Positions 1 through 64,000 of a DNA stretch of 64,000 nucleotides are shown one piece after another. The notes beneath the pieces were generated by a model, which saw only the letters and a list, made by a program, of their open reading frames with translations, did no database searches and was not told where the DNA came from. Source of the stretch: Melioribacter roseus. GTDB lineage: Bacteria > Bacteroidota > Ignavibacteria > Ignavibacteriales > Melioribacteraceae. The stretch covers positions 1-64,000 of the forward strand of contig DYHH01000016.1 of the NCBI GenBank assembly GCA_020724265.1. Direction: 5' to 3'. How positions within the stretch are numbered: the stretch's first letter is position 1; each line of letters begins with the position of its first letter. Both the position numbers and the translations under genes were made by a program.

Positions 1-53
1 TTACTGACATTTCTATTGAGTTATTTACATGACATTTTTAACGAGTTATTACA
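1..53 (-). mobile_element. Probable insertion-sequence end (IS21-like) with two subterminal repeats
   Basis: Two 21-bp direct repeats, 5-25 and 30-50, share the pattern TGACATTT-TA--GAGTTATT and lie 25 bp apart. Read on the minus strand the segment begins TGTAATAACTCG at 53. Several short transposase-binding repeats close to a TG...CA terminus are typical of IS21-family ends. Position 53 also falls exactly where a Rossmann-fold reading frame is cut short. The transposase genes would lie left of the window, so the family assignment is an inference. Confidence 0.5.
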
Positions 54-115
54 CTCCCTACAAATCCCGTTGCTCCGATTATTAAAATCGTTCTATCCTT
101 ATTATATAAGCTCAT
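38..115 (-). pseudogene. 5' fragment of an NAD(P)-binding (NmrA/SDR-type) gene, truncated
   Basis: An ATG at 115-113 overlaps the stop codon of the upstream membrane-protein gene (ATGA overlap), so the two were probably translationally coupled. The 25 codons read MSLYNKDRTILIIGATGFVG and then five more residues. This is a typical beta-strand plus GxTGxxG dinucleotide-binding loop of NmrA/atypical SDR or epimerase proteins. The frame then meets TAA at 40-38 inside the repeat-containing element. The gene appears to be broken by insertion of the element at about position 53. The rest of the gene could continue beyond the left edge. Confidence 0.55.
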
Positions 116-513
116 AAATCACCGGCACTTTTTTCAAACCGATAGAGAAGTAAGATTATCGAACCCATTAAGAAATCGGATATACCCGAAAGAAGAACCA
201 GCCAAATAGAACTGACAAAAATGAAGTAAGTGAAAAGAAAAATCGTTGCCATAAATTTTACAACAATCGAAAAGATTATTAAGCATTCGTAACGTTTCAA
301 ATTAAAAGCTGCCATTGCGTAACCGACAGCCATTGCAATGTGAAACACACCGCCTTGTGACGGGAAGAATCTTTCCGTGCACTCATTGTATCCGAAAAAA
401 TCTAAAAATGAATCGGGCAATAAAATTAAACCGACACCGACGAATAACGAATGGATAGTAACCAGCCATAGAAAAATTGAAAGATACTTACTCCAATCAG
501 TTAAATTATTCAT
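112..513 (-). CDS. Small four-helix integral membrane protein, unknown function
   Basis: The 133-residue protein has four hydrophobic segments at about residues 12-35, 53-70, 78-100 and 103-125, with short polar loops. It resembles the small DUF4345-type or DoxX-like membrane proteins in size and layout only; I do not recognise a family signature. It overlaps by 3 bp the start of the truncated NAD(P)-binding gene, so the two formed an operon. The start is the ATG at 513-511. Confidence 0.6.
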   Translation of the reverse strand: MNNLTDWSKYLSIFLWLVTIHSLFVGVGLILLPDSFLDFFGYNECTERFFPSQGGVFHIAMAVGYAMAAFNLKRYECLIIFSIVVKFMATIFLFTYFIFVSSIWLVLLSGISDFLMGSIILLLYRFEKSAGDL

Positions 514-622
514 TTGCTTTCTCCAAGGGAAATGATTGTTGGGAAAGATGCAAAACGAGTGCCTGGAAAATTATTCGTTTCCGAACAGTATTCGAATAGT
601 TAAGAATAATGCCGCTGCGTTT

Positions 623-677
623 ATGCAATGATTTATTGCATTGTATTTCATTAGTGCAAGATTTTTGCAATATTGCA
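623..677. promoter_or_regulatory. Two palindromic sites with TGCAAT half-sites, possible operators
   Basis: A perfect inverted repeat ATGCAAT-gattt-ATTGCAT occupies 623-641. A perfect 12-bp palindrome TGCAATATTGCA occupies 666-677. Both share the half-site TGCAAT and lie 30 to 80 bp before the start of the sigma-54 activator gene. Paired sites of this kind upstream of an enhancer-binding protein gene suggest autoregulation. No binding partner can be proved from sequence. Confidence 0.45.
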
Positions 678-706
678 GATGTAATAATCTTACTTTGGGG
701 TGATGA

Positions 707-2434
707 ATGGATGTTAAAAAAGTAATCGACAGAGGAAAGGAAGTTTTAATTATCCCCGATGGAATAGCCGTCATCGGGAAAGAATGTAACATAATTGTTT
801 TCAATGAAGCCGCTTCAAGAATAACCGGCTACACCGAAGATGATGTTGTTGGTGAAAACTGTAAAATTCTTTTCGAACAGGGCTCTGACGGGATGAATTT
901 CCTGAAAGAATCTTTAAGAGATAACAGAGCATTTACAAATCTTGCTTTCAACATTATGACGAAAAAAGAAAGTGCAAAAAATGTACTTGCGTCAATCACA
1001 CCAATAGTTAGAAATGAAAACGTGATCAGCGCTGTTTTAGTTTTTCGTGATACAAAAGAAATGCTCAACTTAGCAGAAGATCTTGAAGAAAAAACTACTG
1101 AGTTAATCGATCAAAAAAATAAACTCGATGCAATATTCAACAGCAATATCGAAGGGACTTTTACAATTGATGACGGATGGAATGTAACTTCATTTAATGC
1201 AGCAGCAGAAAAAATTACTGGATATAAGGTAATCGAAGCTATTGGTAAAAAGTGTTGGGAAATTTTCAATTCGTCTCTCTGTAGAAATGGATGTCATATG
1301 GAACAGACAATTAAAAAAGGGAAAGCTACTATTGGGGATGAGATTACCATTACAAATAAACACGGTAAAAAAATTCCGATTCGAATAAACTCTACAATAT
1401 TATTAAATAACAGAAACGAAAGAATAGGTGCGGTTGAAACCTTTTTAGATATAAGCGAAATCAAAAATCTCTCCGAACACTTAGACGAAAGATTTAAATA
1501 TGAAAACATAGTTGGCAAGAACAAAGAAATTAAACAAATCATAAATGTACTCGAAAGTGTTGCACAAACCGACAGCTCGGTTTTAATAACCGGTGAAAGC
1601 GGTACAGGCAAAGAGCTTGCTGCACGCGCAATTCACTTAAACAGTCATCGAAGAACAGGACCTTTTACAGCAGTCAACTGCAGTGCGTTTGCAGAAAGTT
1701 TGATCGAAAGTGAATTGTTCGGACATGAAAAGGGTGCATTTACCGGTGCAATAAAATCTAAAGTAGGTAGATTTGAACTTGCTCAAAACGGAACTCTATT
1801 TCTTGATGAAATTGGTGATCTTTCGATTACGGTTCAAACTAAATTATTACGCGTTTTGGAAACAAAAGAAATCGAGAGAGTCGGTGCAAACAAAATAATT
1901 AAAATAGATACAAGAATTATTGCCGCAACTAATAAAGACCTCGAGCGAGAAATTGAAGCCGGAAGATTTAGAGAAGATTTATATTACAGAATTAATGTAA
2001 TGAACATACAGCTTCCGCCATTACGTGAAAGAAAAGATGATTTACCGATTTTGGTTAACCATTTTATTGAAAAATTCAATTCAAAATTTGAGCATAACAT
2101 AAAACACTTTTCTTCTTCGGCTTTCGACATTTTAATGGACTACAATTGGCCGGGCAACATCCGTGAACTTGAAAATGTAATCGAACATTGTTTTGTTCTA
2201 TGCGATAGCGATGTAATTCAAATTGAGCATTTACCGAAAAGATTACGTGAAGGGAATTTTCATTCTACTACCGAGAGCATTTCAAACAATTTTAATCATT
2301 TTAAAGATGCCGAGCGAAACATTATAATCAACACGCTAAAAAAGCATAACGGCAATAGAAGTAAAACTGCAGAAGAGTTGAATATTCATCCGACAACACT
2401 TTGGCGTAAGATGCAAAAATTCGGTATTAGTTGA
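707..2434 (+). CDS. PAS-PAS sigma-54-dependent transcriptional activator, Fis family
   Basis: This 575-residue enhancer-binding protein activates RNA polymerase carrying sigma-54 by ATP hydrolysis. It has two PAS domains (about 15-120 and 140-250), joined by a coiled-coil linker. The second PAS carries a Cys cluster (C183, C192, C196) that could hold a metal or sense redox state. The AAA+ domain shows Walker A GESGTGKE (296-303), an intact GAFTGA loop (343-348) and Walker [10 protein letters not shown] Fis-type helix-turn-helix fills roughly the last 40 residues. There is no receiver domain, so control is probably by ligand or redox state through the PAS domains. Targets are unknown; the next gene, 57 bp downstream, is a candidate. 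Confidence 0.9.
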
Positions 2435-2491
2435 AGAAATGAGATTTCAAAAGCATTTTAGTTTGGTGTTCATCAACTAATCGGAGGGAAA

Positions 2492-3358
2492 GTGAAAAAA
2501 TCATTTTTTGTTCTCGCCATAATTTTCTTTTCACTTGTAAAACATTCATTTGCGCAGTGCTCAGATGCAGGTATTTGTTCACTCGGTGGACACACCATAG
2601 AAGAAAAAATAAACTCTTTTAGTTTGTCCCTCGGATATTCTTACGGTTACAGCGGTAAAGTAGATGATATTAGTTATAGTTCTATAAAACTTGGTGGAAC
2701 TTATAACTTTTATGATAACACAAATTTTCATTTTGAGCTTCCTTTTAATTTGCAATCAGGTCCCCTTTATAACGTAAAAGGAATAGGCGATTTAATATTC
2801 GGCTTAAGCTATGGATTTAAATTTGACGAATCTTATTTAACCGTTTCTGCCGGCATGAGACTTGCTACCGCCGATGAGAACAGAGAATTTATTAGACAAC
2901 CTTACAGAAGCGGTCTTGGTTCGAATGATTTTATGCTGGGAATAGACTACTCTTTCTCAAATTTTTCGTTCGGCGCAGGTTACCAGTTAGCAGGTAAACC
3001 TGTTGATGAGGATCTCTTTATAGTTGAAAGAGGAGATGACTTGCTTTTACGATCAGGCTATATTTTTAATATAGATGATTTTTCGATTAACCCGCAATTA
3101 CTCTTCATAAAAAGATTAGGCAAATCGAAGATGTACTTTTTTAGCTCAGACCCGGACGCTAATTCAATACCATTGTATCTGGAAGTCGAGGGAAGCGATC
3201 AAAGTAAACTTAACTTATTTGTAAACACTACTTATAATGTAAATGAAAACTACTCGCATTTCATTGAATTTGCTCTTCCGTTTTTGGAAAGAGATGTTAA
3301 TGTTGACGGCTTAACAAGAGCATTTACCATTGCCACCGGAATACGTTTCCAATTTTAA
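2492..3358 (+). CDS. Putative outer-membrane beta-barrel protein
   Basis: The start is a GTG at 2492 behind a strong GGAGGG Shine-Dalgarno. The 288 residues begin with a Sec signal peptide (about 1-21, cleaved after FAQ). The mature protein begins with two cysteines in the context CSDAGICSLG and continues in alternating hydrophobic/polar strands, ending in an aromatic residue (IRFQF), as expected for an outer-membrane barrel of 10-14 strands. The substrate is unknown. It follows the sigma-54 activator gene, but I see no clear -24/-12 element in the 57-bp gap. Confidence 0.65.
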   Translation: MKKSFFVLAIIFFSLVKHSFAQCSDAGICSLGGHTIEEKINSFSLSLGYSYGYSGKVDDISYSSIKLGGTYNFYDNTNFHFELPFNLQSGPLYNVKGIGDLIFGLSYGFKFDESYLTVSAGMRLATADENREFIRQPYRSGLGSNDFMLGIDYSFSNFSFGAGYQLAGKPVDEDLFIVERGDDLLLRSGYIFNIDDFSINPQLLFIKRLGKSKMYFFSSDPDANSIPLYLEVEGSDQSKLNLFVNTTYNVNENYSHFIEFALPFLERDVNVDGLTRAFTIATGIRFQF

Positions 3359-3511
3359 AAAGAACAAAGATCACACGGAAAAAATATTTACACAGAGTTA
3401 ATCTGTGCCGATCGGAATATTTAGTATTATTCGTGATTCATCAAATTGTTTGTAATAAACTCCCACAAAAATTAAATTACAATCTACATTTAGCACAAAC
3501 TCGGAGAGAGA

Positions 3512-4858
3512 ATGGTAAAAGTGAAATTTGTAATTAAACGTACAGGTGCCGTTGTTCCATTCAGCGAAGATAGAATTGCAAATGCAATATATAGAGCCGC
3601 TGTTTCCGTTGGCGGGCGGGATAAAGATAAAGCCGCAGAACTTGCTAAACAGGTAATAAAAATTATTGACGAACGGTATAACGAAAATGATAAACCACAC
3701 ATAGAAGAAATACAGGACATAGTTGAAAAAGTATTAATAGAAAACGGTCATGCTAAAGTTGCAAAAGAATATATACTTTATCGCGAAGAAGCAGCACGAA
3801 GAAGAAAAGAAGATTCACGACATTTTTCTAAGCCGTCAGAGTACATTCCCTGGGCAAAGGTTTGGCGTTCTCTTAATTGGGCTGTAGATCACGGGCTGCA
3901 TACAATCAAATCTGCAAATGAGAGAATAAAGAAAGGTGAGTTTGCTCAAATAGTGCACGAAGTGGAAAGTTATTATGATGATCAACTGAACACAGCCGCT
4001 GAAATGATCAAAGAAAGAAGTGATGAACTAAGAATGGTAATGGTAAGTGGTCCTTCGTCATCCGGAAAAACGACAACTACATTTAAGCTCGAGCAAAAAT
4101 TAAAAAAGATGAATATGAGTTTCGTCCCGCTTATCGTTGATCATTACTTTTTTGATTTGGAGCTTCATCCGAAAGATGAGTTCGGCGATTATGATTTTGA
4201 AACTCCGCAAGCACTCGATCTTGAATTGATTAACGAACACTTAAGAAGATTAGCAGACGGCGAAGAAGTAAAAATTCCATACTACGATTTTAAAGAAGGC
4301 AAAAGATATCTCGATCGAACACCACTAAAAGTGGAAGCAAATCAAGTATTATTAATTGACAGCTTGCACGGACTTTATCCCGAATTCAGCAAAGCAATCC
4401 CCTCGGCACAAAAATTCAAATTGTATCTCGAACCATTACTTCAAATGAAAACAAATGCGGGCGATTTTATTCGATGGACTGACCTTCGTTTAATTAGAAG
4501 AATGCTGCGCGATTCTGTTCACCGTGCTTACAAACCCGAACAGACATTGCTTCATTGGCATTATGTGCGATCATCAGAAAAGAGAAACATACTTCCTTAT
4601 TGTAATACGGCTGATTATATTGTCAACACATCAATGCCGTTTGAAGTGCCTCTTTATAGACCACGATTGTTAAATGATTTTAACGAGTGGACAGAAAAAT
4701 ATAAAAATGATCCGCTTCGAATAGATGCTTATACAAGAGCGGAAAGATTAAGCAGAGTATTAAGTGAAATCGAACCGGTAGAAGATGATTCACCGGTACC
4801 TAATGATTCCGTTCTACGTGAGTTTATCGGAGGTAGTGTTTTTGACCAGCATAAGTAG
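3512..4858 (+). CDS. ATP-cone domain fused to uridine kinase-like P-loop kinase
   Basis: Residues 1-100 form an ATP-cone: FVIKRTGAVVPFSEDRIANA, then the AKEYILYREEAARRR end seen in NrdR and ribonucleotide reductases. Residues about 160-400 form a phosphoribulokinase/uridine kinase fold with P-loop GPSSSGKTTT. The C-terminal half therefore probably phosphorylates uridine/cytidine or a related nucleoside, and the cone would let ATP/dATP levels tune activity. The start ATG follows GGAGAG. It is monocistronic as far as visible. The substrate cannot be decided from sequence. Confidence 0.8.
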   Translation: MVKVKFVIKRTGAVVPFSEDRIANAIYRAAVSVGGRDKDKAAELAKQVIKIIDERYNENDKPHIEEIQDIVEKVLIENGHAKVAKEYILYREEAARRRKEDSRHFSKPSEYIPWAKVWRSLNWAVDHGLHTIKSANERIKKGEFAQIVHEVESYYDDQLNTAAEMIKERSDELRMVMVSGPSSSGKTTTTFKLEQKLKKMNMSFVPLIVDHYFFDLELHPKDEFGDYDFETPQALDLELINEHLRRLADGEEVKIPYYDFKEGKRYLDRTPLKVEANQVLLIDSLHGLYPEFSKAIPSAQKFKLYLEPLLQMKTNAGDFIRWTDLRLIRRMLRDSVHRAYKPEQTLLHWHYVRSSEKRNILPYCNTADYIVNTSMPFEVPLYRPRLLNDFNEWTEKYKNDPLRIDAYTRAERLSRVLSEIEPVEDDSPVPNDSVLREFIGGSVFDQHK

Positions 4859-4912
4859 TTGTGATGCACTCATAAAAATTTTTATAGCTGCAAAAATGCA
4901 AGACAATTTATA

Positions 4913-4952
4913 TTGACTTGCAAAATGTTTATCGATATATTTATCGTAAAAC
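4913..4952 (+). promoter_or_regulatory. Promoter and overlapping palindromic operator of the VapBC-type pair
   Basis: TTGACT (4913-4918) and TATATT (4936-4941) are separated by exactly 17 bp, a near-consensus primary promoter. The -10 box lies inside an inverted repeat, CGATA-tatt-TATCG (4933-4946), flanked by a looser GTTT/AAAC extension to 4927-4952. Binding of the antitoxin dimer here would block RNA polymerase, the usual autoregulation of such pairs. Confidence 0.55.
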
Positions 4953-4968
4953 ATTATAGAGATGGATA

Positions 4969-5175
4969 ATGACAACGGTTAAGATATCACCCAAATATCA
5001 AGTAGTCATCCCAAAGGAAATTAGAAGAAAACTGAATCTTCGTCCCGGTCAAAAACTTCAAATTCTTGAATTGGGAGATAGAATTGAATTTATTATTTAT
5101 AAAAATATTAAAGATGCCAGGGGATTTCTCAAAGGAATTGACACTAATATTGAAAGGGATGGAGATAGATTATGA
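4969..5175 (+). CDS. AbrB/SpoVT-type (VapB-like) antitoxin
   Basis: The 68-residue protein begins with the swapped-hairpin DNA-binding fold of AbrB/MazE antitoxins (VKISPKYQVVIPKEIRRKL, then a GQKLQILELGDRIE hairpin). The last 25 residues would wrap the toxin. Its stop overlaps the start of the PIN-domain gene by 4 bp (ATGA), so the two are translationally coupled. It probably binds the palindrome in its own promoter. Confidence 0.85.
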   Translation: MTTVKISPKYQVVIPKEIRRKLNLRPGQKLQILELGDRIEFIIYKNIKDARGFLKGIDTNIERDGDRL

Positions 5176-5546
5176 ATTTAGTCGATTCATCGGGGTGGTT
5201 GGAATACTTAGCCGATAGCAAAAATGCTAAGAATTTTGCATCTGCTATTGAAAATACAGAAGAATTAATTGTATCGACAATTAACATATATGAGATTTAC
5301 AAGAAAGTATTACTCGAAAAAGATGAAAACTATGCTTTACAAGTGATTGCCTTAATGCAACAAGCGAAAGTAATTGAGGTTAGCTCATCGATAGCTATTC
5401 AAGCTGCAAAATTTAGTTTTGAAAAAAAGATACCAATGGCAGATAGTATTATTTACATAACAGCAAAAATAAATGATGCTATAGTGTGGACACAAGATGA
5501 AGATTTTATAGATTTAGAAGGAGTAAAATATTTTAAGAAAAGCTAA
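5172..5546 (+). CDS. PIN-domain ribonuclease toxin (VapC-like)
   Basis: This 124-residue PIN protein has the acidic residues of the Mg-dependent RNase site: D4 in NLVDSSGW, a central Glu in NIYEIYKK, the Asp in MADSIIY and the DED pair in TQDEDF. VapC toxins cleave tRNA or rRNA and are neutralised by the co-transcribed antitoxin. All key acidic positions are kept, so the toxin appears functional. It is coupled to the antitoxin by a 4-bp overlap. Confidence 0.88.
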   Translation: MNLVDSSGWLEYLADSKNAKNFASAIENTEELIVSTINIYEIYKKVLLEKDENYALQVIALMQQAKVIEVSSSIAIQAAKFSFEKKIPMADSIIYITAKINDAIVWTQDEDFIDLEGVKYFKKS

Positions 5547-5620
5547 GAATACTTTTTGCAAATTACCTGCCATATCAAATGTATCGAATCGATAGATATA
5601 TTCGTAATTAACATTATAAT

Positions 5621-6004
5621 ATGATCAACAAATCACACATAATTTTTTATATTGGCGATCAACAAGCAAGCACCGAGTTTTATTCCAAATTGCTGAATAT
5701 TAATCCGACACTTAATGTTCCGGGTATGACCGAGTTCACGCTTACTGATAATTCCATCTTGGGTTTAATGCCTGCAGCGGGGATAAAGAAATTATTAAAG
5801 GAAAAAATTGAACTCCCGCAAAAAATAATTAACACACCAAGAGCAGAAATTTATTTAATTGTTGATAACGCCGCAGCATATATTAAGCGTGCTCAAGAAA
5901 TGAATGTAGTTGTTCTTGATGATTTTAAAGAAAGAGATTGGGGTCATCGAGCAATTTACTTTGAAGATCCTGACGGTTATATAATAGCATTTGCCGAAGA
6001 ATAA
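5621..6004 (+). CDS. VOC (glyoxalase/bleomycin-resistance) family protein
   Basis: The 127-residue single-module protein shows the VOC beta-alpha-beta-beta-beta pattern: an early FYIGDQQASTEFYSKLL segment and a late RAIYFEDPDGYIIAFAE strand with the characteristic DPDG turn. VOC proteins bind metals and small electrophiles or sequester drugs; the substrate is not predictable. It is followed 21 bp later by a second VOC-like gene, probably in one operon. Confidence 0.75.
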   Translation: MINKSHIIFYIGDQQASTEFYSKLLNINPTLNVPGMTEFTLTDNSILGLMPAAGIKKLLKEKIELPQKIINTPRAEIYLIVDNAAAYIKRAQEMNVVVLDDFKERDWGHRAIYFEDPDGYIIAFAEE

Positions 6005-6025
6005 ATTGTTGATTAACAAAACAAA

Positions 6026-6394
6026 ATGAATAATAAAAAACGGAAAGACCACGAACCACCACCGGCAACATTAAAGGGAATGAAGTTTCATCACATCGGA
6101 ATTCCAACCAAAGTAAAAAGACCAAACGAAAAATATATCGAACATCTTAAATTTTATGTCTCCGGTTTTGACTCAAGCGTATATGGAATTGAATGGATGC
6201 GTTTCGAAGATGACAGTCCGGTAGCAGAAATCATAAAAGAAGTTCCTCACATTGCATTTGAAGTTGACAATCTTGAAGAAGCAATAAAAGGGAAAGAATT
6301 GATCGATGAAATTTCTTCTCCTTCCAAAGGTGTACGAGTAGCTATGATAATCGAAAACGGCGCCCCAATAGAATTTATTGAATTTGATAGATAG
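6026..6394 (+). CDS. VOC-like protein of a conserved unknown subgroup
   Basis: The 122-residue protein begins with a basic tail, then MKFHHIGIPTKVKRPNE, a typical VOC first strand with HHIGIP. It continues with YVSGFDSSVYGIEWMRFEDD and ends NGAPIEFIEFD. This matches a widespread group of single-domain VOC proteins of unknown substrate, by recall of the family. It lies in tandem with another VOC gene, so the two may form a heterodimer or successive steps. Confidence 0.65.
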   Translation: MNNKKRKDHEPPPATLKGMKFHHIGIPTKVKRPNEKYIEHLKFYVSGFDSSVYGIEWMRFEDDSPVAEIIKEVPHIAFEVDNLEEAIKGKELIDEISSPSKGVRVAMIIENGAPIEFIEFDR

Positions 6395-6483
6395 TTTTCT
6401 TTGTCTTCTCATTCATTAAAAAATCTTTTAGCAAATAGGAAAATTTTTTTGAATATTTGTTTCCTTTAATTAGGACAACATGT

Positions 6484-7776
6484 ATGAAAAACGAATTCTT
6501 TTCGAAAATCAGCCCTCAATTCATTTTTATTGCCATAGTTTTATTGTTTAATAACAATGTTTTAGCCCAGTGGAGTAATGTAAAAAATCCCGGCTCGCGT
6601 GTATTATCAAGTATTGAATTTAATGGCTTTCTCTATATAGGTACGGAAGATAACGGATTACTTAGAAGCAGTAGCGGTGGTGAAAATTGGACACCTGTTC
6701 AAACAAATCTTTTTGAAACTGTCTTTAATATTGTGGGGTTTCAATCCCGCAACGACACAATTTGGGTTGCTTCATACGGCGGCGGAGTTGTTGTTAGTTA
6801 TGACCTCGGTTTAACCTGGCATTCATTCAGTAATGGATTTGAAACTCAGCCGTTTATTATGGATATTGGTTTATTTGGTGACACTTTATACACTGCAATT
6901 ACATACGAAATCGGATTTATGCCGAGCGGGGTTTATAAGACTTCGATTAATGAAGATAATTGGAAAATTGCCGGAATAAATTTCCCCTCAACTATTTATG
7001 GTGTTATGGATTTAGAGATAACTCCCGAAGGAAATTTCTTCGTCGGTTCTGCTCTTGCCGGATTGAAAGGCAATATAAATGTTAGCATTGATTCGGCAAA
7101 GACTTGGGAAAAAAGAGTAATTCCAAATGTGGGTGATGTAAACAGTTTTTATTACAATGATAATAAACTATATGCAGCAACATCGGATGGAGTGTATTAT
7201 ACAAATAACAGCGGTATCGAGTGGATAAAACTAAGTGAAGAACTAAACCATTATTATGTCGACGATATTCTTATTCAGAATGGAAACATTTTTTTAGCTG
7301 TTGATCAAATTGGAGTTATGGTTAGTAAAGATAACGGTTCTTCATGGAGTATAATTACCGGCAACCTAACGCTTGAAAAAGATTACATAAACAAATTATT
7401 TATTCATAATGAAAATTTATACGCCGCCATGAATGCAATACACGGTCTTTGGAAAATTCCGTTAATCATTGCCGAAGTCAATGAACCGAAAATCCCAACT
7501 CAATTTATTCTTGAGCAAAATTATCCAAACCCGTTTAACCCGACAACGAAAATTAAATTCTCAATACTCCCAGATAAAAAACGTGAAACGTCAAACGTGA
7601 AGTTAATTGTTTATGATGTCCTTGCAAGAGAAATTAAGACATTACTGAACAAACCGCTGCAAGCAGGCAATTTTGAAGTTGAGTTCGATGGCGGAAATTT
7701 ATCGAGCGGTGTTTATTATTATAAATTATCGGCAGGTAATTTTTCCGAAACGAAAAAAATGATTTTGATTAGATAA
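6484..7776 (+). CDS. Secreted beta-propeller protein with type IX secretion signal
   Basis: I start at the ATG 6484 because it opens a standard signal peptide (MKNEFFSKIS, ending VLAQW); the upstream in-frame ATG at 6457 only adds nine residues before it. Residues about 35-335 carry repeated SxDxGxxW-like blades (for example SSGGENW, SYDLGLTW, SIDSAKTW, SKDNGSSW), as in BNR/sortilin-type propellers. The last 85 residues form a type A T9SS sorting domain beginning with NYPNPFNPTTKIKFSI. It is exported through the outer membrane and cleaved or anchored there. The ligand is unknown. Confidence 0.85.
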   Translation: MKNEFFSKISPQFIFIAIVLLFNNNVLAQWSNVKNPGSRVLSSIEFNGFLYIGTEDNGLLRSSSGGENWTPVQTNLFETVFNIVGFQSRNDTIWVASYGGGVVVSYDLGLTWHSFSNGFETQPFIMDIGLFGDTLYTAITYEIGFMPSGVYKTSINEDNWKIAGINFPSTIYGVMDLEITPEGNFFVGSALAGLKGNINVSIDSAKTWEKRVIPNVGDVNSFYYNDNKLYAATSDGVYYTNNSGIEWIKLSEELNHYYVDDILIQNGNIFLAVDQIGVMVSKDNGSSWSIITGNLTLEKDYINKLFIHNENLYAAMNAIHGLWKIPLIIAEVNEPKIPTQFILEQNYPNPFNPTTKIKFSILPDKKRETSNVKLIVYDVLAREIKTLLNKPLQAGNFEVEFDGGNLSSGVYYYKLSAGNFSETKKMILIR

Positions 7777-7841
7777 AGTAATTTCTCTTTAAACGGCTCT
7801 GATCACTACAAATTACTTTCTTTCTTATTACATTTATATTT

Positions 7842-9665
7842 ATGAAAGCAGCAAAGTACTTCATATTGTCTCTTTTATTAACAACTTTAAGTGCTCAAGA
7901 AAAACTGCCTTTTACCTTTTTGCTTCATTCGAAACAAGCGGATTCTGTTTTTATTGCAGGAAGTTTTAACGATTGGTCGAGTTCTATTAACCCGTTGATT
8001 AAACAAAATGATTCTACCTGGTCGGTTACATTATATCTTAATCCGGGTTATTACTATTACAAGTTTGTAGTCAATAAGCAATGGATTCCTGATCCCGGCA
8101 ATGATTGGAAAATTAATGACGGAGGTAATAGCTTTAATTCAATTGTTAAAGTAGGAGATCCGCCGAAACCGATAAGAGAAAAACCTGAATTTCCATTTCC
8201 CAAACAACTTGTTCCAGAACCCATTTTAGAAAATGATAGACTTCTTATCGACTTGTATTATGCTGCATGGGAAATTGCCTGGAATAAAATTAAACGAGGA
8301 ACTTCTCAAAACGGCTTTGTTCAGTTTTATATGGATGAAGGTTTTGACGAACTGATTTATCAATGGGATACTATATTTATGGCGGCATTCGGAATGTATG
8401 CTTCTAATTTATTTCCCGCAATTCAATCATTGGATAATTTTTACAACAAGCAAAGAAACGATGGATACATCCAAAGAGTTTATTGGGAATCAAACGGGCA
8501 ACCGGTAAACGAACCCACAGTTGACGAACCAATGATTAACCCACCGCTTTTTGCTTGGATGGAATGGAGATATTATCAAATTACCGGTGATAAATCGCGA
8601 CTAAAAAAAGTACTTCCAAACATTATAAAGTATTATGATTGGATAAATAATAATCTGCGGGACTCTGTCGGGCAAGGTTTATACTACACAACTCAACTCG
8701 GCAGCGGAATGGATAATATTCCAAGACCTAATGTTGGTAAAGCAGGTTGGATTGATTTAACAGCACAAATGGCTCTTTCCGCAAAAATGATAATTAATAT
8801 ATCGGCTGAAGTTGGAGATAATAAAACCGTATTAAAATTTACTGATGAATATTCTCGAATATCAAATCTGCTTAATCAATTGTGCTGGGATGAAGATTCT
8901 CATTTTTACTATGACGTTAGGGAAGATGGGAATATAAGTAATGTAATGCACATCGGTGGATTTTGGACATTACTTTCCGAAACAGCAACAAGAGATAGAG
9001 CCGAAGCGTTGTTCAAACATCTTGCAAATCCCGATGAATTCTGGCGCCCGCATATGATTCCAGCTCTTGCCGCGAATCAACCGATGTATGATTCAAGCGG
9101 GCATTACTGGCTTGGTGGAGTTTGGGCACCGACAAACTATATGGTTATTAAAGGATTAGAAAAATACGGACAATATGATTTAGCCAATCAAATAGCAGAT
9201 AATCACATAAATAAGATTGCAGAAATATTTTTTGATTTTGAACCCGATGAAGAAAAAATTGCATTTGAAGAAAGATTCGGCGACGGTTATAAAACAATAT
9301 GGGAATGTTATTCTCCCGAATTTACCGAGCCGGCAACAAGATGGGATAATACATTTTATTCAAGACAAGACTTTGTAGGCTGGTCGGGTCTCGGTCCGGT
9401 TGCCTTGCTAATTGAAAACATAATCGGAATAGAAATGAATGTTCCGCAAAATCAAATTACCTGGCGAATAAATAGAACCGATAAACATGGAATTAAAAAT
9501 CTAAATTTCCTTGATGGTAAAGTTTCACTCCTTGTTGAAACAGTAGACGAGCTATTGTCTTTTAATATAAATTCCACACACACTTTTAACTTACAAATCA
9601 TTCATAATTTTCATACTATAAATCGCAAAATTAATGTCGGATCAAATTTATTTATAATTGAATAA
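7842..9665 (+). CDS. Secreted CBM48 + GH63/trehalase-like glycoside hydrolase
   Basis: After a signal peptide (1-18) comes a glycogen-binding E-set/CBM48 module (about 20-105: FIAGSFNDWSSS, YYYYKFVVNKQW). The rest is an (alpha/alpha)6 barrel like GH63/GH37 enzymes: WDTIFMAAFG, GSGMDNIPR (candidate general acid Asp), HYWLGGVWAPTN and TIWECYSPE (candidate base Glu). It should release glucose or mannose from alpha-glycosides in the periplasm or outside the cell. The exact linkage is not predictable. It sits between a T9SS protein and a TPR protein, with no other glycan genes nearby. Confidence 0.8.
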   Translation: MKAAKYFILSLLLTTLSAQEKLPFTFLLHSKQADSVFIAGSFNDWSSSINPLIKQNDSTWSVTLYLNPGYYYYKFVVNKQWIPDPGNDWKINDGGNSFNSIVKVGDPPKPIREKPEFPFPKQLVPEPILENDRLLIDLYYAAWEIAWNKIKRGTSQNGFVQFYMDEGFDELIYQWDTIFMAAFGMYASNLFPAIQSLDNFYNKQRNDGYIQRVYWESNGQPVNEPTVDEPMINPPLFAWMEWRYYQITGDKSRLKKVLPNIIKYYDWINNNLRDSVGQGLYYTTQLGSGMDNIPRPNVGKAGWIDLTAQMALSAKMIINISAEVGDNKTVLKFTDEYSRISNLLNQLCWDEDSHFYYDVREDGNISNVMHIGGFWTLLSETATRDRAEALFKHLANPDEFWRPHMIPALAANQPMYDSSGHYWLGGVWAPTNYMVIKGLEKYGQYDLANQIADNHINKIAEIFFDFEPDEEKIAFEERFGDGYKTIWECYSPEFTEPATRWDNTFYSRQDFVGWSGLGPVALLIENIIGIEMNVPQNQITWRINRTDKHGIKNLNFLDGKVSLLVETVDELLSFNINSTHTFNLQIIHNFHTINRKINVGSNLFIIE

Positions 9666-9747
9666 AAGCAGTAATAATTCTAAAATAACTAAGCAACTTT
9701 TCCTCTACCTATGCATCTTAACACACTCAAAACAATATTGGCGATAA

Positions 9748-11052
9748 ATGAAAAACATAGTAATTCTATTTGTATTTATTTCTGTAATAATTGCTCAGAC
9801 AAAATTAGAAGAAGCAAACAAGCTAATTTTGAAAAATAAATTTTCCGAAGCGGCTATAATTTTGAATGAGTACGTTAATATAAATCAAGATTCAGAAGCA
9901 TATCTAAAATTGGGAATCTGTTACAAAAATTTAATAAAGAATAATGAAGCTCTTATTTCGTTTCAAAAAGCGGACGAGCTCGATTCTAATAATATAGAAA
10001 TTCTGATTAACTTAGCTCAGCTTTACTCGATAATTGGATTTCTCGATAAATCAACAAGTACCTATGAACAAATAATAAGTTTAGATTCGCTGAATAGTTT
10101 TGCATTAATTAATCTTGCCAAATTATATCTTGACGCAAATCGGATTTATGATGCTAAAAAAATATACTATGCTTTATTCTTCGGCGACTCACTTAATAGC
10201 TATTATCATCGACAGTTGGCATATACATTTCAAAAAGAAAATAAAATAGATACGGCACTATATCATTATAAAAGATCGTTTAAATTAAACAACGCTGACA
10301 TATTTACCGTAAGTAATCTTGCAAAAATTTATTATCAAAAAGAACTGCCGGATTCCGCAATTGCTTTGATTGACAAGGGCTTGGAGGTATTCCATAATAA
10401 TACACAACTGCTGAAACTAAAAAGCGATATTTACTTTTCTTTAAGAAATTATTCCGGTGCAGTCAATGCAATTGTAAGACTTATTGCAAATGGAGACGAA
10501 TCGGCACAGCTATACCAACGATTAGGTATTTGTTATTATCAAATAGCAGTTGAAAATTTTGTCGGTGAAGCACAAGAACAAAAACTTGAATCAGCAATTG
10601 AAGCATTAAATAAATCCACGGCAATGGATTCAACACAAAGTTTAACCGAACTTTATTTGGGTATGACATTAAAAGAATTGGAAAGAAACGAAGATGCGCT
10701 TATTCATTTCGGCAAGTCATTGGATTTGATTTATCCAAAATTTACCTCGGCAATTTATACGAATATGGCAATAGCAAATAACAGAATTGGTAATCATGCA
10801 GAAGCAATTCGAAATTTTAAGTCTGCGATGAAGTTCGACAAAAGTAACCCAAATTATTTTTACTACTTAGCATCTACTTATGACCAATACTATAGTGATA
10901 AAATTGTGCCGTTGTTGTATTATCAATTGTTTGTTGAACAAGGCAACTCACTTGAGCCGTCAATTCTAAATTATGCACGTAAACGAATTGAAGAATTAAA
11001 AGAAAAAGTTCATTTTCAAAATGGTTCGGCTAATAAGTTAAGCGGACTATAA
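9748..11052 (+). CDS. Exported TPR-repeat protein
   Basis: A short signal peptide (MKNIVILFVFISVIIAQ) precedes about ten tetratricopeptide repeats over residues 18-425, with typical NNEALISFQKADELDSNN and NHAEAIRNFKSAMKFDKSNP units. TPR arrays mediate protein binding; in this group such proteins often serve as gliding, secretion or cell-envelope scaffolds. No catalytic domain is visible. It stands alone between the hydrolase and mnmE. Confidence 0.8.
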   Translation: MKNIVILFVFISVIIAQTKLEEANKLILKNKFSEAAIILNEYVNINQDSEAYLKLGICYKNLIKNNEALISFQKADELDSNNIEILINLAQLYSIIGFLDKSTSTYEQIISLDSLNSFALINLAKLYLDANRIYDAKKIYYALFFGDSLNSYYHRQLAYTFQKENKIDTALYHYKRSFKLNNADIFTVSNLAKIYYQKELPDSAIALIDKGLEVFHNNTQLLKLKSDIYFSLRNYSGAVNAIVRLIANGDESAQLYQRLGICYYQIAVENFVGEAQEQKLESAIEALNKSTAMDSTQSLTELYLGMTLKELERNEDALIHFGKSLDLIYPKFTSAIYTNMAIANNRIGNHAEAIRNFKSAMKFDKSNPNYFYYLASTYDQYYSDKIVPLLYYQLFVEQGNSLEPSILNYARKRIEELKEKVHFQNGSANKLSGL

Positions 11053-11167
11053 TATCTCAAATTGTATTTTTTGTTAATTTTAAAATTGATTCATACACTT
11101 CTTGATTAAACAATCCCCCGATTATTACCGTAACTCATTTTATACAAACAACTTACGAGAATTTCTT

Positions 11168-11199
11168 TTTGCTATTACCTGAAATTATCTGTATATTTG
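11168..11199 (+). promoter_or_regulatory. Bacteroidota-type promoter of mnmE
   Basis: TTTG (11168-11171) and TATATTTG (11192-11199) are 20 bp apart and fit the -33 TTG / -7 TAnnTTTG promoter of the Bacteroidota primary sigma factor. Transcription would start a few bases after 11199. The TTG at 11197 therefore cannot be the mnmE start codon, and a start at 11233 is favoured. Confidence 0.55.
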
Positions 11200-11232
11200 C
11201 AGCTTATTTTTTCAATTATAACGCAGAAAGAA

Positions 11233-12597
11233 TTGACAGAGTATTTGCAAAATAGCGAAGATACTATAGTAGCCTTAGCAACACCTGCAGGAGTCGGTGC
11301 AATTTCCGTAATTCGGGTCAGCGGTCCAAAAAGCATTGAAGTCGTCGATTCAATATTCGAAGGGAACGGTAGAATAATTAATGCAAAGACTCACACAATT
11401 CATTACGGAAAGATAAAATATGCCAATGAAGTTATTGACGATGTTTTGGTTTCGGTTTTTCGTGAACCGAATTCTTATACCGGTGAAGATTCAATTGAGA
11501 TAAGCACCCACGGAAGTCAACTAATCGTTCAAAAAATAATTGAATCATTTTTAGAGAAAGACGTAAGATTAGCCGAACCCGGCGAATTTACAAAACGTGC
11601 TTTTCTAAACGGCAGAATGGATCTTGCACAAGCAGAAGCCGTTGTTGATATCATTAATTCCAGAACAGAAGCATCATTAAGAGGTGCCAGAAATCAGCTT
11701 GACGGAATTTTATCGGCTAAAGTTGACTCTTTGCGGGAAATGTTAATTAACTCATCGTCTATGCTGGAATTGGAATTAGACTTTGCCGAAGAAGATTTGG
11801 AATTCCTACCGAAAGAAAAAGTTATTGAAAGAATTGATGAAATCGTTATTGAAATCGATGAATTATTAAAAACATACGCATTCGGAAAAGTTATTAGAGA
11901 CGGTGTAAATGTGGCTCTTGTTGGAAAACCCAATGTCGGTAAATCGTCATTATTAAATTATTTGCTAAAAGAATCGCGTGCGATTGTGAGCGAAATTCCC
12001 GGAACAACCCGTGATGTAATTCGTGAAGAATTTTCTTTGGATGGAATTTTATTCAGACTTTTTGATACCGCAGGAATTCGTTTAACCGAAGATGTAATTG
12101 AAAAAGAAGGGGTCTTTAGAAGTCGTGATGCAGTTAAGAATGCAGATGTGGTTTTATTTCTTAATGACATTATTGATGGATTTGCGAATGATTTATACAA
12201 GGAATTAAAACAGCTCATTAAGGAAGATAAGATTCTAATAACAGTGAATAAAATAGATTTACTACATGATCATATAATTGAATGTGATGTACAAATCTCT
12301 GCGAAAACGGGGGAGGGAATAGAATCGCTTTTCAAAGCAATGAAACAAAAGGCAATCGGTTCTGAAAATTACAGCGAAAAAGGAGCAATAGTATCAAATT
12401 TACGGCATTTTAACGCACTTAAAAAGGCAAAACAGCATCTTGTGCAAGCAAAAGAATCGGTTCAAAACGGAATGAGTGGTGAATTTATTGCGGTTGACCT
12501 TAGAAATGCAGAAAGTTCACTTGGCGAGATTATCGGGAAAGTTACAACAGATGATATTCTTAACAATATCTTCGCAAAATTTTGTATTGGGAAGTAA
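11233..12597 (+). CDS. mnmE: tRNA modification GTPase MnmE
   Basis: MnmE, with MnmG, makes the 5-carboxymethylaminomethyl group on wobble uridine 34. The N-terminal folate-binding domain begins DTIVALATPAGVGAISVIR. The G domain has G1 GKPNVGKSSLL, G2/G3 PGTTRD and DTAG, and G4 NKID. The C-terminal FCIGK carries the conserved catalytic Cys. The longest frame begins at 11197, but a promoter overlaps it; the TTG at 11233 gives 454 residues, a normal length. No ATG is available near the start. It is followed by parS-like sites and mnmG. Confidence 0.93.
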   Translation: MTEYLQNSEDTIVALATPAGVGAISVIRVSGPKSIEVVDSIFEGNGRIINAKTHTIHYGKIKYANEVIDDVLVSVFREPNSYTGEDSIEISTHGSQLIVQKIIESFLEKDVRLAEPGEFTKRAFLNGRMDLAQAEAVVDIINSRTEASLRGARNQLDGILSAKVDSLREMLINSSSMLELELDFAEEDLEFLPKEKVIERIDEIVIEIDELLKTYAFGKVIRDGVNVALVGKPNVGKSSLLNYLLKESRAIVSEIPGTTRDVIREEFSLDGILFRLFDTAGIRLTEDVIEKEGVFRSRDAVKNADVVLFLNDIIDGFANDLYKELKQLIKEDKILITVNKIDLLHDHIIECDVQISAKTGEGIESLFKAMKQKAIGSENYSEKGAIVSNLRHFNALKKAKQHLVQAKESVQNGMSGEFIAVDLRNAESSLGEIIGKVTTDDILNNIFAKFCIGK

Positions 12598-12615
12598 AAT
12601 CCCAGTTTTTTGACA

Positions 12616-12631
12616 AGTTTCACGTGAAACA
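12616..12631. promoter_or_regulatory. parS-like ParB binding site 1
   Basis: The 16 bases AGTTTCACGTGAAACA match the parS consensus TGTTTCACGTGAAACA at 15 positions. Its inner 14 bp (12617-12630) are a perfect palindrome. ParB clamps load at such sites and ParA then segregates the origin region. A location between mnmE and mnmG fits the classical origin-proximal gene order. Confidence 0.85.
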
Positions 12632-12642
12632 ATCCCAAAAGT

Positions 12643-12679
12643 AACCTTCGAGGTTGCAATGCCTGTAACCTCGAAGGTT
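12643..12679. repeat. Inverted repeat (hairpin) between two parS sites
   Basis: The arms 12643-12658 and 12664-12679 pair at 15 of 16 positions around a 5-bp spacer; the cores read AACCTTCGAGGTT and AACCTCGAAGGTT. It lies almost midway between the two parS-like palindromes, so the whole 94-bp gap has mirror-like symmetry. There is no T-tract, so it is not a simple terminator. It could be a cruciform, an RNA hairpin between mnmE and mnmG, or a small palindromic repeat element. Confidence 0.7.
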
Positions 12680-12693
12680 GCTCTGATACTTTC

Positions 12694-12709
12694 TGTTTCA
12701 CGTGAAACT
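12694..12709. promoter_or_regulatory. parS-like ParB binding site 2
   Basis: The 16 bases TGTTTCACGTGAAACT match the parS consensus at 15 positions, with a perfect 14-bp palindromic core at 12695-12708. Its centre is 78 bp from that of the first site. It ends 36 bp before the mnmG start codon. Confidence 0.85.
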
Positions 12710-12745
12710 TTATAAAAAGTTCGAAAAGAAAGGAAATTCAAATAA

Positions 12746-14623
12746 ATGTATTTTGATTTAATAGTAGTTGGGGGTGGACATGCCGGAATTGAAGCCGCTC
12801 ATGCAGCGGCAAAAATGGGAGTTTCGGTTGGTGTCGTAACTATGGACAAATCCGCCTTCGGAAGAATGTCATGCAATCCCGCAATCGGTGGAAGTGCTAA
12901 AGGACATCTCGTTCATGAAATTGATGCACTCGGTGGGATTATGGGGCAAATTGCAGATCGAAGTGGAATTCAGTTTCGTATTTTGAATAGATCTAAAGGT
13001 CCAGCGGTTTGGGCGGGAAGATGTCAATCCGATAGAAAACTTTATTCGGTTGAAGCCAGCAAAATTATTTCCTCGACAGAAAATATAACCATCGTTGAGG
13101 ATTCTGTTATCGAGGCAATTGAAGAAGATAGGAAAATTGTCGGTGTCCGCACTTTAAAAGGAAATGAAATTAGCTGTAAAGCATTGATTGTTTGTTCAGG
13201 TACATTCCTTAATGGATTAATGCATACAGGTTTGAATGCTACAAAAGGAGGTCGGTTTGGTGAACAGCCGGCAATTGGATTAACAGAATCTCTTATAAAA
13301 ATGGGATTTGAAGCCGGAAGGTTAAAAACCGGGACTCCGCCAAGACTCAAACTTGAGTCAATAAATTATGAAATTTTAGAAGAACAGCCGGGTGATGAAA
13401 ACCCTCAACCGTTTTCAAGGAGAACTGATAGGAGTAAATTTCCCTTTCTTCCGCAAGTTAGCTGCTGGTTAACTAAAACAGACAGCTCGGTTCATCAAAT
13501 TTTAGAAAAAGGTTTCGACCGTTCACCGATGTTTCGTGGATTAATTAACGGCGTCGGTCCTCGATATTGTCCTTCTATTGAAGACAAAATTGTTAGGTTC
13601 GCAGATAAACCTAATCATCAAATATTTCTTGAACCGGAAGGATTGGATTCGGATTTGATTTACGTAAATGGATTTTCAACTTCTTTACCCGAAGAAATTC
13701 AAAGAGAAGCAATTGCAAAAATACCGGGATTAGAAAACGCCGAAATGGTTCGCCCCGGTTATGCTGTTGAATATGACTATTTGCCGCCATATCAAATTGA
13801 TCTTACTTTGGAAACGAAGTTAATTAAGGGACTTTACTTTGCCGGACAAATAAACGGGACTTCCGGTTATGAAGAAGCTGCCGGACAAGGGTTGATTGCC
13901 GGAATAAATGCTGCTTTAAAAATATTAGGTAGAAAAGATGAATTCGTACTCAAAAGAAGCGATGCTTATATCGGTGTATTGATTGATGACCTTGTCGGTA
14001 AATCTACGGATGAACCTTATAGAATGTTTACATCAAGAGCGGAACATAGATTGTTACTCAGGCAAGACAACGCAGATAGAAGATTGTATGAGTTTGGACA
14101 TCGCTTTGGTTTAATATCCGACAATGAATTGAAGGAAATGAAAGAAAGAGAAGTTCTAATCACAAAAAGCAAAGACTTATTTGATGAAATAAAATTCAAG
14201 CCGGACGAGATAAATAATTTGCTTGAATCAAAGGCAACAAATCTTATTGATAATGCCGAGCCGGTTAGCAAGTTGACAAAACGACCGGAGTTAAATTTGA
14301 GAGATCTTTTACAGGAACTTGATCTCGAAAAATATCCTCTCGTTAATTCTTTACTGGCAAATGAAAAAGCTCTTGAGCAAGTTGAAATCGAATTGAAGTA
14401 TGAAGGATACATTCAGCGGCAGCAAGATCTAATCAAAAAAATGGAGAAGTTGGAAGAAGTTAAAATTCCAGAAAGTTTTGACTTTTTGAAATTAAAAACT
14501 ATATCTAATGAATCAAAAGAGAAACTTCATAAAGTTCGTCCACGTTCAATCGGTCAAGCTTCACGAATTTCGGGTGTTTCTCCATCTGATATTTCCATAT
14601 TATTAGTATATTTGAAGAATTAA
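12746..14623 (+). CDS. mnmG: tRNA uridine-34 carboxymethylaminomethyl synthase MnmG (GidA)
   Basis: This 625-residue FAD enzyme is the partner of MnmE. The N-terminal Rossmann motif is VVGGGHAGIEAA; the family signature GRMSCNPAIGGSAKGHL follows. A second conserved block reads GYEEAAGQGLIAGINAA, and the C-terminal helical domain ends with RISGVSPSDISILL. Length and motifs are complete. The start ATG is preceded by GAAAGGAAA. It forms a cluster with mnmE and rsmG. Confidence 0.97.
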   Translation: MYFDLIVVGGGHAGIEAAHAAAKMGVSVGVVTMDKSAFGRMSCNPAIGGSAKGHLVHEIDALGGIMGQIADRSGIQFRILNRSKGPAVWAGRCQSDRKLYSVEASKIISSTENITIVEDSVIEAIEEDRKIVGVRTLKGNEISCKALIVCSGTFLNGLMHTGLNATKGGRFGEQPAIGLTESLIKMGFEAGRLKTGTPPRLKLESINYEILEEQPGDENPQPFSRRTDRSKFPFLPQVSCWLTKTDSSVHQILEKGFDRSPMFRGLINGVGPRYCPSIEDKIVRFADKPNHQIFLEPEGLDSDLIYVNGFSTSLPEEIQREAIAKIPGLENAEMVRPGYAVEYDYLPPYQIDLTLETKLIKGLYFAGQINGTSGYEEAAGQGLIAGINAALKILGRKDEFVLKRSDAYIGVLIDDLVGKSTDEPYRMFTSRAEHRLLLRQDNADRRLYEFGHRFGLISDNELKEMKEREVLITKSKDLFDEIKFKPDEINNLLESKATNLIDNAEPVSKLTKRPELNLRDLLQELDLEKYPLVNSLLANEKALEQVEIELKYEGYIQRQQDLIKKMEKLEEVKIPESFDFLKLKTISNESKEKLHKVRPRSIGQASRISGVSPSDISILLVYLKN

Positions 14624-14640
14624 TTTTTGGGAGTTCTGAA

Positions 14641-15321
14641 TTGGATCAACAAGAACAATATCTACTTGAATTAAGACAATTCTTTTGGGAAAACGGCATA
14701 ACTCCGGATGAATATCAACTTGAAAGAATGGCTCATTTTGCCGAACTTGTTCTCAAAAAAAATCAAAAAGTCAATCTTATTTCAAGACGTGATGAGAAGA
14801 ATATAATTGAAAATCACATATTCATTTCTGCATTTATTTCAGAATTTATTCCGCAGAAGTTAAATTACTTTTTAGATATAGGTACCGGTGGTGGATTTCC
14901 GGGAATTCCTTTGGCAATTACTCGACCGATGCTACGAGGTGTTCTTGCCGATTCAACTGCAAAAAAAATTGAAGCAGTCGAAGAATTTATTAATAAGTTA
15001 AAACTCAGCAATGTTGTTGCAGAAAACAATCGTGTTGAATCTCCCGAGTTCAAAGAAAAATATGCAAACAAATTTGATCTAGTTGTAAGCCGCGGTACAG
15101 TTCCATTAATTATTCTATTTCGTTATTCAATTCCATTAATTAAAGAGAAGGCATATCTTATCGCAGTAAAAGGCGGAAATCTAGAGGAAGAATACAAAAC
15201 AGCTGAATTGAAATACAAATCCTACATTAAGAAATCAACAATTTTCGAACTAGCTTACAAACCGACAAACATAAAAAACAAGAAAGGAAAGAAGTTAGTC
15301 TTTCTTGAATTAAGCAAATAA
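14641..15321 (+). CDS. rsmG: 16S rRNA (guanine-527-N7) methyltransferase RsmG (GidB)
   Basis: The 226-residue class I methyltransferase methylates G527 of 16S rRNA using SAM. It shows LDIGTGGGFPGIPLAI (SAM site), NLISRRDEKNIIENHI in the N-terminal domain and DLVVSRGTVPL. The start is a TTG at 14641 behind GGGAG. It lies 17 bp after mnmG, so both are probably co-transcribed, and the operon ends at the terminator just downstream. Confidence 0.95.
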   Translation: MDQQEQYLLELRQFFWENGITPDEYQLERMAHFAELVLKKNQKVNLISRRDEKNIIENHIFISAFISEFIPQKLNYFLDIGTGGGFPGIPLAITRPMLRGVLADSTAKKIEAVEEFINKLKLSNVVAENNRVESPEFKEKYANKFDLVVSRGTVPLIILFRYSIPLIKEKAYLIAVKGGNLEEEYKTAELKYKSYIKKSTIFELAYKPTNIKNKKGKKLVFLELSK

Positions 15322-15333
15322 TTATTCTATTTA

Positions 15334-15362
15334 AAACCGCTTTTTGTATAAGCGGTTTTTTT
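15334..15362 (+). terminator. Intrinsic terminator of the mnmG-rsmG operon
   Basis: A 9-bp stem, AAACCGCTT (15334-15342) with AAGCGGTTT (15350-15358), is followed by a run of T to 15362. It lies 13 bp after the rsmG stop codon. Confidence 0.88.
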
Positions 15363-15449
15363 GTACTTAATTCTTCCTAAAACCTTTATTACTCTTTTAT
15401 TATATTTGACAACTCAAATAAAGAACTATTACTTAAAAAAGGAACAGTT

Positions 15450-16190
15450 ATGAACTATTATAAAATAATTTTATTTGTTGTAATAACCGGTTTGTTGTTT
15501 GTCGGCTGCTCTGATGATAAGAAAGAAGATTTATCAAAGCAATCAGCTCAACCGGGAATGTCGAGTCAAACTCATAAAGTGGTAGTAAAAGATATTCTTC
15601 AAGCAAATGCCTATACTTATCTTCTAGTTGATGAACTTGGTGATGATGTATGGCTCGCTGTAACAAGAAGAGATAACGTTGAAAAAGGAATGACTTTGTA
15701 TTATGACGATGCAATGGAGATGACAAACTTTTACAGTACTGACTTAGATAGAACATTTGAATCGGTTTTGTTTGTGCAAACAATCGGAGATCAACCATTG
15801 ACGGTTAACCCAGGTATGGGCGGAATGATGCCGCATTCAAACGTTAAACCCGAAGCTGATGCAAACATTTCAGTTAAACCCGCGGAGGGGGGAGTTACCA
15901 TTGCACAACTTTTTGAAAACAAAAAATCTTACGAAGGAAAATCAGTTAAGATTAGAGCGAAGGTTGTAAAAGTTAATTTGGGAATCATGGGTCGCAACTG
16001 GATACATATTCAAGACGGAACCGGTGACGGAAGCAATTATGATTTAACCGTTACATCAAACGATAACGCACGGGTCGGTGAAGTTGTTGTTGTGGAAGGA
16101 TTTGTTACTCTCGATAAAGATTTCGGATCCGGATATAAGTATGATATGATTTTAGAAGACTCAAAAGTTATTCCGGAAACAACATTGTAA
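15450..16190 (+). CDS. Lipoprotein with OB-fold domain
   Basis: A lipoprotein signal peptide ends in the lipobox LLFVGC at residues 15-20, followed by SDDKKED, an acidic stretch like surface-export signals in Bacteroidota. Residues about 135-240 form an OB-fold nucleic-acid-binding-like module (SVKIRAKVVKVNLGIMGRNW, HIQDGTGDGSNYDLTVTS, GEVVVVEGFVTLDKDFGSGY). The first half looks like a shorter, related module. The GGMGGMM-type linker around 125 is flexible. Function unknown; probably periplasmic or surface. A TATATTTG -7 box lies at 15401-15408. Confidence 0.7.
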   Translation: MNYYKIILFVVITGLLFVGCSDDKKEDLSKQSAQPGMSSQTHKVVVKDILQANAYTYLLVDELGDDVWLAVTRRDNVEKGMTLYYDDAMEMTNFYSTDLDRTFESVLFVQTIGDQPLTVNPGMGGMMPHSNVKPEADANISVKPAEGGVTIAQLFENKKSYEGKSVKIRAKVVKVNLGIMGRNWIHIQDGTGDGSNYDLTVTSNDNARVGEVVVVEGFVTLDKDFGSGYKYDMILEDSKVIPETTL

Positions 16191-16197
16191 TTTTTTT

Positions 16198-16240
16198 GAT
16201 GCTGTTTCATTTTAATTTATTTGAAACAGCATCAACTTTT
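16198..16240 (+). terminator. Intrinsic terminator after the OB-fold lipoprotein
   Basis: GATGCTGTTTCA (16198-16209) pairs perfectly with TGAAACAGCATC (16222-16233), and a T-rich tract follows. It lies just after the lipoprotein stop and before the methyltransferase gene. Confidence 0.88.
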
Positions 16241-16304
16241 TTTTCTGCCAATAATTTACCAACCGAATCTTTTCGTTATCTTTCATTCCTATAAAGAAAT
16301 TATT

Positions 16305-17444
16305 ATGTATAATTACCAAAAATCCAATAGATACTTTGCTCAAGTTGCCGATGATATAAAAGATATAACAAGTGTTGAATTAGAAAAACTTGGCGCAAAC
16401 GATGTAAAGGAAGCATACAAAGGTGTCTATTTTAACGCATCGCAAAAAGTTTTATATAAAGTTAATCTTCATTCAGCACTAATTAATCGTGTACTTGCTC
16501 CATTATATTCGTTTGATTGCCATTCCGAAAATTATCTTTACAAAACAGCATACGATATTGAATGGGAAAAACTTTTTTCATCCGATGAAACATTTGCGGT
16601 TTTTGCGTCTACCATTAATAGTAATATTAATCACTCCAAATTTGCCGCACTGAAACTAAAAGATGCAATTGTTGATCGTTTCAGAAATAAAAAAGGCAAG
16701 AGACCAAATGTTGATACACGAAACCCTGATGTTTGGTTTAATCTATTTATTGAAAATAACTTTGCGGTAATAAGTTTAGATGCTTCGGGCGGTTCGCTGC
16801 ATCGAAGAGGTTATAGAAAAGAATCCGTTGAAGCGCCGATGATTGAAACACTCGCGGCATCTATAATAAAAATTTCGGGTTGGGATGGAACTACAGAGTT
16901 ATATGATCCTTTCTGCGGCTCGGGTACAATTCTTTGTGAAGCTTATCTTCATGCTACAAATACACCACCGTCAATTTATAAAAAGAAATTCGGTTTTGAA
17001 AAACTTCCCGACTTCAATCCGAAATTGTGGAAAGAGATAAAGGAAACGGCAAGAAAAAATATTGCACTAATAAAACCGGGGTTAATAAGTGGAAGCGATG
17101 TCTCAAAAGAAGCAATTAAAGCGGCACAAATTAATTGTAATGAAATTGATAAGAACAAATCCATTCGATTAAGACAAACAAATGTTTTCGATATAAAAGA
17201 ACTAAATGAAAAAACAATAATTTGTAATCCGCCGTTTGGTATTAGATTAAAGAGTAATCAAGATTTATCGGATTTCTACAAACAATTTGGTGATTTCCTA
17301 AAACAGAAATGCAAGGGATCAGCAGCTTACGTTTACTTTGGTGATCGAGAATATATAAAGAGAATCGGGTTGCGTACATCAATGAAACGTCCGCTTCAAA
17401 ATGGCGGACTCGATGGCAGGCTTGTTAAGTTTGAGCTGTATTGA
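16305..17444 (+). CDS. THUMP-domain RNA methyltransferase (RlmL-type, UPF0020)
   Basis: An N-terminal THUMP domain (about 1-160) precedes a class I methyltransferase with DPFCGSGTILCEAYLHA (SAM site) and the base-flipping motif IICNPPFGIRL. This is the layout of the RlmL half of E. coli RlmKL, which makes m2G2445 in 23S rRNA; the RlmK half is absent. I begin at the ATG 16305. A longer frame from 16221 starts inside the upstream terminator hairpin and is not credible. At 379 residues it matches stand-alone homologues. Confidence 0.88.
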   Translation: MYNYQKSNRYFAQVADDIKDITSVELEKLGANDVKEAYKGVYFNASQKVLYKVNLHSALINRVLAPLYSFDCHSENYLYKTAYDIEWEKLFSSDETFAVFASTINSNINHSKFAALKLKDAIVDRFRNKKGKRPNVDTRNPDVWFNLFIENNFAVISLDASGGSLHRRGYRKESVEAPMIETLAASIIKISGWDGTTELYDPFCGSGTILCEAYLHATNTPPSIYKKKFGFEKLPDFNPKLWKEIKETARKNIALIKPGLISGSDVSKEAIKAAQINCNEIDKNKSIRLRQTNVFDIKELNEKTIICNPPFGIRLKSNQDLSDFYKQFGDFLKQKCKGSAAYVYFGDREYIKRIGLRTSMKRPLQNGGLDGRLVKFELY

Positions 17445-17454
17445 GCAATTATAA

Positions 17455-17730
17455 TCAAACAACTTCAATGTGAATTTTTCTTCCAAGAGTTTTTGCATAT
17501 CGACGAAGAGTTGAAAGCCTTATATCTTCCGAATGGTTTTCTATTCTAGAAATGACAGACTTCTTTGTATTCAACTTTACGGCTAATTCTTCCTGGGTCA
17601 TTCCACTTTCTTCTCTCAATTGTTTTAACAAAACACCAATTTTAAAATTCTGATACCCAATGTCATAATTTTTCGCAAAATCTTTGTCGTTTTCTTTTCT
17701 CTTTGCAATATACTTTTTCAGATCACTCAT
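17455..17730 (-). CDS. XRE-family antitoxin (HigA-like)
   Basis: This 91-residue protein has a helix-turn-helix of the Cro/CI type (LLKQLREESGMTQEELAVKL, then NTKKSVISRIENHSEDIRLS). It is the second gene of a toxin-first pair and overlaps the toxin gene by 8 bp. HigA-type antitoxins neutralise the toxin and repress the operon through a palindrome near the toxin start. Confidence 0.85.
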   Translation of the reverse strand: MSDLKKYIAKRKENDKDFAKNYDIGYQNFKIGVLLKQLREESGMTQEELAVKLNTKKSVISRIENHSEDIRLSTLRRYAKTLGRKIHIEVV

Positions 17731-18094
17731 TTTGTTTTTTCCTTTGATAAAAATTTCTTTTTCTTTCTTCAGCTAACTTAATTTCACTTAAAGGGGTTTT
17801 TTGTGATTTTTTAGTAAAACCATTTGTCACAATAAAGTTTTGACTACTTTCGAAAAAGCCCAGTAGTCTAAAAATATGGCTAGAAAAAACTATTCTTATT
17901 TCCCAAATATCTTTGGTATTAGTCAATTTCTTTAAATATTGCTTTGGAACTTTGGGTAAATCTTCAATCAATTCCAAAACCCAGGCTATCTTTTGAACAT
18001 GTTTGCCATCAAGAGAATCCAAATAATCAGCTACAGGAGATTTGCCGGAATCTGATTTATAAAAATTAACCTCACGCATAAATAAAGTTAGCAT
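17723..18094 (-). CDS. RelE/HigB-like (Gp49 family) toxin
   Basis: The protein of 118-123 residues fits the phage-derived Gp49-like/HigB mRNA interferase group: SPVADYLDSLDGKHVQKIAWVLELI, then IWEIRIVFSSHIFRLLGFF, then a basic FTKKSQKTPLSEIKLAEERK end. Such toxins cut mRNA on the ribosome. Two starts are possible, ATG at 18094 or at 18079 (MREVNFYK); the latter fits the family better. Both lie within or beside the operator palindrome. Confidence 0.85.
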   Translation of the reverse strand: MLTLFMREVNFYKSDSGKSPVADYLDSLDGKHVQKIAWVLELIEDLPKVPKQYLKKLTNTKDIWEIRIVFSSHIFRLLGFFESSQNFIVTNGFTKKSQKTPLSEIKLAEERKRNFYQRKKQNE

Positions 18095-18101
18095 TTATGC
18101 G
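18075..18101. promoter_or_regulatory. Palindromic operator over the toxin start codon
   Basis: CGCATAAAT (18075-18083) and ATTTATGCG (18093-18101) form a perfect inverted repeat with a 9-bp spacer. It covers both candidate start codons of the toxin gene. It is the expected place and form for an autoregulatory HigA-type site. Confidence 0.6.
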
Positions 18102-18200
18102 AACATTTTTCAATGATTATTTGATTATGTTTGCACATAAATTTTTGGTAATTGGAGATTAATTACTAGTATTTTGTTTTATAATTTGAGTTAGTACGTA

Positions 18201-18368
18201 ATGAAAAAAGACAAAACTTTTTGTGATTTGAGCAAAGAGTATATCGCAAAACATTTAGATGAAATAATTACTTTGATTGATAAACCGAAATTTATCTGTC
18301 GAAAATGTGCTCGTGTGGCAAACGAATCAACACATCTTTGTAAACCTGTAAAGCTGAAAAATAAATGA
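18201..18368 (+). CDS. Small zinc-ribbon-like protein (55 residues)
   Basis: An ATG at 18201 opens 55 codons ending in TGA at 18366-18368. The centre reads KFICRKCARVANESTHLCKP, a CxxC...HxC cluster (C33, C36, H45, C47) that should bind one zinc. The composition is charged and the frame overlaps the next gene by 4 bp (ATGA), which supports translation. The KCxRVAxxxxxLCKP pattern is shared, by recall, with small unannotated proteins in other phyla. Function unknown. Confidence 0.65.
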   Translation: MKKDKTFCDLSKEYIAKHLDEIITLIDKPKFICRKCARVANESTHLCKPVKLKNK

Positions 18369-18613
18369 TGTTCATTTTATTACTTGCAATAACATTTCTT
18401 ATAAATTTACCCTTCGGGTATTATCGTGTTACTCAAAAACGATTTTCAATTAAATGGTTCCTGGCTATTCATATTCCGGTGCCGATAATTCTAATTTTTA
18501 GATACTATTTCAACATCGGACATGAATGGTGTACTTTTCCTTTAATGATTACTGCGTTTTTCTCCGGACAATATCTTGGCTCTTGGTTTAGAACAAGATT
18601 ACTTCAATCATAA
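18365..18613 (+). CDS. Small integral membrane protein
   Basis: The 82-residue protein has three hydrophobic segments (about 1-18, 30-46 and 55-72) with a basic loop YYRVTQKRFSIKW after the first. Its start overlaps the stop of the zinc-ribbon gene, so the two are co-translated and probably work together. I do not recognise the family. Confidence 0.65.
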   Translation: MMFILLLAITFLINLPFGYYRVTQKRFSIKWFLAIHIPVPIILIFRYYFNIGHEWCTFPLMITAFFSGQYLGSWFRTRLLQS

Positions 18614-18709
18614 AATGTTGCTTAACAATTAAAAAAATATTACAAAAAAGTAACATTTTAGATAAATTTTCGTCTTAACAATAGCTCAATAAAACACAAT
18701 GGAGAAAAG

Positions 18710-20203
18710 ATGAAAATAATTACCAAGTTGCTTACACTTTTCTTGTTAAGCATAAATATATTCTCTCAAGTCGATTATGAAAAACTTGATCAATATATCG
18801 GAAAAGCAGTTAATGATTTTGAAGCTGTCGGGCTTGCAGTTGCGATTGTAAAAGATTCGCAAGTTGTATTCTCTAAAGCTTATGGTTATGCCGATATAGA
18901 ACAACAAACCCCATTGACAACAAAAAGTTTGTTTAATATTGCCTCCTGCACAAAAGCATTTATTTCTGCATTGGTTGCTAAACAAGTTGATGAAGGAAAC
19001 TTAAAATGGAGCGGCAAGGTTGTTGACCATATTCCGAATTTTAAGTTGAGCGATATATGGATTACAAATCAATTGAACATGGTTGACATATTAAGTCATA
19101 GAAGTGGATTAAAAACATTTGCCGGAGATTTACTTTGGTTTCAAACCGGTTACAGCAATAAAGAAATTATAGAGCGAATGCAATACATTCCGATTGAAAG
19201 AGAATTCAGAAGCGAATACGGTTATCAGAACAATATGTATATGATTGCCGGAGAAATTGTTTCGAAATCATCCGGTATGCAATGGTATGAATATTTGGAT
19301 AAAGAAATATTTGATAAACTTGATATGTCCACGTCAAAAGCAAGCAGTTCTCAATTGAATGAAAAAGATGATGTTGCTTATCCCCATCTAGAAAAGAAAA
19401 GATATCCCTTAGCAGTTGAAAAGCCGCATGCGGCGGGTTCAATATTTTCAAACGTGGATGAAATGAGTAACTGGGTAAAAATGCTTCTGAACAACGGCAG
19501 TTACAACGGCGAACAAGTATTAAGCGAAAAAGTTATTAATGATATGTTCACCCCGAGAACAATTCTTTGGCTTGGCAACTCAATGAGAAATGCCGGAGCA
19601 AATTTTCACCTTTATGGCTTGGGATGGTTTATGTATGATTATCACGGTCAAAAGATTATCTATCATGACGGAGGAATGCCGGGGTATATTTCAAGAACTA
19701 TGTTAGTCCCAAAAGAAAATCTCGGACTTGTAATTTTAACCAACGAAATAAACGCGTTACCACAAGCATTAAGTCTTCAAATTGTTGATTTATTTTTAGG
19801 GAATGATGCTGTTGATTGGGCTGCAGATTATTTAGAAAGAGTAAATAGATATAAGGAACAAGATGCGAAAAGAAAAAATGAGAAAGATGAAAACCGCATA
19901 ACAGCTACTAACCATTCACTTGAACAAGCAGGTTATACCGGCAAGTATAATGATAATTCTTACGGCGGAGCCAGTATCAAGTTAGTAGATGATGTTTTGG
20001 TTATTAAGTTTCCTACCGAAGGATTTGAAAGCGAGATGGAACACTGGCACTATGATACATTTAAAATCGAACTCGATGATTTTCTGCCAAGCGGATATGT
20101 AACTTTTAATTTTAATTCCAATGGTGAAGTAACAGGTTTTAAAATAGATTTACCCAATCCCGATTTTCATTTTAATGATTTGTATTTTGAAAAGATTGAT
20201 TGA
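18710..20203 (+). CDS. Secreted serine hydrolase of the class C beta-lactamase/PBP family
   Basis: After a signal peptide (1-19, ending IFSQ) the 497-residue protein has the three catalytic motifs of the family: SCTK (SxxK) near residue 84, YQN (YxN) near 172 and HDGG in place of KTG near 325. The C-terminal about 100 residues form a lipocalin-like DUF3471-type barrel (GYTGKYNDNSYGGAS). Proteins of this type are mostly D-peptidases or esterases rather than antibiotic-resistance enzymes. GGAGAA precedes the ATG. Confidence 0.87.
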   Translation: MKIITKLLTLFLLSINIFSQVDYEKLDQYIGKAVNDFEAVGLAVAIVKDSQVVFSKAYGYADIEQQTPLTTKSLFNIASCTKAFISALVAKQVDEGNLKWSGKVVDHIPNFKLSDIWITNQLNMVDILSHRSGLKTFAGDLLWFQTGYSNKEIIERMQYIPIEREFRSEYGYQNNMYMIAGEIVSKSSGMQWYEYLDKEIFDKLDMSTSKASSSQLNEKDDVAYPHLEKKRYPLAVEKPHAAGSIFSNVDEMSNWVKMLLNNGSYNGEQVLSEKVINDMFTPRTILWLGNSMRNAGANFHLYGLGWFMYDYHGQKIIYHDGGMPGYISRTMLVPKENLGLVILTNEINALPQALSLQIVDLFLGNDAVDWAADYLERVNRYKEQDAKRKNEKDENRITATNHSLEQAGYTGKYNDNSYGGASIKLVDDVLVIKFPTEGFESEMEHWHYDTFKIELDDFLPSGYVTFNFNSNGEVTGFKIDLPNPDFHFNDLYFEKID

Positions 20204-20252
20204 TGTTTAGAAAAGTTGAATTTGGATCAGCCCTCAATAATAGAGAGTTGAT

Positions 20253-21380
20253 CTAATGAATTTCCTTTTTATAACATCTTCTTCTTTTATGTTGTCGATG
20301 TTCGAAAAATTTCCACTGCGCTTGTACTTTTGAATTACTTTCAAGTTCTCTATTTGTTTCTACAAGACGAATGTTATTTTTAATAATCAGTTTGTTTATT
20401 TCATTCATTAAAATTGCATTTACACCTTTGTCCTGCATATCGGGACGAACAGCGGTTAAATACAAATCCAACCCGGGATTATTTTTCATCGCTTTAAGAA
20501 TATAAATAAAACCAAACGGAAATAGTTTGCCTTTTGCTTTCTGGAATGCTCTTGAAAGTGACGGCATCGTAATTCCGAAAGCAACCATTTCATTTTTTTC
20601 ATTCAGCACAACAGGCAAGTATTCCGGTTTAATAAAACCGAAATACTGTTTTACATACATGTCAATTTGTTTGTCGGAAAGTTCAACGAAACCGTAAAGG
20701 TCTTTATAGGAAGAATTAATCAAATAAAACATCTCTCTTGCATAAGGTAAAAGTTCTTTTGGTTTGTTAACACGAAGCACATGTAGTTTGTTTCTATTCA
20801 AAGCAATGTCGCTAATTCGGCTGATCTTTTCCGGTACCGGATCCGAAGTCATTTTAACTTGGTACTCAATCCAATCAATATCTTTTGTATAGCCGTTTCT
20901 TTCTATTAGTCTGGGATAATATGGATAATTATAAATAGCACCAAGTGTACTTACCTCGTCAAATCCTTCAATAAGCGTTCCTTCTCCGTCCATATCGGTA
21001 AAGCCAAGCGGACCGTGGACTTCATGCATATCTTTTTCTTTAGCCCAATTTTCAACAGTACTTAAAAGTGAAGAACAAACTTCTTCATCGTCGATAAAAT
21101 CAATCCACCCGAAACGCATAATTTTTTTATTGAACTTATCATTGAACTTGTGATTAATTATGCCGGCAATTCTTCCAACGAGTTCTTCGTTTTTATAAGC
21201 AAGCCAATATTTTGTTTCGCAAAAATCAAAGGCGGGATTTTTATCACGACGTAAAGAGAAAAGCTCTTCCTTTTTAAGAGGGGGTACCCAATACTTGTCG
21301 TTTTTATACAATTTGTATTGAAAATCTACAAAGCGTTTTAAATCTTTATCCGAGGTTACTTCTTTTAATGATATACTCAT
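20253..21380 (-). CDS. GNAT-fold N-acetyltransferase-like protein
   Basis: The 375-residue protein belongs to a conserved family with N-terminal FQYKLYKNDKYWVPPL and ETKYWLAYKNEELVGRIAGI, followed by a GPLGFTDMDGEGTLIEGFDE block. The C-terminal half carries a second GNAT-like domain (YLTAVRPDMQDKGVNAILMNEI) and ends WKFFEHRQHKRRRCY. By recall, this family is widespread in Bacteroidota with no known substrate. It is monocistronic and convergent with the hydrolase gene. Confidence 0.75.
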   Translation of the reverse strand: MSISLKEVTSDKDLKRFVDFQYKLYKNDKYWVPPLKKEELFSLRRDKNPAFDFCETKYWLAYKNEELVGRIAGIINHKFNDKFNKKIMRFGWIDFIDDEEVCSSLLSTVENWAKEKDMHEVHGPLGFTDMDGEGTLIEGFDEVSTLGAIYNYPYYPRLIERNGYTKDIDWIEYQVKMTSDPVPEKISRISDIALNRNKLHVLRVNKPKELLPYAREMFYLINSSYKDLYGFVELSDKQIDMYVKQYFGFIKPEYLPVVLNEKNEMVAFGITMPSLSRAFQKAKGKLFPFGFIYILKAMKNNPGLDLYLTAVRPDMQDKGVNAILMNEINKLIIKNNIRLVETNRELESNSKVQAQWKFFEHRQHKRRRCYKKEIH

Positions 21381-21661
21381 ATTCTCCGGCAGCTGAAATT
21401 ACGAAGTCGAAACAATTAACTTTTCGAAACGATAGTTTTCGTAAAGAGGAAAGCTGTTGTTTAATTTGAAATTGCAAACACAAAAATGCAAAAATTAATT
21501 AATGATACAAGAGATAAATTTTATATGTTTTCTCTAATTATATATTCGACATCTTGCTTTAAGATGAAATCGGATTAATTGATTGCTGTTTACTTTAAAC
21601 TTGATTCTAATTGGAATTAGAAATATTTTGATTACCGGCAATCAACTTTTATCAAACTTTA

Positions 21662-21877
21662 ATGAGTCAGTTAGATTTGATGCTTACATCAATCATACCG
21701 ATTATTTTTGGTTTAGTTTTAATACTATTTAATAAACTAATTACAGAGAGTTATGAAAAGATTGCTAAACGTGACGGATCTGCTTTTCGCAGATTTATTA
21801 CAACAACTCGAATTATTATCGGTGGAGTGTTTTTTATTGTTGTCGGTATTATAAAATTAATTGAAAGTGATATTTGA
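21662..21877 (+). CDS. Small two-helix membrane protein
   Basis: The 71-residue protein has a hydrophobic helix at about 8-25, a basic amphipathic loop (ESYEKIAKRDGSAFRRF) and a second helix at 48-66. Its stop codon overlaps a second, similar short frame (TTGA). It lies about 130 bp before the reverse-transcriptase RNA. Family unknown. Confidence 0.5.
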   Translation: MSQLDLMLTSIIPIIFGLVLILFNKLITESYEKIAKRDGSAFRRFITTTRIIIGGVFFIVVGIIKLIESDI

Positions 21878-21996
21878 TTTCTTGGGATAAAATATTACTT
21901 AATAGCGCACCAATACTTGCGGGTATAGTTGCTATTATATTTAACAAACAAATTAACGAGAGCATAATTAAATTCTATACTATAAATTTAAAATGA
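21874..21996 (+). CDS. 40-residue membrane peptide related to the preceding protein
   Basis: A TTG at 21874, overlapping the previous stop codon (TTGA), opens 40 codons to TGA at 21994-21996. The product, with SAPILAGIVAIIFNKQINES, aligns with SIIPIIFGLVLILFNKLITES in the preceding protein, so it is a shortened paralogue lacking the second helix. It may be a real coupled peptide or the remnant of a duplicated gene. Confidence 0.4.
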   Translation: MISWDKILLNSAPILAGIVAIIFNKQINESIIKFYTINLK

Positions 21997-22006
21997 GATA
22001 ATTATA

Positions 22007-22123
22007 GGGCGAGGCATTTAAAAAACAATCTGGGCAGTCAATAACTCTAGTTGTTTTGATTAGTTCTCTAACTCATTCAATTTCGAGTGACTTCTCGGTA
22101 AAACACAACACATTACCTCGCCC
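22007..22123 (+). ncRNA. Structured non-coding RNA of the two-reverse-transcriptase locus
   Basis: GGGCGAGG (22007-22014) is perfectly complementary to CCTCGCCC (22116-22123), a GC-rich closing stem in very AT-rich DNA. Inside it AGTCA (22036-22040) can pair with TGACT (22088-22092), a hairpin ATAAC-TCTA-GTTGT (or 6 bp using 22040) occupies 22040-22055, and ACTC/GAGT form another at 22071-22088. The segment 22093-22115 stays unpaired and holds AACACAACACA (22102-22112). An alternative hairpin, GGTAA/TTACC (22097-22101/22113-22117), would present the same AC-rich bases as an 11-nt loop. The RNA ends 5 bp before the first reverse-transcriptase start codon. Boundaries are inferred from the stem. 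Confidence 0.7.
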
Positions 22124-22128
22124 TTATT

Positions 22129-23442
22129 ATGAAAAGATATTTAACAAAAGATAATTTAGATAAGATTTTTGAAACGTATTCATCTACTCTGAAAACAGGT
22201 GTAGATAAGATTACAAGTCAAAAGTTTTTTGAAATTAAGAACGATGAGTTTGATCTTATAATTGAAAAATCTTTATCTCAGGAATACAAGTTTACAAGAT
22301 GGAAAAAAATTTTATTGTCAAACAATCGCGAAGCATATATCCCGACAGTACGGGATAGAATTTTAATAGAGTTATTACATAGAATTTTACGAAAAAAATA
22401 TCGAGTTAGATATGAGAATAGACATAGAATAATTAGTGTTCTTAAAAGCAAATTGGAAACGCATATTGATCGCCATGTTTTTCGATTGGATATAAAGAAA
22501 TTCTTTCCCTCAATACCACATACGTTATTATTAAATAGAATAAAAAAACAATCGCTATTATCTCCCTTTGAGTATTACTTAGTCAAAGAGTATCTGAAAA
22601 ATAAAAATGGTAAAGGAGTTCCGATAGGATTATCTCTCAGCAGTCTTCTAGCTGAAATATATTTAGAAGAGTTTGATCGCAAGATGAGGAGGATAGATCA
22701 AAGAATTTGTTGTTATTATAGGTATGTAGATGATATAGTATTAATCTTTAATGGCAATTTACAGACAGAAGAAATAAAGTATATCGAGAAAACAATATTC
22801 AGAATATTTAAGGAGTTCGGACTTAAAAACAACAATGAAAAATATATGAATGTTTTGTTCCAATCAAAATCAAATCTATTCAATTCATTCAGTTATTTAG
22901 GATATAAGTTTATCAAAGTTCGTGGACAATTAAAGTTATTTATAGATGATAAAAAATTAATAAAAATACTAAACAAAATTGACCTTACCTTTAACGACTA
23001 TGCAACTAATAAAAATTTGGACCTATTAAAAGAAAGACTTCGATTTCTCGTTAGAAGAAATACAATGCTAAAAAAGAATCCTCATTTAGAAAGAAATTTG
23101 AATTTAATAAAAAGACCTAGACTAGTGAATTATGGTACTGTAGAAAATTATAAAAGTGTTTGTTCAGAACAGTGGAAAGGGTTAGACAGATATTTGCAAA
23201 GTAGGTTTTACAATGTTCTGCAAAATAAAATAAAAAAAGATCGTCAATTAAAAAATGAAATATTCTCTCTTTCGTTTGCCAGATCTGTTGACTCTGGAGC
23301 AATAAATCTTTTTCACAAAAAAGACAATGATTACTTTCGCAGAAAAATATTGTTACTTAATAAAAGTATGTCTCTTGCACAACTTATGAGATTCAATCGA
23401 AAAGAACTTGAGAAAACATATAAAGAAATTCTAAAAATATAA
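22129..23442 (+). CDS. drt3a: Antiviral reverse transcriptase, Drt3a-like (UG3 group)
   Basis: The 437-residue protein is a complete reverse-transcriptase core: IPTVRDRILIELLHRIL in the fingers, motif A FRLDIKKFFPSI (D121), motif B GVPIGLSLSSLLAEIYL (163-179) and motif C YRYVDDIVLIF (YVDD 199-202). A helical thumb and C-terminal region of about 180 residues follows. No maturase, endonuclease or protease domain is attached. It is the first of two different reverse transcriptases directly after a structured RNA, which is the layout I know for DRT type 3. In that system this enzyme would copy the RNA. The UG3 assignment is by architecture and recall, not by a profile search. Confidence 0.8.
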   Translation: MKRYLTKDNLDKIFETYSSTLKTGVDKITSQKFFEIKNDEFDLIIEKSLSQEYKFTRWKKILLSNNREAYIPTVRDRILIELLHRILRKKYRVRYENRHRIISVLKSKLETHIDRHVFRLDIKKFFPSIPHTLLLNRIKKQSLLSPFEYYLVKEYLKNKNGKGVPIGLSLSSLLAEIYLEEFDRKMRRIDQRICCYYRYVDDIVLIFNGNLQTEEIKYIEKTIFRIFKEFGLKNNNEKYMNVLFQSKSNLFNSFSYLGYKFIKVRGQLKLFIDDKKLIKILNKIDLTFNDYATNKNLDLLKERLRFLVRRNTMLKKNPHLERNLNLIKRPRLVNYGTVENYKSVCSEQWKGLDRYLQSRFYNVLQNKIKKDRQLKNEIFSLSFARSVDSGAINLFHKKDNDYFRRKILLLNKSMSLAQLMRFNRKELEKTYKEILKI

Positions 23443-23452
23443 TAGGTGTTTT

Positions 23453-25351
23453 TTGAAAAATACATTTCTATTGACTGACGTACTTCCAGAAGAGTTGCCT
23501 TTACACTACAGCAATTATGACTTTTATAATTTTATAGATTCTAGTGAAATATGGTCTTCAATTTCTTCAATTGAATCTAGTTTAGGGATTGAGACTGAGC
23601 CTTTCAGTTTTTTTATATCAAAAACAGGTCGCGGGAAAAGATTGATGGGGTTGCCTCATCCGATAAGCCAACTTATATTTACAAAATTTATTGAATTGTA
23701 TGATGAGGAGCTTTTACATTATTTTAAAACGAATCATATTTTTTCATGTAGATATCCTTCAGCTATTACTCGTCAAAAGCATATGTCTGAAGATATTGTC
23801 GAAGTGGATATTGAAGATTGGAAATTAGAAAGGGTGAGAAACTACTTTAAGTATCCCAAAGTGACAATTGTTGACTTATATAAATCAAGACAATTATTTG
23901 ATCTTGAGTTGAAGTATTCACTTCTTGAAAAGTTAGATATACAGCAATTCTTTTCTAGTATTTATACTCACTCTATAGAGTGGGCCTATCTAGGAACAAA
24001 AGCCTTAGCTAAAAAAATTAGATTTAATAAGAATACGTTTAATTTAGGCTCAGTCTTAGATAGAATAATGCAGAAATCAAACAACTCTGAAACCAATGGT
24101 ATCTTAATTGGTCCTGAATTTTCAAGAATTGTTTCCGAGGTTATTCTTTCAAGAGTTGATAAACTGGTCTATATTGATCTAACGAAAAGAAATTTGCTGT
24201 TTAAGGATGATTACGAAGTTGTAAGGTATATCGATGACATTTTTGTATTTACTAATGATAACAAAATTGCTGAAACAATCATAGATGTTTATATAAAACG
24301 ATTGACTGAATTTAAACTTTCAATCAACCACGAGAAAAAATTCACAGAAAAGAGACCTTTCTTAAAAGATCATTCTTGGGTACCGAAACTAAAGAGAATA
24401 ATATCCAAATTAAGTTATTGGCTTAGAGACGAAAGTAGTAGTTTTAATAAGAAAATTTCATCGAAACGTAACATTGATTACAAAATTTCACTGATTAATG
24501 AGATAAAAGCTTTATTAAATGAATATACTAATCACTCACATCATATAATTTCATATCTTCTGTCAACTCTGTCAACTCAAACAGAAGAGATTTTTAAAAA
24601 CTTAATTAGTCTTGAAAAAATACAGGATGAACTTATTAATCATAGATTGCCTTATGTTCTTGACATAATTCAGTATCTGTTGATACTCTCGCCTAACACA
24701 AAAAATGTAATTAAATATTGCAAAACCTGTTATAACATTTTAAATATTAATAAGGATCTTGAGGAATTAGTTTTTAAGAAAAATTATGAAATATTAAAAT
24801 TTTGTGATAGTAATAATTCCGAGTTGTTGAATATTGTTATTATGTCTGCTAAGCTTAAAAAGGATTTTCCAAAGGTTATTCTATCTAATCAATTAAGTAC
24901 AACACCAAATTATTTCTCATTAGGTGTTATTTCATTTTATCTTTCAAAATTTAACAGAAAGTATAAATATCCCGAGATTTGTGATAAGGTTAATAAAGTT
25001 GTAATTGATATTCTTAACGATGTTGAATTTAATTATCACCTTGATATAAATGCAAATAATGTTGATAAACAAGTCAAATTCCTATTATGCTCTTTCGCAC
25101 CTATTATATTACACGATCTATATTCAGCGAACATTATATCTATAGAAAATAAAGTGAAAATTAAATCTTTGTTTGATAAAATAAATTCGTTATTACCAAA
25201 AATTAAAAACGAAAAATTTGTTTATCTTTTCGGAAAATATATTGTTGAACTAAATAAACCATTTATGAGATGGGATTACGATGTTGATATTGATATTCCT
25301 AAAATTATTCAAAGAAAATTAGAAGCCAATTTCTTAAAAGGATATGATTAA
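23453..25351 (+). CDS. drt3b: Antiviral reverse transcriptase, Drt3b-like (UG8 group)
   Basis: The start is a TTG at 23453 behind TAGGTG, 10 bp after the first reverse-transcriptase gene. The N-terminus LLTDVLPEELPLHYSNYDFY recalls other Drt3b proteins. Motif A is LEKLDIQQFFSSI (D162), motif B-like NGILIGPEFSRIVSEVIL (215-232) and motif C VVRYIDDIFVF (YIDD 259-262), so the active site is intact. About 370 residues of Lys/Ile/Asn-rich helical sequence follow, typical of the unknown-group antiviral enzymes. It shares little sequence with its partner. Base composition is richer in A+T than the flanking metabolic genes, consistent with transfer. Confidence 0.8.
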   Translation: MKNTFLLTDVLPEELPLHYSNYDFYNFIDSSEIWSSISSIESSLGIETEPFSFFISKTGRGKRLMGLPHPISQLIFTKFIELYDEELLHYFKTNHIFSCRYPSAITRQKHMSEDIVEVDIEDWKLERVRNYFKYPKVTIVDLYKSRQLFDLELKYSLLEKLDIQQFFSSIYTHSIEWAYLGTKALAKKIRFNKNTFNLGSVLDRIMQKSNNSETNGILIGPEFSRIVSEVILSRVDKLVYIDLTKRNLLFKDDYEVVRYIDDIFVFTNDNKIAETIIDVYIKRLTEFKLSINHEKKFTEKRPFLKDHSWVPKLKRIISKLSYWLRDESSSFNKKISSKRNIDYKISLINEIKALLNEYTNHSHHIISYLLSTLSTQTEEIFKNLISLEKIQDELINHRLPYVLDIIQYLLILSPNTKNVIKYCKTCYNILNINKDLEELVFKKNYEILKFCDSNNSELLNIVIMSAKLKKDFPKVILSNQLSTTPNYFSLGVISFYLSKFNRKYKYPEICDKVNKVVIDILNDVEFNYHLDINANNVDKQVKFLLCSFAPIILHDLYSANIISIENKVKIKSLFDKINSLLPKIKNEKFVYLFGKYIVELNKPFMRWDYDVDIDIPKIIQRKLEANFLKGYD

Positions 25352-25383
25352 TTGCACTCTCCGTTCAAAATTCCGTATCTTTA
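25352..25383 (+). promoter_or_regulatory. Bacteroidota-type promoter of the KamA-like gene
   Basis: TTG (25352-25354) and TATCTTTA (25376-25383) are separated by 21 bp and match the TTG/TAnnTTTG pattern except for the last base. The start codon lies 45 bp downstream behind AGAGGA. Confidence 0.45.
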
Positions 25384-25428
25384 AAAAACACGCCCAAAAT
25401 CATTTATAAATTAATAAAAGAGGAAATC

Positions 25429-27645
25429 ATGCCTTACCACGAAGACCTCGACAAAATTGCTATTTCTGTTAAGTCACACAGGTTATTAAAAAAACTTCTA
25501 AAAGAAAATCCCAAACTTGAAGAGATAATGTTCGCCGCTAAGAACGAGACCGAAGCATTGATCGGAATTAAGGAATGGGTAAAAACTTATTTAAGAGATC
25601 ATCCCAAAGCACTTGAGTATTATGAAAAAGGTCCGTCAAGCGGTTATTCATTTAAGGACTTAAAGTGGAGTAGTATCGCTGCAATCAGAATTTTGGATTA
25701 CATAGATAATGCCGGAAGAAAATTTATCGACTTAAACTTACGCGGACAACTTGCGGTTAGTAATCCTATTAAATTAATTTGGCTCGGAGTTAATAAAGGT
25801 ACCGGCGGTGCCAAACCCGATTTCTTTGAAGATATGCTGCATCTATTCAGGCAATTAACCGGCAAAGATGAACGAAGACAAATTTCAAAAGAAGAACTTT
25901 TTGAATATATGGACAGATATCCTTCCGGTCTCGATCCGCGAATTGTTGAACTACGAAAAGAAAACCGCGATAGAATAATCAATATCATCATAGATAAAAT
26001 TGACGAAGGCGAGATCAACGATTCAAAATATAAATTCGAAAACAATCAAACACGCGAAGAGAAATTCAACACGGTTTTAGAGTGGTGGAAGGAAAGTACT
26101 TTTCATTTAAGATTTGCAGTAAGAAGCGCAGACTTACTTAACGAAATGCTCGGCTTCTCTCTCGATCCCGACACGATGAAAATTTTATACGATGCGGAGA
26201 AACAAGGAATTCCTTTCTTTGTTAATCCATACTACTTATCGCTGCTTCATGTGCGTGTACCATACTTTGCAATCGGTGCCGATCTCGCAATTCGTCATTA
26301 TGTTGTTTACAGTAAACAACTGGTTGATGAATTTGGATTTATAAACGCTTGGGAAAAGGAAGATAAAGTTGAACCGGGCAAACCGAATGTTGCCGGATGG
26401 ATTTTACCTTCGCATCATAATGTTCACCGGCGTTATCCCGAAGTTGCTATACTAATTCCCGATACAATGGGAAGGGCTTGCGGGGGACTTTGCGCATCAT
26501 GTCAAAGAATGTATGACTTCCAAAACGGTTATCTAAATTTTAATCTAAACAAACTAAAACCGGATGAAACTTGGCCCGAAAAACTTTTGAGATTAATGAA
26601 GTATTTTGAAGAAGACTCACAGCTTAGAGATATTTTAATTACAGGCGGCGATGCATTAATGAGCAGTGATAAATCGTTAAAACAAATTTTGGACGCAGTT
26701 TATGAAATGGCTAAGCGTAAAAAAGAAGCAAATGAAAAACGTTCCGATAACGAAAAATATGCCGAGTTAGTTAGAGTAAGATTAGGTACACGATTGCCGG
26801 TTTATTTACCGATGCGTGTTACCGATAATCTTGCCGCAATTCTAAAAGAATTCAAAGATAAGGCGATTGAAATTGGTGTTAAGCAATTTGTAATTCAAAC
26901 ACATTTTGAAGCACCGATGGAAGTAACTCCCGAAGCAAAAGAAGCAATTCAAAAATTTATTGAATCGGGATGGATTGTAACTAATCAACATGTATATACT
27001 GCGGCTGCATCGAGGCGCGGACATAATTTAAAACTTCGACAAGTTCTTAATGAAGTCGGGGTACTTCCGTATTACACATTTTCGGTAAAAGGTTACATGG
27101 AAAATTATTATAACTTCGCACCCAACTCACGAGCTGTGCAAGAAAGCTGCGAAGAAAAAATAATCGGTGAAATACCGCATGATAATATTGATGAGATCAG
27201 ACAATTACCTGAAAATCCCGAACAAATGGTTGAAAATATTAGAGCCGTAAAACGTGATGCAAATATTCCGTTTCTTGCTACCGATAGAAATGTATTGAAC
27301 TTACCCGGTGTTGGTAAGAGTTTAACTTATCGCACAATCGGAATAACACGTTACGGAAGAAGAATACTTTCATTCGATCATGATGCAACAAGAACACACA
27401 GTCCGATTCTTGAAAAGATGGAAGAGATTGTTGTAATAGAATGTAAATCGATAAGTGAATACTTAAAACAGTTAGAAGATATTGGTGAAGATGTTTCAGA
27501 GTATTCAGGTTTATTCGGTTATTCAATCGGGGAAACGGAACCGCGTATGCCGATTTATGAATATCCAGATTTTGAATTTGAGGTAACAGATGAAATGACA
27601 AACCTTGAAGTCCCCGATACAATAATGGATGGAGTTGGGGAGTAG
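25429..27645 (+). CDS. KamA-family radical SAM protein with a long N-terminal region
   Basis: The 738-residue protein contains a lysine 2,3-aminomutase-like radical SAM domain with CGGLCASC (C351, C355, C358) for the 4Fe-4S cluster, ILITGGDALM, RVRLGTRLPVYLPMR and the downstream THFEAPMEVTPEAKEA block. Classical KamA/EpmB enzymes are about 340-420 residues; here some 310 extra residues precede the cluster and about 150 follow the core. The family moves amino groups using SAM and PLP; I cannot confirm the PLP lysine. The substrate is unknown. It is monocistronic. Confidence 0.8.
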   Translation: MPYHEDLDKIAISVKSHRLLKKLLKENPKLEEIMFAAKNETEALIGIKEWVKTYLRDHPKALEYYEKGPSSGYSFKDLKWSSIAAIRILDYIDNAGRKFIDLNLRGQLAVSNPIKLIWLGVNKGTGGAKPDFFEDMLHLFRQLTGKDERRQISKEELFEYMDRYPSGLDPRIVELRKENRDRIINIIIDKIDEGEINDSKYKFENNQTREEKFNTVLEWWKESTFHLRFAVRSADLLNEMLGFSLDPDTMKILYDAEKQGIPFFVNPYYLSLLHVRVPYFAIGADLAIRHYVVYSKQLVDEFGFINAWEKEDKVEPGKPNVAGWILPSHHNVHRRYPEVAILIPDTMGRACGGLCASCQRMYDFQNGYLNFNLNKLKPDETWPEKLLRLMKYFEEDSQLRDILITGGDALMSSDKSLKQILDAVYEMAKRKKEANEKRSDNEKYAELVRVRLGTRLPVYLPMRVTDNLAAILKEFKDKAIEIGVKQFVIQTHFEAPMEVTPEAKEAIQKFIESGWIVTNQHVYTAAASRRGHNLKLRQVLNEVGVLPYYTFSVKGYMENYYNFAPNSRAVQESCEEKIIGEIPHDNIDEIRQLPENPEQMVENIRAVKRDANIPFLATDRNVLNLPGVGKSLTYRTIGITRYGRRILSFDHDATRTHSPILEKMEEIVVIECKSISEYLKQLEDIGEDVSEYSGLFGYSIGETEPRMPIYEYPDFEFEVTDEMTNLEVPDTIMDGVGE

Positions 27646-27653
27646 ATACACCA

Positions 27654-27695
27654 TTGTCATTCAGGGGAGTCGCATTTTGACGACGAAGAATCTCA
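27654..27695 (+). repeat. Likely dispersed intergenic repeat
   Basis: The stretch beginning TTGTCATTCAGGGGAGTC and ending GACGAAGAATCTCA matches a kind of intergenic repeat (TGTCATTC...GACGAAGAATCTC) that I recall in many Bacteroidota-related genomes. Only one copy is seen here. The remainder of the 180-bp gap holds a weak hairpin (27737-27755) and nothing else I recognise. Confidence 0.4.
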
Positions 27696-27825
27696 CTCTT
27701 TCAAAGTTAGTTTATATATCGCTCTCTTTTCGAGTAATGCTTTCAACTTAAGCATCAATAGAAAACTGATGACCACACCGAAGGATTTTTCTCTATTTAT
27801 TCTTTGTATTCCTTAATGGGTTGAG

Positions 27826-28473
27826 TTAATTAATCTCGATCGCTTCCCTCGTTTTATTTGTTAACAATAACACAACGAATCCAATAACGCCCGCTATCCC
27901 CAAACCAAAATCTTCGTAAATAGTTAAATTGATCGCAGCACTCGTTCCAATTAACGACCAAATAAGCGGAATGATAATTAAATACCACGGAACTCTTTTA
28001 ATTGTAAAGAACAATAATCCGAATGTGAAAATTGTGGTCGGACAAGGGAGACCAAACGTTGGGTTGCGTGGGAATGTGTGTCCGAAATAATTACCAAGAA
28101 TAGGATAAATTAAAAGTGCGTAGAAAATAAAAATTCCACTTAGTATACCGAGCCAATCTTTCCGTACGGAAAATTGAAGGTCTTCTTTAACAAGACCAAA
28201 GTACAAGAACAGCAAACCCTGAATAATGAAAATTATTCCAAAGCCATAAGCGGCATTATTAATCGGAGTAAAAAATACTAAGTGATAAACAATTCCCATC
28301 CAAAGCCAGAAGAACCCCAAACATGCGCTGATAAACTTATTACCGGTTGTTGAATTCTTAAATAGAAAAAAGATCATTATAAGCGCAAGAGCATTAAATG
28401 CAATTTGCAGAGGCCAAACGGAATTGTTGTACAACCCCATAGTATCGAGAAACTGTTCAATCGTGAAAGGCAT
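27826..28473 (-). CDS. Multi-pass membrane protein (DUF6064-like)
   Basis: I place the start at the ATG 28473 because AGGAGGG lies directly before it; the open frame upstream to 28569 is not needed. The 215-residue protein begins MPFTIEQFLDTMGLYNNSVW and has seven or so hydrophobic helices. This opening and the layout fit the DUF6064 family of unknown function, by recall. It stands alone. Confidence 0.65.
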   Translation of the reverse strand: MPFTIEQFLDTMGLYNNSVWPLQIAFNALALIMIFFLFKNSTTGNKFISACLGFFWLWMGIVYHLVFFTPINNAAYGFGIIFIIQGLLFLYFGLVKEDLQFSVRKDWLGILSGIFIFYALLIYPILGNYFGHTFPRNPTFGLPCPTTIFTFGLLFFTIKRVPWYLIIIPLIWSLIGTSAAINLTIYEDFGLGIAGVIGFVVLLLTNKTREAIEIN

Positions 28474-28686
28474 TTTCCCTCCTAAGTAATTAAGGATTCT
28501 AATTTTTATTACCGTAAAACAATCTATCTGCTTATATATATGCCTTTCTTGTAAAAAATAAATTAGCAATTTACAGGTGAAATCTCAATCGAAGAGAGTC
28601 TTTTAACTAAGTCAAATATCAAAATTTGCGGAACCCATTTTTATATAGTACTTTCGAAAATTATTTTCTATCAATATGAGCAAAAA

Positions 28687-29256
28687 ATGTACATCCAGCG
28701 CCATGGTGAAAGCGAAGCTAACGCACAAAGAATTTATTCATGCCTAAAAGTTGATCCACCTTTAACTTCCGAAGGAAGAAAACAGATTGAATCTTATCTT
28801 GATTATTATTCACAATTAGATATTGACAAAATAATTTCGAGTCCTTCAACAAGAGCAATTCAAACCGCAGAGATAATTGCCGATCATCTTGGATTATCAA
28901 TATCTATCGATAATAAATTACACGAAGTAATTCTGGGGGATCTTGAAGGCGAACCGCAGGATGATGAAGAAAATATCAAATTATTTTCGTCAACTCTTGA
29001 AAACTGGTTTAAAGGAGATAAGTCAATTAGTTTTTCTAACGGCGAAAGTTATCAAGATGTAAAAAATAGAATTGATCATGTTTACAAAAATTATTTGTAT
29101 CAAGAAAAGACATTGCTGGTTGCACATGCTGCATTTTTTGCATGTTTAATGGGTCAGCAATTAAAATACAATGAAAGTGTATTCGAACTTTTTCTTCCTC
29201 GCTCCGGAAGAGGAAAGTATGAAAACGGTAAGTGGATAATGATAGATACGAGATAG
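28687..29256 (+). CDS. Histidine phosphatase (phosphoglycerate mutase-like)
   Basis: The catalytic RHGESEAN motif is at residues 5-12, SPSTRAIQTAEI near 57, the acidic HEVILGDLEGE near 79 and the second catalytic His in LLVAHAAFFA near 141. The family removes phosphate from sugars, nucleotides or proteins. The N-terminus is two to four residues shorter than usual. An ATG at 28676 would be in frame if the A6 run at 28682-28687 had one more A, giving MSKKMYIQRHGE. The 3' end overlaps the next gene. Confidence 0.82.
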   Translation: MYIQRHGESEANAQRIYSCLKVDPPLTSEGRKQIESYLDYYSQLDIDKIISSPSTRAIQTAEIIADHLGLSISIDNKLHEVILGDLEGEPQDDEENIKLFSSTLENWFKGDKSISFSNGESYQDVKNRIDHVYKNYLYQEKTLLVAHAAFFACLMGQQLKYNESVFELFLPRSGRGKYENGKWIMIDTR

Positions 29257-30170
29257 AATTTTTGAAGAACTTATTTTATAACAAAAGCAGTGATTTGTTT
29301 CCCAATGTAATTCCTCAATCCGGAATTGAAAAGTTTATTCAATTTCCTCTTATTCGGTTAATTATCATTTTAATTTTACTGGCGCCAAGCCCGATTATAA
29401 TTAGAATTATTAGAGATGTTTTCAATAAAATTTTTGATGCAACGTTATCATTATATCTTGGTTACCTGCTAGATCTACTGTTAATCGTTTCGTTAGTTGT
29501 TATATATAATATATATACAAAAACAGTTGAAAACCGCAAAGCATATGAACTCTCATTCAACAAATTCAGTATCGAACTTGGATTTGGTGCCGCACTTGCC
29601 GTAATAGTAATTACATTTTTTGTAATTGTTAATTACTTGCTGGGCTATTATTCAATTGAGAAATTTAACTCTTATGGAAATGTAGTTTTCATGTTTTTCG
29701 ATCAATTGAAAGTCGGGTTTATTGAAGAACTCTTATTCCGCGTAATTCTATTCAAGCTTACGGAAGAGATTTTAGGAAGTTGGTCGGCAATTGCTATACA
29801 AGGAATATTATTCGGATTTGCTCATTCGGGAAATCCCAACGCATCAATATACACAACAATTGCATTGATAATTGCTTTCAGTATTTTCTTTGCCGCAGGT
29901 TTTATGATGACAAGAAGAATATGGTTTATATTCGGATTTCATTGGTTCTGGAATTTTTTTCAAGCCGGAATTTTCGGGATTCAAAACTCGGGGCATATTC
30001 AACCGAGTTTAATTACACCTAATATTGACGGACCGATATGGATAACCGGAGGTGATTGGGGTGCCGAACTTTCTGTTATTTCTATCGTTATTCTTTTTTC
30101 TGTTAGTTTATATTTTGTTAAAATTGTATCTCAAAGAAATCAATTTATAACAGCATCCTGGCGGAGATAA
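29232..30170 (+). CDS. CPBP-family intramembrane metalloprotease
   Basis: The 312-residue membrane protein has about eight helices. The CPBP/Abi signature is clear: EELLFRVILF, FGFAHSGNPNAS and GFHWFWNFFQA, supplying Glu, His and His to the intramembrane active site. Relatives process prenylated proteins (Rce1) or act in bacteriocin immunity. The GTG start at 29232 overlaps the phosphatase by 25 bp; a TTG at 29262 is an alternative. The next gene follows after 3 bp. Confidence 0.82.
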   Translation: MDNDRYEIEFLKNLFYNKSSDLFPNVIPQSGIEKFIQFPLIRLIIILILLAPSPIIIRIIRDVFNKIFDATLSLYLGYLLDLLLIVSLVVIYNIYTKTVENRKAYELSFNKFSIELGFGAALAVIVITFFVIVNYLLGYYSIEKFNSYGNVVFMFFDQLKVGFIEELLFRVILFKLTEEILGSWSAIAIQGILFGFAHSGNPNASIYTTIALIIAFSIFFAAGFMMTRRIWFIFGFHWFWNFFQAGIFGIQNSGHIQPSLITPNIDGPIWITGGDWGAELSVISIVILFSVSLYFVKIVSQRNQFITASWRR

Positions 30171-30173
30171 ATT

Positions 30174-30656
30174 TTGCATAAATTATTAACCAACCTTTTT
30201 TTTATAGTAATCATATCATTTCACTTTATTTCTTGCAAAGAAGATATTGATCCGGCAAAACAAGCTGAATTAAATAGAAACAAAATTATTCAAGAAGCCC
30301 CGATTAAAAACCAGTACGAAATTGAAAAACCAAAAGATAATCTTCCTGAAAACATAAAAGCTTTCTCGGGGCAATGGGTTGGTAAATGGAATGATGTTAT
30401 TCCAAGTCAATTAGTAATAGTCAGCATTAATCAGTCCGAAGCTTCGTTTATTTATTCATGGGGAGCAAATCAACACAAAGGAATTGAAAGCGGTATAATT
30501 AAAGAGACTACTAAGCTTGATGAAAGAGGAAGAATAAAATACGTTAAAGACGATCTAAGCTTAACTTTTACCGTAGATACTCTACTGAACAAAGTAATAG
30601 GAGTTTCGATTAAAGGCGATGTAGTTTCAAATATTGTAATGGAAAAAGTGAGATAA
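30174..30656 (+). CDS. Lipoprotein of unknown function
   Basis: The TTG at 30174 starts a lipoprotein signal peptide with lipobox FHFISC at residues 16-21, followed by KEDIDPAKQ. The mature part (about 140 residues) looks like a small beta-rich domain (GQWVGKWNDVIPSQLVIVSI, FIYSWGANQHKGIESG), as found in proteins testing small-molecule or cell-wall binding. It lies between a CPBP protease gene and a cupin gene, each within a few bases, so they form one operon. Confidence 0.65.
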   Translation: MHKLLTNLFFIVIISFHFISCKEDIDPAKQAELNRNKIIQEAPIKNQYEIEKPKDNLPENIKAFSGQWVGKWNDVIPSQLVIVSINQSEASFIYSWGANQHKGIESGIIKETTKLDERGRIKYVKDDLSLTFTVDTLLNKVIGVSIKGDVVSNIVMEKVR

Positions 30657-30657
30657 A

Positions 30658-31020
30658 ATGCCAATCAAAATTAATGAGCCGACAATAATAGAAGCTGCCG
30701 GTAATAAACCCAAAATTATAAGAGAATATTTTGGTAGAGTTAATTCTAACACAAGTGATGTAAGTATTGCGAAAATGAAAAGCCCTGCCGGTTGGGTTGA
30801 ACCCGGGCAGCGCCCCGAATTTGATGAATACACTATTGTATTAAATGGAGAACTTCAAGTAAGAACAGAAGATGAAAAGATAATAATTGTTAAATCCGGT
30901 GAAGCTATCAAAACCTCAAAGGGTGAATGGATTCAATACAGCACTCCAAATATAGAAACAGAATACATTGCAGTTTGTCTTCCGGCATTTTCGCCGGGAA
31001 CAGTTCATAGAGACGAATAG
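30658..31020 (+). CDS. Cupin-domain protein
   Basis: The 120-residue protein is a single cupin barrel with PGQRPEFDEYTIVLNGELQV (motif 1, with the usual His pattern degenerate) and EAIKTSKGEWIQYSTPN (motif 2). It resembles EutQ/ethanolamine-type cupins that bind small carboxylates or metals. It begins one base after the lipoprotein stop, so it is the last gene of this small operon, which ends at the terminator downstream. Confidence 0.72.
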   Translation: MPIKINEPTIIEAAGNKPKIIREYFGRVNSNTSDVSIAKMKSPAGWVEPGQRPEFDEYTIVLNGELQVRTEDEKIIIVKSGEAIKTSKGEWIQYSTPNIETEYIAVCLPAFSPGTVHRDE

Positions 31021-31042
31021 TTATTAAATTTCTTTTTTAAAA

Positions 31043-31071
31043 AAACCTCTCCATTTACGAAGAGGTTTTTT
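31043..31071. terminator. Bidirectional intrinsic terminator
   Basis: AAAACCTCT (about 31042-31050) pairs with AGAGGTTTT (31061-31069), with a T-run to 31071 on the plus strand and an A-run on the left that serves the minus strand. It separates the cupin gene from the convergent lipoprotein gene. Confidence 0.8.
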
Positions 31072-31093
31072 GTTGAATGGTAAAGATTATTTC

Positions 31094-31831
31094 CTATGGC
31101 CAGTTGCCTTGATCAATTAAATTTCCGTTAGCATCATAATATGACCAGGTTCCCGAGGTACCCTGGCTTGTCCAACTAATGTTCCACGAAGAACCATCTG
31201 CGCCATTTACGCTTATGGTTCCTGATTCATCCGGATTTAGTAGAAGATCAATTTTTATTTGTCCGTCTGTCTCGTTTATTTCCATTAAGAAACTATATGT
31301 ACCGGTTGGGCTGGTATCCCATTCGGCATAAAGAAATGGTGTACTAACACCCGGTTCATAAAAGTATAATTCACCACTGTTACTTGTTTTTGAAGCAGTA
31401 ACGGTCATCATAACTTGATTATTATAAGTGTTGCCTTCAAAAGACCCGTTTACAGTTAAAGTATAAGTAAAACTTGTTGCAGTTTCTTGCAGACTTAATG
31501 TAAAAGTTACCCCACCATCGGTCCACGTCCATTCATTATTTGCAGCAGAATAAGATGAAACCTTACCTGCACCTGACGGGGGTGTTAATAAATAAGAATA
31601 TGCAGTTAGTGAATTCGCCATATTAATAAATGCGGCAGCTGTAGACGCCCCTAAATCTCCACTATTAGCTGCAGTTTGGATTCCTTGCGGTACTGCTATC
31701 GGTGTAATTTCTACTGTTGGGGGGTTATCTTCATCCGGTTCGGTTGGACTTGAATCATCATCACTTGAACAAGCGACGAAAAATGTTAATAACAATATCA
31801 TCAGAAATTTCAGTACTTTATGTTTGTGCAT
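31094..31831 (-). CDS. Surface-type lipoprotein, unknown function
   Basis: The signal peptide ends in lipobox FFVAC, and the mature protein begins CSSDDDSSPTEPDEDNPP, an acidic lipoprotein export signal as in Bacteroidota. The remaining 190 residues are rich in Ser, Thr, Gly and aromatic residues and form beta strands (ANNEWTWTDGGVTFTLSLQ; GTWSYYDANGNLIDQGNWP). No enzyme motif is visible. It is a monocistronic gene, divergent from the next gene. Confidence 0.7.
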   Translation of the reverse strand: MHKHKVLKFLMILLLTFFVACSSDDDSSPTEPDEDNPPTVEITPIAVPQGIQTAANSGDLGASTAAAFINMANSLTAYSYLLTPPSGAGKVSSYSAANNEWTWTDGGVTFTLSLQETATSFTYTLTVNGSFEGNTYNNQVMMTVTASKTSNSGELYFYEPGVSTPFLYAEWDTSPTGTYSFLMEINETDGQIKIDLLLNPDESGTISVNGADGSSWNISWTSQGTSGTWSYYDANGNLIDQGNWP

Positions 31832-32027
31832 ATACTCCTCCTTTTAATTTTAGTAAATTACTTAGGTATGTTACAACATACCGGATTGAATGTCAAATTA
31901 TCCGATTATGTAGATTGAAATTGTTGTTTGTATCACAAAATATTTCGCTTTTTTATATTTCAAAAAATTTTTATTAATACACCGCTCAATTTTTAAATAC
32001 CCGGTTAAAAATTATTATAAAGGATTT

Positions 32028-32399
32028 TTGAGATTTATGCAAGAGTATAATCCATGCATAACATGCGGAGCTTGCTGCGCACACTTTAGAGCTTCCTTTC
32101 ATTGGAGTGAATGTTCCGACGGATACGGTAAAGTTCCCGTTGAATTGACAGAAGATTTAACTCTGCACAGAAGAGTTATGAAAGGAACAAATTCAAGTTC
32201 ACCGCGATGTATTGCTCTTCAGGGAGAAATAGGAAATTGTGTAAGCTGTTATATTTACGAACTTCGTTCCTCGGTTTGCAGAGAATTTCTGTTTTCTTAT
32301 CAAGACGGTCAACCGAATGAAAGATGTGATCAAGCAAGGGCTGCATACGGACTTCAACCGATAAAACCGTTTGACGATAAAGGGCATAGAGCCGCATAA
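32028..32399 (+). CDS. YkgJ-family cysteine-cluster protein
   Basis: The 123-residue protein has the conserved cysteines of the YkgJ/Fe-Zn chelatase-like family: CITCGACC near the start, SSPRCIAL, CVSCYIYELRSSVCREF and a later ERC. The family probably binds an iron-sulfur cluster or zinc; role unknown. The TTG at 32028 is spaced well behind AAAGGA; an ATG at 32037 is the alternative. Confidence 0.8.
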   Translation: MRFMQEYNPCITCGACCAHFRASFHWSECSDGYGKVPVELTEDLTLHRRVMKGTNSSSPRCIALQGEIGNCVSCYIYELRSSVCREFLFSYQDGQPNERCDQARAAYGLQPIKPFDDKGHRAA

Positions 32400-32491
32400 T
32401 ATATCCCTCTAAAATTTCATTTCATTAAAACAAAACTTGCACATCTCACTTTTTATATTAAATTGGTTTTTTGATAATTACGGTTAATAAT

Positions 32492-33619
32492 ATGGAAAGT
32501 AGAGAAATATATTTGCGTTATCCTGAATCAAGAGATGTTGTTTTTATTCTCGGTGCGGGGGCTTCACATCCCGACGGTGTTCCGCTTCAAAGGCATATTC
32601 TCCCTTTAATTCTTTCCGGTGAAATTGAAGAAATTAATAATTCATATCTCGGTAAACTTGTAGCTGATTTTATTAATCATAATTACAAATACGGAAAACA
32701 AATTGATCAATACCCCAGACTTGAAGCGGTGTTCGGATACCTGGATTATTTCATTCAGCAAAATGAAAGTCTGAGTGCAGATTATCCTTATTCAACATTA
32801 CTTTCGATTAAAGAAGCATTGATAAAATTAATTCACTACGTGGTAGATCTTAAATCAAATAAAGGAAGTAATTACTATCATAAATTTTGGGAAGCGGTTC
32901 AAAAGTACAATTCAAATATTTCTATTATTACGCTTAACTATGATACCCTTTTAGAACAAAGTTTTCGTTTTCTATTTGAGAAATTCGGTTACTTAGATTA
33001 CTCGATTCATTTAATGAATTATGATAAACTTCTTGAAAACAAAAAATTTACTAGCTGGATAAATCCGAGGGAACCGATTCCATTATTATCAGGCAGCTTA
33101 CCTGTTCCGATAAAAATTTTAAAAATTCACGGAAGCTTAAATTGGAAATACTGTAATTGCTGTAACCAGATTTTGTTAACTCCTTGGGATAAAAAAATTG
33201 ATTTGAATAAAGGAAAATTTTTAGGTTATACTTATCCCGAAAGAACAGAGTACGAGTATAATTGTCCGTTGGACGGAACAGATTTTCAAACGCTTATCAT
33301 GCCGCCGTCGAACATAAAGACTCTTACACACCCGGCTATTTCACAACTATTAAGTGAATCGGCAAGAGAAATAAGGTCCACAAAAAAAATTGTTTTTATC
33401 GGGTATTCTTTGTCGGATGCAGATGTTCACATAAAAGCGCTGTTTCAAAAAAATTTAGAAGAGAATGTAAAAATTTATGTTGTGAATTCTCGCTTGAACA
33501 AGAAAATGAAATTGCGTTTTCAATCACTTCATCAAAATGTTGAAGTAGTTGAATCACCTTTTGAAGAAGTAGTTCAAGATGAAGAACTTTTACAAAAATT
33601 ATTTTCTTTAGAGCAGTAA
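32492..33619 (+). CDS. Stand-alone SIR2-like NAD hydrolase domain protein
   Basis: Residues 17-30 carry the NAD-binding GAGAS loop (VFILGAGASHPDGV). Further motifs are ITLNYDTLLEQ (the TxNYD element), KIHGSLNW with the catalytic His, and FIGYSLSDADVH near the end. A Cys cluster CNCC...CP near residue 222 may bind zinc. SIR2_2 proteins often act in phage defence by destroying NAD. Here no partner gene (TIR, Argonaute, DUF4297, HerA) is adjacent, so the role is open. I start at ATG 32492; a TTG at 32471 is also in frame. Confidence 0.82.
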   Translation: MESREIYLRYPESRDVVFILGAGASHPDGVPLQRHILPLILSGEIEEINNSYLGKLVADFINHNYKYGKQIDQYPRLEAVFGYLDYFIQQNESLSADYPYSTLLSIKEALIKLIHYVVDLKSNKGSNYYHKFWEAVQKYNSNISIITLNYDTLLEQSFRFLFEKFGYLDYSIHLMNYDKLLENKKFTSWINPREPIPLLSGSLPVPIKILKIHGSLNWKYCNCCNQILLTPWDKKIDLNKGKFLGYTYPERTEYEYNCPLDGTDFQTLIMPPSNIKTLTHPAISQLLSESAREIRSTKKIVFIGYSLSDADVHIKALFQKNLEENVKIYVVNSRLNKKMKLRFQSLHQNVEVVESPFEEVVQDEELLQKLFSLEQ

Positions 33620-33635
33620 AATTATTGTTCGGTAT

Positions 33636-34538
33636 TTACTCGGAACTCAATTCTTCATAAGCTGCGGATAAATTAATTTTTAATCTACTTACCCCGGAAT
33701 CGTTAAGATATTCATAACCCGGTATATAAGTTAACTCCTCAATTTCTTCTTTTGATTTTCCTTTCATTATATTCTTATTAACAAAATCGAGTAAAGCAGA
33801 TAAATAATCTCGCATTCTTATAAGATCATTTTTGCCTCCGGTTACCGAAGTGCCGTGACCGAAAATAAATATTGTATCATTATCAAATCGTTTTACTAAC
33901 TCATCAAGATAATTTATCCATCCTTGAATATTAGCGCCACCGGGTATATCAATAAAAGGATAGACATTGTTAAAAATAAGATCTCCGAGATGAACAATGT
34001 TGGCATTTTCAAAATGAATAAAAGAATCGCCACCGGTATGGGCAGCCCATAAATGTTCTGCATTAACTGCTTCACTTCCGATTTTTGTAGACCATTTATC
34101 TTTGAAGGCAACACTTGCATAGACTTGTGAATCTGCATTTTCACCATGTCCATAAAACTTTTTCTGCAACGATACTGTTTTTTCATTGGCAACAAAGGTA
34201 TTACATATTTTACTAAACGAAATATTTCCCGAAGTATGATCTCGATGATGGTGTGTGTTGATAACCAGATCAATTTTTTTGTGAGACATATCCAAGAGCA
34301 ATGATACAAAATTGTTTGCTGTATCAGGAAATTGTGAGTCTAGTACAACAAGAGCGTCATCGGCAATATACCACCCGATTGTACCGCCCCGCTCTGTATA
34401 AATACCTACATTGTTTCTGAGAGTTGTCATATTGTTCAATTCTTCTTGCAAAACTGCAATTAATTTATTTGCAGGTATAAATAATCCGGCTGTAATTAAA
34501 GATGAACTTTTAATAAAAGATCTTCTATTAAATTTCAT
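33636..34538 (-). CDS. Tat-exported metallo-beta-lactamase-fold hydrolase
   Basis: The N-terminus MKFNRRSFIKSSSLITAGLF is a twin-arginine signal. The metallo-hydrolase core has THHHRDHTSG (HxHxDH), a later His in NAEHLWAAHTGGDSF, LGDLIFN with the bridging Asp, and FGHGTSVTGG. Two zinc ions should be held. Periplasmic relatives include quinoprotein-relay and lactamase-like hydrolases; the substrate is not predictable. It is divergent from the asparagine-synthase-like gene. Confidence 0.85.
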   Translation of the reverse strand: MKFNRRSFIKSSSLITAGLFIPANKLIAVLQEELNNMTTLRNNVGIYTERGGTIGWYIADDALVVLDSQFPDTANNFVSLLLDMSHKKIDLVINTHHHRDHTSGNISFSKICNTFVANEKTVSLQKKFYGHGENADSQVYASVAFKDKWSTKIGSEAVNAEHLWAAHTGGDSFIHFENANIVHLGDLIFNNVYPFIDIPGGANIQGWINYLDELVKRFDNDTIFIFGHGTSVTGGKNDLIRMRDYLSALLDFVNKNIMKGKSKEEIEELTYIPGYEYLNDSGVSRLKINLSAAYEELSSE

Positions 34539-34601
34539 TGCAACTCCAGTTTTTTTTAAGTTGATTTGAACATCTCAAAAATATGGTGATCAAAAAAATA
34601 A

Positions 34602-36296
34602 ATGTCTTCATTTCTAATTTATTATTCGAAAACAGATAAAACGGGTGACGTAAAAAATTTGCCCGGGCATTCTTATATAAAAATTAATGATTTTGATGTT
34701 TTCTACAAAAATAATCATCAAACACTCGCTCTAAATTTTGATTCAGATCCTAAATTTATAATAAGTGGTGTGGGGATTAATAATTCCCAACAAGATGGAT
34801 TTATATCAAAAGAGGGATGGAAGAATGTATTAATTAAAAGAAATTTTCAGAGTAAAATAAATGGACACTTTGCCGGATGTTTAATCAATGATAATGAAAT
34901 TATCTGTTTCAACGATATTCTAGGATTACGAGAAGTTTTTTACTTAATTACAAAAGACGGTTTTATTATCTCATCAAGAATAGATTTGTTTAAATACCTA
35001 ATTGATGACTTAAAACCTTCGCTAAATTATATTGCCGGGCATTGGCTTACATCAATGCCCCTTTTTTATGAATCAGCGATCAAAAATGTAAAACGATTAA
35101 CTCCAGGTTGCTTGCTTAAAATTGATACGTGTTTAAAAACTGAATTAAATAGTATCACTCCAAATTATATTAAGAGTAGCGAACATAAAATTATTAATAC
35201 TCTAAAACATTTCGCGAAAATAAATTATCCCGGGAAAATAACATCTTTGGGACTTTCAGGCGGGCTCGATTCAAGAACTTTATTGGCGATACTTTCTAAT
35301 TCGTCTTATCAGCATAATTTTTCTACACATACTTTTGGAAGCAAAGAATTAAGTGATGTTAAAATATCCGAATCAATTGCCCTTTCACAAAAACTTACTC
35401 ATTCTGTATATAATAATCATTTCGTAAATCTTGAAACAACATTAAAACTAATAAAAGATTATCTTCCTTTTACTGCACTTACGGTTCCCATCTCCGATTT
35501 AATACATATTAACTATCATAAAACGATTAGTGAATCCAACAAATTAATAATTGATGGAGGGTTCGGAGAAATAGGAAGGAGACAGTATTTAAATAAATTT
35601 TTACTTGGCGGCAGAAAAATAATTAATCATAGAAATACTGCCGGACTGTTGAAAAATATCTCTTTGAACAAAGGAAATATATTTAATGTGGAGTATAGAA
35701 CAATTCTCAATCGATCTTTAACAGATTCCTCTGAAGGAGTTTGGGAAAAAATGAGTGATGCTCCAACCGATAATATTTTTAATTGGCTTGATCTGCTTTC
35801 CATTCGGTATAGACTTCCAAATGTTTATAGTCACGGTCAGCATTGTTTAGACCAAATTTCGATTGCATATATGCCGTTTGCTCAGAAAGATTTTTTAGAG
35901 CAGCTTCTACTTTACCCGTCACGATATAAAATCAACGGAAAGCTCTATAGAAAGATTATAAAAAATGATAACCCGGATTTACAGAATTATCCTCTTGTAA
36001 AAGATTATATTGAATACCCATATTCATTAGGAACAATATCATCTCACGTTTATAGAAAATTAAAAAGAAAAGTAAATAAAGAAATTACTACAGATCCAAT
36101 TAAATATGAGTTATATAGCGGTTTGAAAGAGTATATTTTTGATGAAATCAATTCCAAATCATTTCTTGAAAACGAAATATATGATCACGAAAAAATTAAA
36201 AATATATTTGAAGAATATTATTCCGGAAATAAAACAAAATTAAGCGAGTTGGATTGGTGGTTAACATTTAATGAATGGTATAAAATATTTTTATAA
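34602..36296 (+). CDS. Asparagine-synthase-like protein without glutaminase nucleophile
   Basis: The 564-residue protein has the two-domain layout of AsnB: an Ntn-like first half (about 1-170, with CFNDILGLREVFYLITKDG and GFIISSRIDLFKYL) and an ATP-pyrophosphatase half with SGGLDS at 219-224. Position 2 is Ser and no MCG start exists, so glutamine cannot be used as in AsnB. It might take free ammonia or another amine, as beta-lactam synthetases and lasso-peptide cyclases do. No peptide precursor gene is visible next to it. Confidence 0.78.
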   Translation: MSSFLIYYSKTDKTGDVKNLPGHSYIKINDFDVFYKNNHQTLALNFDSDPKFIISGVGINNSQQDGFISKEGWKNVLIKRNFQSKINGHFAGCLINDNEIICFNDILGLREVFYLITKDGFIISSRIDLFKYLIDDLKPSLNYIAGHWLTSMPLFYESAIKNVKRLTPGCLLKIDTCLKTELNSITPNYIKSSEHKIINTLKHFAKINYPGKITSLGLSGGLDSRTLLAILSNSSYQHNFSTHTFGSKELSDVKISESIALSQKLTHSVYNNHFVNLETTLKLIKDYLPFTALTVPISDLIHINYHKTISESNKLIIDGGFGEIGRRQYLNKFLLGGRKIINHRNTAGLLKNISLNKGNIFNVEYRTILNRSLTDSSEGVWEKMSDAPTDNIFNWLDLLSIRYRLPNVYSHGQHCLDQISIAYMPFAQKDFLEQLLLYPSRYKINGKLYRKIIKNDNPDLQNYPLVKDYIEYPYSLGTISSHVYRKLKRKVNKEITTDPIKYELYSGLKEYIFDEINSKSFLENEIYDHEKIKNIFEEYYSGNKTKLSELDWWLTFNEWYKIFL

Positions 36297-36351
36297 TTGT
36301 AAAGCTGAGGGGATTAAAATTTTTTATTATTAATAATATTAGAAGTGATAT

Positions 36352-37503
36352 ATGAAAAAAACTTTTTTTTTCTTTTCCTTAATGTTGGTTGCTTTTTCTG
36401 CGATCAACCAGAAAGACAGCGTGTTGGTACAGTTTATTGTGAACACTCAACCAAATTCAGAAAGTGAAGACATTTTCCTAACCGGTAATAATCAACAACT
36501 GGCAAATTGGAATCCGGGTACTGTTAAAATGAATCGAATGAATGATTCTACTTTTACAAAGTCATTCTTTTTTAAGCCGAATACATTTCTAGAATTTAAG
36601 TTTACCAAGGGAAGCTGGGAAACCGAAGCGTTGAGGGAAGACGAAAAAGCATTTAAAAATTTTTCTCTCAAAGTGGCTGGTGATTCAATCCTGACTTTTA
36701 AAATTCCAAAATGGAAAATGAATCAAGAAGGTGAGAAATGGGGACAAATAACCGGTAATGTTGAATATATTTTTAATCTTAAAACCCACATACAACTTTT
36801 GCCTCGTGATGTAATTGTTTGGCTCCCACCAGGTTATTATGAAAATACTGAACAAAGGTACCCGGTTTTATATATGCATGACGGACAAAATATTATTGAC
36901 CCTGAAACATCTTTTCTCGGTATAGACTGGCAAATTGATGAAACGGCAGATAGTCTTATAAAACTAAACAAGATTGAACCAATTATTATTGTGGGAGTTT
37001 ATAATACAACTAATAGACGAACAGAGTACAGTGAAAACGATACCGGCTATGCATACATCGATTTTTTAGTTGGTGAACTAAAGCCGATGATTGATAAGCG
37101 ATATCGAACAAAACCCGAAAGAGAAAATACTGCTGTCGCCGGTTCATCTATGGGCGGATTAATTTCTTTTATGGCTGCCTGGGAAAAACCGGAAGTTTTT
37201 GCAAAAGCAGCTTGTCTTTCTCCTGCTTTTAAAATAGGAAAATATGATTTTGTTGATAATGTTCTGACTTATGAAGGAAAACTTAAAGATATATTCCTTT
37301 ATATTGATAACGGCGGCATAGGATTGGACAATAGTCTTCAGGCGGGAATAGATGAAATGTTAACAGCTATTAAAAATATTGGTTATCAAGAAGGAGAAAA
37401 CTTTGTTTGGGTTAAAGATAAATTTGCCGAACATAACGAATCTGCTTGGGCTGAAAGAGCGCATTTATTTTTAAAATTATTTTTTGGAAAAGAGAACAAA
37501 TAA
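36352..37503 (+). CDS. Secreted esterase with starch-binding-like N-terminal domain
   Basis: The signal peptide (1-19) is followed by a CBM20-like beta-sandwich (VQFIVNTQPNSESEDIFLTG; QQLANWNPG) and an esterase D/IroE-type alpha/beta hydrolase with nucleophile GSSMGG and the oxyanion region YMHDGQNII. A late Asp and His (NESAWAERAH) complete the triad. It probably hydrolyses an ester of a saccharide or siderophore. The stop overlaps the next start by 1 bp (TAATG). Confidence 0.8.
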   Translation: MKKTFFFFSLMLVAFSAINQKDSVLVQFIVNTQPNSESEDIFLTGNNQQLANWNPGTVKMNRMNDSTFTKSFFFKPNTFLEFKFTKGSWETEALREDEKAFKNFSLKVAGDSILTFKIPKWKMNQEGEKWGQITGNVEYIFNLKTHIQLLPRDVIVWLPPGYYENTEQRYPVLYMHDGQNIIDPETSFLGIDWQIDETADSLIKLNKIEPIIIVGVYNTTNRRTEYSENDTGYAYIDFLVGELKPMIDKRYRTKPERENTAVAGSSMGGLISFMAAWEKPEVFAKAACLSPAFKIGKYDFVDNVLTYEGKLKDIFLYIDNGGIGLDNSLQAGIDEMLTAIKNIGYQEGENFVWVKDKFAEHNESAWAERAHLFLKLFFGKENK

Positions 37504-38282
37504 TGAAACTAAAATTATATCAAGTAGATGCTTTTACCGAAAAACTTTTCGGAGGAAATCCGGCAGCGGTTTGTCCTCTTGATAGATGGCTAGATGATGA
37601 GTTGCTTCAAAACATTGCAGCGGAAAATAATCTTTCCGAAACTGCTTTTTTTGTGAAAACCGATAAAGGTTATCAGCTAAGATGGTTCACACCGACAGTT
37701 GAAGTTGATCTATGCGGTCATGCTACTTTAGCTGCAGCATATATTTTGTTCAATGTTTTAAAAATAGAAGAAACAAGTATTGCATTTAATTCATTGAGCG
37801 GACAATTATTTGTTGCTAAATCGGGGGAGCTAATTACATTAAATTTCCCTTCCGGAAATTCGGTAAAAATTGAGACTACAGCTAAACACTTGAATTGTAT
37901 TAACACATCGCCGCTAGAAGTATACCAGGCTAAAAAAATGATGTTTATATTAAGGGATGAATCTGAAGTAAGAAACGCTGTACCAAATTTCGAAGAAATC
38001 ATAAAATTAGAAACTGACGGATTAATAATTACAGCAAAGGGTAATGATGTTGACTTTGTTTCAAGATATTTTGCTCCGCATGCCGGAATTCCGGAGGACC
38101 CGGTTACCGGTTCTGCGCATACCATTTTAACGCCACATTGGTCAAACAAATTAAATAAGAAAAAACTTATAGCTCTTCAAGTATCCGGGAGAGGCGGATC
38201 ATTAATCTGCGAGGATTGTAATGATAGAGTTAAAATATCCGGTAATGCCGTTCTATATTCGGAAGGGGAAATTTATTTATAG
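37503..38282 (+). CDS. PhzF-family isomerase/epimerase-like protein
   Basis: The 259-residue protein shows the PhzF pattern: YQVDAFTEKLFGGNPAAVC, NNLSETAFFV with the conserved Glu, RWFTPTVEVDLCGHATLA, and the second-lobe EDPVTGSAH. PhzF enzymes shift a double bond or proton in diaminopimelate-like substrates; most bacterial relatives have no known substrate. It is translationally coupled to the upstream esterase gene. Confidence 0.88.
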   Translation: MKLKLYQVDAFTEKLFGGNPAAVCPLDRWLDDELLQNIAAENNLSETAFFVKTDKGYQLRWFTPTVEVDLCGHATLAAAYILFNVLKIEETSIAFNSLSGQLFVAKSGELITLNFPSGNSVKIETTAKHLNCINTSPLEVYQAKKMMFILRDESEVRNAVPNFEEIIKLETDGLIITAKGNDVDFVSRYFAPHAGIPEDPVTGSAHTILTPHWSNKLNKKKLIALQVSGRGGSLICEDCNDRVKISGNAVLYSEGEIYL

Positions 38283-38315
38283 AGTTACAGAAAAGTGTAT
38301 CTTCCAAAACAAAAA

Positions 38316-38346
38316 TTGATTTATTTCTCTAATTAAGATATGTTTG
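38316..38346 (+). promoter_or_regulatory. Bacteroidota-type promoter of the first STAS gene
   Basis: TTG (38316-38318) and TATGTTTG (38339-38346) are exactly 20 bp apart and match -33 TTG / -7 TAnnTTTG in full. The start codon follows 47 bp downstream. Confidence 0.55.
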
Positions 38347-38393
38347 ACAATTATTATTTCTTAAAACATGTATTACACTATTACGGGTAATTG

Positions 38394-38774
38394 ATGGATT
38401 TTAAAAGTAAAGAGTATGGAAAAGTTGTAGTTGTTACGGTTTATTTAACAAGAGCTACACTTCAGTATGCGGTTTCATTTAAGGATTATGTTCTTAAGTT
38501 GCTTAATGAGGAAAACAAACATATTGTTGTTGATTTAAGTATGTGTGAATATTTAGACTCTACTTTTTTGGGAGCTTTGGTAAGCAGTTTAAAGAAAACC
38601 GTCGCTTCCGGAGGTGATCTAAAACTTGTTTATAGCAACGAACTATCATCGTTAATTTTTGAAATGACAAGTATGAATAAAGTTTTTGAAATTCACAAAG
38701 ATCTTGAAGAGGCAATATCAAGTTTTAATCTCGATCAAGATGATAGAAGTTCTGGCGGTTTAACCTGGCAGTAA
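38394..38774 (+). CDS. STAS-domain anti-sigma-factor antagonist
   Basis: The 126-residue protein is a single STAS domain: HIVVDLSMCEYLDSTFLGAL holds the Ser/Thr (DST) that a partner kinase would phosphorylate, followed by SSLKKTVASGGDLKLV. It is a paralogue of the STAS protein at 43428. In partner-switching systems the unphosphorylated form binds an anti-sigma kinase. A TTG three bases upstream (38391) is also possible as start. Confidence 0.85.
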   Translation: MDFKSKEYGKVVVVTVYLTRATLQYAVSFKDYVLKLLNEENKHIVVDLSMCEYLDSTFLGALVSSLKKTVASGGDLKLVYSNELSSLIFEMTSMNKVFEIHKDLEEAISSFNLDQDDRSSGGLTWQ

Positions 38775-38776
38775 TA

Positions 38777-39991
38777 TTATACCGAGATAATTTTATAAAT
38801 TTTATCTCTGGTACGTATAACTTCATTACACTTAAAAGTAATTTCATCTCCTTTCTTTCCTTCGTCAACGCTTTTTTCGTCTTTCATCATTGATTCTAAT
38901 TTCATTTCCACAACACCGGTGCTGTTGCCGATTATATATATTGAATCGTTTAACTTCAGATCTCCGGCTTCAAGCTTTATATGTGCTACAGAAGGTTCTT
39001 TAAAATAATTAAGCACTTTTCCAATATATATTTTTTTAGTAACCGCAACGCTTCCGTATTTTGCGGCATAATCTTCATGACCCGGTTGACCGAAATAAAA
39101 CCCATTTGAGAATCCGCGGTTATAAACTTTTGCCAACTCCTCCTTCAGTTCCTTTTTTACTTCGTCGGATAACATACTATCAAAGTAGAGATCGATAGCT
39201 TTTCGGTAAGTTGATACTACTTTTGAAATGTATTCCGGACTTCTTTTCCTTCCCTCAATTTTGAATGAATCGATTTTTAATTCAATCAACTTGTCAATAA
39301 ATTCAATCGTACAAAGATCTTTTGGCGAAAGAATATAATCTTCACCGATTATAAATTCAGTTTGATCATCGAGGTCCTTAATTTCATATTCTCTTCTGCA
39401 GGGTTGAACACATTCACCCCTATTAGCGCTTGCACCAAAGCTGTAATGGCTTAACAAACATCTTCCGCTAATTGCCAGGCACATGGCGCCGTGTATAAAT
39501 GTTTCTATCTCTATATCGCAATTTTGTTTAATTTCTTCTATCATTTCTAATGTACATTCACGGGCAAGAACAATTCTTTTTGCGCCAATATTTTTATAAA
39601 ACTTTGCAGCGGAAGAATTTGATATTGAAGCTTGAGTGGAAATACAAAATGGTAAATCCTTTTCAATGCATTTTTGAATTACCGCCATATCCCAGCATAT
39701 TATCATATCAACATTTGCGGTTTTAGACTTATCTAATATTTCATCCAAAACGTTTAATTCATTTTCGTATACGATGCTGTTAACGGTAAGATGAACACCT
39801 ACGTTTTTGTTGTGGCAAAACTCTGTTAATTCGTGCAACTCACTTAGTTGAAAATTTTTTGCTTTTGCACGCATATTCAATGATTCTACGCCTAAATAAA
39901 CGGCATTGCATCCTGCATTAACAGCCGCGTTTAATGTTGCCCAGTCAGAAGCCGGTGCAAGTAATTCCGGTTTTTTTAGTTTCATTTTCAT
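38777..39991 (-). CDS. Peptidase U32-family protein (RNA hydroxylation/TrhP-RlhA type)
   Basis: The protein begins KKPELLAPASDWATLNAAVN and has the U32 signature ETFIHGAMCLAISGRCLLS with four conserved Cys (SGRC, GECVQPCRR, KDLC) for an iron-sulfur cluster. U32 proteins such as TrhP and RlhA take part in 5-hydroxylation of tRNA or rRNA cytidine/uridine, rather than proteolysis. ATG 39991 is preferred to the TTG at 40003. It lies between, and opposite to, two parts of the signalling block. Confidence 0.85.
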   Translation of the reverse strand: MKMKLKKPELLAPASDWATLNAAVNAGCNAVYLGVESLNMRAKAKNFQLSELHELTEFCHNKNVGVHLTVNSIVYENELNVLDEILDKSKTANVDMIICWDMAVIQKCIEKDLPFCISTQASISNSSAAKFYKNIGAKRIVLARECTLEMIEEIKQNCDIEIETFIHGAMCLAISGRCLLSHYSFGASANRGECVQPCRREYEIKDLDDQTEFIIGEDYILSPKDLCTIEFIDKLIELKIDSFKIEGRKRSPEYISKVVSTYRKAIDLYFDSMLSDEVKKELKEELAKVYNRGFSNGFYFGQPGHEDYAAKYGSVAVTKKIYIGKVLNYFKEPSVAHIKLEAGDLKLNDSIYIIGNSTGVVEMKLESMMKDEKSVDEGKKGDEITFKCNEVIRTRDKIYKIISV

Positions 39992-40119
39992 AATGATTTG
40001 CAAAGATAAGAAACAAAGTGCAATTTATTTTATTAAGAATTACTAAATAATAGTAATGATTTGTGTGTATAGAATTTCTTATCTTTATTAGATAATTTCA
40101 CAAGAACGATAGTTATTCG

Positions 40120-42024
40120 GTGGAAAAAATAAACACCCAAAATTTGATCGATGTTGATGTGCCGATAATTATTACCGCACTAGACGGAATATTGTTATTC
40201 AGCAATATTTCCGCTAATAATATTTTCGGAATATCAGACTCTAAAAAACAAATCGTTTTATCAAAAAAAATAAAGTTCTTCGATCAAAAAGGCAGCGCTG
40301 TTAATGCAAATCAACTACCGTTCGTTCGTGCATTTATTGAGCATAAATCCGTTACAGATTGTAAACTAAATTTTATTGACAGTAGTCAGAAATCTTATTG
40401 GTTCAACGCAAACTCTATTTACATGACTTCCAAAGAGGAAGAAACCGGTCTGGTAATGACAACATTTTGGGATATTTCTGACAAAATGCAGGTAGAGGAT
40501 TGGTTCAAAGAAACTGCACAGAATATTGGTTCGGTATTATATTCGTCTAATTTGGACGGAACAAAGTATAACTTTATTTCAGACGCAGCATCAAGAATTT
40601 TCGGATACGAAAGCGATGATATTCAATCAAATAAAGTTTCGCTGATAAGAAAAATAAATCCCAAGTATATTCCGGACTTTAAAAAATTTATTGAAAAGTT
40701 GAAACTCGGTGAAAACGCCTTTGTCGAATACCAGATGAAAGACGGAAGAAATAACGATCTTTTTGTAAGACATACCGGGTTCCCAATTAAAGAAAATGAA
40801 AAAATAGTTCGTGTTGTTGGCTCCATTAGTAATGTTACCGATGAAATTGAATATCGAAATCAGCTTGAAAAATCCGAAGAACGTTTTAGATTACTGATTG
40901 AAACTGCCGAAGATTTAATTTTTACATTGGACAGCAACGGATATTTTGTTACAGTAAATACACTAGGCGCAAGATCATTGGGATTCTCGCCAGATGAACT
41001 TATTGGAAAACATTTTCTTGAGTTTGTTGATGAAGATAATAAATCAAATGTTGCTGTTGCATTTCAAGAAATTTTAAAACGGGAAGAATTAACTTCATTT
41101 GAAGTCCGCTTTATTGATAAGTTTGAAGAGATTCTAACTTTCGAAATAAATGCGAGAAATCTAAAATCGGATGATGAAACAATCGGTTTAATCGGTTTTG
41201 GAAGAAATGTTACCGAAAGAATTAAAAACGAATCAAAACTAAAAGAACTCAATGCCAAGCTTATTGAAGCCAATAGAATGATTTCAATTGAACAAGATAG
41301 AACTAAGCAGCAGTTAACAGTACTTGAAGAGTTGAACAAATTAAAGAATGAGTTTATTTCAAACATTTCACATGAATTACGAACTCCGTTAGCATCAATT
41401 GTTGGATTTGCCGAAACTTTGGTTACCGATAAAGATTTACCTTCCGAAATGGTAGAAGAATTTAGTGGAATTATATTATCTGAAGGGAAAAGATTGGCAA
41501 GGCTGATTAATGATATTCTGGATTTTTCAAAACTTGAAACCGATACAAACGCTCTTGAAAAAACTAATTTCGATATTATATTAGTACTTAATGAACTTGC
41601 TGATAGATGGAGTAAAACAGCCGAAGAAGAAGGATTAACATTTTCATCGGAAATTCCCGAAACTGAAATTATCATTAATGCCGATAAAGATAGAATACAA
41701 AAGGCAATTAATAATCTGCTTTCTAATGCCCTTAAATTTACGCATAAAGGGGGAAGAGTAACTCTAATGGCAAGAGATTTTCTGAAAGAAATAGAAATTA
41801 TAATTAGTGATACAGGTGTTGGAATTCCCAAAGACGATATCCCGAAACTATTTCAAAAATTCAGCAAAGTTGGAAAGACAAGTACACAAATTCCGGGCGC
41901 CGGTTTTGGATTAACTACTGTAAAACAAATTGTCGATTTACATGGTGGCTTGATTAAAGTATCAAGCGAACTGAATAAAGGTTCAACTTTTATTGTAAAA
42001 CTTCCCAAAAGCAGCAGGAGGTAA
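40120..42024 (+). CDS. Three-PAS sensor histidine kinase
   Basis: The 634-residue kinase has PAS modules at about 10-125, 130-245 and 250-375, a short coiled coil, then an H-box FISNISHELRTPLASIVG (phospho-acceptor His), N-box NLLSNALKFTHKGG, G1 ISDTGVGIP and G2 GAGFGLTT. No membrane helix is present, so it senses an internal signal. The GTG start at 40120 follows a weak ribosome site. It is 3 bp from the next gene, the response regulator, its evident partner. Confidence 0.92.
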   Translation: MEKINTQNLIDVDVPIIITALDGILLFSNISANNIFGISDSKKQIVLSKKIKFFDQKGSAVNANQLPFVRAFIEHKSVTDCKLNFIDSSQKSYWFNANSIYMTSKEEETGLVMTTFWDISDKMQVEDWFKETAQNIGSVLYSSNLDGTKYNFISDAASRIFGYESDDIQSNKVSLIRKINPKYIPDFKKFIEKLKLGENAFVEYQMKDGRNNDLFVRHTGFPIKENEKIVRVVGSISNVTDEIEYRNQLEKSEERFRLLIETAEDLIFTLDSNGYFVTVNTLGARSLGFSPDELIGKHFLEFVDEDNKSNVAVAFQEILKREELTSFEVRFIDKFEEILTFEINARNLKSDDETIGLIGFGRNVTERIKNESKLKELNAKLIEANRMISIEQDRTKQQLTVLEELNKLKNEFISNISHELRTPLASIVGFAETLVTDKDLPSEMVEEFSGIILSEGKRLARLINDILDFSKLETDTNALEKTNFDIILVLNELADRWSKTAEEEGLTFSSEIPETEIIINADKDRIQKAINNLLSNALKFTHKGGRVTLMARDFLKEIEIIISDTGVGIPKDDIPKLFQKFSKVGKTSTQIPGAGFGLTTVKQIVDLHGGLIKVSSELNKGSTFIVKLPKSSRR

Positions 42025-42027
42025 CGA

Positions 42028-43410
42028 TTGGAGAAACTCATTTTTATTGTTGACGACGAAGTATCAATTCTAAAACTTCTAACTCACTGGGTAAAAAGTA
42101 ACTGGGGATATAGTGTCAAAACATTTACAAAAGGAAACGATGTTCTTAACTGTCTTTCAGAGAATCCCAGCTTAGTTTTGCTGGACATAATGCTGCCGGA
42201 TATTAATGGAAATGAAGTATTAAAAAAGATAAAGTCCGTAAATGAAAATCTTCCGGTTATAATGTTATCTGCTCAAGGAAGTGTTGAAGTAGCAATCGAA
42301 TCAATACGTTTAGGAGCTTATGATTATTTCCCGAAACCTATTGATCAAAATAGATTAGAACCTGCTATTAAAAATGCTTTGCGAAATTATGAATTAATTC
42401 AAAAAGTAGATGAGCTTCAAGAAAATCTGCAAAAAGAATACAGTTTTGATAATATTATCTCTTCCGACAGCAATATGCAGAAAGTCTTTAGATTAGTAAC
42501 AAAAGTTTTAGATAACGACATTACGGTACTAATTGAAGGTGAGTCGGGAACAGGTAAAGAACTTGTAGCTAGAGCAATTCATTATAACGGAACAAGAAAG
42601 CATAAACCTTTTATCGTTGTTAATTGCGCTTCGATTCCGCGTGAACTTCTAGAGAGCGAATTGTTTGGTCATGAAAAGGGTTCTTTCACCGGGGCTCATC
42701 AAAGAAAAATTGGGAAATTTGAACTTGGAAACGGGGGAACCATTTTTCTTGATGAAATTGGCGAAATGGAAATGTCACTGCAAGCAAAAATTCTTAGAGT
42801 AATTCAGCAAAAAGAGTTTGAAAGAGTTGGAGGAACAGAAACAATTAAAACGGATGTAAGAATTCTTTCGGCTACCAACAGGGATCTTAAAGAAGCTGTC
42901 GATAACAAAGAGTTCAGAGAAGATCTTTATTACAGACTCAGTTCTTTCCCGATTATGGTGCCGCCACTAAGAGACAGACGAGGTGATATTATAATTCTCA
43001 TTGACCACTTTGTAAATAAGTTCAATGAAAAATTAGGTAAGCAAATAAAAGGTTTTTCAAAGAGTGCATTAAAATACTTATACGATTACGATTGGCCCGG
43101 TAATATAAGAGAACTTGAAAATCTTATTGAAAGATGCATAATTTTATCCGATCAAAATGAAATAGACCATAGTATTCTTCCATCACATATAGTTAAAAGA
43201 GATTCTTCGGCAGCTTTAAGTGTTAATAACGGACCACTCTTTGGAGAAGAATCTGCGGTGATTCCCTTCGAAAGATTAAAAGAAGAAGCAATTAAGCATG
43301 CAATCAAAGTAACAAACGGCAATATTGTTGAAGCCGCAAAAAAATTAAACATCGGGAGAGCAACGCTATACCGGCTAATGGATAAATATGGTATCGAAAC
43401 AAACAGATAA
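42028..43410 (+). CDS. NtrC-family sigma-54 response regulator with GSFTGA loop
   Basis: A TTG start behind GGAGG opens a receiver domain (phospho-acceptor D53 in LLDIMLPDING, K103 in FPKP). The AAA+ domain follows with GESGTGKE (171-178), a GSFTGA loop at 218-223 in place of GAFTGA, and IFLDEIGE. A Fis-type helix-turn-helix ends the protein. Serine at the second loop position is a known but less usual variant; contact with sigma-54 may be changed. It should be phosphorylated by the kinase encoded just upstream. Confidence 0.92.
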   Translation: MEKLIFIVDDEVSILKLLTHWVKSNWGYSVKTFTKGNDVLNCLSENPSLVLLDIMLPDINGNEVLKKIKSVNENLPVIMLSAQGSVEVAIESIRLGAYDYFPKPIDQNRLEPAIKNALRNYELIQKVDELQENLQKEYSFDNIISSDSNMQKVFRLVTKVLDNDITVLIEGESGTGKELVARAIHYNGTRKHKPFIVVNCASIPRELLESELFGHEKGSFTGAHQRKIGKFELGNGGTIFLDEIGEMEMSLQAKILRVIQQKEFERVGGTETIKTDVRILSATNRDLKEAVDNKEFREDLYYRLSSFPIMVPPLRDRRGDIIILIDHFVNKFNEKLGKQIKGFSKSALKYLYDYDWPGNIRELENLIERCIILSDQNEIDHSILPSHIVKRDSSAALSVNNGPLFGEESAVIPFERLKEEAIKHAIKVTNGNIVEAAKKLNIGRATLYRLMDKYGIETNR

Positions 43411-43427
43411 AAATAACGGTGATATAA

Positions 43428-43766
43428 ATGATAATTGAAGAACGAATCGGCGACGTTATTGTTGAAATTATTAATGTTGAACGGGCTTCCGTAAAAGAAG
43501 CCGAGGAACTTAAAGCAAAGTTGATTGATGCTATTGATGACGGCTATAAAAAAATTATAATTGATTTATCCGAATGTGATTTTGTCGACTCATCTTTTTT
43601 GGGAGTTTTGGTTAATTCACTAAAAAAAGTTGTTAAGTTGGAAGGAGATTTAAAACTAGTTGGTTTTCGACCGGCAGTAAGAGCTATGTTTGAACTTACC
43701 CGTCTTTTTAGAGTTTTTGAATCTTTCAGCAATTTACAAGAAGCTGTGAAAAGTTACACTCATTAG
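43428..43766 (+). CDS. STAS-domain anti-sigma-factor antagonist, second copy
   Basis: The 112-residue STAS protein has IIDLSECDFVDSSFLGVLV with the phosphorylatable Ser (DSS) and SLKKVVKLEGDLKLV, closely matching the protein at 38394 (shared SSFLG/STFLG, GDLKLV). It sits between the sigma-54 regulator and the PP2C phosphatase. The likely cycle is dephosphorylation by the neighbouring PP2C and binding of an anti-sigma kinase encoded elsewhere. Confidence 0.87.
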   Translation: MIIEERIGDVIVEIINVERASVKEAEELKAKLIDAIDDGYKKIIIDLSECDFVDSSFLGVLVNSLKKVVKLEGDLKLVGFRPAVRAMFELTRLFRVFESFSNLQEAVKSYTH

Positions 43767-43775
43767 AGAATAGTT

Positions 43776-44915
43776 ATGACCGAAGAATATAAAATACTTT
43801 TAGTGGAAGACGAAGCAAACGTTGCTAAATTATTCTCTTATAATCTTCAAAAAGTCGGCTTCAAATGTGACATTGCAGTCAATGGTGAAGAGGGCTTCGA
43901 AAAAGCGCTTAATATCAACCCGGACTTAATTATCAGTGATATTATGATGCCTGAAATGAATGGATTTGAATTCCGAAGAAAACTTTTGGATCATCCGGAA
44001 TTAAGAAAAATTCCTTTTGTCTTTTTAACTGCAAAAGGCGAAGATGACGATATACTTGAAGGATATGAACTCGAGATAGAAGATTATATTATAAAAACAT
44101 CTACGCCGCAAGTTGTAATTGCAAAAGTAAGAGCCATATTGCAAAGCAAAAAGAAAGAAAGAGCTAAAGCAGTTGAGGAAGTACAAAAAGCTGCCGGTTC
44201 TATGGGAGCCAAAGTTGTGCCCTCCGAATTCCCCAAGTTTGAAGGGTATGATATCAAACACTGGCATGTTCCCTTTGAAGAAACACCCGGAGGAGATTTT
44301 ATTGATTATGTAAATGTGAATGATGATTATCTCGTTGTTGTTCTCGGCGATGTAATGGGTAAAAAGTGGGGCGCATGGTATTTTGCAGTTGCCTATGCCG
44401 GTTATGTTAGAAGTGCAATACGGTTTGCTATTGAATCAACAGGGGCAATTAAAGCAGGTGAAATTGTTCAGAGCGTTAATAAATCTATTTTTAAAGACGA
44501 AAGACTTTCCGATGTATTCGTTACACTTTCAATTATTCTTCTAAACAAAAAAGAAAGGACGGCACATTACAGTGGTGCAGGTGATCTTCCAATATTTGTT
44601 TGTAAGAATCAAGAAGTTGAAGTAATAAAATCAAACGGACTTCTGCTCGGATTTAATGAGGTCGGCGATTATCAAGATATAACTATCGAATTGCAGCAAG
44701 ACGAATCTATTTATATGATCTCAGACGGTATTCTCGAATCTAGAAATCCAAGCACCGGTGAACAATTCGGAAAAGATAGATTAATAGAGGTTATTCGAAG
44801 AATTAAACCTACTGAGAATTCTGTTGATAAAATTAAACAAGCATTCTCTGAATTTACTTCAAGCAAATATGAAGACGATGTTAGTCTTCTATGTATTAAG
44901 GGACTTCCGAACTAA
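43776..44915 (+). CDS. Response regulator with PP2C/SpoIIE-type phosphatase output (RsbU-like)
   Basis: Residues 1-125 are a receiver with the acidic pocket and phospho-acceptor Asp in LIISDIMMPEMNGFEF, T in FLTAKGE and K in YIIKTST. Residues about 165-375 are a PP2C-family phosphatase (GDFIDYVNVNDDYLVVVLGDV, SGAGDLPIF, MISDGILESRNP, EDDVSLLCI) with the metal-binding Asp residues. It would dephosphorylate one or both STAS proteins when its receiver is switched. The gene is 9 bp after the STAS gene. Confidence 0.9.
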   Translation: MTEEYKILLVEDEANVAKLFSYNLQKVGFKCDIAVNGEEGFEKALNINPDLIISDIMMPEMNGFEFRRKLLDHPELRKIPFVFLTAKGEDDDILEGYELEIEDYIIKTSTPQVVIAKVRAILQSKKKERAKAVEEVQKAAGSMGAKVVPSEFPKFEGYDIKHWHVPFEETPGGDFIDYVNVNDDYLVVVLGDVMGKKWGAWYFAVAYAGYVRSAIRFAIESTGAIKAGEIVQSVNKSIFKDERLSDVFVTLSIILLNKKERTAHYSGAGDLPIFVCKNQEVEVIKSNGLLLGFNEVGDYQDITIELQQDESIYMISDGILESRNPSTGEQFGKDRLIEVIRRIKPTENSVDKIKQAFSEFTSSKYEDDVSLLCIKGLPN

Positions 44916-45916
44916 TTATAAAAATCTTTTAGTTTTGTTTTAAGATATTCAAAATGTTCTTTAGCAATAGTCACCTCTCTGTACATTTCTAAAATTTTAT
45001 TTTCGTCTAATTTATCCAAATCTTCTTCTCTTGGAAGAATTATAAGCCCGCTCATATCTACGGCGGCTGGACTAACCATAATTTTTTTAATTCCTTCTTC
45101 AAAGTAAAAGCGTGGTCTATGCTTCTTCCTGAAATAAACGATCAATTTCCATTTTTTGTTTTCGTACAGACAAAGTAAATTCATCATAGGTTCATCGGTA
45201 TTTGAACTGACGGATTTCAAAACATTATTAATAATAGAAAAACAATTCAGTATCTCAATCGATTCATGCGATTCTATAACTAAAATATTACGGTTGGTTA
45301 GTTCAAAACAATTGATGTTTATTCTTTTTCTGTCGATTGATAGGTTGCTTTTGTTAATTGCCCTTGTTGAAATCTGTTCTAGTATCGGGAATGATTCTTT
45401 ATTACCCATTTGAAAATGCAAATGATATGGGATGGAAGCCCCGCAAGCAGGTCCGTTATAAAAAACAATATACTTTTTACTTACATCACGTGAAATTAGA
45501 AGTAAATCATTTAAGTAAAATAAAATTGACTGCGGAATGTGTTTGCTTTTGGCAATAGTAAAATGCTCATTAAATATAGGATAAGGATTTAGTAAAAAGT
45601 TGTATTCTTTGTAATATTTAATGTAGCGCTGTTCAGCGGGAAGATTGGTTTCACAAAGAATGCATTCGGTTTCGGAAATGTTTTTTTTAACATCGGCAGA
45701 AGTAGAAATGATTCTCTTTGGGTTAACTTGAATCCTGCATGAAGTTCCGTCAATTATAATATCTTTTGTAATCGTATAAGATAAGTTTGCATAATTATCG
45801 GCAGCAACTTTCCAATTATTTAATTGATGTTCATATAATGCATCAACTCTATCTAAGAATGAATTTCCCTTTAGGAATTGTTCTATTTCCTTTTCAGCTA
45901 ATAACTGGTTCTTCAT
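44912..45916 (-). CDS. DUF4922/HIT-like nucleotidyltransferase-type protein
   Basis: The 334-residue protein has [15 protein letters not shown], a metal-site-like opening, [19 protein letters not shown] and the HIT-type YHLHFQMG (HxHxQ), matching the DUF4922 group of Bacteroidota. That group resembles galactose-1-phosphate or GDP-galactose phosphorylase folds. It probably transfers a nucleotide to or from a sugar phosphate. It overlaps the 3' end of the upstream GT2 gene by 4 bp and is its evident partner. Confidence 0.75.
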
Positions 45917-47364
45917 TTGTTGTTCATTTTTATGCGCGCAGCTATTTCGAGTGATCTTATTTTATCTTTATAATAATTGTTTCTGTTAATTTTATCGATG
46001 GAAAGATCGGAATCAGTATTTCCTTCCCATCTTCTGCAAGAATAAATTGATTCATAAATTCTACTGATTTTATATTTTCTCGAAATTGCTAAAGAGACAG
46101 CATAATCTTCACCGTAACTTGTATTAGGAAATCCGATTTCCCTAACAACCGGTGTATAAAATGCACGAGGTGCACCAAGTCCGTTGATTCTTAGTGCATT
46201 ATTCATTCCGTTTTCAGCGGTCCATTCTTTGTGATCAATCAGCCCCGGGGGAAGTTCGTTAAGATTGAAATCTGTCATTGTATAACTTCCTATAACCATC
46301 GCACATTTTTCAGAAAAGAATTTATCAACAATTTTTTCAATTGTATCTTCAGAATAATAAAGGTCATCACTATCTAGTTGTATGGCAAACATTCCGCATT
46401 TTTCATTTTGAATTGCTAAATTCCAACAGCCGCCTATGTTTAATGTTTTTGATTTTGGAATGAGGTGGATAATACCATCATGCTTTGAGGAATATCCTTC
46501 AATTAGCTCGGTAGTTCCATCAGTAGAATGGTTATTTACAATAATAATATTAAAATTATACCTTGTTTTTTGATTAATAGCTGAGTCTATAGCATCGGAA
46601 ATTGTTTTGACCCTATTCTTTACCGGTATTATTACAGAAGCGGTAATTGAGAAGTTGTTTTTATTGAATGTTTTTATTTCTTTGCCCGGTCTAATAAATG
46701 CTTTGATTCTTTTCAAATGCTCTGTTGCAGCGTATTCCATTTCTTTTTGTACTTCTCTGTTTTTCGGATCTACATAATCAAATTGTTTCTCGCCTGATTT
46801 ACGTAAATCTATTTCCTCATAACTATAAAGATATTCCGGGATATGCAACAACTCGTGTTTTTCTGAAATACGTAATCGTGCATCATAAAATGCTGCGTTA
46901 AGAAAATTATTTTTAGAAATACTTTCTTTTATAATTTCAGAACGAACTAAAATTATTTTCCCGAAATCGAAATCATCTCGTATGCTGCCCTTTTGATAAT
47001 CAATTAAAGGATGATTAACAGAAACACCATTTTTGATTTCAAAATAATCGCTATAAACAAACACCGAATTGGAATCTTCTGCTACTTGTACTAATCGATC
47101 AATGGAATTATCAAAAAAAACAACTCTTTCGTTGGAAAAAATAAGCAGTAAATATTTAGATTGAGAATACTCTGCAGCCAACTTTAAATCACGAGTATTA
47201 AATAAGTTTTTTATTTCAAAAGAACTTAAGCTATTCTCTTTAGAAAGAACTGTATCGCCATAAACATATATTGAACCGATTAGCTTGTGTCCCATTAAAT
47301 AATTGACAGTCTCAATGGATTTTGAATGGGAGTTTGATGATATCAAAACATCTGCTTTTTGCAT
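45913..47364 (-). CDS. Glycosyltransferase family 2 protein with N-terminal extension
   Basis: The C-terminal half (about 245-485) is a GT-A fold of family 2: [38 protein letters not shown] and [18 protein letters not shown] with the DxD motif. The first 230 residues form a second, GT-A-like domain lacking clear catalytic residues ([19 protein letters not shown]). The order with the DUF4922 gene (ATGA overlap) suggests a joint step in a cell-surface glycan or nucleotide-sugar pathway. The start may be ATG 47364 or GTG 47370. Confidence 0.8.
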
Positions 47365-47581
47365 GAGCACAAATCATTTTTCAATAATAAACTAATTTAT
47401 TAAAAATTTATAGAATAAGAAGACTATAAATTGGGGAAAGTTGTCGGTTACAAAATTTCAATAATCTTGTAGTCAAGAAATCATTAAGTAGAGGAAAATT
47501 TTTTATTTTGATATAAACATCTAAGTTAATGATAAAATAAATAATGCGAAAACAGTCCTTAATATAATAATATTAAATTGT

Positions 47582-47597
47582 TGTGATACATATCACA
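47582..47597. promoter_or_regulatory. Perfect CRP-type palindrome
   Basis: TGTGA-TACATA-TCACA matches the CRP/FNR-family consensus TGTGA-N6-TCACA exactly; the full palindrome TTGTGATACATATCACAA spans 47581-47598. It lies in the 333-bp gap between the divergent GT2 gene and a small hypothetical gene, where CRP-type regulators would act. The rest of this gap (47371-47697) is AT-rich, with no other feature I recognise. Confidence 0.5.
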
Positions 47598-47697
47598 AAT
47601 TAGTAGAAACTTTGAAACCATCTTAGCATCATACTTTTTAAAGGACTTGCAAAAAAGATTCTGTTTCAACAATACTTTTTCTGATATAAAAATTTTA

Positions 47698-48003
47698 ATG
47701 ATCAAAAAACCACTAAAATATTGTCTGTTGATTTTCTTCACGGCTGTCATATTAAATGGTGAGCTACCTCTATCAAATATGTATGAAATAAACAATAAGT
47801 GTTCTATTATCACAATTACGCAAGGCGGAACATATAGTAGCTTTTCAGTTTTCAGTGTTAATAGTATCAGCGTAGAATCAACAAGTCAATCTAATCACGA
47901 ATATCATTTCAATAATTTCGCCCAATTGCTTTATAAGGGCACAACAATTGATATCTCCCAAATTCTTTTGGGGGGTAGAATCAAACTTGAGTTGCAAATT
48001 TAG
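47698..48003 (+). CDS. Small exported hypothetical protein
   Basis: From the ATG at 47698 the 101-residue product starts with a possible signal peptide (MIKKPLKYCLLIFFTAVILNG) and then reads as a Ser/Ile/Asn-rich short domain (ITITQGGTYSSFSVFSVNSI). Nothing is recognisable, and no strong ribosome site is present. It may be a real exported protein or a chance frame; the CRP-type palindrome 100 bp upstream slightly favours a gene. Confidence 0.35.
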   Translation: MIKKPLKYCLLIFFTAVILNGELPLSNMYEINNKCSIITITQGGTYSSFSVFSVNSISVESTSQSNHEYHFNNFAQLLYKGTTIDISQILLGGRIKLELQI

Positions 48004-48063
48004 TTTTTTCAATTCTTCTAAAATTATCCGGCTTTTATTTATGAACAAACAAAAGGTAAATCT

Positions 48064-48531
48064 TTGAATACAGTAATAAAAATTATGTTGCTTTCGCTAT
48101 TCTCAATATCAGCTATATTTTTCGGAGTGCAAGTTTCAACTGCTGATGAGAATCTGAATTCTGAATATGAGTATTTTGAAACCGATAAAGAAATAAACAC
48201 ATTATTAGAAATAGACGCCATACCAAGTGGTACAATGGTAGCATCATGGTATGGTCCTGATTTCCACGGGAAGCAGACAGCAAACACAGAAATTTATAAT
48301 CAATTAGCATATACGGCAGCACATAAATCTCTGCCTTTTGGTACGATGCTGCGAGTTACTAATCCGCGAAACGGCAAACAAGTTATTGTAAGAATTAATG
48401 ACAGGGGGCCATATATTGACGGACGGGATATTGATCTATCCAAAGGTGCGGCAATAGCTCTTGGTATGATTGAAAAAGGAGTTATTCGTGTTGAAGTCGA
48501 GAAACTTGTTCCGAAAGCAATTACAGGATAG
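48064..48531 (+). CDS. RlpA-like septal ring protein (DPBB fold)
   Basis: The TTG start at 48064 follows AAAGG. A signal anchor (about 1-25) precedes a double-psi beta-barrel with ASWYGPDFHGKQTANTEIYN, AAHKSLPFGTMLRVTN and INDRGPYIDGRDIDLSKGAA, the RlpA signature with the catalytic-type Asp. RlpA cuts naked glycan strands or supports the division ring. There is no SPOR domain, which is common in this group. It is a single gene. Confidence 0.88.
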   Translation: MNTVIKIMLLSLFSISAIFFGVQVSTADENLNSEYEYFETDKEINTLLEIDAIPSGTMVASWYGPDFHGKQTANTEIYNQLAYTAAHKSLPFGTMLRVTNPRNGKQVIVRINDRGPYIDGRDIDLSKGAAIALGMIEKGVIRVEVEKLVPKAITG

Positions 48532-48586
48532 ATTAGATGAAAATTGTGAAATCCGTCAAAAATCAGATAAAAATGATAATGTTTTG

Positions 48587-48615
48587 TTGATAGTTTTGAA
48601 CATTCTTCTTATACT
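48587..48615 (+). promoter_or_regulatory. Promoter of the beta-barrel protein gene
   Basis: TTGATA (48587-48592) and TATACT (48610-48615) are spaced by exactly 17 bp. The start codon of the outer-membrane protein gene is 81 bp further on, behind AGGAGG, leaving a leader of about 75 bases. Confidence 0.45.
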
Positions 48616-48696
48616 TACACAACATTTTCGGAGGGCTAACCGAAAGGGTTTCAATATTTTTCAAATAACAAATTTATCTCACAACAGGAGGATTTC

Positions 48697-49269
48697 ATGA
48701 AAAAAGTACTTTTTACTGTGTTAATATTCGCTCTTTTTGTTTCATTTACACAGGCTCAAGATTTTGCAAAAAGGGGCGTTATTGAAGCCGGAGGCTCTAT
48801 TTCATTTACAAGTACAACAGCTGTCTCAGATGGTGAAACAGCAGATGATTCTCAATCAGCGTTCTCATTTATGCCGGAAGTTGGCTACTTTATTATTGAT
48901 GGTCTTGAATTAGGCTTACTCCCAGTTTTTAGATCTACCAGCTTTGGAGATGACTCACAAACAGATTTAGGGATTTACTTCGCTCCTCAATATCATTTTG
49001 ATCTAAAGAGCAGTATATATCCTTTTGTCGGTGCAATGGTTGGCTATAATTCTACAAAAATTGATGATGGAACAAATGATGCAACATTTAGTGGCCTTAG
49101 CTATGGTGGATTAGCAGGCATTAAGGTTCAAGTTGGTAAAGCTGCACTTGTGAATATAGGTGTCAATTATTTTATGTTCACATATAATCCAGAAGATTGG
49201 GATGGAGATAGAAATGGAGCTAATGTATTCGGTATATCTGCAGGTTTTTCAATCTTTTTTGGTAGATAA
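48697..49269 (+). CDS. Outer-membrane beta-barrel protein (OmpW/OmpA-barrel type)
   Basis: A signal peptide (1-20, ending TQAQ) precedes eight likely transmembrane strands, ending in the aromatic SIFFGR. Motifs such as FAPQYHFDLKSSIYPFVGAMVGYNS fit the small porin-like barrel families. A strong AGGAGG precedes the ATG and a good promoter and terminator frame the gene, so it should be well expressed. Confidence 0.78.
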   Translation: MKKVLFTVLIFALFVSFTQAQDFAKRGVIEAGGSISFTSTTAVSDGETADDSQSAFSFMPEVGYFIIDGLELGLLPVFRSTSFGDDSQTDLGIYFAPQYHFDLKSSIYPFVGAMVGYNSTKIDDGTNDATFSGLSYGGLAGIKVQVGKAALVNIGVNYFMFTYNPEDWDGDRNGANVFGISAGFSIFFGR

Positions 49270-49285
49270 TAATATTTTTTGTTTT

Positions 49286-49312
49286 AAGGCGACTGAAAAT
49301 GTCGCCTTTTTT
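49286..49312 (+). terminator. Intrinsic terminator of the beta-barrel gene
   Basis: AAGGCGAC (49286-49293) pairs with GTCGCCTT (49301-49308), followed by a T-run. It ends the outer-membrane protein gene and lies between convergent genes. Confidence 0.88.
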
Positions 49313-49339
49313 ATTTTAAAGAAGTTTTAAAACCGAGAA

Positions 49340-49870
49340 TTAACTCTTACTAAGCACTTTTAATTCTTCCATTGTAAACAATGGTATTAATTCTAAATCA
49401 GCTTTCGCAAGATTATCATATGATTTCGGATCTCTAACTATTACACATAACACGGTTTTAATTTTAGCCCCAAGCCCCCTTAATTGGTTCATGCTCGAAA
49501 TAATTTGTCCGCCGGTTGTGACAACGTCTTCAATTATGCACATGTTTTTATTTTTGAAATCAATACCCTCTGCTAATTTTCTCGTACCGTATTCTTTTGC
49601 TTGTTTTCTAACAAATACCGATGGAATATTTGTTTCAATTGAAAGAGCTGTTGATAATGGAATTCCCCCCATCTCTAAACCGCCTAAAACTTCTGTTCCT
49701 TGCGGAATTAGTAGTTTCATCTCGCGGGCTATTGGAATTAATAGATTGGGTACGGATTCAAATTTATACTTATCAAAATATTCATTTGATATTTGTCCGG
49801 AGCGAAGTAAAAACTCACCGGTGATATGAGAGATATTATAAATCTCTTTTCCTAATTCAGTTTTTGTCAT
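49340..49870 (-). CDS. pyrE: Orotate phosphoribosyltransferase
   Basis: The 176-residue enzyme makes OMP from orotate and PRPP in pyrimidine synthesis. It has the PRPP-binding motif MCIIEDVVTTGGQIISSM and the substrate-side region LGGLEMGGIPLSTALSI. Length and motifs fit PyrE. It overlaps by 4 bp the upstream GSCFA gene, so both come from one transcript. Confidence 0.88.
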   Translation of the reverse strand: MTKTELGKEIYNISHITGEFLLRSGQISNEYFDKYKFESVPNLLIPIAREMKLLIPQGTEVLGGLEMGGIPLSTALSIETNIPSVFVRKQAKEYGTRKLAEGIDFKNKNMCIIEDVVTTGGQIISSMNQLRGLGAKIKTVLCVIVRDPKSYDNLAKADLELIPLFTMEELKVLSKS

Positions 49871-50874
49871 TTTGTTTCTCGTAAGTTATTTTCATTTAAG
49901 TAAAGAAAAAATTTTTTTAACTCATCATCAAAATTAAGATGTGGATGAATTTTAACCAATGATCTAATTTTATTTATTTGAGACGAAGAAAACTCTTTTG
50001 TTTTAACCGAGTGGAGGTTCCTTATTTTATGTTCAGACGCATCAATTATTCTCTTGATCTCCGTTATTAATAATTGGCATTTATCACTAAGGACAGTTTG
50101 ACTGAATTTTTCCCAGATATATTCAACAGCCTGATCGTTTGGATGCAGCATATCAATATTGTAAAACCGGTAATCTCTTAATTCGTCAATCAGAATCTCG
50201 TATGAGGGGAAGTAAAATACATTCTCGAAAGAGTTAATTATATTATTAACAGCAAGGTGTAAACTTGATTTACTCAGTTGATTTTGACGAGCCCCGTCTT
50301 TCCAATGCCGAATCGGGGAAACTGTTAATATTATTTTAGCTTTAGGACTTTCATTCCGGATAAGATTAATCAGTTCAGAAATATTAATTGAGTTTTCCTC
50401 AACGTCAAGAAATTCTTTGTTAAATTTTTTTGAGGGAATTTTATGACAATTAGAAACTATAATATTTTTTTCTATATGCCGATAAACGAAAGATGTTCCA
50501 AGTGAAATAATTACCCAGTCAACATTTTTAATAAATTGAGCAACAGTTTTTGTATTAGAGTTAATTTTTTCTAAAACGTCTTCAAATTTATGACTCGAAA
50601 AATCACTATGATGAAAAAAGCTGTACCACTCATCTTGGTCAAATATAAGATCATCTTTAGTGAACACTTTTTTCAATGTTATTAATTCAAAAGAGTTTTT
50701 TATCGAAGCGGTGTTGTAAAGAACCCCAAAAGGATTTATGAGTGAATTGAACTTATACTTTAAAAAATAATTACCTACATTTTCCGCGAAACAAGATCCT
50801 ATTGTAAAAATCGTTTCATTATGCTCAATCTTTATCGGAAAGGGCTCTATCTCTATTTCGGTTCTAAATTTCAT
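49867..50874 (-). CDS. GSCFA-domain protein (SGNH-like hydrolase)
   Basis: The 335-residue protein starts with the GSCFA motif (IFTIGSCFAENVGNYF), in which the Ser replaces the GDS nucleophile of SGNH hydrolases. FGVLYNTASIKNSFEL, WVISLGTSFVY and the late DMLHPNDQAVEYIW (Asp-His pair) complete the site. The family is common in Bacteroidota; the substrate is unknown, possibly an acyl or glycan ester. It is translationally coupled to pyrE. Confidence 0.85.
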   Translation of the reverse strand: MKFRTEIEIEPFPIKIEHNETIFTIGSCFAENVGNYFLKYKFNSLINPFGVLYNTASIKNSFELITLKKVFTKDDLIFDQDEWYSFFHHSDFSSHKFEDVLEKINSNTKTVAQFIKNVDWVIISLGTSFVYRHIEKNIIVSNCHKIPSKKFNKEFLDVEENSINISELINLIRNESPKAKIILTVSPIRHWKDGARQNQLSKSSLHLAVNNIINSFENVFYFPSYEILIDELRDYRFYNIDMLHPNDQAVEYIWEKFSQTVLSDKCQLLITEIKRIIDASEHKIRNLHSVKTKEFSSSQINKIRSLVKIHPHLNFDDELKKFFLYLNENNLRETK

Positions 50875-50987
50875 AGGAAATTGATTTTATTATGCCGAAA
50901 TATAACTAATAACATTCTTATTCTTACTTTTTTTGATGAATTGGTGTTTTTTTTGTATAATGAATAAAATTACCGAGTATAAAAAAT

Positions 50988-51881
50988 ATGAAGCTTAAAA
51001 CAACTGCAATAGGAGAAATACTTTTTGATGTGTATCCTGCACAAAAAAAATTAGGCGGTGCTCCGTTTAATTTTATTTACCATGTATGGAAATTAACTAA
51101 TGACGGAAAGTTTATATCCCGTATCGGTAATGATAATTCGGGAAAAGAAATAATCGAATTTTTAGAAAAGCAGCAGTTCGATACTAATTATATACAAATA
51201 GATGATTCGGTGAATACCGGTGAGGTAAATGTGCAGCTTGATGAGAATAAAATCCCGACTTTTGAAATAATTAAAAACCGGGCTTACGATTTCATAGAGC
51301 ATAGACCGGAACTGGATGAATTAATGGAAAAATCCGACTTGCTATATTTCGGAACATTGGCTCAAAGAAACGAAACTTCACGAAACACAATTAGAACATT
51401 AATACAAAGTTCAAAAAAAGTTTTTTGTGACATCAACATTCGGCAAAATTATTACACAAAGGAAATAATTCATAAATCACTTGAGGCAAGCAACGCGGTC
51501 AAGCTCAATGCTGATGAGTTGGCATTAATTAATGATTTGTTGATAAGCAACGATTATGAACTTAAAAAAACCGCTAATGGAATAATCGAGAAATATAATC
51601 TTGAATTGCTTTGTGTAACACTCGGAAGTGAAGGTTCATATTTATTTAAAAGTAATGAAGAATCTTTTCATAAAACGGAAGTAAACAATATTGTTGATAC
51701 GGTCGGCGCCGGAGATGCGTATGCCGCTATTATGAGTCTTGGTTATTTAATGAATTGGGAAATTGAAAAAACAAACCAACTTGCATCCGAATTCGCTGCA
51801 GAAATTTGTACAATAAAGGGAGCTGTTCCAGAAGATGATAATATTTATAATAACTTCATAGAGAAAATAAAAAATGACTGA
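50988..51881 (+). CDS. PfkB-family fructokinase
   Basis: The 297-residue sugar kinase begins GEILFDVYPAQKKLGGAPFN (GG substrate loop) and has the PfkB signature DTVGAGDAYAAIMSLGY with the catalytic Asp. In this operon it most likely phosphorylates fructose released by sucrose synthase or made for sucrose-phosphate synthase. Its last 8 bp overlap the next gene. Confidence 0.85.
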   Translation: MKLKTTAIGEILFDVYPAQKKLGGAPFNFIYHVWKLTNDGKFISRIGNDNSGKEIIEFLEKQQFDTNYIQIDDSVNTGEVNVQLDENKIPTFEIIKNRAYDFIEHRPELDELMEKSDLLYFGTLAQRNETSRNTIRTLIQSSKKVFCDINIRQNYYTKEIIHKSLEASNAVKLNADELALINDLLISNDYELKKTANGIIEKYNLELLCVTLGSEGSYLFKSNEESFHKTEVNNIVDTVGAGDAYAAIMSLGYLMNWEIEKTNQLASEFAAEICTIKGAVPEDDNIYNNFIEKIKND

Positions 51882-54033
51882 AAAAGGATTGTACATTCAG
51901 CTATATAATATTCACGGATTAATTCGTGGAAAAAATTTAGAGCTTGGAAGAGATGCAGATACCGGCGGTCAAACCAAATATGTTCTTGAACTTGCCAAAG
52001 CATTATGCGAAAGAGACGATGTTAGAAAAGTTGAGATTGTTACAAGAAGAATTGAGGATAAAGATGTTTCGGAAGATTACTCACAACGTGAAGAAAAAGT
52101 AAACGACAAGCTGTCAATTGTTCGTATTAGATGCGGAGGTTTAAAATACATTCGAAAAGAATTATTATGGAATCATCTCGAAGAATTTGTCGATAAATCA
52201 ATTAAGTATATTAAAAGTAAAGAAGAACTGCCGGATATTATTCACAGCCATTATGCGGATGCCGGGTATGTTTGTACCGAGTTAACAAAGTTTTTCGGAA
52301 TTCCGTTGATTCATACAGGTCATTCACTGGGAAGAAACAAGTTTAATAATCTTCTTAAAAACGGTTTGAACGAAGAGGAAATAAACAAACGTTACAAAAT
52401 GAAAAAGAGAATCAGCGCCGAAGAAGGTGTAATCTTTTTCGCCGATAGAATAATCACAAGTACAAATCAAGAAATTAAAGAACAATATGGTTTATACGAA
52501 AATACAAATGAGGAAAAATTTGTTGTCATTCCGCCGAGTGTTGGTTTAGATCGTTTCTATCCTTATAATGAAAAGCGTGAGTGGGATGATGAAGAACGTA
52601 AAATCAGAGATCACATTCGCGATGAACTTTGGCGTTTCTTTACTAATCTTAATAAGCCGTTAATCCTATCACTTTGCCGACCGGAAAAAAGAAAAAATAT
52701 TTCCGGTTTGATTGAAGCATTCGGAGAAGATAAAGAATTACAAAAGAAAGCTAATCTTGCAATCTTTGCCGGTATTCGAAAAGACATAACTCAAATGCCC
52801 GATATTGAAAGAGAAGTGTTAACAGAAATGCTGTTATTGTTGGACAAATATAATCTTTACGGTAAAATGGCAATTCCTAAACGGCATGATGTTGAAGACG
52901 AAGTTCCGGAGTTGTACAGAGTTGCAGCCGAAACACGAGGAGTATTTGTAAACTCTGCATTCAATGAACCATTTGGACTAACATTAATTGAAGCAGCAGC
53001 AAGCGGACTTCCTGTAGTGGCAACAGATGACGGAGGTCCGAGAGATATTCTTTCAAACTTGGATAATGGAGTACTTGTTAACGTCTCCGAATCGAAAAAC
53101 ATTGCCGAAGGAATTCACAAAATATTAGACGACGAAAATAAATGGGAGAAATATTCAAGAAACGGAATCGAGCGAGTTGAAAAATTTTATTCATGGAAAG
53201 CTCATGCAGATAGATATGTTGAAGTAATAAAAGAAGTTCTCGAAGAAAATAAAGAAGAGCCGAAAACGTTTATATCAACAGGCAAAAAACTATTGAACTA
53301 TGATAAGTTTATGATATTCGATATAGACGATACGCTTTTGGGTAATAAAGAAGCGGCAGACAGGTTGAAAGAATTCATTAAACATAATTCTCACAAAGTC
53401 GGTTTCGGTGTTGCAACCGGGAGAACTATTGACTCTGCAAGAAAAGTATTAATGGAAAATGATTTTATACTTCCCGATTTAATAATCTCTTCGGTTGGTT
53501 CTGAAATCTACTATCGAAATAAAGAGGATTACGTGTTTTCAACAGGTTGGGCGGCGCATATTTCACAAGGATGGAAACGAGAACAAATTGTTAACGCACT
53601 CTCCAATTTTGAATTTCTTGAATATCAAGAAGAAGATACGCAGCGTGATTTTAAAGTGAGCTATTATATTGATGATGCCGAAACAAACTATCAAAAAGTT
53701 GTTGACGAACTAATACAATATAAAATAAAAGCTAACTGCATAATTAGTCATAAGAATTATCTAGATATTCTTCCTGCAAGAGCAAGTAAGGGAAGAGCAG
53801 TAAGGTATATTGCTTATAGATGGAATCTGCTTCATAATAATATCCTTGTTGCCGGTGATTCGGGTAACGATGAAGATATGTTAACAGGCGAACTATTAGG
53901 CATAATAGTTGGTAATCACGGTGACGAGCTTAATAAACTTAAAGGAAGAAGAAGAATTTATTTTGCAAACGCAGATAGATCAGACGGTATAATTGAAGGC
54001 ATTGAATATTATAATTTTCTCGGAAAGGAATAA
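51874..54033 (+). CDS. Bifunctional sucrose-phosphate synthase/phosphatase
   Basis: Residues 1-465 form a GT4 fold: a first Rossmann domain with LGRDADTGGQTKYVLELAKA and HSHYADAGYV, and a C-terminal domain with LSLCRPEKRKNISGLIEAFG and EPFGLTLIEAAASGLPVVAT. Residues about 480-719 form a HAD-IIB phosphatase (FDIDDTLLGN with nucleophile Asp; GDSGNDEDML). Together they turn UDP-glucose plus fructose-6-phosphate into sucrose. The fusion is known in plants and some bacteria. It lies between fructokinase and sucrose synthase. Confidence 0.9.
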   Translation: MTEKGLYIQLYNIHGLIRGKNLELGRDADTGGQTKYVLELAKALCERDDVRKVEIVTRRIEDKDVSEDYSQREEKVNDKLSIVRIRCGGLKYIRKELLWNHLEEFVDKSIKYIKSKEELPDIIHSHYADAGYVCTELTKFFGIPLIHTGHSLGRNKFNNLLKNGLNEEEINKRYKMKKRISAEEGVIFFADRIITSTNQEIKEQYGLYENTNEEKFVVIPPSVGLDRFYPYNEKREWDDEERKIRDHIRDELWRFFTNLNKPLILSLCRPEKRKNISGLIEAFGEDKELQKKANLAIFAGIRKDITQMPDIEREVLTEMLLLLDKYNLYGKMAIPKRHDVEDEVPELYRVAAETRGVFVNSAFNEPFGLTLIEAAASGLPVVATDDGGPRDILSNLDNGVLVNVSESKNIAEGIHKILDDENKWEKYSRNGIERVEKFYSWKAHADRYVEVIKEVLEENKEEPKTFISTGKKLLNYDKFMIFDIDDTLLGNKEAADRLKEFIKHNSHKVGFGVATGRTIDSARKVLMENDFILPDLIISSVGSEIYYRNKEDYVFSTGWAAHISQGWKREQIVNALSNFEFLEYQEEDTQRDFKVSYYIDDAETNYQKVVDELIQYKIKANCIISHKNYLDILPARASKGRAVRYIAYRWNLLHNNILVAGDSGNDEDMLTGELLGIIVGNHGDELNKLKGRRRIYFANADRSDGIIEGIEYYNFLGKE

Positions 54034-54039
54034 AAATAA

Positions 54040-56430
54040 ATGACGACAAAATTTCTGAAATCAATAGAAGAGAACTCGAGTGTATTTTATAGTTTTATGA
54101 ATTATCTATCGCAAAGAGATAAAAAACTTTGTGTAACAGGAAATATTATTGAATACTTGAACGAATTTGCAGAAAAACATGGAGACTCAAGCCAAAAAAT
54201 TGAAAGTATTCTTTATAGCTGCCAGGAGTCACTTGCCATATCCGATTCCATTTATATAGGTGTTCGGGAAAAAATCAGTAATATGCAGTTTTACCAGGTG
54301 AATATATCCGAATCTTTTACCGAAGAAATTTCAGTTAAAGATTACTTAATGGTAAAAGAGACTTTTGTTGACCCGCACACAGGCAACAACATGCTAAATC
54401 TTGATTTCTCTCCGTTTTACGGCAACAGTCCTTTTGTCCGCGATACAAAAAATATAGGTCAAGGAGTTGAATATCTCAACCGCTATTTGTCAAGCAAGAT
54501 GTTTACAGATACTGAAAAATGGAAAGATATCTTTTTCAATTTTCTTCATCTTCATAAACATAACGGTCAACAACTGATACTAAATGATAGAATAAAAGAT
54601 GCAGAACATCTCCGCGAGCAACTTGATGCTGCAATTAAATTTATTAAAGAATATGAAGACGAAGATTTATATGATGAAGTAAAACATGACCTTCAAGATA
54701 TTGGTTTTGAACCCGGGCTTGGTAGAAACGTTAAGGAGTTGAAGATTAGTTTTGATCTGCTAAATAATATTCTTAATTCGCCGGATCATCAGTCATTAGC
54801 CGAATTTATTTCAAGAATACCGATGATCTTTAAAATTGTGATTATCTCTCCGCATGGATTTTTCTCGCAAACAAGCGCAATGGGGCTTCCCGATACAGGC
54901 GGTCAGGTTGTTTATATTCTCGATCAAGTAAAGGCACTCGAGCAAGCTTTAATTGAATCGTTGGAAAAAGCCGGATTGAATGTGCTTCCCAAAATTATAG
55001 TTCTAACCAGATTAATTCCCGAACCAATGGGAACAGACTGCAATAAAAGAATTGAAAAAATCTATAATACAAAAAACTCATGGATACTTAGAGTCCCGTT
55101 TCGTGAACACAATAAAAAAGTTACGGATAAGTGGATTTCACGTTTTGAAATTTATCCTTACTTAGAAGAATTTGCCGAAGATTCATATATAGAGTTATTA
55201 GCAGAATTCGGAAGAAGACCTGATTTAATAATCGGTAACTATTCAGACGGTAATCTTGTTTCATATCTGCTTGCAAAAAGATTCAAGGTAACGCAATGCT
55301 GTATTGCACACGCACTTGAAAAAAGTAAATATCTCTTTAGTGCATTATATTGGAAAGACCTTGAAAGGTTTTATCATTTTTCTCTTCAGTTTACTGCAGA
55401 CTTGATTGCAATTAATTCGGCAAACTTTTTAATAACTTCATCTTATCAGGAAATTGCAGGTACTGATAAATCAATCGGGCAGTACGAATCTTACAAACAT
55501 TTTACAATGCCCGGTTTATATCGCGTTGAAAACGGAGTTAATCCGAAACACACTAAATTTAATATAGTTTCACCTGGTGTAAATCAAAAAGTATTCTTCC
55601 CTCCTTCTAAAACCGATGAACGAATTGAAGAAGTAACTGCAAGTATCAATGAAATGTTTTTCGAAAACTCGGAAAAACCGTATCTATGGGGAAAACTATC
55701 CGACCCCGATAAACCACCGATATTTGTCATGTCAAGACTCGATAAAATCAAAAATGTAACCGGATTGATTCGCTGGTTCGGAGAATCGCAACTATTACAG
55801 GAAAAATCAAATTTGATAATAGCAGCAGGAAGAATTAATCCTGATGAATCATCCGATGCTGAAGAGAAAGAACAAATAATTCTTACTCATGAACTTTTGG
55901 AAAAATATAAATTTCACGATAAAGCAAGATGGATAGGAAGACCATTGCGAAAGGATGAATCCGGTGAAGCATATAGAAGAATTGCCGAAAAGCGTGGAGT
56001 GTTTGTTCAACCTGCATTGTTTGAAGGATTCGGATTAACAGTAATTGAAGCAATGACAACCGGCGTACCGGTATTCGCAACTAAATACGGCGGACCTTTG
56101 GAAATTATTGAACATAAAGTTCACGGTTTTCATATTGATCCTGCAAATGACAGCAAAACGATTCAAGTACTTGAAGAATTTATTCAAAAAATGATTGACG
56201 ATAGTGATTATTATGAAAAAATTTCTCGAAACGCTATAAAAAGAGTAGAAGAAAAATATAATTGGCCTTTATATACGGAAAAACTTTTATCGCAATCCAA
56301 AATTTACGGTTTCTGGAAATACTCAACGGATATGGAAAACAAAGGTATGGAAGCATATCTTGACATATTTTATCACACGGTCTATAAACCAAGAGCAAAG
56401 GAATTGCTGGAAGAGCATTCGAAAAGGTAA
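54040..56430 (+). CDS. Sucrose synthase
   Basis: The 796-residue GT4 enzyme reversibly converts sucrose plus a nucleoside diphosphate to fructose and NDP-glucose. Its length matches the plant and bacterial family (about 790-810). Signature motifs are GLPDTGGQVVYILDQVKALE near 285, HALEKSKYLFS near 427, SRLDKIKNVTGLIRWFGES near 565 and EGFGLTVIEAMTTGVPVFAT near 660. The N-terminal regulatory domain is present. It follows the SPS-SPP gene by 6 bp and closes the operon at a strong terminator. Confidence 0.92.
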   Translation: MTTKFLKSIEENSSVFYSFMNYLSQRDKKLCVTGNIIEYLNEFAEKHGDSSQKIESILYSCQESLAISDSIYIGVREKISNMQFYQVNISESFTEEISVKDYLMVKETFVDPHTGNNMLNLDFSPFYGNSPFVRDTKNIGQGVEYLNRYLSSKMFTDTEKWKDIFFNFLHLHKHNGQQLILNDRIKDAEHLREQLDAAIKFIKEYEDEDLYDEVKHDLQDIGFEPGLGRNVKELKISFDLLNNILNSPDHQSLAEFISRIPMIFKIVIISPHGFFSQTSAMGLPDTGGQVVYILDQVKALEQALIESLEKAGLNVLPKIIVLTRLIPEPMGTDCNKRIEKIYNTKNSWILRVPFREHNKKVTDKWISRFEIYPYLEEFAEDSYIELLAEFGRRPDLIIGNYSDGNLVSYLLAKRFKVTQCCIAHALEKSKYLFSALYWKDLERFYHFSLQFTADLIAINSANFLITSSYQEIAGTDKSIGQYESYKHFTMPGLYRVENGVNPKHTKFNIVSPGVNQKVFFPPSKTDERIEEVTASINEMFFENSEKPYLWGKLSDPDKPPIFVMSRLDKIKNVTGLIRWFGESQLLQEKSNLIIAAGRINPDESSDAEEKEQIILTHELLEKYKFHDKARWIGRPLRKDESGEAYRRIAEKRGVFVQPALFEGFGLTVIEAMTTGVPVFATKYGGPLEIIEHKVHGFHIDPANDSKTIQVLEEFIQKMIDDSDYYEKISRNAIKRVEEKYNWPLYTEKLLSQSKIYGFWKYSTDMENKGMEAYLDIFYHTVYKPRAKELLEEHSKR

Positions 56431-56434
56431 GTCT

Positions 56435-56519
56435 AAATCCCCGGGGTTTATCAAAAAGAAATGGTAGTCAATAACTTCCGATAAACATTTTATACTGGAA
56501 AAATCCCGGGGATTTTTTT
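56435..56519 (+). terminator. Long-stem terminator of the sucrose operon
   Basis: AAATCCCCGGG (56435-56445) pairs with CCCGGGGATTT (56505-56515), followed by a T-run. The loop of about 59 nt includes a further TTTATC/GATAAA pairing. It lies between the sucrose synthase gene and the convergent desaturase gene. Confidence 0.7.
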
Positions 56520-57468
56520 ATAAACTTTCTTTCCTAACCATTCTTGAATAAAGTGATAGTTTCGGATCAAACAACCATTTCAACCAAAGCATAAACCAAG
56601 AATTGTGGTAATGGAGATCATCATAAAATTCGGGTGCCATTTTTTTTAACTTCGGAAGATTGTTCCATGGTATCGAAGGAAAATCATGATGCTCGTTATG
56701 ATAACCTACATTAAGCGCAACGATATTCAGTGGTCCATAATAACTATATGTTTCCTGAGGCGGATAAGTTAAAAAGTGTTCTTGTATCCATCTCGCGCCA
56801 AGCGGGTGAAACCCAATTGAAAAGAAAAATGAAAAAACTAAATAAAGAAATGAAGTCCAACCGAAGAAGTAAATTATTACAAAATCAAAAGCGAAAACAA
56901 AGAACCAGTTAATAAATGTCCATGTATCGGCAAATTTTATATTTAATCTTGGCGGACGCAGTGCTTGAAATATAGGAAAGAAAAGCAACCACAAACTTTT
57001 TCCAACAAAATTGCTGCCGATTAATTTTGCTTCCCATCTACTCGCGAGATCAGCATCAAGCTTATAATCCCCTTGATGGGAATGATGCTGTAGATGATAG
57101 GTTCTAAACGAAATGCTGCTTGGTACTACATTCGGCAGATCGGCTATAATTCCGAATATCTTATTTAAAGATCTACTCTTAAAAATCAAGTTGTGAGTTG
57201 CTTCATGAATTAAAACAAACAATGAATGATTTGCGAAAGCACCGACAAGAAACGCAACTATTATAGCAATCCACCAAGTTTGTTCACTTAATAATATTGA
57301 GATAACAACTTGTAACGAAACTACTCCGATAATTATTAATCCACTTATAGGAGTACGTGAAATTAATTCTCTTACTTCGGGATGTGCTTTTAGAATATCT
57401 CTTGTTCTTTGTTTGTGTGGTTCAGGTTGATCGGAATAAACAAAATCTTTTTGATGAGACATATTCAT
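56518..57468 (-). CDS. Sphingolipid delta-4 desaturase-like (DEGS-type) membrane desaturase
   Basis: The 316-residue protein has the three His boxes of membrane di-iron desaturases: HEATH (88-92), HLQHH (125-129) and HNEHH (257-261), plus four helices. Beyond these it shares specific blocks with eukaryotic DEGS1: FVYSDQPEPHKQRTRDILKA at the start, ETYSYYGPLNIVALNVGYHN and the end HYNSWFMLWL...YSRM. This makes dihydroceramide, or another long-chain base lipid, a likely substrate. It is a single gene; no other sphingolipid gene is in view. Confidence 0.82.
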   Translation of the reverse strand: MNMSHQKDFVYSDQPEPHKQRTRDILKAHPEVRELISRTPISGLIIIGVVSLQVVISILLSEQTWWIAIIVAFLVGAFANHSLFVLIHEATHNLIFKSRSLNKIFGIIADLPNVVPSSISFRTYHLQHHSHQGDYKLDADLASRWEAKLIGSNFVGKSLWLLFFPIFQALRPPRLNIKFADTWTFINWFFVFAFDFVIIYFFGWTSFLYLVFSFFFSIGFHPLGARWIQEHFLTYPPQETYSYYGPLNIVALNVGYHNEHHDFPSIPWNNLPKLKKMAPEFYDDLHYHNSWFMLWLKWLFDPKLSLYSRMVRKESL

Positions 57469-57650
57469 TCCTCCGTTGGAGTTTTTACTTAAACAAAAAT
57501 ATGAAATTCTACCAAAAAGTATTCACCGTAAGTAGAGACTTGATCACGCCAGAGGCGGACAAGTTCATCAAGTCTCCGGTTCATGGAATTAAAATAACAA
57601 ATCATTTTTGAGTACTCTTATTCGGGTGAGAGATTTGTTGAATTAAATCT

Positions 57651-58100
57651 CTACATAAGTAAACCAAACTGCGTAAGATGATGTGTTAAATGCTTGATGT
57701 GAAATCTTTCCCACTCTTCTTTGTTTAATGGTCCGAATGTGGGATTTACTAGTATCGAGTCCGGATTTTTCTCAAAGTAGTTGTAGTAGTCTTCAACCTC
57801 TTCGAGCAAATTACTTTTAGCAATTTCTATTGTTTGAAATTGATATCCTTGCGGAACTAATTCGTTTGCCGGACTCTTAAACTCACGTGGCAATGCCTTA
57901 TCGCCGGATAAAAATCTTTTTAGAATCGGAAGTTTTCTTTCTTCCGTGAAGCATTCTATTTCCAATTTGCCGGAAGATATTCTGAATGTATTTATTAAAT
58001 GCTCGACCATTTTTTGTGCGGTCATTGTTCCCCATTGCGGTATGGTTTTGTCATCGAGTTTTTCGATTTTACTAATTAACTCGTCAATTTTTGTATTCAT
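57651..58100 (-). CDS. DinB/DUF1569-like four-helix protein
   Basis: The 149-residue protein has the DUF1569 pattern of the DinB/YfiT superfamily: a QWGTMTAQKMVEHLINTFRI helix with a metal-ligand His and the end ERFHIKHLTHHLTQFGLL with further His ligands. Superfamily members bind a metal and often act as thiol transferases. The substrate is unknown. It precedes a stand-alone position near the Rieske gene on the same strand (6 bp apart), so the two may share a transcript. Confidence 0.75.
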   Translation of the reverse strand: MNTKIDELISKIEKLDDKTIPQWGTMTAQKMVEHLINTFRISSGKLEIECFTEERKLPILKRFLSGDKALPREFKSPANELVPQGYQFQTIEIAKSNLLEEVEDYYNYFEKNPDSILVNPTFGPLNKEEWERFHIKHLTHHLTQFGLLM

Positions 58101-58106
58101 TATGAC

Positions 58107-58616
58107 CTATCTAGTGATTGTAATAATATTCCCTTCTAAAACTGCAGTGTATCTTCGTAACGATGACGCTGCCGGTCCGGTTACAACATTACCCAGTTGA
58201 TTATATTGGCTTCCATGACAGGGGCATGTTGCAATATTATTCGAAGCGAAGGAACCGACTTGGCATCTTTCGTGTGTGCACTCTCTGCTGAATGCAATGA
58301 CCGAAGATTCGCTTTGACGGTAAATAAAAATTCCCTGCGGATCAATATCATTTGCACCAAGTGTGAGCAGCCCGCCAACAGTTTGAAGCGATGAATTTTG
58401 AGCCGATGATATATCTACGGTTAATTGAACAGCTCCTCCCCCGTTACCATTTCCATTTGGTGAAGTCGGTGATGAATCATCGCCTGAACATGCATTGATA
58501 AATGTAACAACAAAAGAACCGACTGCTATACCGCCAATTGTCTTGGCCGATTTATTTATAAAATCACGCCTGCTTATATCGCAGCTCAGTTTATACAATT
58601 CAATATCCGTGAACAT
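58107..58616 (-). CDS. Rieske 2Fe-2S protein with signal anchor
   Basis: I start at ATG 58616, which opens MFTDIELYKLSCDISRRDFI, a twin-arginine-like leader followed by a hydrophobic segment ending in NACSGDDSS (lipobox-like). The C-terminal Rieske domain has CTHERC and CPCHGSQY, giving the two Cys and two His that hold the 2Fe-2S cluster. It would carry electrons at the periplasmic side of the membrane. No cytochrome b gene is adjacent. Function beyond electron transfer is unknown. Confidence 0.82.
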   Translation of the reverse strand: MFTDIELYKLSCDISRRDFINKSAKTIGGIAVGSFVVTFINACSGDDSSPTSPNGNGNGGGAVQLTVDISSAQNSSLQTVGGLLTLGANDIDPQGIFIYRQSESSVIAFSRECTHERCQVGSFASNNIATCPCHGSQYNQLGNVVTGPAASSLRRYTAVLEGNIITITR

Positions 58617-58811
58617 ACTAGCCTCGCTATTAATTAATGTATTTATGATACACAACAATAACAGGACGACAACTCTTATTTACGAAATGCATGATTTAAC
58701 ATCAAGGAATAATTTTATGCAAGTCCACTTTCTGTAAAATAGATGAATTTAATTACGATAAAACCCGATTATTGAAAAACAAAGGAGTATTACATTTAAT
58801 TCTGCATTTTT

Positions 58812-58819
58812 TATATTTG
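58812..58819 (+). promoter_or_regulatory. Possible -7 element of the sbtA-sbtB promoter
   Basis: TATATTTG matches TAnnTTTG in full, 25 bp before the sbtA start codon. No clear TTG sits 20 bp before it, so this call is weak. Confidence 0.3.
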
Positions 58820-58844
58820 CCTTAACTATATAGAAAGGCTGACT

Positions 58845-59837
58845 TTGTTAGAGTTACTACAGAATGCATTCCTCAACATAAAATCACCAGCAATATTATT
58901 TTTTATACTAGGTTTTTTTGCGTCAATTATAAAATCCGATTTAAAGATACCTGAATCGATAGCGAAAATATTATCAATCTATTTAATGATGGCTATCGGT
59001 TTCAGAGGCGGAGTCGAAATTGAACATAGCGGTTTGAGCCCTGGTCTGTTAAGTTCAATCGGGATAACGATATTTGTCGGTATTCTTATTCCTCTAATTA
59101 GTTTTATAATATTAAAAAAAGTAAATAAGCTTGATACAATTAATGCCGGAGCAATTGCTGCTCACTACGGTTCGGTAAGTGTTATAACATTTGTTACTGC
59201 CGTCACGTTTTTAGAAAGAGAGATTGTTATATACGACGGGTTTATGGTTGGTATGATGGCATTAATGGAATCTCCTGCTATTTTCATCTCCTTACTGCTT
59301 GTTGCATATCTCACAAAAAAGAAATCTGCATCAACTCAATTTCATATAAATGAAGTTATTCGCGAATCACTTTTTAACGGCAGCGTTATTCTTCTATTCG
59401 GAAGCATGTTAATTGGATTTACAACAGGTGAACAGGGCTACGAAATTACGGAACACTTTTTTGTTTCACCATTTCAGGGAATATTAACTTTGTTTTTGCT
59501 TGAAATGGGAATGCTTGCCGGAAAGCGAATCGATGAATTCAGAGAAGTTGGAATTTCTCTTGGGCTATTTGGGCTTTTAATGCCAATTTTTAATGGAATT
59601 CTTGGTGCAATATTGGCAACTGCAATAGGATTGACTGTTGGAAGTGTTACACTTTTTGCCGTTTTAACAGCAAGCGCATCCTATATTGCAGCACCGGCTG
59701 CAGTACGATTAGCATTGCCTTCGGCTAATCCTTCTTATTATATTACAATGTCGTTGGCGATTACATTCCCTTTTAATATCGTTTTCGGAATCCCGCTCTA
59801 TTATTCGATCGCAGGTTTTTTACAAAATATTATGTGA
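58845..59837 (+). CDS. sbtA: Sodium-dependent bicarbonate transporter (SbtA family)
   Basis: The TTG start follows GAAAGG. The 330-residue protein has about ten helices and the SBT-family pattern: AIGFRGGVEIEHSG, AHYGSVSVITFVTA and AVRLALPSANPSYY near the end. SbtA imports bicarbonate with sodium. The SbtB-like gene 7 bp downstream supports the assignment. In a non-photosynthetic organism it may feed carboxylation reactions. Confidence 0.82.
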   Translation: MLELLQNAFLNIKSPAILFFILGFFASIIKSDLKIPESIAKILSIYLMMAIGFRGGVEIEHSGLSPGLLSSIGITIFVGILIPLISFIILKKVNKLDTINAGAIAAHYGSVSVITFVTAVTFLEREIVIYDGFMVGMMALMESPAIFISLLLVAYLTKKKSASTQFHINEVIRESLFNGSVILLFGSMLIGFTTGEQGYEITEHFFVSPFQGILTLFLLEMGMLAGKRIDEFREVGISLGLFGLLMPIFNGILGAILATAIGLTVGSVTLFAVLTASASYIAAPAAVRLALPSANPSYYITMSLAITFPFNIVFGIPLYYSIAGFLQNIM

Positions 59838-59844
59838 ATATAAA

Positions 59845-60126
59845 ATGAAAAAGTTAGAGATAATAATTGGCAGCTACGAGTTAAATAAGGTAATCGATAT
59901 ACTTGAAGACAATGAGGCTTTAGGCTATACGGTTATTGCAGATGCCGCAGGCAGAGGGAAAAATGGTAAACGGGTAAAGGATGAAATAACAGAAGTGAAC
60001 CGTAGAAATGTAATTCTGTGTATCGACAATGAGGAAAAGATTAAAACCATAATTGAAAAATTGAAAATACTGAAAGAACGTTATTCGTTAAAAGCTTTTG
60101 TAAGTGATGTAAGTATGGAGTTGTAA
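59845..60126 (+). CDS. sbtB: PII-like protein (SbtB type)
   Basis: The 93-residue protein has a ferredoxin-like PII fold, with KLEIIIGSYELNKVIDILED and GYTVIADAAGRGKNGKR in the T-loop region. SbtB binds adenyl nucleotides and blocks SbtA. The C-terminal CGPEGC loop of some cyanobacterial SbtB proteins is missing, so the redox control of that loop is absent here. It follows sbtA directly. Confidence 0.78.
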   Translation: MKKLEIIIGSYELNKVIDILEDNEALGYTVIADAAGRGKNGKRVKDEITEVNRRNVILCIDNEEKIKTIIEKLKILKERYSLKAFVSDVSMEL

Positions 60127-60517
60127 ATAATAAATGGAGACAATCTTATTGCTTGACCTTACAAATATCAATTAGTCCTCTTAATTAATATTCTGTTCCG
60201 ACAATTCAGCAGCGGCTGTTTCAAATCACCGATCTTCAGTTTTTATTAACAGACCCATTCAATTATAATAATAGGAAAGCTACTTCGCTAATATTTATGT
60301 TATTTGTTTAATTACCATAGAATTCACTTTTTTGCGACCGAAGATTTATAATATTGCCATTCACTCGAATTGGACGGGAAAATGAATTTTCATTTGTAGG
60401 CAGTAATAATAATTCATTGCTTGATTCTCTCTGTTAATTAGGACAAAATGTATTATATTCGATTCTTCTGAAAACGAATATAGTATTTAATATAAATTTT
60501 TTGAAAGGAGTTTTAAA
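60127..60517. other. Gap of 391 bp without recognisable gene
   Basis: The stretch between sbtB and the NmrA-like gene is AT-rich and has stops in all frames. I see no tRNA, repeat or strong hairpin. A weak TATATTCG near 60451 may be part of the promoter of the downstream gene, which has its own AAAGGAG ribosome site. Confidence 0.5.
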
Positions 60518-61462
60518 ATGAAAAGAATAATCACAATACTTGGCGCCACCGGGGCTCAAGGCGGAGGATTAGCAAATGCAATCCTTTCCGATACAAATAG
60601 CGAGTTTGTCGTAAGAGCTATTACAAGAGATGTAAATTCCGATAAGGCGAAAGCTCTTGCCGATAAAGGTGCCGAAGTTGTAAAAGCTGATGTTGATGAT
60701 CCAGAAAGCATAGTGAAAGCTTTCAGTGGTGCATACGGAGTATTTGCTGTTACTTTCTTTTGGGAACATTTTTCACCTGAAAAAGAAATGGAACATGCAA
60801 AATTATTTGCCCAAACGGCAAAAGATACCGGGGTTAAACATATAATTTGGTCAACTCTGGAAGATACAAGAAAATGGATTCCGCTCGAAGATGATAGAAT
60901 GCCGACACTCGGAGGAAAATATAAAGTCCCGCACTTTGATGCGAAAGGAGAATCAAATAGATTTTTTGAAGAAGCTAATGTTCCAACCACCTATTTGAAT
61001 ACCTCATTTTACTGGGACAATTTGGTGTACTTCGGTATGGGTCCCAAAAAGGGTGAAGACGGTAATTATTATTTTGCATTCCCGATGGATGATAAAAAAT
61101 TGCCGGGAATGGCAGCGGAAGATATCGGTAAATGTGCATACGGAATTTTTAAGAATTATAACAAGTATGTTAACAAGTCGGTTGGTATCGCTGGCGAGCA
61201 TTTAACAGGCTATCAAATGGCAGATGCTATGAGTAAAGCACTTGATAAACCTGTAAAGTATAATCCCGTTTCTCCTGAAGTTTACCGCGGTTTCGGATTT
61301 CCGGGTGCCGATGACTTAGGAAACATGTTCCAATTTAAGAGAGATTTTGAAACGGATTTTTGTGCCGCAAGAAATCTTGATGAATCTCGCGCACTTAATC
61401 CCGAACTTCTCACATTCGATGCCTGGCTTGCAAAATATAAAGAAAGAATACCGTTGGATTAG
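60518..61462 (+). CDS. NmrA/HSCARG-like NAD(P)-binding protein
   Basis: The 314-residue atypical SDR begins ITILGATGAQGGGLANAIL (GxxGxxG). YGVFAVTFFWEHFSPEKEME and IIWSTLEDTRKWIPLEDDRM fit the HSCARG/NmrA group, which senses the NADP(H) ratio or reduces small carbonyls. The Tyr-Lys catalytic pair of classical SDRs is not evident. A terminator follows 5 bp after the stop. Confidence 0.85.
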   Translation: MKRIITILGATGAQGGGLANAILSDTNSEFVVRAITRDVNSDKAKALADKGAEVVKADVDDPESIVKAFSGAYGVFAVTFFWEHFSPEKEMEHAKLFAQTAKDTGVKHIIWSTLEDTRKWIPLEDDRMPTLGGKYKVPHFDAKGESNRFFEEANVPTTYLNTSFYWDNLVYFGMGPKKGEDGNYYFAFPMDDKKLPGMAAEDIGKCAYGIFKNYNKYVNKSVGIAGEHLTGYQMADAMSKALDKPVKYNPVSPEVYRGFGFPGADDLGNMFQFKRDFETDFCAARNLDESRALNPELLTFDAWLAKYKERIPLD

Positions 61463-61467
61463 AAAAC

Positions 61468-61496
61468 AACCCAGCAGTCTAAATGCTGGGTTTTTT
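61468..61496 (+). terminator. Intrinsic terminator after the NmrA-like gene
   Basis: AACCCAGCA (61468-61476) pairs with TGCTGGGTT (61484-61492), followed by a T-run. Confidence 0.9.
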
Positions 61497-61521
61497 AATT
61501 ATTACGAAGATAGATTGTAGT

Positions 61522-62436
61522 TTAGAATATTTCTTTAAATATTTGTTCTAATCTAGTATCATCATATAACCCATCTAGAGAAAATGGAATTTTTAGATTC
61601 TTCAAAACTTCGCCGAATTTTTTATAACCATTATCATTTCGTAGTTCAACCCAATGCACATTTAAACTATCAAGTTGATTTTTATTGGTTTCTGAAAGTT
61701 TGTCAGCAACAAAAACTTTACTATCTCTCGCAATTACAGCATCTGCACTTTCTGGATTGCCTTTACCCATTAACTTAACTTCACATTTGTGATTATTTGT
61801 TCCCTCAACCAAATAAAAATCAATTTCTCTTTCAAAAGTTGAATCATCAGAATCTTTTTTTCCTTTTAGTTTTACAGAATAATTTGAATCAGAAACTCCA
61901 TATAATTTACAAAGAGTTTGCATTAATGGTTTTTCAACTCGTTTACCAGCAGTGCTCCACAATCCACCCCTTAAGGCAGCACGTTTTACAGCTAATGTAT
62001 TTATAACGACTAGACTTTCACTGATATTCAATTCTACACTAACAGTTTTCATTTTTATTGTAAGTGTCAAACTAAAATCACTTTCATCATCAACAAGTGC
62101 ACTTATAGCATTATAAAGTTGATCATAATGAGTATTAGATGCTTCTATTACAATCTCTCGTGTGGCAGAATTATACATATTAGAAATAGTTTTTTTATTT
62201 AACCCAGAATTGATAGCTATTTCTTCAGAAGTCAAATTACTTGAAAGAAATTCTTTTTTATACCAGTCGGTGGTAATCTTTTCATTCTTTAACTTGGCAT
62301 CAACAATCTTTTTGAAAAACTCAATTGAATACTGTAAAAATTGTGCATTAATGAGAGTTACGATCTCAATTCTATAATCCTCACCTTTTAACAACTTTAA
62401 AATAATATTTTTTGCAACTTGTTCAGTAAGCGTCAT
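61522..62436 (-). CDS. Type II restriction endonuclease, CfrBI-like
   Basis: The 304-residue protein has an N-terminal helical half with a helix-turn-helix-like region (LTSEEIAINSGLNKKTISNMY) and a C-terminal PD-(D/E)xK nuclease: FEREIDFYLV with the Asp, CEVKLMGKG with the ExK pair. ALRGGLWSTAGKRVEKPLMQ fits the CfrBI family, which cuts CCWWGG, by recall of the family. It overlaps the methyltransferase gene by 4 bp. The site would need to be tested. Confidence 0.72.
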   Translation of the reverse strand: MTLTEQVAKNIILKLLKGEDYRIEIVTLINAQFLQYSIEFFKKIVDAKLKNEKITTDWYKKEFLSSNLTSEEIAINSGLNKKTISNMYNSATREIVIEASNTHYDQLYNAISALVDDESDFSLTLTIKMKTVSVELNISESLVVINTLAVKRAALRGGLWSTAGKRVEKPLMQTLCKLYGVSDSNYSVKLKGKKDSDDSTFEREIDFYLVEGTNNHKCEVKLMGKGNPESADAVIARDSKVFVADKLSETNKNQLDSLNVHWVELRNDNGYKKFGEVLKNLKIPFSLDGLYDDTRLEQIFKEIF

Positions 62437-63818
62437 TTGATTGTCTCAATAATTTTTTTGAATTCATGCAATGAATAATATTTATTAGGAAATTCAGAAT
62501 TAAATAAAACATTTTGCCCAATGTTTTCTATTATACGCTGAAAGTATTTTTCTGATATTTCAGTCGTGAAAAAGAATCTATCAAGCGACTGTGCCGCTTT
62601 TCCAAAAGTACCGCTACCTCCAAATGGATCAAAAACTAAATCATTTTTGAATGAATAATATTTTAAAACTCTAAGACATAATTCCAATGGAAAAACGGCT
62701 GTATGTGTTTTATCAAAAGTTGGGTCAATATTCCAAGTGTTTGTTTTATCAATTTCACCTAAGACTTTGCTTTCTTGAACTGTCTTGTAGTCGTATTGCC
62801 GAATATTCCAATCAATTAACTTGTGAGTCTTTTTACGGTATACCATAAGGTATTCTGTAATAGCTGTAGGTTTGTATGCAAGAGGCTTTCTGTGCTGACG
62901 GAAACTAGAATTGCGATCTTTTGCACTGAATTCTGGTTTTACCCAAACAATATCATCAATAAATTCCCAACCCATTTCAATTAAAAAAGGGTGTATATCA
63001 AATGGAATTGGATATCTTTTGCTTGAATGTTGACGACTAACTCGCGGGATGATTATTGGGGAAGTGTTTAATATGAAAAATCTTCCTTCTTTTGTAATTC
63101 GATGAACTTCTTTAAAAACATCTCTCAAAAATTCTAAATATTCATTATAACTTTGATAAATTGAATAATCTCTTGCATTATAATAAGGTGGGGATGTAAA
63201 AGTTAGGTGAATTGATTCATCTTGAACAACTTTCAATACTTTGAGAACGTCTCCATTTACAGCAACATTTTTCAAATGATCAGGAGATTTGCAATGATTT
63301 TCGAGGTATGTAGATTTAGAATTATCAAAATATTCTTTTTCGATTACGTTTCTAATTACTTCATTAGGGTGATTAATTAATTTTTTTAGCTCAGCAATAA
63401 CTTGGTGGTTATCATTAAATACTAATAAGCCTCTAATCGCTTGTAGCACAATTTTGGGATCAGAATCATTCAAACTATTGATTAAGACAGGTATTGCATT
63501 TTTATTGCGCATTCTTCCAATTGATGAAATAGCTTCTCGTCTAACCATTGTGCTTTCATCTGAAATAGAAATATTTTCTAAATGAGTTAAATAAGCCTCA
63601 TCACATAATTTTCCAAGATTCTTAACTGCTAATAATCTTATCTTTTCGGCAGGATGCTTACAAAGAGGAACGAAATATTTTCCATCAAAACTTTCTGGTA
63701 ATCTTCCCAATTTATCTAAGGTAAAAAAAAGTGTTTTGGTATCATTAGCTGGATTTAAATACTTACCGAGTTCACCATTGTTTGCGTTTTTTAGTTCAGC
63801 TATTTCAGATTTTGTCAC
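62433..63818 (-). CDS. HEAT-repeat/N4-cytosine DNA methyltransferase fusion
   Basis: Residues about 45-165 hold three to four HEAT repeats (RREAISSIGRMRNKNAIPVL; DPKIVLQAIRGLLVF). Residues about 185-450 form a beta-class methyltransferase with FTSPPYYNARDYS (motif IV, before motif I) and VFDPFGGSGTFGKAA (SAM site). TSPPY is typical of N4-cytosine enzymes such as M.CfrBI. It protects the host against the endonuclease encoded 4 bp later. The HEAT part may bind DNA, the nuclease or another protein. Confidence 0.83.
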   Translation of the reverse strand: MTKSEIAELKNANNGELGKYLNPANDTKTLFFTLDKLGRLPESFDGKYFVPLCKHPAEKIRLLAVKNLGKLCDEAYLTHLENISISDESTMVRREAISSIGRMRNKNAIPVLINSLNDSDPKIVLQAIRGLLVFNDNHQVIAELKKLINHPNEVIRNVIEKEYFDNSKSTYLENHCKSPDHLKNVAVNGDVLKVLKVVQDESIHLTFTSPPYYNARDYSIYQSYNEYLEFLRDVFKEVHRITKEGRFFILNTSPIIIPRVSRQHSSKRYPIPFDIHPFLIEMGWEFIDDIVWVKPEFSAKDRNSSFRQHRKPLAYKPTAITEYLMVYRKKTHKLIDWNIRQYDYKTVQESKVLGEIDKTNTWNIDPTFDKTHTAVFPLELCLRVLKYYSFKNDLVFDPFGGSGTFGKAAQSLDRFFFTTEISEKYFQRIIENIGQNVLFNSEFPNKYYSLHEFKKIIETIK

Positions 63819-64000
63819 AGCATTTCCCTTAATAAATAATTATTTGTAATAAATTTAACCAAATTTTCCAACTGGCTGTACATAAAAAAATGAAGCAATC
63901 CCTCAAATTACTTTTGCAATTCTAAATCCTAATATAACCCAAACCAAAATCTCAATCAACAATTTCAAAAGTTTGATTTTAAATCGAGGACAAAAAAAAT
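63819..64000. other. Right-edge non-coding stretch
   Basis: This 182-bp stretch is upstream of the methyltransferase gene, which reads leftwards. It should hold its promoter. No controller-protein gene and no clear operator is seen before the window ends. Confidence 0.4.

Follow-up and report, generated by a model that had tools for sequence, protein, structure and literature searches.

Do the two adjacent reverse transcriptase (RT) genes of a Melioribacter roseus contig form a DRT3 antiphage system, and if so, how closely does it follow the known pattern? What marks out DRT3 is that a DNA sequence is dictated by the active site of a protein in place of a nucleic acid (PMC13174585), and the experimental knowledge covered here comes from E. 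coli systems with a downstream RNA. An initial annotation had described the locus, at positions 22007-25351 of the 64,000-nucleotide stretch analysed here (the window), as DRT3-like, with a UG3 RT, a UG8 RT and an RNA; these limits proved correct within one base. I consider it likely that the window carries all parts of a DRT3 antiphage module, that this module belongs to a divergent clade and probably functions, and that its mechanism would be a two-strand one like that of EcoDRT3.

Both open reading frames are intact and lie on the plus strand, and the spacing between them is exactly the 10 bp reported earlier; drt3b starts with a TTG codon that has AGGTG just before it. The RT active sites are complete in both proteins, with D121 and D162 as first catalytic aspartates and the YVDD and YIDD motifs at the residues already named in the initial annotation. 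As RVT_1 is the sole Pfam domain in each protein, neither carries a maturase, endonuclease or Cas1 domain, which agrees with the same annotation. A genome-wide count found two RVT_1 genes in the 3.77-Mb host genome, both of them at this locus. The features of the locus are as follows.

21900..25357, plus strand: DRT3 cassette, the unit of presence or absence
22006..22124, plus strand: structured non-coding RNA, 5' of drt3a; architecture kept in five clade relatives
22129..23442, plus strand: drt3a (437 aa), UG3, Class 2, predicted RNA-templated RT; D121, YVDD at residues 199-202; PADLOC Drt3a 2.5e-71, NCBIfam Drt3a 9.9e-53
23453..25351, plus strand: drt3b (632 aa), UG8, Class 1 RT with alpha-repeat C-terminal half; PADLOC Drt3b 8e-116, NCBIfam Drt3b 2.8e-89
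23492..23494, plus strand: codon of Drt3b E14 (by alignment E22 of EcoDRT3b, dA gate)
23639..23641, plus strand: codon of Drt3b R63 (by alignment R71 of EcoDRT3b)
24125..24127, plus strand: codon of Drt3b R225 (R241 of EcoDRT3b, dC specificity switch)
24227..24238, plus strand: Drt3b YIDD catalytic motif, residues 259-262, from the sequence
25343..25345, plus strand: codon of Drt3b Y631, the penultimate residue (by position the priming tyrosine Y666 of EcoDRT3b)

The best profile of the first protein is Drt3a (PADLOC 239 bits, NCBIfam 180 bits), the UG17 (DRT10) profile being also a close one at 172 bits, and that of the second protein is Drt3b (PADLOC 386 bits, NCBIfam 300 bits). The search against Drt3a and Drt3b models, which the initial annotation had suggested as a check, therefore upholds the proposed pair of RT types, and among solved structures the most similar in sequence are the DRT3 entries 26cz and 9z6y. 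Neither protein falls in the group II intron, retron or DGR clades: the group II model reaches 92 bits against a cut-off of 300, there is no additional Pfam domain, and an Rfam search of the RNA region matched no family. Both proteins score below the NCBI equivalog cut-offs (Drt3a 179.9 bits against 200 for NF041747, Drt3b 300.5 bits against 350 for NF041748), an observation that speaks against the proposed reading. The AlphaFold (AF2) models have a pLDDT of 93 for Drt3a and 86 for Drt3b, the C-terminal half of the latter being an alpha-solenoid. In a PDB copy of April 2026, the nearest folds among the matches listed, which hold no DRT3 entry, are DRT9 RT-ncRNA complexes for the Drt3a model and DRT6, UG15/DRT4 and AbiK for the Drt3b model, as expected for Class 2 and Class 1 enzymes, respectively. 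The Class 1 RTs of DRT4, DRT6 and AbiK share with the window Drt3b its fold and its RT-alpha-repeat layout, but as a rule they are without the R241 gate and have no RNA-templated partner.

Relatives were sought with a Drt3b alignment across 84,980 species genomes. Five Bacillota loci were recovered, with Drt3b proteins 32-39% identical to that of the window over the full length: L067 from Bacillus sp. T33-2, L068 from Paenibacillus antarcticus, L069 from a Clostridiales MAG, L070 from Alicyclobacillus sp. and L071 from Halobacillus litoralis. In the Drt3b tree, which was built with the window protein lacking its first 62 residues (identity to L067 39%), these five loci and the window form a clade (SH-aLRT 100). 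In the Drt3a tree, the window groups with L067, L068 and L070 (support 96), and 98 canonical rows form a group of their own (99) with 16 non-canonical rows outside; the window thus lies outside the canonical clade in both trees. All six Drt3b proteins of the clade remain under the NCBI cut-off of 350 (300-343 bits, the five relatives 311-343), which is why current annotation misses these loci, and the two canonical proteins tested score 570 (L054) and 738 (L075). The genes drt3a and drt3b are divergently transcribed in all five relatives, where the gap that they share holds an RNA on the drt3a strand, whereas in the window, alone in the six-member clade, they stand in tandem. Divergent genes and an upstream RNA are also found in a second Bacillota clade (L056, L079, L096, L114 and L137), the templates of which range from ACACA to ACACACAC. 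Among the candidates set aside, L171 had appeared to be a close relative (41% over 315 aa) and was placed in a canonical lineage with L131, and the Drt3b-like matches from the host's own class (L063-L066 and weaker ones) are of DRT4 type, without R225 and without a Drt3a.

In EcoDRT3b, dA is selected by E22 and dC by R241, with R71 assisting, and the priming residue is Y666, close to the C-terminus (PMC13174585). The equivalent residues in the window protein are E14, R63, R225 and Y631 (of 632), the last of these being a putative priming tyrosine to judge by its position. Counted with the full-length window Drt3b, R225 is invariant (119/119 aligned Drt3b), and the E14 position is E or D in all scorable proteins of the alignment but one; among the DRT4-type relatives, the arginine is present in one of nine. 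Of 103 canonical proteins, 100 have a C-terminal tyrosine, as do five of the six in the window clade. As Drt3b keeps every residue behind the protein-templated poly(dC-dA) synthesis of EcoDRT3b (E14, R63, R225, YIDD and Y631), this protein argues for the DRT3 reading. The clade member without the C-terminal tyrosine is L068, which counts against the proposed mechanism.

The structured RNA that the initial annotation placed directly before the RT genes is borne out by the folding energy of positions 22003-22127 (-34.2 kcal/mol, against -18.3 +/- 3.0 in dinucleotide shuffles; z -5.4, 0/200 as good). Its parts are given below.

22006..22014, plus strand: 5' strand of the closing stem, AGGGCGAGG, paired with 22116-22124
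22083..22098, plus strand: hairpin (TCGAG-TGACTT-CTCGG) immediately before the template, seen in the sequence; L069 and L071 form a short hairpin that corresponds to it
22103..22107, plus strand: template core ACACA, at the position of the clade template in the alignment; unpaired probability 0.98-0.99
22108..22112, plus strand: second ACACA, adjoining the first (period-5 AACACAACACA), found in the window only on comparison of the six clade RNAs
22116..22124, plus strand: 3' strand of the closing stem, CCTCGCCCT, ending 4 nt before the drt3a ATG

A closing stem of 8-9 bp recurs in the five relatives with differing sequence, and its eight inner pairs are paired in 48 of 48 cases across the six clade RNAs (6/6 each), with 2-4 pair types per position. 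Because six RNAs of very different length align poorly, the stem was tested directly and not with a covariance model, in six sequences, a small number that limits the power of RNA covariation. Its statistics are weaker in L067 and L068, where 18/300 and 8/300 shuffles were as good. The RNA is present at the homologous loci; its absence from them had been named as evidence against the initial annotation. All six RNAs share a long closing stem, internal hairpins, a hairpin just 5' of the template and an ACACA before the 3' closing strand; this ACACA has a G at -6 and an A at -3 in 6/6 and lies 26-66 nt upstream of the drt3a start. The templates of DRT10 and DRT3 are likewise placed just 3' of a stem-loop (PMC12632851, PMC13174585). 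In the MFE fold of the window RNA, the hairpin at 22083-22098 is in competition with a longer one.

With EcoDRT3 (UG3 Drt3a, UG8 Drt3b and ncRNA; PDB 26cz, 9z6y/9z6z; PMC13174585), the window shares both RT types and their order, the gate, catalytic and priming-position residues, and an AC-repeat template that is unpaired within an RNA with a long closing stem. However, the proteins are about 25-30% identical, and the published ncRNA lies 3' of drt3b and carries ACACAC (PMC13174585), whereas that of the window lies 5' of drt3a and carries ACACA. An AC tract of at least 6 nt is present within 300 nt downstream of drt3b in 101 of 102 canonical loci (12.6 expected by shuffling). In the window, a CACACA 123 nt past the drt3b stop was considered as a canonical template, but it lies in a KamA-like coding sequence and is also found in a congener without DRT3; in the 77-bp gap to the next gene and in the coding sequence nearby there is no AC template owned by the cassette. 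The window has no downstream ncRNA bearing an AC stretch of 6 nt or more, no scores over the NF041747 and NF041748 cut-offs and no place in the canonical clade; it belongs to DRT3 broadly defined but not to the canonical subgroup, and stands on a distant and largely unrecognised branch. The expectation in the initial annotation that RNA and protein may differ from the studied cases was justified, although the form of the difference was not foreseen: an RNA on the opposite side, a 5-nt core, and kin in the Bacillota with divergent genes. As both DRT10, the RT of which is close to Drt3a, and the second Bacillota clade have an upstream RNA, this position suggests itself as the one that may be older.

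None of the six clade members has ACACAC at the template site, all having the 5-nt ACACA core. The variation from ACACA to ACACACAC within the second Bacillota clade supports the view that ACACA is the same dinucleotide template in a shortened form. That ACACAC is the template shown to work in E. coli, and ACACA the one present here, speaks against the proposed mechanism.

By analogy with EcoDRT3, the upstream RNA would bind Drt3a and present the unpaired ACACA just past the hairpin, and Drt3a would copy it in repeated rounds, with a backward slip of one AC unit between them, to give poly(dT-dG). Drt3b would use no nucleic-acid template; primed on Y631 and with E14 and R225 as gates, it could make alternating poly(dC-dA), and the two strands would anneal to a simple-repeat duplex. 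This duplex would normally be cleared by host nucleases of the AddAB/RecBCD type, which the system may thereby guard, and a phage that blocks these nucleases, or some other trigger, could let the duplex accumulate until growth stops (abortive infection).

Alternatively, the same system could use a longer template of the DRT10-like A-B-A' kind. The window template is an 11-nt run with period 5, the doubled ACACAACACA (AACAC-AACAC-A), from which Drt3a could make the pentanucleotide repeat (TGTGT)n, only partly complementary to poly(dC-dA). The template surroundings in L067 and L068 read AACAC-AAC and in L070 ACACA-AC, so that ACACAAC is common to the window and these three loci, its nearest relatives, and L071 has a 7-nt unit (CATTACA-CATTA). 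The closeness of the UG17 profile to Drt3a and the use of A-B-A' templates after a stem-loop by DRT10 (PMC12632851) also favour a longer unit. However, ACACA is the sole periodic pattern common to all six RNAs, and the Drt3b gates predict a strict CA alternation, which would not pair with (TGTGT)n; for these two reasons I prefer the dinucleotide product, and the second divergent clade varies from ACACA to ACACACAC at the same kind of site. It seems unlikely, then, that the Drt3a of this clade makes a repeat other than (TG)n, such as (TGTGT)n, with an imperfect duplex being tolerated or with Drt3b writing a matching non-dinucleotide strand under protein control. If this were true, the protein-templated code of Drt3b could change together with the RNA template. 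DRT10 itself (UG17 RT, SLATT and ncRNA; PMC12632851) resembles the locus in its Class 2 RT, Drt3a being near UG17, in its upstream RNA and in its template after a stem-loop, but the window has a second RT in place of SLATT and an AC-type template; with UG17 scoring below Drt3a and no SLATT partner at the locus, it is not a DRT10 system.

With the 3' end of its structure 4 nt from the start codon, the RNA lies within the leader of drt3a, and it could be a 5' leader that regulates drt3a translation, neither template nor cofactor, the true ncRNA being elsewhere or lost. This is improbable in view of the unpaired ACACA with its invariant context in six diverged loci, of the lack of any other AC tract owned by the cassette, and of the essential role of the template-bearing RNA in DRT3 (PMC13174585).

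The likely DRT3 module is also delimited by its absence elsewhere. In the congener (genome G120, locus L191), the sequences corresponding to window positions 20265-21899 and 25358-27644 adjoin with about 40 bp between them, the window being longer by about 3,458 bp; as positions 21900-25357 are missing there as a block, the RNA and the two genes are gained or lost together. A small membrane protein frame at 21663-21878 was considered as an accessory; it occurs in the congener without DRT3 and is therefore native and no accessory. A search of 294 genomes of the host class gave no second Drt3b of this type, and since the nearest kin are Bacillota, horizontal acquisition of the cassette is likely. 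This isolated and patchy occurrence could also be that of a decayed or domesticated cassette without a defence function, for which I see only a slight chance, as the frames are open, the catalytic and gate residues are all kept and the closing stem is intact. That two unrelated RTs (of group II maturase, retron, DGR or DRT4/AbiK type) came together by chance is scarcely credible, in spite of weaker matches to TIGR04416 and Drt4, as each protein matches its own profile, Drt3a or Drt3b, far better than any other, the pairing recurs in more than 100 loci and the two trees agree.

DRT3 itself is now well characterised, and what appears new here is the clade with an upstream RNA and an ACACA core; neither these two traits nor the clade is mentioned in the DRT3 literature covered (Mestre 2022 and the Deng 2026 original lie outside this coverage). 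By keeping the protein gates, relocating the RNA across the operon and shortening the template, the clade separates the essential parts of the system from those that are free to vary. The natural template series of ACACA, ACACAACACA and ACACACAC offers material on the influence of template length and unit on the product, and on whether the strands need to match. In the host genome, greA, which is needed by E. coli DRT3, adjoins an AddB-like nuclease gene.

Drt3 pairs located on phage or viral contigs (L163, L058, L057 and L167) fall together in one clade, in which the gap separating drt3a from drt3b is structured:

L163, 4284-4449: structured drt3a-drt3b gap
L058, 4324-4416: structured drt3a-drt3b gap
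L057, 3178-3431: structured drt3a-drt3b gap
L167, 4370-4461: structured drt3a-drt3b gap

An AC tract is absent both upstream and downstream in L163, L058, L057 and L167, and the coding strand of the structured gap has GTGT to GTGTGTG. This gap is a third RNA position for DRT3: the template is either ACACAC, carried by an ncRNA in antisense, or GU.

In a second Bacillota clade (L056, L079, L096, L114 and L137), drt3a and drt3b are divergent and the RNA lies inside the gap that they share. The template of this RNA, 5-8 nt in length, is found near its start, ahead of two or three hairpins.

The Drt3b of Paenibacillus antarcticus (L068 4480-6420), from the clade of the window, lacks the C-terminal priming tyrosine and ends in SIGISGN, with all other gate residues retained. 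In the DRT3 locus of the E. coli plasmid CP083496.1 (L048 1865-5250), drt3b is divided between two reading frames, which probably reflects either a pseudogene or an error in sequencing.

Around the cassette of the window the following genes are present:

17455-18094: a Gp49/HigB-like toxin paired with an HTH antitoxin, lying some 4 kb upstream
21663-21996: two small ORFs, predicted membrane or hydrophobic, ahead of the cassette
32471-33619: SIR2-like protein (Pfam SIR2_2; PADLOC Aga_SIR2/SIR2)

The SIR2-like gene, about 7 kb from the cassette, is possibly another defence gene. The congener that lacks DRT3 has kept the first small ORF; the second sits mostly within the inserted part and is largely not conserved in that genome.
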